Part shown: one piece after another, positions 1 to 22,933 of the stretch
Numbering within the stretch: the first letter of the stretch is position 1
How the letters are laid out: every line of letters starts with the position of its first letter
Source: a virus
DNA length: 22,933 nucleotides
IMG/VR virus record: IMGVR_UViG_3300009440_000036
Span: 1-22,933 of that record
Strand: one strand, 5' to 3'
Position numbers and translations under genes: made by a program
The notes under the pieces: generated by a model
The model's database searches: none
Told to the model about the DNA's origin: nothing
The model's input: the letters and a program-made list of their open reading frames with translations, nothing else

Positions 1-93
1 GCTAAGGTGTCCTAAGTTTTTTGGTGTTTTTTTATTTTTAATTTTAAAATCACCTTCTTGTTTGACCTCTTCGGTCTTTGTGTTTTCTGACAT
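1..93 (-). CDS. Unidentified phage protein, 5' part only (runs off left edge)
   Basis: The ATG lies at 91-93 and 31 codons stay open to the window edge. The N-terminus starts MSENTKTEEVKQEGDFKIK and continues lysine-rich (KNKKTPKNL). It is the next gene after the portal in the late cluster, with a 28-bp gap of pure A/T repeats that serves as its leader. In this kind of phage the genes after the portal usually encode head proteins, so a capsid-associated or scaffold-type role is possible. That is inference from position only; the visible part shows no domain. The start is chosen because it is the only ATG in the frame and follows the A/T-rich leader style of its neighbours. Confidence 0.7.
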   Translation of the reverse strand, partial: MSENTKTEEVKQEGDFKIKNKKTPKNLGHLS

Positions 94-121
94 AATATAA
101 TATAATTAAATAATTAAATAA

Positions 122-2533
122 TTAAACTTTAGGCATTAACTCTTCTATGTTAAATCCTAGGTTGTTTTCTCCTGTATTTTCAAAATCAACAGGATTAGAG
201 TCATTTTGTCTCTGTTGTATCAATTTACTCTGTTGAGTACCTTGCATTTTTAATCTTTTATCTTTACGATCTTCAATATCTTTTTCCTTAGAACCTTCAG
301 CCCCTGTTTTTATTTGAGCTAGTTGAAATTGATAACCGTACTCTTGCTGCATTAACTTAGCTTTTATCTGCATTTCAGTTTCCATTCTACTTATCTCAAA
401 TTGAGACTTAGCTTGTTCTATGCTAACCTTTTGTTGGGTCAACGCTGCTTGTTTTTGAGTTTCTGCTAATGCAGTTTGCTCTGCTGTTTTAGCCGCAGCT
501 TCACCTTGAGCAGCTATCATTCTTTCTTGATTTGCTCTTTCTCTAGCTAATTTCTTTTTACGTTTTTGTTTTAGTAATTGATTTGCTAGCTTTAAATTTT
601 TTATTTGACGAATATCAATTGCGTCTTCTAAATCAATACCTCCAGACTGTAAAGCTACTTGTATGTTTTGTTCTAACTGTGCTTTTTCTTCATCGTCAGG
701 TTCTAACTCTAGGAATATACCGAAATCATGTAGGTTTAAATTAGATACTTCTCTTAATGTTTCTACATTATAAATAGATATACCTTCTACTAAAGCGTTA
801 GCTGTTAAAGGATAACTCAAAGCATCTGCTAGTTTTAACGATATATTTTCACATATTTTTAAAGCAATATATAAACTACCTTGATTTATATGTTTTGTAG
901 CTATGTTGGATTGATTAGCCGCCATTTTTGCAAGACCTACTAGAGCGTCTTTATCTGGCAAACTACCATCTCTAGCTTCGTTAAGGCCCGTTACATCACG
1001 TATCATTTGTAAGTAATATTGGTACGTTTGTATTAGTGCTGCTAGTTTTTGACCACCTGCAGATGACTGTAATTCTTGAATAGGTACTTTACCTCTATTA
1101 GGATCACCATCTTGTGTGAGTGATCTACCAACAATAGAACCAGTTTGAAAATACATATTTAATGCTTCTGCTGGATTGTAGTTTGTACCATTACCTAGAT
1201 CAACCTCTGCTAAACCGTCCATGTCTAAGAATACACCGTCTGGCACCATCCTAGCTAATACTTGTTGCATTTTTAAATGCGTTAACTGTATCATGTCTGC
1301 AAAACCTGTGCATCTACTTACAATAGATTCTATTCTACCTTTGTACATTCTTGGTGCAACTATAGAATAATTCATTTCTACTTTAGTAGTATCAGCAGCT
1401 GGTCTTGTCATGTTTTCTGCTAGCTCCCACTTAAGCATTGTATTTGTTCCTAATACTTTAGCTCCAGTGTATAACACCTCTATACTTCTACCGACTCTTT
1501 CAAATCCATCATTTGGTGGAGGATTAAATTCATCTGTTTTTTCTATTATTTTTTCTAACCCGTTTTCAGTTCTTTTTAATTTAAAAACTTGATTCATGTA
1601 AGTTTTATATTCAAAATACATTACTTGAACCGTGTTATTGTCATAGTTACCCCACCCAGTTATATATTGTCTATTACCAGGCATTTCTTGAATTCTTTGT
1701 AATTCTTCTTCTGGAATATTAGGAAACTGTTTTTTAAGCTCTGGTATAGTTATTGATTTAACTTCACCAACATAATATATGTCTTGAAAATTAGGATCTT
1801 CTGTGTAAGAGTATACTAAATAAGAAGGATCAACGTAGTCTAAAGTTATACCATTGGCAACATTAAAATTAGTTTTTGCACAAGCTATACCACATACAAC
1901 TAAATCTTCATTTAATCTTCTCTTAGTAAGTTCCCATTTATTTTTAGCTAAAGTTTGTGTTATAGCTTCTTCCTCAGCTATTTCAATAGCTTGCTTATAA
2001 CTTAACTGTAAGTGTAATTCTAATTCTTCTTTTGTTTCTGGTAAGTCTGTTGGAGGAATACTTGTTCTTTGTAGTTGAACTCCTAGTAAATTTTCAGCAG
2101 CTTGCATTTGTTCTTTAGCAAACATATCTTCTGCAACAGCAGTCGCATACATGGTTCTTTTTTTGACAGAAGCAGGATCTTGCGAATAAGCTTTTATATC
2201 GTATTCTTTACTAGATATACCGTTTACAACAATATCAACAAATTTAGATAATATAGGAACCGGCTTCCAGTCTAGATTTAAGTAGCTTAAGTCACCGTTT
2301 ATTGATAGTTCGTCTTTGTATTTTTGAACAGGTTGTTCACCTCTAGCGTATAATCTTAAATGATGAAAATTATTAAAACTAGTAAGATATCTATTACCAT
2401 TAGTTCGGCCTTGATTAAACCACTCTGTCTCAATAGCTTGCGCCACTTGTGAACCATATTCTAACGAAGCTTTTTCATAATCCGGTACTACCTGACTAGG
2501 AAAGGCGCTATTTGAGTTAGTGTACATTTTCAT
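122..2533 (-). CDS. Portal protein (803 aa, crAss-like size class)
   Basis: This is the likely portal, the dodecameric ring at the capsid vertex through which the terminase pumps DNA. It starts right after the terminase stop codon with no gap, the classic terminase-portal order. The N-terminal third has the conserved-looking blocks RTNGNRYLTSFNNFHHLRLY and ARGEQPVQKYKDELSINGDL, followed by an acidic/aromatic core. The last 150 residues or so are rich in Q, K, E and A and should form a long coiled coil before the tail ending EELMPKV. The length (803 aa) is much larger than typical 450-550 aa portals but usual for crAss-like and related Bacteroidetes phages. I chose the first ATG (MKMYTN); the ATG two codons later is equally possible. 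The identification rests on position and resemblance, not on a catalytic motif. Confidence 0.85.
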   Translation of the reverse strand: MKMYTNSNSAFPSQVVPDYEKASLEYGSQVAQAIETEWFNQGRTNGNRYLTSFNNFHHLRLYARGEQPVQKYKDELSINGDLSYLNLDWKPVPILSKFVDIVVNGISSKEYDIKAYSQDPASVKKRTMYATAVAEDMFAKEQMQAAENLLGVQLQRTSIPPTDLPETKEELELHLQLSYKQAIEIAEEEAITQTLAKNKWELTKRRLNEDLVVCGIACAKTNFNVANGITLDYVDPSYLVYSYTEDPNFQDIYYVGEVKSITIPELKKQFPNIPEEELQRIQEMPGNRQYITGWGNYDNNTVQVMYFEYKTYMNQVFKLKRTENGLEKIIEKTDEFNPPPNDGFERVGRSIEVLYTGAKVLGTNTMLKWELAENMTRPAADTTKVEMNYSIVAPRMYKGRIESIVSRCTGFADMIQLTHLKMQQVLARMVPDGVFLDMDGLAEVDLGNGTNYNPAEALNMYFQTGSIVGRSLTQDGDPNRGKVPIQELQSSAGGQKLAALIQTYQYYLQMIRDVTGLNEARDGSLPDKDALVGLAKMAANQSNIATKHINQGSLYIALKICENISLKLADALSYPLTANALVEGISIYNVETLREVSNLNLHDFGIFLELEPDDEEKAQLEQNIQVALQSGGIDLEDAIDIRQIKNLKLANQLLKQKRKKKLARERANQERMIAAQGEAAAKTAEQTALAETQKQAALTQQKVSIEQAKSQFEISRMETEMQIKAKLMQQEYGYQFQLAQIKTGAEGSKEKDIEDRKDKRLKMQGTQQSKLIQQRQNDSNPVDFENTGENNLGFNIEELMPKV

Positions 2534-4744
2534 TTATTCAATTATTTTTGACATTGTTCCTTTATTATTATATCTTTTAAAACCAAGATCATAAGTTTTC
2601 CTTGTAATTGTAGGTATTGGTCTATATTTATTTTTATTGCAGGCCATTATTGCTAGGCCAGAACTTATAGATGCATCATGTTTTGTTCTGTTATTTATAT
2701 TAAATTTAGACCAATCGTTTAATGTTCTTTGAAAGTAAATATCTCCATATGTTCCATTTTGTTTTAAACCTACAAAATCTTCTATATATGATTCTATAGC
2801 AGCCGCGTGAGCTTGTTTAATATCTTCTGATGAATTAGGTATTCCACCTATCTCTCTTTCTGTAATAGATAGTTTTAATTTATCCGGTCTATTCATTGCA
2901 AAACCTCTATAACCTCTTCTTTTAAAATGATACAGTAATCTAGGTTTATTATTTTCCGCTAATATAGGCATTCCATAAAAAATACAAGCCATTAAAACAT
3001 CTTCAAAAAACATTTCAGCGGTTTGAGGTCTTGCTATATATTCTAAAAAGAAATGATTTGCAGGAGCGTTCTCCATGCTAAACTTAGTTAGACCATGTAA
3101 AGATCCATTAGAACCTCTGCCATCCACTGTTCCTGATATGTCATAAGAGTCACATCCAAAAGCACCCATGTGTTCATTAGCTGGGTATTTTATACCTCTT
3201 TTAATTATAATCTTATTTTGTTGACTAACGTCTGGCACCCATGATAAATAAAATTTACCATTATTTTTAGGTGCAAAAAGAACTCGTGTATCTTTTATTC
3301 CGTTTTCCCAGTAAAAATCTCCTCTTGTTACTAGCTTTGTTTTACCAACATCACCATTGTAATCTATTTGCTCATAAATCTTAGTTAAATTAAATAACGA
3401 AGATTTAGCTTCGTCTCTGAAAGCATGTTCTTCAGTTCTTGGAAATTGTCTATAGAATTCATTTAAAGCGTCTTGATCTTGCTTTAAACCATCTACTTCA
3501 TTTTGCCAATATTCTATTACTCCTTGTTTTATTTTTACTCCGTGAGGGTCTTCAATCGGTTTCTTTGGTGTGTCGAATACAGGTACGCCATAAGAATCAA
3601 TGTATCCTTCGTAGTTCCATTCCATAGGTATGAACAAAGAATAGAGTCCGCTGCGAGTCTGTCCATTGGCGTTTCTTTCTGTAACATCTGAGTCATAGTA
3701 TAATTTCTTGAAGTTATCACCTCCTTTGTCTAAAGCATTAGATGTTGAACCCATCATACACTTTCCAATAATTCTACTACCTAATCTAAGGGTGGTTTTC
3801 GTAACGCGCCAGTTGTTGAGGATGTTGTTCGGCCTTTCCCATTTACCGGATTCATCGTGGACGAGGAGTTTGAGTTTCTCCCCATCGTAGGCATTGTCAC
3901 CCGTGTTCTTCCAATCGATAGTGGTATCGAGTCCCTCAAGATCGGCCGCGGTCTCGTTGGCGATGAGTTTCCTCCTGGTGAATTTGGACGCTGGTACTCT
4001 ATAGGCAAGTTCGGTCTTGGGACGGTCCATTCCGTCCTGTATCGGTTTAAAAAAGAACGGATAATTGACCGATATTGGGACGACCTTATCAGTGAACATT
4101 GTCTTTGCGTCGGCCCCAGATTTGGACAATATTCCGTACCGTGAATCGGAATTAATAGTTGCAAGATTAACCACCTCTCCTGATGCCATAAAAGAAAATC
4201 CCGATCTACGGTTTTTAAGATAGCACATTCCATAACACCTGATGTCGGCTTTACAAGCTTCCCAGAATATAAAGAATAATCTGTTTGCTTCCCTAAAGTC
4301 TGGTTTCCCAACATCAATTTTGGACCACTGCAAGTACATATAGTGAGTACCAGTAAGGTAAGTAGCCACACTCTTATTATAGAACCAAAAACCTTGCTCT
4401 CTTCTAGTAAATTCTTTATCAATGTAGTCATACCATTTTTCTTTAAAATCAACTGGGTACTCTTCCCAATCAAAAATTGTTTTGATTTTTTTGAAAGCAA
4501 CTGGTAATGTTTCTCTATTCCATTTGTTGTTTTTAAATTTAACAACATCCTTAGGAACTTCAGGTAATCCTATATATAAATTTTGTATTTTATATATTTC
4601 ACCTATTCTTCCTGTTTTAGATATAATAACTATATCATGTTCTTCATTGTAACCATACTCCCACTTATTATACCTATTCATTCTTTTTAGAACTTTAGGT
4701 TTCACGTGGTCTTCAACAACAGTAAAAAGATCTTGTGTATACAT
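2534..4744 (-). CDS. terL: Terminase large subunit (TerL), ATPase plus nuclease
   Basis: This is the DNA-packaging motor that cuts concatemers and drives DNA into the prohead. The ATPase domain shows a Walker A variant KNRRSGFS (residues 177-184), a Walker B block KLKLLVHDE (290-298) ending in the D-E pair, and a coupling motif CMMGSTSN (329-336). The C-terminal RNase H-like nuclease shows the usual acidic triad pattern: GCDSYD (D532), the ILAENN block (E597) and RTKHDA (D690). At 736 aa it is longer than most TerL proteins and fits the crAss-like/Bacteroidetes-phage class. Its ATG overlaps the stop of the preceding gene (TAATG), and its stop abuts the portal ATG. Codons for residues about 201-321 are far richer in G+C than the rest (see the island entry). 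Confidence 0.95.
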   Translation of the reverse strand: MYTQDLFTVVEDHVKPKVLKRMNRYNKWEYGYNEEHDIVIISKTGRIGEIYKIQNLYIGLPEVPKDVVKFKNNKWNRETLPVAFKKIKTIFDWEEYPVDFKEKWYDYIDKEFTRREQGFWFYNKSVATYLTGTHYMYLQWSKIDVGKPDFREANRLFFIFWEACKADIRCYGMCYLKNRRSGFSFMASGEVVNLATINSDSRYGILSKSGADAKTMFTDKVVPISVNYPFFFKPIQDGMDRPKTELAYRVPASKFTRRKLIANETAADLEGLDTTIDWKNTGDNAYDGEKLKLLVHDESGKWERPNNILNNWRVTKTTLRLGSRIIGKCMMGSTSNALDKGGDNFKKLYYDSDVTERNANGQTRSGLYSLFIPMEWNYEGYIDSYGVPVFDTPKKPIEDPHGVKIKQGVIEYWQNEVDGLKQDQDALNEFYRQFPRTEEHAFRDEAKSSLFNLTKIYEQIDYNGDVGKTKLVTRGDFYWENGIKDTRVLFAPKNNGKFYLSWVPDVSQQNKIIIKRGIKYPANEHMGAFGCDSYDISGTVDGRGSNGSLHGLTKFSMENAPANHFFLEYIARPQTAEMFFEDVLMACIFYGMPILAENNKPRLLYHFKRRGYRGFAMNRPDKLKLSITEREIGGIPNSSEDIKQAHAAAIESYIEDFVGLKQNGTYGDIYFQRTLNDWSKFNINNRTKHDASISSGLAIMACNKNKYRPIPTITRKTYDLGFKRYNNKGTMSKIIE
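3781..4144. other. High-G+C island inside terL (probable recombination patch)
   Basis: By hand count, 3781-4140 contains 178 G or C in 360 bases (49%). Flanking stretches of the same gene are about 28-30% (for example 3001-3060 and 4501-4560). Codons switch from A/T-ending to C/G-ending (GCC, GAC, ATC, CTC, GTC) while the terminase frame stays intact. The patch encodes residues about 201-321, from just after Walker A to just before the coupling motif, so it includes Walker B. A milder rise (43-45%) extends down to about 3541. Because of the composition, long spurious frames appear on both strands here. An intragenic exchange with a higher-G+C relative is the simplest reading. Confidence 0.8.
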
Positions 4745-5019
4745 TACTTAGATCTTCCTTCTGCAAAACCTTTAAAAGCTTTTTCTTCTTTAACTTCTTT
4801 TGGTTTTTCGTTTATAATATTTTCTTCTTCTTGTATTCTTTGTAATATTTCAAAGGCATCAAATATAGCTAATTTTTTAGTAGCTGCGGCATTCTTAAGT
4901 CTATCTGCTGAGATGTCAGGGCCAAAATCTATAATGGGCTCTTTAGCGACCTTTATTAGTTCTTCAACCGCTATTTGCCCAGCTTGGATTATACTCTTCT
5001 TGGTTTTCTTTATTTCCAT
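4744..5019 (-). CDS. Small protein next to TerL; possible terminase small subunit
   Basis: This 91-aa, mostly helical, charged protein lies directly upstream of TerL and shares a TAATG stop/start overlap with it, so the two are probably translationally coupled. The N-terminal half (KKSIIQAGQIAVEELIKVAK) looks like an amphipathic helix. A central AAATKKLAIFDAFEILQRIQ segment follows, then a lysine/glutamate-rich linker and a basic tail ending FAEGRSK. Small size, position and helical content fit a terminase small subunit, which binds the packaging site and regulates TerL. No helix-turn-helix can be pointed to, so the function is inference. Its first 56 bases overlap the end of the tandem GroES-like gene in another frame. 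Confidence 0.45.
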   Translation of the reverse strand: MEIKKTKKSIIQAGQIAVEELIKVAKEPIIDFGPDISADRLKNAAATKKLAIFDAFEILQRIQEEENIINEKPKEVKEEKAFKGFAEGRSK

Positions 5020-5569
5020 ATTTAATTACAATATCATTAGATTTCATACAATATAAACGCTCGTTTTCTACATTAAAATCATATTCCCCATAAGGAGTAT
5101 AACCAACACAGTCTCCCTCGTTTATTCCTAGCGCTTCTAAGGAACTATTACCTATTTTAAGTATACCAACAAGGTGCTGTTCTTTATTTGTTGTTAATTT
5201 GTCTTTAGATTTTAAAGGTTTAACAAAACATCTATTGTTTACAGCTTTCCATTCATTGTTATTTTTACACAAGTATATTTGATCAAGAGCGCAGAAAAAC
5301 AAATTATCTTTAAAATAAGATCTTGATTTTTTCTTTACACCTTGCATGCTATAAAAAGTTCTAAAAACATTATGGTGTATTAATACTAAATCGCCTTTTT
5401 TTATAATAGTTTCATAAGCAGCTGGAGTTTCAATAACCTCTGCTACATTATTTACAAATTTAAAACTTTCAATTTTAGTATTTAATACAAGCTCTTTGTT
5501 ACCTATTGTTTTTTTATTTTCGTAAGTATCTCCCAAAGGTTTTACTATGAAATCATACAAGCTTTTCAT
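4964..5569 (-). CDS. Tandem GroES-like (Cpn10-fold) phage protein
   Basis: This 201-aa protein appears to contain two Cpn10-like halves. The first (residues about 1-75) has FIVKPLGDTY, then AEVIETP, then IIKKGDLVLIHHNVFR. The second (about 110-190) has CFVKPLKSKDKL, then LVGILKIGN, then GINEGDCVGYTPYGEYDF and LYCMKSNDIVIKYG. The last block lines up well with the end of the phage's own GroES, which reads VKKEDIIFYDKHAGHKI and then YHVIKSTDVVVVL. It lies in the small-gene string before TerL, about 6 kb from groES, and starts in a TAATG overlap with the preceding gene. It could be a co-chaperonin variant or a structural protein that reuses the fold. The fold call is from pattern resemblance; the function is unknown. 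Confidence 0.6.
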   Translation of the reverse strand: MKSLYDFIVKPLGDTYENKKTIGNKELVLNTKIESFKFVNNVAEVIETPAAYETIIKKGDLVLIHHNVFRTFYSMQGVKKKSRSYFKDNLFFCALDQIYLCKNNNEWKAVNNRCFVKPLKSKDKLTTNKEQHLVGILKIGNSSLEALGINEGDCVGYTPYGEYDFNVENERLYCMKSNDIVIKYGNKENQEEYNPSWANSG

Positions 5570-5796
5570 TAATACTCTAGATCGTACTCAATGGATATAG
5601 CCATGTTAGAATTAAACTTCTTCCACGGCAATACCTCATTGTTTTTCTTTATGTGAATATTATAAGAATTATCTTTCTGGTCTTGAGTTATATAGGCAAT
5701 TTCATGACCACCATAGACACTTTGTCCAACAGAGTAGTGCATAGCATCGCTTTTATAATCAGCACCTATACTGATTTTTCTTATTACATTAGTCAT
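5569..5796 (-). CDS. Unidentified 75-aa phage protein
   Basis: I do not recognise a domain. It is a compact, soluble-looking protein, with SIGADYKSDAMHYSVGQSVY early, then alternating hydrophobic residues that suggest beta strands (EIAYITQDQ, SYNIHI), and an acidic-aromatic end IEYDLEY. It starts in a TAATG overlap with the coiled-coil gene before it and ends in a TAATG overlap with the tandem GroES-like gene, so all three are probably translated as a coupled unit. The overlap on both sides is the main support that the frame is real. A head- or packaging-related role is possible by position only. Confidence 0.75.
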   Translation of the reverse strand: MTNVIRKISIGADYKSDAMHYSVGQSVYGGHEIAYITQDQKDNSYNIHIKKNNEVLPWKKFNSNMAISIEYDLEY

Positions 5797-6068
5797 TAGT
5801 CCTCAGCCTTAACAACAGCTGTTTCACCGTCATCTTTTTCTATTTCAGTGTATTCGCCTGTTTGTATGTTTATATTAATAGAACCGTATTTCTCCTCAAG
5901 AGCTTGTTTATTCTCTTCTATTTTAGGAAGTAATAAATCTAACTGAGATAAAAGCGTGTGCTTTCTCACGTCGGATAACCCTAGTTGCTCTATTATTTTT
6001 TGATAATTAGCTTGTTGTTCTTGAACAACTTTTAACTCTTCTTCTGTAATTTTAAAGCTTTCTGCCAT
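5796..6068 (-). CDS. Small coiled-coil protein (90 aa)
   Basis: The first 60 residues or so are helical and heptad-like (EEELKVVQEQQANYQKIIEQ, then LLSQLDLLLPKIEENKQALE), so a dimeric or trimeric coiled coil is likely. A short beta-like stretch SININIQTGEYTEIE and an acidic tail ending VKAED follow. No catalytic motif is seen. It lies between the secreted protein and the 75-aa gene and shares a stop/start overlap with the latter. Small coiled-coil proteins in packaging/head clusters are often scaffold, chaperone or small-terminase-like; none of these can be chosen from the sequence. Leader TTAAATTAAATAAA just before the ATG, no Shine-Dalgarno. Confidence 0.75.
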   Translation of the reverse strand: MAESFKITEEELKVVQEQQANYQKIIEQLGLSDVRKHTLLSQLDLLLPKIEENKQALEEKYGSININIQTGEYTEIEKDDGETAVVKAED

Positions 6069-6073
6069 TTTAT

Positions 6074-6415
6074 TTAATTTAATTTAGTGAATTGTTGAAG
6101 CATACCATTCGCTTCTTTTGTTAATATATTATCTTCTAATCTGTACTCAGTAATAAATTTGACATTGTTAACGTTGTCTTCGTATTCTGTTTGGACTAAA
6201 CCGTTTTTTTCATACAAAAAACTTTCTTTAATATTGAATTGGTCACCTAATCTAAAGTTCCAAAATTTTAAAGATTTAATAATCTTGTCGTGATATACAA
6301 CTAAAACAGTTTCTTCGTTGTTGATATCTTGCCACACTCCAGCAAATTCTTTTCTATCTTGTGAATACATTAGAATAGAACAGAATAAACATAATGATAA
6401 TATTAGTTTTTTCAT
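6074..6415 (-). CDS. Secreted protein with Sec signal peptide next to holin
   Basis: The N-terminus MKKLILSLCLFCSILMYSQ is a textbook Sec signal peptide, with a positive start, a hydrophobic core and likely cleavage after YSQ. The style is typical of flavobacterial exported proteins. The mature part, about 94 aa, begins DRKEFAGVWQDI and is rich in beta-strand patterns (ETVLVVYHDK, VKFITEYRLE), suggesting a small beta-barrel or lipocalin-like fold. The GVWQ pattern recalls small secreted host proteins, but I cannot name a family. It follows the holin in the same transcript, so a role in lysis (periplasmic or outer-membrane step) is possible; host-surface modification is the alternative. It lacks a clear lipobox at the cleavage site. 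Confidence 0.8.
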   Translation of the reverse strand: MKKLILSLCLFCSILMYSQDRKEFAGVWQDINNEETVLVVYHDKIIKSLKFWNFRLGDQFNIKESFLYEKNGLVQTEYEDNVNNVKFITEYRLEDNILTKEANGMLQQFTKLN

Positions 6416-6451
6416 TTTATTAGATTTTATTTAATTTAATTAATACTCTTA

Positions 6452-6853
6452 CTATTTATTATTACTTATAGATTTGAATTTTTCCACGCCTCGTGATCCA
6501 AAATAAGCTATATAAACAGTTGTAAGTAACTGCTTTAATAATCCAATCCACTCTTGTTCTACAGTAAAAGATATTTCATGATGACTATCAACCCATATAA
6601 AAGCTATAGCCATAATAGATAAAAATATTAAAGCCATAGGTCGTGTGTTTTTAGAAAGCCATGAATCTGATTTCATATCGCTTTCCCAACGCCTCGTTAT
6701 TTGACTCTCTGCTTCTGCATTAGCTTTATCCATTATTTCTTGGATTTGCTTTTTAATTAGCAGCTTTTCCTCTTTTGTGGTTGTAAGCTTATCAATGACG
6801 TCACCAACTTCTTTGATGACGCCACCTGTAAGCCATTGAATTATTTTTTTCAA
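6452..6853 (-). CDS. Holin, 3-TM / GTA-type family
   Basis: This is a small inner-membrane protein of 133 aa that probably opens the membrane at lysis. It begins with an amphipathic region (IIQWLTGGVIKEVGDVIDKL) and a charged helix (about residues 28-60). The motif SDSWLSKNTRPMALIFL follows, then hydrophobic segments around residues 70-87 and 100-118, and the ending YFGSRGVEKFK. The order W-x-SDSWLSKNTRP, membrane segments, FG-RG-EK is the pattern of phage and gene-transfer-agent 3-TM holins. No endolysin gene is visible in the window; it may lie elsewhere. The gene precedes the signal-peptide protein by 36 bases, making a plausible lysis pair. Confidence 0.75.
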   Translation of the reverse strand: MKKIIQWLTGGVIKEVGDVIDKLTTTKEEKLLIKKQIQEIMDKANAEAESQITRRWESDMKSDSWLSKNTRPMALIFLSIMAIAFIWVDSHHEISFTVEQEWIGLLKQLLTTVYIAYFGSRGVEKFKSISNNK

Positions 6854-6859
6854 AATTTA

Positions 6860-7810
6860 TTATTCTTTCTTTTGCCCTTCTCTGTACATGGAAATCGCTT
6901 CATCTCTTCCAAAAAGACCGCTGTTAATTCTTGTTAGTGCAGCTGCTCGACCACCCGCTTTGCCAGCATAACTCTGTCCTTGTGGAGTATTTTGTCTAAA
7001 TCTAGGCAATCTATCTAACGCTTTATTAGCAGCAGTAATAGAATCATTAGTAGCTGTAATATTTGCCTCTTCTCTATCAAAATTAAATCGCTGGTTTCTA
7101 TTTTCTGCCTGAATATTACCCTGCAGCACCGTTTCAGCCATTGATTTTGGCGATGTAATGATTTCCTCATTATTTGTACTACTACCAGAATTAGTTGTAT
7201 TAGATGAACTACTAGACGATGTTGCGTTTGCAGTATTAGCTGCGGCTGCGGCTGCGTCTTTCTTTTTCAACTCTGCGACTCTAGCATTAGCGGCTGCTGT
7301 TTGTTCTGGTGTTGGTTTAAAATCAGACCCTAAATCTACTAAACCTGCTTGGTAATTTTTCAGATTATCTGTTGATTGCGTAGAGCTAGAACTTCCACCT
7401 CCAGTAGTGTTTGAACTAGAAGAAGAACTTCCACCACCACTAGTTGTTCTAGACTTTATCGTTTTTGTAGGATGAGTATGACCTTCTGGTCCACCATGTC
7501 CTGTATCTGCCGCTCCGTGTTTCATGTATTTAGAAGCTCCAAAGCTCATTATGTTAGCTACTTTAGCAGCTCCTTTTGCATAACCATTCATTCTTGCAGC
7601 TCCAAAAGATTGAGAGTAACCCATTTTTGCAGCACCGTGACCACCTTTTGAGTCGTGACCGTGAGAACCTTTAGACGTGTCATAATCATGAGCACCTTTA
7701 TATTTAGCAGCGCCTTCTTTTGCTTGGTTTTTTTCTAACTGCTTTCCTGCAGCTGATGAATCTTTAGCTGTTACGCTACCGCCATCTTGATTTGTTTTCA
7801 TTTTATCCAT
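6860..7810 (-). CDS. Low-complexity virion-type protein with GAAK/GAAR repeats
   Basis: This 316-aa protein is mostly disordered. Residues about 30-110 are rich in G, H, K and A and carry repeated GAA(K/R)/GAS(K) units: GAAKYKG, GAAKMGYSQSFGAARMN, KGAAKVANIMSFGASKYM, HGAAD. The middle is a serine/glycine/threonine tract and an alanine-rich stretch, and the C-terminal 100 residues are more ordered (NFDREEANITATNDSITAAN, then a basic tail). There is no enzyme motif. The same GAAK motif appears in three other small genes of this cluster, so a shared binding or processing role is likely. The start is the first ATG, which overlaps the end of the HExxH gene by 8 bases; the ATG three codons on is a possible alternative. 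Confidence 0.75.
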   Translation of the reverse strand: MDKMKTNQDGGSVTAKDSSAAGKQLEKNQAKEGAAKYKGAHDYDTSKGSHGHDSKGGHGAAKMGYSQSFGAARMNGYAKGAAKVANIMSFGASKYMKHGAADTGHGGPEGHTHPTKTIKSRTTSGGGSSSSSSNTTGGGSSSSTQSTDNLKNYQAGLVDLGSDFKPTPEQTAAANARVAELKKKDAAAAAANTANATSSSSSSNTTNSGSSTNNEEIITSPKSMAETVLQGNIQAENRNQRFNFDREEANITATNDSITAANKALDRLPRFRQNTPQGQSYAGKAGGRAAALTRINSGLFGRDEAISMYREGQKKE

Positions 7811-8189
7811 TACGTTTATTTATTTGTTTTTGCATTAATTTTTTCTCTGCTAATTGAGCATCTTTTTCCCAAGGACCTTTACCGGCTTGCATTACTGAGT
7901 AATCATATTCTTTTCCTTTAAACATTACTTTACCAGCTCCTTCAGAATCTACCTCATAATCTAATCCACTACCTGGATTTTTTATTTCACTTTTATATTG
8001 ATCAACGTGAACTTGTTCATGAGCTAATGTTTTCTGCATTTCTACTGGATCATCTAGTAAATTTTCATTTAAAATAATAACTCCATTTTTAGGTGTTCGC
8101 GCATAAACAGGATCATCACCCATATCTCTTTCAAATACAGAAGTGTTAATTTTATTTAAATCGAACGGAGGGTTTATTTTAAATGCCAT
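7803..8189 (-). CDS. HExxH zinc-metallopeptidase-like protein
   Basis: The protein is 128 aa and contains KTLAHEQVHVDQY, an HExxH zinc-binding motif with a following D-Q, and downstream GKEYDYSVMQAGKGPWEKDA, where the PWEK block recalls small HExxH phage proteins I have seen in similar genomes. No clear third ligand can be assigned. I place the start at the ATG of MAFKINPPF (8187-8189). A GTG at 8240 would add 17 residues, but those codons are the end of the 53-aa gene in another frame. It could process a virion or host protein, or be inactive; the sequence cannot tell. There is no signal peptide, so it acts in the cytoplasm or in the particle. Confidence 0.7.
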   Translation of the reverse strand: MAFKINPPFDLNKINTSVFERDMGDDPVYARTPKNGVIILNENLLDDPVEMQKTLAHEQVHVDQYKSEIKNPGSGLDYEVDSEGAGKVMFKGKEYDYSVMQAGKGPWEKDAQLAEKKLMQKQINKRNG

Positions 8190-8340
8190 TGTTATAAGGA
8201 AATTTTTTATTAAACCATGATTGTCTTTTATCACAACCACAAGGTATGTTAAGACCGTCTGATATTTTATCTACAACGGTCTTAATACCTGTTTTGTTTG
8301 TGAATTTAGCAATGCTATCGCCTAATCCCTTGGATTCCAT
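8179..8340 (-). CDS. 53-aa protein with a CGC cysteine motif
   Basis: This short gene is easy to miss. It reads from ATG at 8338-8340 to TAA at 8179-8181. The protein starts MESKGLGDSIAKFTNKTGIK and later has NIPCGCDKRQSWFNKKFPYN. The pattern GLGD ... TGIK ... CGCxxR ... FPY resembles a small protein seen in many phage morphogenesis clusters, usually of unknown function. The two cysteines could bind a metal or form a disulfide. Its last codons overlap the start of the HExxH gene by 11 bases in another frame, and its ATG touches the stop of the following beta-rich gene, which supports tight packing of real genes. Confidence 0.75.
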   Translation of the reverse strand: MESKGLGDSIAKFTNKTGIKTVVDKISDGLNIPCGCDKRQSWFNKKFPYNNGI

Positions 8341-8772
8341 TTATGCTATTACTTCAGTTGCAATTGCAAAGTCAGAAAAATACATTTGAACCGGGGTTGC
8401 TGCTTCATCAAGTCCTAATTGAACTGTTGATTGTACACCTCCTGGATTAGCAGTTAATGCAGCATATACAGCTTTTTGTGGTGACTTAGATCCGTTTATA
8501 ATTGCTGGAACACCTGCAGCACCATCCTTAGTTGTTGTTACAGTAATGTTTATTACTCTTTGGCTTAGAGTTGTAACTGGTACAGTTGCAGAACCATCAT
8601 TAGCGATAGCGTATCCTGCTTGGCTACTTACAGCGCCTTTTAATACAAGTGATAACACTCCTGTTCCTACAACGTATGATACGCTTTGGATTTGATCTAC
8701 GTTGACTAATTCAGTTCCTTGTGTTGCAAGTGCTGACGAGTCAACAATGTTGAATTTTAAAAATTTTGACAT
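8341..8772 (-). CDS. Unidentified beta-rich structural-type protein (143 aa)
   Basis: The protein begins MSKFLKFNIVDSSALATQGT and is rich in V, T, S and A with alternating polarity (VDQIQSVSYVVG, RVINITVTTTKDG), which suggests a beta-sandwich. It ends with VQMYFSDFAIATEVIA. There are no cysteines, catalytic motifs, signal peptide or membrane segments. Composition and position among small virion-type genes suggest a decoration, head-tail or tail-accessory protein; I do not recognise a family. The ATG follows an A-rich leader that contains a small hairpin (8788-8799), and the 65-bp gap before it is one of the longer gaps in this cluster. Confidence 0.7.
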   Translation of the reverse strand: MSKFLKFNIVDSSALATQGTELVNVDQIQSVSYVVGTGVLSLVLKGAVSSQAGYAIANDGSATVPVTTLSQRVINITVTTTKDGAAGVPAIINGSKSPQKAVYAALTANPGGVQSTVQLGLDEAATPVQMYFSDFAIATEVIA

Positions 8773-8787
8773 TTGTTTTTGTTTTGT

Positions 8788-8799
8788 GGCTGTTAAGCC
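8788..8799 (-). other. Small leader hairpin upstream of the 143-aa gene
   Basis: On the minus strand the leader reads GGCTTAACAGCC, a 4-bp stem with a 4-nt loop, followed by A-rich sequence up to the ATG at 8772. It sits in a 65-bp intergenic gap. It could be a weak processing or stability element in the mRNA leader. The stem is short and may be chance. Confidence 0.25.
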
Positions 8800-8837
8800 T
8801 GGTTTGGTTGTTTTTTTGATTTATCAGTTTACTCTGT

Positions 8838-9188
8838 TTATTTATTCTTCGGTAAGGATTTTATTTTACCATTATGTGTTCTAGCATATCTATGTGTAGA
8901 TGTTTCTTTGCTAGGTATTAATTCACCTGAGTACGTAGCGTCTCCATATTTCCAACTAACTGTCTTAGCAGCTCCATGATGTTCAGCGCCAGTAGAATTA
9001 TGACCATCGTAATTGTAACTACCATGAGCATCGTCAAACAAAGCTTCAGCATGTCCTTTGTGGCCTTCAGCCATTTCTTTTCTACCTCTTGCTACATCTT
9101 CTTCTTCCCATGAATTAACCATGTGATGTTTTGAGTGTTTAGCGTTTCCGCTGTAATGACCGTAATGTCCTTTATAATTGTATCCCAT
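8838..9188 (-). CDS. Histidine/glycine-rich protein with GAAK motif (116 aa)
   Basis: The N-terminal half is very rich in H, G and Y (NYKGHYGHYSGNAKHSKHH), then acidic and basic stretches (VARGRKEMAEGHKGHAEALF), then SYNYDGHNSTGAEHHGAAK. The C-terminal 45 residues look like a separate small domain: SWKYGDATYSGELIPSKET, then ARTHNGKIKSLPKNK. The basic ARTHNGKIKSLPK end looks like a recurring phage module of unknown function. The many histidines could bind metal. The GAAK motif links it to the neighbouring genes. Two bases separate it from the 67-aa gene before it. Function unknown. Confidence 0.7.
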   Translation of the reverse strand: MGYNYKGHYGHYSGNAKHSKHHMVNSWEEEDVARGRKEMAEGHKGHAEALFDDAHGSYNYDGHNSTGAEHHGAAKTVSWKYGDATYSGELIPSKETSTHRYARTHNGKIKSLPKNK

Positions 9189-9190
9189 AA

Positions 9191-9394
9191 TTATGAATTT
9201 GCGTGATATGCGGAAAGCATTTTCTTAGCTTCTTCAGCTGAAGAAAAACCTGATTTCCAAACACCACCTTTTTTGTTATTTAAAATAACGTATTTATCGC
9301 CACGCTTTACAACGCACCCGCTTCCACCTTCTGACTCTGCGCAACCTTTACCGGCCTTAGCAGCACCTAATCTGTTCATTAGAATATTTGCCAT
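9191..9394 (-). CDS. Small basic protein with GAAK motif (67 aa)
   Basis: The protein starts MANILMNRLGAAKAGKGCAE and then has a compact domain: GSGCVVKRGDKYVILNNKKG, GVWKSGFSSAEEAKKML, AYHANS. The order of a beta hairpin (two strands around GDK and NKKGG) and a C-terminal helix ending in AYH suggests an independently folded small domain. There are two cysteines (C18, C27). The N-terminal LGAAKAGKG segment carries the GAAK motif shared with three neighbours. The genes on both sides are only 2 bases away. The role is unknown; a virion-associated DNA- or protein-binding peptide is one guess. Confidence 0.7.
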   Translation of the reverse strand: MANILMNRLGAAKAGKGCAESEGGSGCVVKRGDKYVILNNKKGGVWKSGFSSAEEAKKMLSAYHANS

Positions 9395-9396
9395 AA

Positions 9397-9879
9397 CTAT
9401 ATGTTTTGTAAAGCTACTATATCAGTTAAAACAGTTGATCCAGTTGATAACACTTTAACCACCAGTAGATCTATTACTTTTCCAGCAGCTACATTATTTA
9501 AAGTAACTTGATTACCAGAAACATCTTCAACAACAACATTACCTGTTGTTCCAAAATACAAAGAATAACCGTCGCTAATATTAGCAGCGTTACTTTTATA
9601 TATTTCATATGTAGCAGCTTGAGTGGGACTGCCACTTAACGTTATTGTATTTGCATCGTCCACACTTACCACGGTAAATATTTCGCCATTAGTGTATACT
9701 ACGTCTCCTCCAGATATAACATATCCCAGAGGATTAGTTACTGCTGGTAAAAAATCACTACCAGCATCAATTAATTGATTTGTAGCCCCTGTGTTTGTAC
9801 CACTAGCTATAACCCCAGGTTGAGGTATATTAATAGTGTCGCTGAGGATAACACTTACCGATGAATTGTATGTACTCAT
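9397..9879 (-). CDS. Beta-rich virion-type protein (160 aa)
   Basis: Rich in G, T, V, S and N with little charge, as in fibre, spike or decoration proteins. It opens MSTYNSSVSVILSDTINIPQ and has GEIFTVVSVDDANTITLSGS. The C-terminal part reads SDGYSLYFGTTGNVVVED, GNQVTLNNVAAGKVIDLLVV and ends TDIVALQNI. This GY-x-LY-GTTG-V-V ... VTL-NV-AG ... D-LAL layout resembles small phage head or tail accessory proteins, often of beta-sandwich fold. There is no enzymatic motif. It may be a head decoration or neck protein. Leader is A-rich (AAAAAACAAAAAA before ATG). Confidence 0.65.
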   Translation of the reverse strand: MSTYNSSVSVILSDTINIPQPGVIASGTNTGATNQLIDAGSDFLPAVTNPLGYVISGGDVVYTNGEIFTVVSVDDANTITLSGSPTQAATYEIYKSNAANISDGYSLYFGTTGNVVVEDVSGNQVTLNNVAAGKVIDLLVVKVLSTGSTVLTDIVALQNI

Positions 9880-9891
9880 TTTTTTTGTTTT

Positions 9892-10119
9892 TTATAATTC
9901 TCCAACTCTGCCTTGTGCGCAAAGAACTGGATTGATTCCTTTATATTTAACAGGAGCTTTAAGTATTTGCATACCTGTTATTCCATTACTAGCTCCTTGA
10001 CCATGAACTCTGCCTTCTTGATTTAAAGGCCCGTCCCATATATGAGATTCACCTACTACACCAACTTTTGTTCCTGGTTTTAATTTTTCCATTGCTGGAT
10101 CGTATTTTTTGTGGTCCAT
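9892..10119 (-). CDS. Unidentified 75-aa phage protein
   Basis: The protein starts MDHKKYDPAMEKLKPGTKVG and has VVGESHIWDGPLNQEGRVHG, then GITGMQILKAPVKYKGINPV and LCAQGRVGEL. It has many glycines, one cysteine, no membrane segment and no known motif. The short spacing to both neighbours (2 bases after the 266-aa gene, 12 before the 160-aa gene) supports it as a real member of the late cluster. I do not recognise it. A virion-accessory role is inferred from position only. Confidence 0.65.
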   Translation of the reverse strand: MDHKKYDPAMEKLKPGTKVGVVGESHIWDGPLNQEGRVHGQGASNGITGMQILKAPVKYKGINPVLCAQGRVGEL

Positions 10120-10121
10120 AA

Positions 10122-10922
10122 TTATTTTTTTCTTGATTTATCGTGATTATATCCTTTTTTCTTTAAAGCTAAGTGTTCTTTTTCTGTTTCAGCTGTTTCA
10201 ACTTTTCCGTCTTTGCTATACATTTTGTGTACCTCAAAGCTATTATTTTTTATTTTTTTTGCTGCTCCGGCGAACAATCCTCCGTAAGATTGACCAAACA
10301 TATTTCCAGCGTTTGTTATAGCGCTGTTTTTAAAACCTATAGCATTTGTCATAGGTTGCAACTCTTGTCCTAAAGGGTTTCTTAATTTAGATTCAGAAGT
10401 TTCTTGCTCACTAGGATTATCTGTATAAGATTGCTGTGCGTCTGATACTAGTTGGTTTTGAGTTGCGTTAACACCATTCCTAACGTTACCGTATTGAGAC
10501 GTCATATTACCAATACCTAATCTTCTTCCATAACCTCCACCATACTGAGACACTTGATCTTTACTGTATTCCTCTGGAGACATACCTGCTTCTTCTGATT
10601 TAAATCTTAATCTAGCCGCGTCTCTCGCTTCTTTAGCAGAATTGAAGGTGTCTCTTAAACCAGCCGACTGAGAGTTTGCTCTTCCACCTGGCCCTTGATT
10701 ATCCATCATTGCAGAATAAGCATCACTATAAGCTGAATTAGCATCAGATAAGTAACTTGGGTCAGTTGATTCTGGTTCTGCAGCTCCAGCAGCCTGTTGA
10801 TTGTTAGATCCTAAAGCTTGACCGGCAGCTGCAATTATTCCTCCAGACCTACTTCCTGTAAGTTGAGTAAATCTAGGTGATAAACTTCCTGATGCTGCTG
10901 CTGCTGCTGTTATTGTACTCAT
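10122..10922 (-). CDS. Ala/Ser/Gln-rich virion-type protein with GAAK motif (266 aa)
   Basis: The N-terminus is alanine-rich (MSTITAAAAASGSLSPRF). The middle is low in hydrophobics with many N, Q, S and G residues (LSDANSAYSDAYSAMMDN, KEARDAARLRFKSEEAG). Near the C-terminus, SYGGLFAGAAKKIKNNSFEV holds the GAAK motif and leads into a small module HKMYSKDGKVETAETEKEHL, then ALKKKGYNHDKSRKK. That final module (H-MY-DGK ... EHL-L-KKGY-H) looks like a self-standing phage domain with a very basic end. The helical middle could be scaffold-, injection- or tail-associated. Its ATG sits at 10920-10922, one base before the winged-helix gene's stop. Function unknown. Confidence 0.7.
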   Translation of the reverse strand: MSTITAAAAASGSLSPRFTQLTGSRSGGIIAAAGQALGSNNQQAAGAAEPESTDPSYLSDANSAYSDAYSAMMDNQGPGGRANSQSAGLRDTFNSAKEARDAARLRFKSEEAGMSPEEYSKDQVSQYGGGYGRRLGIGNMTSQYGNVRNGVNATQNQLVSDAQQSYTDNPSEQETSESKLRNPLGQELQPMTNAIGFKNSAITNAGNMFGQSYGGLFAGAAKKIKNNSFEVHKMYSKDGKVETAETEKEHLALKKKGYNHDKSRKK

Positions 10923-11369
10923 TTATCTGTTTTTATCTTTATTAACATTATATATAGATTTAGTTAAAACTTTATCTATATATGAATTTCCTTTTATAAT
11001 CTTGTTTCGCCTTTTACTAATAGGTATATCATCTTCACCTAGCATTATGCGATATATTCTTTTAATAAGTTGTTTGCCTTTAAAAGAAACTTTGTATATG
11101 TTGTACTTTTGAGTTGTTCTATTTCTCTGTCTCCAAACAGAAATCCATTCGCCTTTTATTAATCTACTCCATCTTCTATTATCCCAACTGTAAGAGTAAG
11201 AACCTGCTTCAAAATCTTTTTTTGTAAACAAGTCTATACAATCTAAATATATCAATAGTTCTAAATCTGCTTCATTTAGATCGTTGTTTTTGGAAGCCCA
11301 TTTACGTATTATTCGATAATGTTTTAGCAGATTAAGATTTTTTAAATCTCCTGCTTCTAGCTTTTTCAC
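10923..11369 (-). CDS. Winged-helix-like DNA-binding protein (148 aa)
   Basis: The protein is basic. The predicted order is helix (NLLKHYRIIRKWASKNNDL), helix (NEADLELLIYLDCIDLF), tryptophan-rich segment (YSWDNRRWSRLIKGEWISVW), then RQRNRTTQKYNIYKVSFKGK and a helix (QLIKRIYRIMLGEDDIPISK). This resembles a winged-helix/MarR-type fold, with the R-x-R ... Y-KVS-KG segment as the wing. It may be a late regulator or a virion-associated DNA-binding protein. The start is GTG, not ATG: GTGA overlaps the groES stop (TGA), so its translation is probably coupled to groES. There is no neighbouring operator that I can identify. The fold is a pattern-based inference. Confidence 0.6.
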   Translation of the reverse strand: MKKLEAGDLKNLNLLKHYRIIRKWASKNNDLNEADLELLIYLDCIDLFTKKDFEAGSYSYSWDNRRWSRLIKGEWISVWRQRNRTTQKYNIYKVSFKGKQLIKRIYRIMLGEDDIPISKRRNKIIKGNSYIDKVLTKSIYNVNKDKNR

Positions 11370-11626
11370 AAAACAACGACCACGTCTGTTGACTTAATAA
11401 CGTGATATATTTTTTTATTATTCTGTATCTTATGACCAGCATGCTTATCATAAAATATAATATCTTCTTTTTTAACCCCTTCAACATCATTACCTAGGCT
11501 TATAATTTTAGCCTTTAAGTATCTAATGTCATCTCGGTGTATTTCTGCTAAAAGTAATCCACCATCAGTTTCCTGAATTTGATCTTCTAGCTTTTCTATA
11601 ATTAAATTTCTACCTAGTGCTTTCAT
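11366..11626 (-). CDS. groES: GroES co-chaperonin (Cpn10), 86 aa
   Basis: This is the heptameric lid of the GroEL folding chamber. The family landmarks are present in order: MKALGRNLIIEKLE at the start, the mobile-loop region ETDGGLLLAEIHRDD (a GGLLL in place of the usual GGIIL/I), then KAKIISLG, then VKKEDIIFYDKHAGHKI and YHVIKSTDVVVVL at the end. Length (86 aa) is a little under bacterial GroES (about 95). It begins inside the 3' end of groEL, overlapping it by 17 bases, and ends in a GTGA overlap with the winged-helix gene. In phages the pair is thought to help fold capsid proteins, as phage T4 gp31 does with host GroEL. Confidence 0.93.
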   Translation of the reverse strand: MKALGRNLIIEKLEDQIQETDGGLLLAEIHRDDIRYLKAKIISLGNDVEGVKKEDIIFYDKHAGHKIQNNKKIYHVIKSTDVVVVL

Positions 11627-13160
11627 CTATTCTCATATTATTAATTACACAATCAGTAGAAAGAATAGTTGTTGCCACAGAAGCCGCGTTAATCAAAGCG
11701 CTTTTAGTTACGAGCAAAGGATCAATAATCCCTGACTCAACCATATTTACCATTTTTCCTGTAACCACGTTTAATCCAGTACCATCATTTTTACTAAAAT
11801 CCGGTTCTTTAATATTAGCGTTTTTAAGTATAGTTTTAAAAGGTGACTTTATAGCTTCTAATAATACTTGTTGACCTTTTGTTTTAGGTTTTATTATTGA
11901 CGAAGCATTTAATAAAGCAATACCACCTCCTGGTACTATACCTTGTTTTATAGCGGCTTTTGTAGCACATATAGCGTCTTCAACCCTATCTGTTTTTTCT
12001 TTTAATTCTACATCAGAAAAAGCACCTACTTTTACTATAGCCACTTTAGCACTTAATGTAGCTAATCTTCTTTCTAAATTAACAACAACGTGTGCAGGGT
12101 TTTTCTTTTTTAAATCTTTTTTAATTTTTTCTATAAAATCTTTAGCTTCATCAGGTATTTCTTCTACTTGAATTACTGTTTGATTTTCTTGAGAAATTGA
12201 CTTTACACATTCACCTAAGTAATCTATTTGTATTGCATTTAAATCATCACCTAAATCTTCATTGATTATAGTTGAGTTTGTAAGTAATGCTAAATCATTT
12301 AGTATTTCTTTTTTACGTAAGCCATATGCTGGAGGGTCTACAACGTTTACTTTAATATTACCCTTCATTTTATTCATTACTAAAGCAGAAAGAACAGTGG
12401 GGTCAACTTCGCCTATTACAAGTAGTGGCTTGTTGTTTTTTATTACATGTTCTAGCACAGGTTGTATTTGTCTAATAGATTCTACTTTTGATTCCATTAT
12501 TAAAACTAATGGTTTGTCTAACTCCGCCGTACCTTTTTCTTTGTTAGTTATAAAGTTTTGATGGCAGTAACCTTTGTAGTATTCTATGCCATCTACTATC
12601 TCTGTTTCTGTTATTCCGTTTTCAGAAACACCCAGTGTCACAATCCCTGTTTCACCTACTTCTCTAAAAGCATCGCCTATTAACTTACCTAGAACTTTAT
12701 CGTTGTTGGTTGATATAGTTGCTATATCATCTATCATGTCACCTTTAACGGGTATACTTATTGATTCTAAATATTCAACAACTTTATCAACAGCTTTGTT
12801 TATACCTTCTTTTAGTTCTCTAGTGTTTACGTCCTTACTACGAGCTTCACTTAGTATAGCGTGAGCTAATACAGTAGCTGTAGTTGTTCCATCGCCAGCT
12901 TCATTAACTGTTTTTCTTGCTGCGCCTTTTAACAAAGTTGCACCCATATTTTCAATTGGATCGTGCAATGTTATACAGTTTGCGACAGTAACACCATCCT
13001 TTGTTATGACAGGATTACCCTGGTCATCTTCCATTATAACACATTTACCGCTAGCTCCAAGTGTGGAGCTAACAGCATTTGTGAGTTGTTCAATTCCTTT
13101 AAATATTTTATCTTTAGCTTTGTCTCCAAAACTAAGATTTTTTACTATAGCGTCTGCCAT
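11610..13160 (-). CDS. groEL: GroEL chaperonin (Cpn60), phage-encoded, 516 aa
   Basis: It forms a double-ring ATP-driven folding chamber with GroES. The catalytic residues match those of bacterial GroEL: the ITKDGVTVA loop (D55, equivalent to E. coli D52), NEAGDGTTTATVLAHAI (D90, equivalent to D87), and RVEDAICATKAAI (an aspartate near residue 390, equivalent to D398), followed by PGGGIAL. The apical segment GYCHQNFITNKEKGTAELD corresponds to the substrate/GroES-binding face. Length is 516 aa instead of about 548, and the GGM-repeat tail is absent: the protein ends NNMRIDESTR. The gene precedes groES, the reverse of the usual groES-groEL order. It is the first large gene after the candidate promoter at 13532-13543. 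Host chaperonin genes are usually essential and transferred rarely; carriage by a phage is unusual but known. Confidence 0.97.
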   Translation of the reverse strand: MADAIVKNLSFGDKAKDKIFKGIEQLTNAVSSTLGASGKCVIMEDDQGNPVITKDGVTVANCITLHDPIENMGATLLKGAARKTVNEAGDGTTTATVLAHAILSEARSKDVNTRELKEGINKAVDKVVEYLESISIPVKGDMIDDIATISTNNDKVLGKLIGDAFREVGETGIVTLGVSENGITETEIVDGIEYYKGYCHQNFITNKEKGTAELDKPLVLIMESKVESIRQIQPVLEHVIKNNKPLLVIGEVDPTVLSALVMNKMKGNIKVNVVDPPAYGLRKKEILNDLALLTNSTIINEDLGDDLNAIQIDYLGECVKSISQENQTVIQVEEIPDEAKDFIEKIKKDLKKKNPAHVVVNLERRLATLSAKVAIVKVGAFSDVELKEKTDRVEDAICATKAAIKQGIVPGGGIALLNASSIIKPKTKGQQVLLEAIKSPFKTILKNANIKEPDFSKNDGTGLNVVTGKMVNMVESGIIDPLLVTKSALINAASVATTILSTDCVINNMRIDESTR

Positions 13161-13188
13161 GATTTAATTAGATTTAATTTGATTTATT

Positions 13189-13503
13189 TTATTTAAAAGT
13201 TTTAACGACTTGTGGTCCGCGAATATGAGCTAATTTTTTCTCATAATGGTTAATAGAAGCATCTATTGCTGATTCAGCACCTTCCATTGTTTCGCGTCTC
13301 GTTACATCGATCCATGAATCTTCTTTTTTTGGATCAAGGTATTCAGTTTGGTAAAATCCATTTGGTAGCTGTACAATTCTCCAGTTTTTCTTTTGAACTA
13401 TATGTTCCCAAATTTTCTTGGTTTCTTCCGTAATTTGTGGTTGACTAGTCCACGTGTTAGTCTGGTAAAATAGTGTCATTGGTTTTGGTTTTAAATTTGA
13501 CAT
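13189..13503 (-). CDS. Unidentified 104-aa phage protein
   Basis: The protein begins MSNLKPKPMTLFYQTNTW and contains NWRIVQLPNGFYQTEYLDPK, then EDSWIDVTRRETMEGAESAI, then DASINHYEKKLAHIRG. The layout (NG-FYQTEY ... W-DVT-RETMEGAE-AI ... HYEKKL) looks like a recurring small phage domain: a beta hairpin followed by a helix. No catalytic motif. It is the first gene behind the promoter-like site and 5' leader hairpin upstream of groEL, so it is probably co-transcribed with the chaperonins. A linked chaperone-substrate or regulator role is possible but not supported by sequence. Confidence 0.7.
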   Translation of the reverse strand: MSNLKPKPMTLFYQTNTWTSQPQITEETKKIWEHIVQKKNWRIVQLPNGFYQTEYLDPKKEDSWIDVTRRETMEGAESAIDASINHYEKKLAHIRGPQVVKTFK

Positions 13504-13510
13504 TGGTTAT

Positions 13511-13525
13511 TGCTCTAACCGAGCA
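13511..13525 (-). other. Leader hairpin between promoter and start of the 104-aa gene
   Basis: On the minus strand TGCTC-GGTTA-GAGCA makes a perfect 5-bp stem with a 5-nt loop. It sits between the promoter-like site (13532-13543) and the ATG at 13503. There is no U tract after it, so it is not a terminator. It would lie near the 5' end of the groEL/groES transcript, where a hairpin could stabilise the message or mark a processing site. GGTTA also has an inverted TAACC next to it, giving an alternative fold. Confidence 0.4.
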
Positions 13526-13531
13526 GGTATG

Positions 13532-13543
13532 TTTATATTATCA
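13532..13543 (-). promoter_or_regulatory. Candidate promoter (TGATAATATAAA) for groEL/groES transcript
   Basis: The minus strand reads TGATAATATAAA, the same downstream half found in the five plus-strand early promoter candidates. The upstream TACGA half is replaced by AATAA at the same spacing, so it is a variant or a different class. It stands in a 66-bp gap between the 562-aa fibre and the 104-aa gene and would make the chaperonin cluster a separately started unit. Based on motif sharing and position only. Confidence 0.45.
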
Positions 13544-13569
13544 CTTGTTTGTTATTGTTTTTACTTTAA

Positions 13570-15258
13570 CTATGTTATTGTAATTGTTTGTGTGTTATTA
13601 ATAATATCATTACCGATGTTTATTTTTTTAACTTTTAATCTTAGATAGTAGTCTCCCGAGCCGCTTTGTGAAGTAACCGAGCTAGCTGTTAGTATTACAG
13701 ACGCCCTTGCATATGCAGTACCAGTACCCTCTTGTAGTCCTGCGCCTGATACACTTAAAGCACCTGCTGAAACTCCTTGCATAAGCGTTCTTCTTTTTCT
13801 TAAATTGGCGTCTCGACTAATGGTAGCTTGTGGAACCACCCAAGCAGTACTCGTTCTTACGGTACCGACTCCTGGCGTGTATTTATAATCAAGTCTCAAA
13901 TCAGAATTAAAGACTGGCGCTGGATTATTAGAACTCGCGTTGTCTTGAAATACATAGAAATCCTCCACTATGTAAGTGTAGAGTCCGGTATCTTGTGCTA
14001 TTAACACTCTAGGACTTGTGTCTATAGTAGCCATATTTGCAAATGAAATTTTAAAAGTATAATACCTTGCATCTTCAACCACTTTACCACCACTACCAAA
14101 ACCTGTTGAGTATTGAGGAGTTCTTGTGGTAGATGTAGACGACCCCCATTCAACACCGGATCCATAGTAACCCATTTTTACATAACCTACAGGATTATCT
14201 CCTGTTGTACTAACAAATAAATATTGCTCATTTGTTGAGCCTACATTTAAAGATCCTCTTATTCTTGCATTTTTTCCTACATCTAATGATGCTTCCGGTT
14301 CTGTAATAGAGCCAGGATAAGCACTAGTACAAATTCCCAATCTTGCACTATTAGAACTAAGATTTAAAGTTCCCCCATCAGCATCACCACCGCTACCTGT
14401 AATGGTCATTCTTGAGGCTACGGTTATTCTTTTAGCGTTTCCTGTACCTATATTCGCCTGACTTATTTGAGAATTTCCCAACGTAGTTCCATTAGGGGTG
14501 AACATTGGTATAAAGTTAGTTGTTCCTGAACCTCCTATTCCGCTTGTGTGAGCATCTACATAAGATTTAGAAGCAGCGTCAGTTCCAGCGCTTGGCGTAG
14601 TTGGTACAGTAACTTGTCCACCGAAACTTGATTGGCCCGTGCCGTTTACAGTTAGTGTACCAGCTAGAGTAATACTATCGTCTAGATGAAACCTAGTATA
14701 GACGCTAGCATTCTCTGTATTTATATTTGTTCCACCTGTAAAATCAATTGTATTTCCGCTTTGTATAATTCTATTGCTACCGGCGTCTGCTGCAGCTGTC
14801 CATGTGTAGTCTTCAGCTGCTGGTAATGTTACTGTTTTAGTATTTACAACAGTTACGTGACCTGTGGTGTTTGTGTTTATAGTATCTATAACTGTGAAGC
14901 TAGCGCCATAAGCAGGTGAAACGCTACTACTGTTATTTGATCTACTTGTATTGTCGTGGTCTAAAATTACATCTGCTGCGGTTCCAATATTAGTTAAGTA
15001 AGTTCCAGCTGTTACGCTAGTCACCGTACCTTGTGGATTACTAAATGATGTAGTTAAAGTACCACCATCTTGTTGTGTAAGAGTTAGCGTTATAGTAGAA
15101 CTACCAGAATCACTAAATGCAGTAATCATATTATCGTATGATGTATTCCACTCAGTAGATGTACCACCTGGCGCCGTTATAATACCACCGGAAGTTATAA
15201 TTCCAGTGGTATTTAGCGTTCCATTTATTGATTGGTTACAATATAGTTCTATTGCCAT
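13570..15258 (-). CDS. Large tail-fibre / receptor-binding protein (562 aa)
   Basis: The protein is rich in T, S, G, N and V and low in charge, as phage fibres are. It starts MAIELYCNQSINGTLNTTGI; the Y-C-x-x-x-x-NG start is shared with the 751-aa fibre and may be the anchor to the tail. It contains repeated beta-strand-like TLTLTQQDGGTLTTSF segments and the phage-fibre motif AGTDAASKSYVDAHTSG (bases about 14551-14596). The C-terminal 250 residues (from about GSLNVGSTNEQYLFVSTTGD) differ from the other fibre and are the likely receptor-binding part. No chaperone or peptidase domain is visible. Leader is tandem AAAAT repeats, no Shine-Dalgarno. Confidence 0.75.
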   Translation of the reverse strand: MAIELYCNQSINGTLNTTGIITSGGIITAPGGTSTEWNTSYDNMITAFSDSGSSTITLTLTQQDGGTLTTSFSNPQGTVTSVTAGTYLTNIGTAADVILDHDNTSRSNNSSSVSPAYGASFTVIDTINTNTTGHVTVVNTKTVTLPAAEDYTWTAAADAGSNRIIQSGNTIDFTGGTNINTENASVYTRFHLDDSITLAGTLTVNGTGQSSFGGQVTVPTTPSAGTDAASKSYVDAHTSGIGGSGTTNFIPMFTPNGTTLGNSQISQANIGTGNAKRITVASRMTITGSGGDADGGTLNLSSNSARLGICTSAYPGSITEPEASLDVGKNARIRGSLNVGSTNEQYLFVSTTGDNPVGYVKMGYYGSGVEWGSSTSTTRTPQYSTGFGSGGKVVEDARYYTFKISFANMATIDTSPRVLIAQDTGLYTYIVEDFYVFQDNASSNNPAPVFNSDLRLDYKYTPGVGTVRTSTAWVVPQATISRDANLRKRRTLMQGVSAGALSVSGAGLQEGTGTAYARASVILTASSVTSQSGSGDYYLRLKVKKINIGNDIINNTQTITIT

Positions 15259-15286
15259 TTGATTTTATTTTATTTTATTTTTATTG

Positions 15287-17542
15287 TTATGATCCTGAAT
15301 CAGCTAGAGAAACTAACACTCTTATGTTACCCGCTGGGAAACTACCTCCAGAAATAGCAACTGCGTTAACTGATGTTCTATCAACACAAGCATATATTGT
15401 TTCGTAATTACTAGCATCATAAAGTTGAACTATTACATCGTAAGATCCTAAACCGTGTGTTATTGAACCAAAGCTAGATATTGTTGCCGCATAAGTACTT
15501 GCTTTTCTAATAGCAGGTGCTAATGATTGAATTGTAGCATATTTGTTTACATCTCCTGTTACGTCATATATAGGTAATCTATCAGTACTAGCAACTCCTG
15601 TTCCAATGTCAGTAAGTCCTTTAATATCAAGACCAACTACAGGAACTGGTCCTGTTGAAGATGCTACTTTAATACCAAGTTCATCATTAGCTGTAGAAGC
15701 ATTTACTCCAGTTACATCACCTTGTGGTATTGTTGGAAAAGTAACTCTATCACCAAGTCCATTCACGTACTCCGAAGCAGTACCTTGCCATATACCGGTC
15801 ATTGTGCCACTTCCTGTGATCGTGTTTGAGGCTACATTTAATGCTGTACCGTCGGTTTTAAAGTTTACACTTGTTACGCCAGACACTGGTAGAGTTCCTA
15901 AAGTTAAATCACCAAGAACAACTTGAGAAGATGTACCGGCTCCTGATATGTTAAAGTCAGGATCAGTAGCAGTTCCAGTTTCCGTAATAGTAAGTGCGGT
16001 ACCTGTTTCTGTTATATCAATGCTAGTTATAGTACCACCTGAATTTGTAGGTGTTACCCAAGTACCGTCTCCACGTAAAAACGTACTGTTTGAACCACCG
16101 GTTGGAACGTGACCTACGTTAGAACCACCATCATAAGCAAATGATTGTAATGACACAGATCCAACACTAGCTGTTTGTGAAGTTATTGCCGAACCAACAG
16201 AAGCGGTTAACGCATTGCTAGAGCTAAATTGAGTAACACCTTCATCAGACTGAACAATAACCCAGTCATTTATATCAGATGTTCCTACAGCCGCATCTTG
16301 TTTACATATTACAGAATCTCCATCATCTAGTTGTACTGATCCATAAAAACTACCAGAGGTTGTTACCACATAGTAATCACCTACTGATATTGCCACTCTT
16401 GAGCTACCTGTTGTAAGGTTACCGCCACCATCTATTGCACCGGATCCAGCATTAAAGCCGTCTTTGAAAGTTAAGCCTCCAGTTACAAGTCCATCTACAT
16501 AAGCTTTAGAAGCAGCATCTGTTCCAGCACTAACTGTATCAATACCTTGTATACGTCCTGTTCCGCCTAATGTAATATCTCCACCTGAAACCGTTAAGTC
16601 TCCAGCAATTACTACATCTGTTGGTAAACCAACTGTAACACTACCGTTGTTTCCTGTAGATTCAGTAATCGCTATTTCACCACCAGTACCATTTATTGTT
16701 ACAGAAGATTTAATACCAGAACCAGTACCACCAGCTGTTAAATTAAGAACAGCAGAATTAGCGCCTCCAGCGGCAACTGGCAATGTATATGTTTCATTTG
16801 TATTAGATGGTGCTGTATATGTTACTCTTTTATTTGTAGAATCAAAAGCAACACTCGCGCCACCTGAAGCAGCAAACTGTAAATCTACCGTATCAGTAAC
16901 TGTGAACTGCTCGGTTCCACCAGAATTTGCAATACCTAAAGAAGTTGTATTAGCTACGGTGTTTGTAATTGTAACCGCGCCTGTAGAACCATTTACAGAA
17001 ATACCAGTACCTGCGGCAATACTTGTTACACCTGTGTTTGTTATAGTAAGTGTGTTTGGGGATGCGGCCGCGCCTGCTAAGCCAATACCAGTACTTGAGA
17101 TAAAATTAAGTATTTCACCATCGATCATATCAATACCTGTTCCACCGTTTACTTTATACTGCCATTTAGTATAAGCTCCAGCGGGTGTTGCCCATGTTCC
17201 GTCACCTCTATAAAATTCAGTGTTAGATCCAGTTCCTCCAGCCAATGTACTAGTTAAAGTAACAGCACCAGTAGATACATCAACTGAATTTGTTATATAC
17301 GTAGATGTTCCTCCAGCTAGTGAAGATACACCTGAACCAGTTCCATCCATTTCAACCCACGCGCTTCCATTATAAAAATACATAATGTTAGTGCTGGTGT
17401 TGTAATACATTTGACCTTCTACCTCACTACCTGTCGCTGGTGCAGAGGTTTCATTGTCTATGACCGGAAGCAAAAGCTCGTTACGGTTCATTTCAATATC
17501 AGAGCCATTCATTGCAATGGCGCAGTAGTAATTAATAGGCAT
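15287..17542 (-). CDS. Large tail-fibre protein (751 aa)
   Basis: The largest fibre of the window. The N-terminus MPINYYCAIAMNGSDIEMNR matches the start of the 562-aa fibre (M-x-I-x-x-Y-C ... NG). It is followed by GQMYYNTSTNIMYFYNGSAW, a common fibre entry motif. The shaft has repeated GDGTWATPAG / GDGTWVTPT units and several SIAAGTGISVNGSTGAVTIT-like repeats. The AGTDAASKAYVDG motif (about 16491-16530) is shared with the 562-aa fibre. The end KATYAATISSFGSITHGLGS, then VIVQLYDASNYETIYACVDR, is a C-terminal domain known from marine phage fibres. It should form a trimeric beta-structured fibre that binds the host surface. Long spurious frames on the plus strand are caused by its biased composition. 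Confidence 0.75.
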   Translation of the reverse strand: MPINYYCAIAMNGSDIEMNRNELLLPVIDNETSAPATGSEVEGQMYYNTSTNIMYFYNGSAWVEMDGTGSGVSSLAGGTSTYITNSVDVSTGAVTLTSTLAGGTGSNTEFYRGDGTWATPAGAYTKWQYKVNGGTGIDMIDGEILNFISSTGIGLAGAAASPNTLTITNTGVTSIAAGTGISVNGSTGAVTITNTVANTTSLGIANSGGTEQFTVTDTVDLQFAASGGASVAFDSTNKRVTYTAPSNTNETYTLPVAAGGANSAVLNLTAGGTGSGIKSSVTINGTGGEIAITESTGNNGSVTVGLPTDVVIAGDLTVSGGDITLGGTGRIQGIDTVSAGTDAASKAYVDGLVTGGLTFKDGFNAGSGAIDGGGNLTTGSSRVAISVGDYYVVTTSGSFYGSVQLDDGDSVICKQDAAVGTSDINDWVIVQSDEGVTQFSSSNALTASVGSAITSQTASVGSVSLQSFAYDGGSNVGHVPTGGSNSTFLRGDGTWVTPTNSGGTITSIDITETGTALTITETGTATDPDFNISGAGTSSQVVLGDLTLGTLPVSGVTSVNFKTDGTALNVASNTITGSGTMTGIWQGTASEYVNGLGDRVTFPTIPQGDVTGVNASTANDELGIKVASSTGPVPVVGLDIKGLTDIGTGVASTDRLPIYDVTGDVNKYATIQSLAPAIRKASTYAATISSFGSITHGLGSYDVIVQLYDASNYETIYACVDRTSVNAVAISGGSFPAGNIRVLVSLADSGS

Positions 17543-17562
17543 AGTTTATTTTTTTAAATTTG

Positions 17563-18273
17563 TTAGTTTAGTATTGACGATCCTGCTACTGTTTTATCAA
17601 AATCGACTGTTATTGTTGTTGCGTTTGTGTATGTTACACATCCTTTTATTTCGTTTGGCGGATTTGAATTGTCAGTTAAAGTGACTGAAGGTTCTGCCTT
17701 ACCTGTTGTATTGTTTATAATCCATTGTGTTGATGAGGTAAAATTTTGTTTTAAGTTTACATCACCACTACTAGTTATGTCAAAATGTATTAATGTATAT
17801 TGAGTTCCTTGTGGAGCAACAACTCCATTACCACCGATGTAGGTTAAATCAGCTATATAATAAAAAGGATCTGCAGGATCTACAGTGTAAGTGTCTAATG
17901 TATAATTACCAAACTGACTTATCTGATCACCTTGACCTAGCAATATGGGTTTACCTGTTATATACTCTAAAAACTTAACTACATTTTGACCGTTTAGTTC
18001 TGTTATAGATATTCTTACTTGTGTCAAAGTATCAAGTCCCGTTCCGGATCCACCACCACCGGTTTTAGATATAGTACCATTTCCACCATTTTGCGTATCA
18101 GACCATTTAAATGACATTTGACCGCCTATGTTTACCTTAGCATTAAGGTTTAGGTATTTAGCTACTGCTGATGCAGTGAATTGCTTTGTCTGTCTGTTTA
18201 ATGCGTCAGTTCCTATCCACGCGTCATTATCTGTGACAGTTGTATCAAATGGATACGAACTTATTCTAGCCAT
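17563..18273 (-). CDS. Fibre/baseplate-type protein with SYP-IGT N-terminal module (236 aa)
   Basis: The N-terminus reads MARISSYPFDTTVTDNDAW, then IGTDALNRQTKQFTASAVAK. The same layout (SYP ... D ... IGT ... F(T/S)xxxxA) begins the 187-aa gene just before it. This suggests a common tail-attachment module. The rest is beta-rich (SFKWSDTQNGGNGTISKTGG, QVRISITELNGQNVVKFLEY, DVNLKQNFTSSTQWIINNTT) and probably forms a short fibre or a fibre-base protein. No catalytic motif. Functional assignment by composition and position among fibres. Confidence 0.65.
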   Translation of the reverse strand: MARISSYPFDTTVTDNDAWIGTDALNRQTKQFTASAVAKYLNLNAKVNIGGQMSFKWSDTQNGGNGTISKTGGGGSGTGLDTLTQVRISITELNGQNVVKFLEYITGKPILLGQGDQISQFGNYTLDTYTVDPADPFYYIADLTYIGGNGVVAPQGTQYTLIHFDITSSGDVNLKQNFTSSTQWIINNTTGKAEPSVTLTDNSNPPNEIKGCVTYTNATTITVDFDKTVAGSSILN

Positions 18274-18279
18274 GAGTTA

Positions 18280-18843
18280 TTATGTTTGAGGAAATAATCT
18301 ATATGTTAAATTTATTGTTAGTGTTCCGTTAGGTGTACCAGCAATTACAGGGTCTGCAGCTGTACCAAGTTTTAAATCTCCACCTCTTCTATAATTACCA
18401 TTTTCAGCCGCTATAGTATAAGGCCCTTGTACAGCTCCGCTACCATTAGGTAGTTGCAATTGTGGTATAATTATCTTATTATTCGTCGCTGCGTCATTCC
18501 ATGATATAAAAGCACCTGCTGCATCCCAAGTATAACTGCTACCAAGAACGCCTCCACCTTGTAATATCGATGCACTTATTAATTGTAAGTACTCTCCATC
18601 TCCACTGCCACCAGCTAAAGTAAGTAAAGTAATATCAGTTGTACCTAGTGTTCTTAACTGAGCATCTGTTACTGTAAAAGTAGTAGTTACTACGTTAGGT
18701 GCGTTACCTAAACTTGCTATGCTATCTACTGAAAAATTTCTAGTAGTTGGCATCTCGTCAGAATTAGCCGGTGGTATCGATGTACCAATTATATAATCTC
18801 CCTTTTTAGGCGTGCCTTTTGGATAGCTTTGCAGTATAGACAT
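18280..18843 (-). CDS. Fibre/baseplate-type protein, first gene of the late cluster (187 aa)
   Basis: The N-terminus MSILQSYPKGTPKKGDYIIG, then TSIPPANSDEMPTTRNFSVD, is the partner of the 236-aa protein's module. The remainder is beta-rich (VVTTTFTVTDAQLRTLGTTD, EYLQLISASILQGGGVLGSS, TLTINLTYRLFPQT), fitting a small virion or tail-tip protein. It is the first minus-strand gene after the divergent intergenic region, and its start lies 524 bp from the first plus-strand gene. It could be the tail-proximal adaptor of the fibre complex. Unrecognised family. Confidence 0.6.
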   Translation of the reverse strand: MSILQSYPKGTPKKGDYIIGTSIPPANSDEMPTTRNFSVDSIASLGNAPNVVTTTFTVTDAQLRTLGTTDITLLTLAGGSGDGEYLQLISASILQGGGVLGSSYTWDAAGAFISWNDAATNNKIIIPQLQLPNGSGAVQGPYTIAAENGNYRRGGDLKLGTAADPVIAGTPNGTLTINLTYRLFPQT

Positions 18844-18976
18844 TTAGTTAGTTTTTATTTATTTTCTTTAGTCTATATCATTACAGGTTTTGAAGTGTTT
18901 TTACATAAAGTGTGACAATAGGGTGTTACTTATCTATATTATAAGGCTTATGTCACTGTTTTTTAAAAAGTTGTTA

Positions 18977-18984
18977 CAAATATA
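18977..18984 (-). promoter_or_regulatory. Possible Bacteroidetes -7 element (TATATTTG)
   Basis: The minus strand reads TATATTTG, a perfect match to the Bacteroidetes housekeeping consensus TAnnTTTG. It points toward the late cluster, about 135 bp before its first ATG. I do not see a clear TTG at the -33 position, which weakens the call. A second A/T-rich site, TTATAATATAG at about 18935, lies nearer. Confidence 0.3.
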
Positions 18985-19102
18985 GGGGTATGGTGTTGCT
19001 ACTTTAAATTCTAAAAACTTTTCAAAAAGAAAAATGACTTTTAAATTTGGGGGTCCGCGTCCGTTTTAGAATTTTCAACGTCATATATACGACTTTTCAG
19101 GG

Positions 19103-19114
19103 CCCCGAGCGGGG
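19103..19114. other. G+C-rich hairpin CCCC-GAGC-GGGG
   Basis: A perfect 4-bp inverted repeat (5 bp if the loop is counted as AG) in otherwise A/T-rich DNA, flanked 5 bases upstream and 7 bases downstream by direct copies of GACTTTTC (19091-19098 and 19121-19128). It could stop transcription from either side, but no clean U tract follows. A replication or protein-binding element is another option. Confidence 0.35.
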
Positions 19115-19190
19115 GGTTTAGACTTTTCTACCTAGATTTCATACCTATTATCCTGTCTCGCTCTTCTTTTCCTTGTGAGATTTAGTTGTA

Positions 19191-19295
19191 TGACACATTG
19201 ACATGACACATATGACTGATTGTCATGACATTACGTCATATATATAATATACTATTGTTAGTGACATAGTGACATAGTGGTATGACATCTTGTCA
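19191..19295. repeat. Cluster of TGACA / TGTCA elements
   Basis: In 105 bp, TGAC(A) occurs at 19191, 19199, 19204, 19213, 19226, 19262, 19270 and 19283, and the inverse (T/C)GTCA at 19221, 19234 and 19291. Positions 19221-19230 form a perfect palindrome TGTCATGACA, and 19262-19277 is an 8-bp tandem TGACATAG. Two more copies lie at 18913 (direct) and 18951 (inverse). This density in a divergent regulatory region suggests binding sites for a phage or host regulator, or origin iterons. It is not a CRISPR: units are too short and not evenly spaced. Confidence 0.6.
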
Positions 19296-19324
19296 CATTC
19301 TACTACTAAACTATTTTACATACT

Positions 19325-19354
19325 TAATACGAAGTTATAATGATAATATAAATG
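19325..19354 (+). promoter_or_regulatory. Early promoter candidate 1 (TACGA-N8-TGATAAT)
   Basis: TACGA at 19328-19332 and TGATAAT at 19341-19347, followed by ATAAAT. The half-sites are 8 bases apart, as in the four other copies. It lies 20 bases before the first plus-strand gene (ATG 19368) and just right of the TGACA array. Confidence 0.65.
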
Positions 19355-19367
19355 TAACAAACTAACT

Positions 19368-19511
19368 ATGAAACGAATAACTTACATACAATCAATAGAA
19401 TTATTTCTACTAAAAAATCCAGAAGTAATTATACAAAATGTTTTACCTCAATGTATACTTGATGAACTATATTACTTTCAAAGATTTCAATATAAGTTAT
19501 TACAAACATAA
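19368..19511 (+). CDS. Unidentified 47-aa early protein
   Basis: The first plus-strand gene. It reads from ATG (19368) to TAA (19509-19511): MKRITYIQSIELFLLKNPEV, then IIQNVLPQCILDELYYFQRF, then QYKLLQT. It looks like two helices (basic and hydrophobic faces) with no known motif. Support for being real: promoter candidate 20 bases upstream, the ACTATG start context shared with five other genes, and clean codon use. The next promoter candidate overlaps its stop codon. Probably a host-takeover peptide by position; function unknown. Confidence 0.6.
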   Translation: MKRITYIQSIELFLLKNPEVIIQNVLPQCILDELYYFQRFQYKLLQT

Positions 19512-19537
19512 TACGAATACATAATGATAATAATAAT
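19510..19537 (+). promoter_or_regulatory. Early promoter candidate 2
   Basis: TACGA at 19512-19516 and TGATAAT at 19525-19531, with the 8-base spacing. The first half touches the stop codon of the 47-aa gene. It lies 48 bases before the next ATG (19580). Confidence 0.65.
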
Positions 19538-19579
19538 GTAACTAATAAATACTAATAATAATAATAAATACTTTTAACT

Positions 19580-19810
19580 ATGCAAAATTCAATTCAATCA
19601 AAAAGATTCGTAATCAGAAAATCTTTAATCGGCAAAAATACTACTATCAATGTAGAATTTAAATCAGGCAAATCATTCACTTACAATCACGATAAAGTGT
19701 ATGAAATTATGAAAGACAAATTATCTTCTATAAATTGCTTTGAAAAATATGGCTCGTACACTTCTTCAACTAGTGTTCCAGTTGTACTAAGAGATAAAGA
19801 GGTAGTATAA
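19580..19810 (+). CDS. Unidentified 76-aa early protein
   Basis: The protein begins MQNSIQSKRFVIRKSLIGKN, then TTINVEFKSGKSFTYNHDKV, and ends SVPVVLRDKEVV. It looks like a small alpha/beta protein: a beta strand with FVIRKS, a beta hairpin with NVEFKSGKSFTY, and a helix (YEIMKDKLSS). No signal peptide, zinc site or enzymatic motif. ACTATGCAA start context as in three other genes here. An 11-bp hairpin begins within its last codons and spans the stop (19796-19823). Function unknown. Confidence 0.7.
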   Translation: MQNSIQSKRFVIRKSLIGKNTTINVEFKSGKSFTYNHDKVYEIMKDKLSSINCFEKYGSYTSSTSVPVVLRDKEVV

Positions 19811-19823
19811 CCACTACTTCTTT
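19796..19823 (+). terminator. 11-bp hairpin across the stop codon of the 76-aa gene
   Basis: AAAGAGGTAGT (19796-19806) pairs with ACTACTTCTTT (19813-19823), with one G-U pair and the loop ATAACC. It contains the gene's stop codon and stands just before the structured RNA region. The T run is part of the stem, not after it, so it is at best a weak terminator. It may instead mark the 5' boundary of the RNA or block translation readthrough. Confidence 0.45.
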
Positions 19824-19976
19824 ACAAAACGGTGACTATCCGAACCGAGTAGGCAACAGACTAAACTGGATATTATACAGGCGCGTTAAGCTGTGTACAT
19901 CACCTGTCTAAATAATGTTGAAAACAGCAATGTCACTATGGTATATAAGTGTGTTCGATTCACACTGTGACAACTA
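19824..19976 (+). ncRNA. Structured RNA element ending in a tRNA-like minihelix
   Basis: No gene fits between 19811 and 19993. Nested stems are visible: CGGT/ACCG (19830-19833 with 19844-19847); CAAC/GTTG (19854-19857 with 19917-19920) enclosing ATTAT+ACAGG (19872-19881), which pairs with CCTGT (19903-19907) and ATAAT (19912-19916) around a 4-base bulge. GCTGT in the loop (19890-19894) can pair with ACAGC (19924-19928), a possible pseudoknot. The 3' end is the minihelix described separately. G+C is higher than the flanks. It may be a processed leader or an independent small RNA of the early transcript. Not a known family that I can name. Confidence 0.6.
19931..19976 (+). ncRNA. tRNA-like minihelix 1 (acceptor stem + T-arm + ACTA)
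   Basis: TGTCAC (19931-19936) pairs with GTGACA (19967-19972), a 6-bp acceptor-like stem. Between them lies a 12-base joint, then a 5-bp T-stem GTGTG/CACAC (19949-19953 and 19961-19965) with the loop TTCGATT. One unpaired T (19966) separates the T-stem from the acceptor strand, and ACTA follows, in the place of the discriminator base and CCA. There are no D or anticodon arms. Acceptor plus T-arm is the minimal substrate of RNase P, so processing at the 5' side of 19931 is a testable idea. Confidence 0.6.
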
Positions 19977-19993
19977 ATAACTAAATTATAACT

Positions 19994-20203
19994 ATGTCAA
20001 ATTTCAAATTCAGAGGATTTATTCCTGCAGTAACTAAATATGTAAAATCAAAACCACTAGTAGAAGTAGTGGCGGAAGTAATAGCTTTCGGTTTACTAAT
20101 GCCATTAGCGTTTGGCGGAATTACTTTCTTCATCTTTATGATGATAACAGGCCAAGTTGATTATTCAGCGATGGATTCTATTAACTGTCAAATCTGCTAC
20201 TAA
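19994..20203 (+). CDS. Small membrane protein (69 aa)
   Basis: The protein begins MSNFKFRGFIPAVTKYVKSK (basic, amphipathic), followed by VEVVAEVIAFGLLMPLAFGG and ITFFIFMMITG, a long hydrophobic stretch of about residues 24-52. That is long enough for one, possibly two, membrane segments. The tail VDYSAMDSINCQICY is acidic with two cysteines. It may act at the host membrane, for example as a superinfection-exclusion or inhibitor peptide; that is inference. Start context ATAACTATG. Its stop overlaps the next gene's ATG (TAATG). Confidence 0.7.
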   Translation: MSNFKFRGFIPAVTKYVKSKPLVEVVAEVIAFGLLMPLAFGGITFFIFMMITGQVDYSAMDSINCQICY

Positions 20204-20346
20204 TGAAAAGTTACTACAGCAAACTACAGCAGAGATTTATAGCTCGTGAAGAATACTTTGACGAGCTACTCTTTGGAACTCTCAATGATGAGAACTACGA
20301 CAAGCCAATACAAACTAAATACGACTCTAAATCGATAATACAATAA
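20203..20346 (+). CDS. Unidentified 47-aa early protein
   Basis: The protein reads MKSYYSKLQQRFIAREEYFD, then ELLFGTLNDENYDKPIQTKY, then DSKSIIQ. It is short, charged and helical in the first half. No domain is recognised. It starts in a TAATG overlap with the membrane protein's stop and ends just before the third gene of the string; the third promoter candidate lies inside its last codons. Gene density and overlap support it. Confidence 0.6.
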   Translation: MKSYYSKLQQRFIAREEYFDELLFGTLNDENYDKPIQTKYDSKSIIQ

Positions 20347-20347
20347 A
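20318..20347 (+). promoter_or_regulatory. Early promoter candidate 3
   Basis: TACGA at 20320-20324 and CGATAAT at 20333-20339 with the same 8-base spacing (one T-to-C change in the second half). It sits inside the end of the 47-aa gene at 20203-20346 and 34 bases before the ATG at 20374. Confidence 0.55.
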
Positions 20348-20373
20348 ATACTAACTAATTAAATAATAATATT

Positions 20374-20484
20374 ATGTCTTCAAAATACTTAAATATATCC
20401 TTCAGAATATATGGCAAGCACTTCAACTTGTTAACTAAAGAACAAAAATCTAAAGTTATTGAAATATACTACGACTTTTACTAA
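20374..20484 (+). CDS. Unidentified 36-aa early protein
   Basis: Reads MSSKYLNISFRIYGKHFNLL, then TKEQKSKVIEIYYDFY. Very short but has a normal start with A/T-rich leader, a promoter candidate upstream, and a following gene after only 12 bases. Aromatic and basic. No known domain. A real micro-protein is more likely than chance, but it could be noise. Confidence 0.5.
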   Translation: MSSKYLNISFRIYGKHFNLLTKEQKSKVIEIYYDFY

Positions 20485-20496
20485 ACTAATATAACT

Positions 20497-20631
20497 ATGC
20501 AATATATATTAACTTGCCCTAACGGTAAACAGATAGATATGTCAAGCTACATACTACTGCAACTCGAAAGAAAAATAGAAAGACAAGAAGTCTTAGAACG
20601 TATTAACTACTATAAATCAACTAATAAATAA
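20497..20631 (+). CDS. Unidentified 44-aa early protein
   Basis: Reads MQYILTCPNGKQIDMSSYIL, then LQLERKIERQEVLERINYYK, then STNK. A short strand with one cysteine, then a charged amphipathic helix (ERKIERQEVLERIN). ACTATGCAA start context. It is 4 bases ahead of the next gene's ATG. Unknown function. Confidence 0.6.
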   Translation: MQYILTCPNGKQIDMSSYILLQLERKIERQEVLERINYYKSTNK

Positions 20632-20635
20632 TACT

Positions 20636-20878
20636 ATGCAATTTCAAGATACTAAATTCAAAGAGCTAGACGCTCAAGGTCTAATTACTGATAAACTAAA
20701 TCAAATCAAAGAGTTTGAAACTAAATACAAAGCTTGTACTTCAAGTATAGCTATGTACAAATGGTGTACTGACTACGAATATCGTAAGCGAGAGTGGCAA
20801 TTCAGACAAGGAATAGCTAATTATGCGCTACATAATGGTCATAAAGCTTTTCAAGGTACAGATAAGTCTATACTGTAA
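20636..20878 (+). CDS. Unidentified 80-aa early protein
   Basis: Reads MQFQDTKFKELDAQGLITDK, a charged helical part, then KFKELD ... KEFETKYKACTSSIAMY, then KWCTDYEYRKREWQFRQGIA and NYALHNGHKAFQGTDKSIL. Several W/Y residues and two cysteines (C33, C44). No motif that I recognise. It has the ACTATGCAA start context (ATACTATG) and ends 46 bases before the next gene, with the fourth promoter candidate in the gap. Confidence 0.65.
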   Translation: MQFQDTKFKELDAQGLITDKLNQIKEFETKYKACTSSIAMYKWCTDYEYRKREWQFRQGIANYALHNGHKAFQGTDKSIL

Positions 20879-20887
20879 TACATACAA

Positions 20888-20917
20888 AATACGATTAACT
20901 ATTGATAATATAATAAA
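20888..20917 (+). promoter_or_regulatory. Early promoter candidate 4
   Basis: TACGA at 20890-20894 and TGATAAT at 20903-20909 (8-base spacing), followed by ATAATAAA. It lies in a 46-bp gap and ends 15 bases before the ATG at 20925. Confidence 0.7.
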
Positions 20918-20924
20918 TTAAACT

Positions 20925-21128
20925 ATGCAAAATATAATCAAACAAGTAGACAAAACTACTATCAAATTAAACAACATAACTTACAAAGGTTATCCAGTCG
21001 GCGAATTACCAAACAGATTTGCCTTCATCTACAATAGCGACAAAGACCAAGAAGGTATTAACTCGTGGTTTAATTACAAAGGCTTAACTTATATTGAATA
21101 TAAACCTACAATCTGGTCTTATGTCTAA
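20925..21128 (+). CDS. Unidentified 67-aa early protein
   Basis: Reads MQNIIKQVDKTTIKLNNITY, then KGYPVGELPNRFAFIYNSDK and ends YIEYKPTIWSYV. A beta-rich small protein with aromatic patches. ACTATGCAA context, promoter candidate 4 just upstream. The gene's end overlaps the start of the next by 8 bases. No domain recognised. Confidence 0.7.
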   Translation: MQNIIKQVDKTTIKLNNITYKGYPVGELPNRFAFIYNSDKDQEGINSWFNYKGLTYIEYKPTIWSYV

Positions 21129-21375
21129 TCCAACTACAATGAAAGAACTGTGTCTCTATGCAAAACAGGCGCAACAAAATCGTGCAAGCGAGCATAGGCG
21201 CAAGCACGCACATGACGGCAGGTGTGGTGGGCTCACAGATGCAGAGTACAATCGCGTACAAATTAATGGCAAGAAATCCTATTCTGCCAAAGCACGAAAG
21301 TTCACTCACAACCGTATGTGGAAACATCAATCAAGATATTCAGTAAAACAATTAATAGAAATAGTAAAAACATGA
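21121..21375 (+). CDS. Highly basic, high-G+C 84-aa protein
   Basis: I choose the start MSNPTTMKELCLYAKQAQQN (ATG 21121) over an upstream one inside the previous gene (21094). The protein is rich in H, R and K (RASEHRRKHAHDGRCGGLTD, then NGKKSYSAKARKFTHNRMWK) and might bind nucleic acid. By hand count, 21181-21240 is 37/60 G+C (62%), against an A/T-rich surrounding. Codons CTG, CTC, GCG, CGC and AGG appear only here. Start and stop both overlap neighbours (8 and 4 bases), which supports this frame over others open in the same stretch. Possible recent import. Confidence 0.6.
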   Translation: MSNPTTMKELCLYAKQAQQNRASEHRRKHAHDGRCGGLTDAEYNRVQINGKKSYSAKARKFTHNRMWKHQSRYSVKQLIEIVKT

Positions 21376-21641
21376 GTGATACAATTAAAAAATGGCACGA
21401 AATGCAAGAAAATAAAGAAATAAATCCAGTAGATATTGGATTAATAGCTAAATATATATTCTTACTAGATTTTACAGATGGTAAAGTATATAGATATGAC
21501 ATTAGCGTGTTATGTACAAAAGAAAATAAATGGAATCCTGATACAGAATCATGTGAGTCGTTTTTATATGGCGCAGGTCACAAGTTAAATGACTGTGAGT
21601 GGATGGTAACTAATAATAAAGGAATAGAATTTGGAAACTAA
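21372..21641 (+). CDS. Unidentified 89-aa early protein
   Basis: Start MSDTIKKWHEMQENKEINPV chosen at ATG 21372 because it overlaps the preceding TGA (ATGA). An upstream ATG at 21318 would add 18 residues that lie within the previous gene. Features: DIGLIAKYIFLLDFTDGKVY, RYDISVLCTKENKWNPDTES, SFLYGAGHKLNDCEWMVTNN. Alternating strands and a few cysteines; no motif recognised. The mix of acidic and aromatic residues suggests a soluble cytoplasmic protein. Confidence 0.7.
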   Translation: MSDTIKKWHEMQENKEINPVDIGLIAKYIFLLDFTDGKVYRYDISVLCTKENKWNPDTESCESFLYGAGHKLNDCEWMVTNNKGIEFGN

Positions 21642-21759
21642 AACAACTAATCCATGGGATTTAGCGTGGTCTAAATGGTGGGTACAACAGAACTACAAGA
21701 AATGCGAAGTCGATGAAATGACACTAAGCGAAATATATGAACTATTAGAACAAGATTAA
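21631..21759 (+). CDS. Unidentified 42-aa protein with TTG start
   Basis: Reads METKTTNPWDLAWSKWWVQQ, then NYKKCEVDEMTLSEIYELLE, then QD. It begins with TTG (21631-21633), since TAG lies two codons upstream and no ATG is available before codon 30. The tryptophan-rich NPWDLAWSKWW segment and charged helix TLSEIYELLEQD look protein-like. Its start overlaps the previous gene by 11 bases. The TTG start is an inference. Confidence 0.5.
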   Translation: METKTTNPWDLAWSKWWVQQNYKKCEVDEMTLSEIYELLEQD

Positions 21760-21894
21760 ATGAGAACACTTAAACTAACAGAAAACGACTGCACTTTTGT
21801 ACACTATGTACTACGTATGTACGCTCAGCAAACACCTGGGTTAGATCAAGAAGACAAAGATGAAATACGTGAAGTCGCAGCTAAATTTAAATAA
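21760..21894 (+). CDS. Unidentified 44-aa early protein
   Basis: Reads MRTLKLTENDCTFVHYVLRM, then YAQQTPGLDQEDKDEIREVA, then AKFK. The ATG follows the previous stop with no gap (TAAATG). Helical, with one cysteine and an acidic middle; no domain recognised. An inner ATG in another frame (21860) starts an artefactual open frame. Confidence 0.6.
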   Translation: MRTLKLTENDCTFVHYVLRMYAQQTPGLDQEDKDEIREVAAKFK

Positions 21895-21895
21895 T

Positions 21896-22084
21896 ATGAA
21901 AGAATATATAAATAACGAACTAAGTAAACTAGATCGTGGAATAGTAGCTACGCCTACCGAAGAATACCTTGACAGTTTTGCAGAAGCAAACAACGGAAGT
22001 AATGACTTTTTACTAATGCAATTAGCTAAAAACTATGGCTATCAACTAGCTTTACTTAACATTAAAAACAAAATAAATGAGTAA
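21896..22084 (+). CDS. Unidentified 62-aa early protein
   Basis: Reads MKEYINNELSKLDRGIVATP, then TEEYLDSFAEANNGSNDFLL, then MQLAKNYGYQLALLNIKNKI. Start chosen at ATG 21896 (an ATG at 21860 would start 12 residues inside the previous gene). The C-terminal helix is hydrophobic/aromatic and could pack in a dimer. Ends overlapping the next start by 8 bases. Unknown function. Confidence 0.65.
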   Translation: MKEYINNELSKLDRGIVATPTEEYLDSFAEANNGSNDFLLMQLAKNYGYQLALLNIKNKINE

Positions 22085-22253
22085 AATGTCAGAACTAGAT
22101 TTGATTGCACAAGGTGTAGCAGATCATATGAAAGAAATTATTGAAGACAGTGTTGATTGGCAATTAGCTGACCAACCACTTGACGGTGATGAATATATGG
22201 AAATGAAAGAATATGTTATTAACTTAGCTTTAAATAAATTGTTAGGTAATTAA
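22077..22253 (+). CDS. Unidentified 58-aa early protein
   Basis: Reads MSKMSELDLIAQGVADHMKE, then IIEDSVDWQLADQPLDGDEY, then MEMKEYVINLALNKLLGN. The first of two in-frame ATGs (22077) is used; the second is at 22086. Acidic and helical. It ends just before promoter candidate 5. No domain recognised. Confidence 0.65.
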   Translation: MSKMSELDLIAQGVADHMKEIIEDSVDWQLADQPLDGDEYMEMKEYVINLALNKLLGN

Positions 22254-22263
22254 TTACAAAACA

Positions 22264-22293
22264 AATACGAATATTAATTGATAATATAATAAA
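22264..22293 (+). promoter_or_regulatory. Early promoter candidate 5
   Basis: TACGA at 22266-22270 and TGATAAT at 22279-22285 (8-base spacing), followed by ATAATAAA. It lies in a 48-bp gap, 16 bases before the zinc-ribbon gene's ATG, and would also read into the RNA region to the right. Confidence 0.7.
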
Positions 22294-22301
22294 CTAAAAA
22301 T

Positions 22302-22490
22302 ATGTATTGTAGATGCGGAACAAATATACCACGGTTGCGATTAGATATGGGCTACAAAACCTGTGTTAATTGCTCAACAACCCAAACGTACAGCTATGTA
22401 CCAATTATTGAGCATAAAACCGGTAATACAATACAAATCGTCAGTCAAGAAGTAAGTGCATCTGTGCACAGAGCTTGGCGTAGAAAGTAA
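22302..22490 (+). CDS. Small zinc-ribbon protein (62 aa)
   Basis: The N-terminus MYCRCGTNIPRLRLDMGYKT, then CVNCSTTQTYSYVPIIEHKT, carries C3, C5, C21 and C24: a CxC ... CxxC zinc-ribbon. The spacing and the CG-x-x-I-P-x-x-R-L stretch resemble the DksA/TraR-type zinc finger but without the coiled-coil arm. It may bind RNA polymerase or nucleic acid. The rest (GNTIQIVSQEVSASVHRAWR) is beta-rich and basic. It follows promoter candidate 5 and is next to the large RNA region, likely in the same transcript. The role is inference. Confidence 0.65.
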   Translation: MYCRCGTNIPRLRLDMGYKTCVNCSTTQTYSYVPIIEHKTGNTIQIVSQEVSASVHRAWRRK

Positions 22491-22933
22491 GTACAAAGAG
22501 TTTTACGGTATATAGCTCTATCTAAATATGAAAACCGACTCCAGCGAATAAATAACAGACCGCGGCGTAAGCAAAGGTAGAAAATGTCTGGAATGGCGAA
22601 AGATACGATTAGTGATCACACAATAGCCGGTAAACTAGGTATGGATGTAACAGGTGTTATTAAGTTAAACAGAGTTCATTACTACGACGGTATGAAGGTT
22701 CGATTCCTTCACTAGTTACTAAAAATCTTATAAATGTGAAGGGCTCAGTATGGCTGTAGGAACTCAGCGAAGAGATACGTGGTTAAGCTGACGAAGATCC
22801 TTTAATTTTATAAGTCGTAGTATCACGGGTTGCAGAGTAATTAACTGCATGCACGGTGGAAGTCCGATCGTTGAAGTGGTGAGGGATCGTTATGAACTCA
22901 TGGAAACGGAGATAACTACGTAATGGGGGTGAC
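22491..22933 (+). ncRNA. Large structured RNA region, runs off right edge
   Basis: No gene fits this 443-bp stretch. Pairings seen: CAGAC/GTCTG (22556-22560 with 22586-22590); TGGC/GCCG (22594-22597 with 22626-22629); a long stem, 22727-22742 with 22799-22814, broken only by a 2x2 mismatch and one G-U; inside it GCTG/CAGC (22753-22756 with 22765-22768); TGCAG/CTGCA (22831-22835 with 22845-22849); CGATC/GATCG (22865-22869 with 22885-22889); and a closing stem CGTAGTATC (22816-22824) with GATAACTACG (22911-22920) with one bulged A. A tRNA-like minihelix lies at 22630-22721. Large ornate RNAs of phages such as GOLLD or ROOL, which have been reported near or around tRNAs, are the closest idea; I cannot test it. 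Confidence 0.65.
22630..22721 (+). ncRNA. tRNA-like minihelix 2 (acceptor-like stem + T-arm + ACTA)
   Basis: AACTAG (22633-22638) pairs with CTAGTT (22712-22717), extended by GT/AC (22630-22631 with 22718-22719) around one bulged A. The T-arm is GAAGG/CCTTC (22694-22698 and 22706-22710) with the loop TTCGATT, the same as element 1. One base (A22711) sits between T-stem and acceptor strand. ACTA follows, as in element 1. The 55 bases between acceptor 5' strand and T-arm do not fold into good D and anticodon arms: a CAT loop candidate at about 22676-22682 has only 3 of 5 stem pairs. Confidence 0.6.

Follow-up and report, generated by a model that had tools for sequence, protein, structure and literature searches.

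tRNA-like elements without an anticodon arm in a marine phage: candidate mRNA-leader cassettes and mini-tmRNAs

Introduction

RNA ends can be set with the enzymes that act on tRNA. In mascRNA of MALAT1 and in mitochondrial tRNA punctuation, the ends are set via RNase P and RNase Z. Minihelix-Ala, an acceptor/T-arm helix carrying the G3.U70 pair, is charged by AlaRS. Among phage RNAs, RNase P cuts the C4 antisense RNA of P1 and P7, M3 RNA and the T4 gene 32 mRNA, and RCCA contacts the RNase P RNA, according to the available part of a published account (PMC11143913).

A second group of tRNA-like molecules derives from tmRNA. The Mycobacterium phage DS6A TLD-only tmRNA, or one similar to it, is reported to inhibit tmRNA in E. 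coli (available parts of PMC4131195 and PMC11915505), and this inhibition by a TLD-only molecule is reported to be independent of charging (available part of PMC4131195). The parts of the literature covered by our search describe no TLD-only phage tmRNA besides DS6A. In all forms taken together, 79 unique phage tmRNAs are counted, and tmRNAs without a tag frame are recorded from mitochondria and tmRNAs of about 65 bp from plastids (available part of PMC11915505). These last are organellar and not phage molecules, and the mitochondrial form is thought to aid with incomplete mRNAs rather than to inhibit. Here we describe tRNA-like elements of a marine phage and its relatives that fall into three classes, two of which may be leader cassettes (A and C) and one of which resembles the tRNA-like domain of tmRNA (D).

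Results

The window, by which we mean the whole stretch of DNA analysed, is an entire virus record of 22,933 bp from a marine phage. Its terminase is similar to terminases from Bacteroidota phages (62.5% for MW202828, 44% for Flavobacterium elemoviruses and 36-38% for Cellulophaga phages). A longer record, L082 (IMGVR_UViG_3300025620_000006; 65,174 bp), extends the window and is identical to it over the 8,940 bases compared; it is therefore the same phage. Blastn of window positions 18500-22933 against phages gave no matches. A GroEL-type chaperonin is encoded on the minus strand at 11610-13160 (Pfam Cpn60_TCP1, E 4.8e-58). The sequence AATACGA-N8-TGATAATA occurs four times on the plus strand (19326-19348, 19510-19532, 20888-20910 and 22264-22286) and in none of 100 shuffles; the copies lie, by eye, just 5' of small ORFs and look like a set of promoters. 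The region of the elements is presumably an early phage region. Its features are as follows.

19931..19976, plus strand: element 1, class A, a minimal anticodon-less tRNA mimic (T-arm/acceptor search, relatives, class covariation)
19931-19936 paired with 19967-19972, plus strand: acceptor of element 1 (T-arm/acceptor search)
19937-19948, plus strand: linker of element 1
19949-19965, plus strand: T-arm of element 1
19973, plus strand: A73 of element 1
19974-19976, plus strand: CTA of element 1
19994..20203, plus strand: 69-aa ORF directly 3' of element 1, possibly a membrane protein (by eye)
22491..22924, plus strand: region around element 2 in which no ORF reaches 60 aa (ORF list)
22584..22715, plus strand: 43-aa ORF, HTH-like by eye, overlapping element 2
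22633..22721, plus strand: element 2, class C tRNA mimic (search pattern; compensatory acceptor in L457)
22925..22933, plus strand: first nine bases of element 3, a class D mini-tmRNA that is complete in L082 (8932-9009)

Pfam returned no family for the 69-aa ORF 3' of element 1, nor for the last 42 residues of the 43-aa ORF.

A preliminary description of this DNA had reported two tRNA-like minihelices, the first with only 12 bases in place of the D and anticodon arms. Searching for a 5-bp T-arm with a TTCRANN loop and an acceptor of at least 6 bp recovers both as described. These are the only two complete elements in the window, compared with 0.1 per shuffled window in 50 mononucleotide shuffles, which contained 0.7 T-arms each. 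The 12 bases of element 1 and its coordinates stand, while element 2 starts at 22633 and not at 22630. Element 1 is a 42-nt mimic consisting of a 6-bp acceptor (TGTCAC/GTGACA), a T7.T66 mismatch, an ATGG linker (ATGGTATATAA) and the T-arm GTGTG-TTCGATT-CACAC, followed by A73 and CTA. Element 2 runs from its acceptor (AACTAG/CTAGTT, with a G7.A66 mismatch) through TATGG, a variable domain and the hairpin CTAC-GACG-GTAT to the T-arm GAAGG-TTCGATT-CCTTC, A73 and CTA. Neither carries the alanine identity pair G3.U70, as element 1 has U3-A70 and element 2 has C3-G70. The pentamer GGTAT does precede both T-arms, as had been pointed out, but as a shared motif it is a coincidence: the copy in element 1 belongs to a D-loop-like linker, and the copy in element 2 forms the 3' side of the hairpin.

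Both elements have hallmarks of tRNA (RF00005), namely an acceptor and a T-arm with a 7-nt TTCRANN loop. The anticodon arm is absent, with 12 nt between the acceptor and T-stem of element 1. Neither ARAGORN nor Rfam at its gathering scores reports anything in the window, and we reject a canonical tRNA identity. Folding energy was rejected as proof of a fold: its signal is weak for element 1 (z = -1.78, matched by 10 of 200 shuffles) and insufficient for element 2 (z = 0.09, matched by 99 of 200), and the support for the elements is therefore comparative. The stem differences between elements 1 and 2 had been offered as compensatory evidence, which is not valid because the two belong to different classes. 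Within each class, relatives do keep the pairing by compensatory changes. Element 1 has TGTCAC/GTGACA where relatives have TGTCAT/ATGACA, and element 2 has AACTAG/CTAGTT where its relative L457 has AACCAG/CTGGTT (5' strand read by eye). Covariation in relatives, detailed for class A below, strongly supports the proposed minihelix of acceptor and T-arm with a discriminator and a CCA-like tail.

Relatives of element 1 were fetched through the downstream 69-aa protein, giving 19 loci (L082 included) that were not chosen for their RNA. The protein gene has a tRNA-like element no more than 420 nt upstream in 17 of them, and the two most diverged, L099 and L100, have no such element. Nine loci, L082 among them, carry an element of the element-1 type, its acceptor being TGTCAC/GTGACA or TGTCAT/ATGACA (one G.U pair in L087). 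Five have a 103-nt type with the acceptor GGGTAAC/CTTATCC, which does carry G3.U70, and in the remaining three a third type lies 200-321 nt upstream. Since element types are exchanged at the same gene, the location seems more important than the acceptor. The discriminator of element 1 is 20 nt from the ATG. The sequence 5' of element 1 (19811-19930) is by eye largely conserved in its closest relatives.

A collection scan for class A used the pattern ATGGTN{3,8}GTGNGTTCGATTCNCAC, in which acceptor and tail are free and the constancy of the T-arm and GG linker is partly built in. It yielded at least 119 stretches and, pooled over all collected loci, at least 106 unique contexts, 6 of them inside ARAGORN genes. 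The matches listed, minus ARAGORN genes and incomplete flanks and with a shorter context for uniqueness, comprise 80 contexts. Among these matches listed, 64 of 80 pair over 6 bp at a fixed predicted place and 16 do not, compared with a mean of 4.0 and a maximum of 11 for shuffled partners (500 shuffles) and 0-12 for slid 5' strands. The 64 paired contexts among the matches listed hold 29 distinct acceptor hexamers, a figure that weighs more than the 64 because the sequences are related. All six acceptor pairs vary in type and G3.U70 occurs in 0/64, again among the matches listed. The discriminator and the three bases after it read ACTA in 38 of the 64 listed, ACAA in 9 and TCTA in 6; C and then T or A follow the discriminator in 59/64, although the tail is absent from the pattern. 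Seven tRNA genes in the relatives likewise end in ACTA or CCTA.

Class A elements lie upstream of 62 ORFs in 38 clusters among the matches listed, with two elements having no ORF, and a single cluster can have several class A acceptors. They lie a median of 24.5 nt from an ATG that starts 30 or more codons, compared with 116 for random positions, and their commonest start-codon distance is 14 nt (11/64 of the matches listed). The tRNAs of the same loci are equally close (median 24 nt), so the spacing fits a tRNA-like unit, proves no role for the downstream gene and does not discriminate between processing and other functions. No ARAGORN tRNA was found within 30 nt of the class A elements (0/64 among the matches listed). 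The processing signal suggested in the preliminary description gains partial support, in that the position in the leaders of small genes fits, and action of RNase P, RNase Z or a CCA enzyme is plausible.

The evidence for class C is thinner than that for element 1. A complete scan with a pattern of hairpin stem and T-arm, which partly builds in the constancy of the hairpin stem, matched 12 unique contexts with enough flank, one of which (L456) resembles an ordinary tRNA. The other 11 have CTAGTT at the 3' side (CTGGTT in L457), and 10 of the 11 share the same acceptor. The hairpin loop is TGACGA in nine and GACG in two, relatives mostly reading CTAC-TGACGA-GTAT, and a domain of variable length separates AACTAGG from the hairpin in the 10 contexts where AACTAGG was found. 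The 43-aa ORF over element 2 was set aside as a conserved feature, since by eye relatives lack it or carry it truncated, and is probably not what is conserved here. Two modules from this part of the window recur elsewhere: 22877-22900 is identical to a 24-nt module in the P2 position of the class D element of L186, and 22543-22558 to a 16-nt module in the P2 position of that of L113. It is as if modules had been shuffled into a tRNA-like scaffold.

Beyond what had been noticed earlier, a third element with a link to tmRNA starts in the last nine bases of the window. In L082 it is 78 nt long and has no message part, and it scores 60.6 bits against the whole RF00023 model (gathering score 47). 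Among seven loci with class D elements, only L082 reaches this gathering score. A permissive RF00023 scan covered 16 more loci and matched 12 of their 13 short elements (E 1.1e-6 to 2.8e-23), the exception being that of L136. Four of the 13 are above gathering (L118, 65.0 bits; L178, 64.9; L117, 63.4; L158, 60.8) and eight are below it (25.7-37.8 bits, E <= 1.1e-6). The same scan also found two full-length tmRNAs.

Scanning the collected loci with GGTTTYGACN{14,44}GGANNNNNGTTCGANTC, with acceptor and tail free, gave at least 99 unique mini-tmRNAs, at least 97 of them with a 7-bp acceptor; the D-loop motif is in the pattern and its constancy is thus partly built in. All 97 of the matches listed have G1-C72, G2-C71, G3.U70 and A73, and every Watson-Crick type occurs at each of their pairs 4-69, 5-68 and 6-67. 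Class D shares with tmRNA the G3.U70 pair, A73, a D-loop without a stem and a P2 helix. The message-like domain with its tag frame is absent, whole canonical elements measuring 62-81 nt up to A73 (matches listed). P2 has at least six contiguous pairs in 75/97 of the matches listed, compared with a shuffled mean of 2.2 and maximum of 8. Owing to D-linkers of unequal length, a MAFFT alignment of 61 mini-tmRNAs displaced the 5' acceptor; a 28-row alignment and the model R1 represent sequences with compatible linkers, and the position-aware P2 count covers all 97. In the 28-row alignment, 98.5% of cells are paired (67.6% when shuffled) and covariation is 0.806 (0.160 when shuffled).

At least 52 further unique elements are of a second form, which has GGTTAG or GGTAAG. 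These come partly from a class D pattern that includes ACTA, and tail counts from that pattern are biased. About 150 unique elements (at least 97 plus at least 52) thus look like tmRNA tRNA-like domains without a message part. Among the matches listed, 12 of 99 mini-tmRNAs lie 0-8 nt from a tRNA gene on the same strand, and two more overlap ARAGORN calls, one a tmRNA and one a tRNA-Glu. Mini-tmRNAs are also present, with no RNA annotation, in Streptomyces phage LuckySocke, which grows on S. lividans (17977-18054; RF00023, 57.1 bits), and in Stenotrophomonas virus Jojan60, where the element overlaps a hypothetical CDS (61.8 bits). Both are in R1 and their R1 scores are therefore not independent, whereas the RF00023 scores are. 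In cellular genomes, at E <= 1e-7, R1 matched 1 of 296 Bacteroidota (L592, 44.4 bits) and 0 of 296 Actinomycetota, a weak negative overall because 16 candidates were scored per genome. R1 had no match in seven related isolate genomes.

Mimics also occur in related isolated phages. Cellulophaga phage phi13:2, whose host is C. baltica #13, has one, unannotated, at 27796-27879, with a 7-bp acceptor and the tail TCTA; its discriminator is 26 nt from the mazG-like gene gp073 that follows. Cellulophaga phage Calle_2 has another, also unannotated, at 37292-37356, with the tail CCTA and upstream of Calle2_34. MW202828 and the one elemovirus tested had no mimics when a CTA or CAA tail was required. ARAGORN misses several further tRNA-like elements. 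Those in L149, L154, L177 and L179 include some with, by eye, seemingly a D-arm and no clear anticodon arm, and L619 and L624 (Calle_2 and phi40:1) have a 139-nt element with the acceptor TCCTTAG/CTAAGGA and a large insert. Streptomyces phage FlowerPower (L578) has an unannotated gap of about 244 nt in a tRNA cluster (475-718) with no Rfam match.

Discussion

We lean towards the reading that classes A and C are mRNA-leader processing cassettes and that class D is a tmRNA-blocking mini-tmRNA, and give it somewhat better than even chances. The structures, the covariation, the G3.U70 contrast, the placement and the position of some mini-tmRNAs beside tRNA genes are all observed directly; all the cleavages, charging and inhibition in these phages are inferred. 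Phage transcripts would hold mimics of an acceptor and T-arm without an anticodon arm. Host RNase P would cut a class A or C mimic at the 5' side of its acceptor and RNase Z would cut after A73, so that the downstream message would gain a defined short leader starting with CUA and the mimic would be set free as a small RNA. The CUA tail could keep part of the contact that RCCA makes with the RNase P RNA (C-G, U.G). The adjacency to tRNA genes that supports tRNA-type processing covers mini-tmRNAs only, as no class A element among the matches listed has an ARAGORN tRNA within 30 nt. A class D mini-tmRNA, which carries G3.U70, the identity pair for AlaRS, along with A73 but has no message part, would, charged or not, compete with host tmRNA for SmpB, AlaRS and EF-Tu, and the competition would inhibit trans-translation during infection. 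Because of the DS6A-type precedent, class D probably is such an inhibitor. The invariance of G3.U70 in 97/97 of the matches listed suggests that alanylation may matter for class D, while the inhibition in the precedent needed no charging. At class A sites, we argue that position and not synthetase identity is selected, given that element types are exchanged at one gene and class A acceptors are free.

The two lines may have a common source. Many elements of classes A and D share the linker ATGGTTA, although ATGGT itself is in the class A pattern, and these similar linkers form a visible bridge between the mini-tmRNA and cassette lines, suggesting that class A may be derived from class D by loss of P2. 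A more far-reaching version, possible but held with more doubt than confidence, is that the tRNA-like domain of tmRNA has been made versatile. The line that kept G3.U70 would supply free anti-rescue mini-tmRNAs, and the other, having lost the P2 arm and alanine identity, would have become a punctuation cassette of about 40 nt, with several interchangeable mimics per genome marking the 5' ends of messages.

It could also be that the small RNA itself is the product. The mimics would then be functional decoys, with RNase P, the CCA-adding enzyme, EF-Tu or a tRNA-targeting defence as the target, and the mRNA would be cut merely to make them. Acceptor pairing, A73 and C74 are kept though absent from the class A pattern, several different mimics occur per genome, and for class D decoy action has experimental precedent in the available parts of PMC4131195 and PMC11915505. 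However, the freedom of class A acceptors (29 hexamers) and the lack of G3.U70 (0/64), both among the matches listed, make a single synthetase unlikely as the target, and the class A elements listed are spread before 38 ORF clusters with no single locus. We regard decoys as an unlikely, if serious, explanation. Uncut cis-acting leader structures that stabilise the mRNA or tune downstream translation would agree with the typical start-codon distances (14 nt for 11/64 class A elements listed, 20 nt for element 1) and with the lack of any listed class A element within 30 nt of a tRNA gene. A plain hairpin would suffice for such a role, yet acceptor pairing, discriminator and C74 are kept though free in the pattern, and a similar fold stands 0-8 nt from real tRNAs in 12/99 of the mini-tmRNAs listed, which leaves uncut leaders quite improbable.

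Two further explanations have very little in their favour. Prophage attachment sites (attP) with the 3' ends of tRNA or ssrA genes are suggested by blastn matches in Gordonia, Tsukamurella and Mycobacterium phages, which consist of the 3' half only and lie beside an integrase. Our elements have a matching, covarying 5' acceptor strand and occur several to a genome; an attP fragment is contradicted by that strand in classes A and D, and by the matched change of L457 in class C, and we find the idea barely credible. Degenerate tRNA genes without function would account for the missing anticodon arm and for the failure of ARAGORN to call any, but compensatory changes in acceptor and P2 are far above the shuffled and slid controls. 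Decay would not yield compensation, so the covariation contradicts this explanation and we give it almost no weight.

If the cassette part of the favoured reading is true, these elements would be a new way for DNA phages to set mRNA ends using host tRNA enzymes. The parts of the literature covered by our search describe no class A-like mimic. C4, M3 and T4 gene 32 mRNA resemble the proposed cassettes as non-tRNA phage substrates of RNase P, but the available part of the account of them has no covarying acceptor/T-arm family before many genes (PMC11143913). MascRNA and mitochondrial punctuation are eukaryotic or organellar and are not reduced to an acceptor and T-arm with a linker of about 10 nt. 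Class D has the identity pair of Minihelix-Ala on the same minihelix, whereas class A has the minihelix with G3.U70 in 0/64 of the matches listed. The 29 covarying acceptors among the matches listed would be a natural mutagenesis set for recognition by RNase P and RNase Z.

Class D falls within a known kind of which few examples have been sampled. It is like the DS6A TLD-only tmRNA, by description, in consisting of a tRNA-like domain and little else in a phage, and like mitochondrial and plastid tmRNAs in having no tag reading frame (available part of PMC11915505). DS6A is the sole phage case named in the available parts of PMC4131195 and PMC11915505, whereas class D supplies at least 97 unique ones whose acceptor is complete. 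Across all forms, the available part of PMC11915505 arrives at 79 unique phage tmRNAs, against these at least 97 that are TLD-only. If the reading of class D is true, anti-trans-translation RNAs would be common in phages and not a curiosity of DS6A, and the question whether ribosome rescue is shut off by phages would become directly testable.
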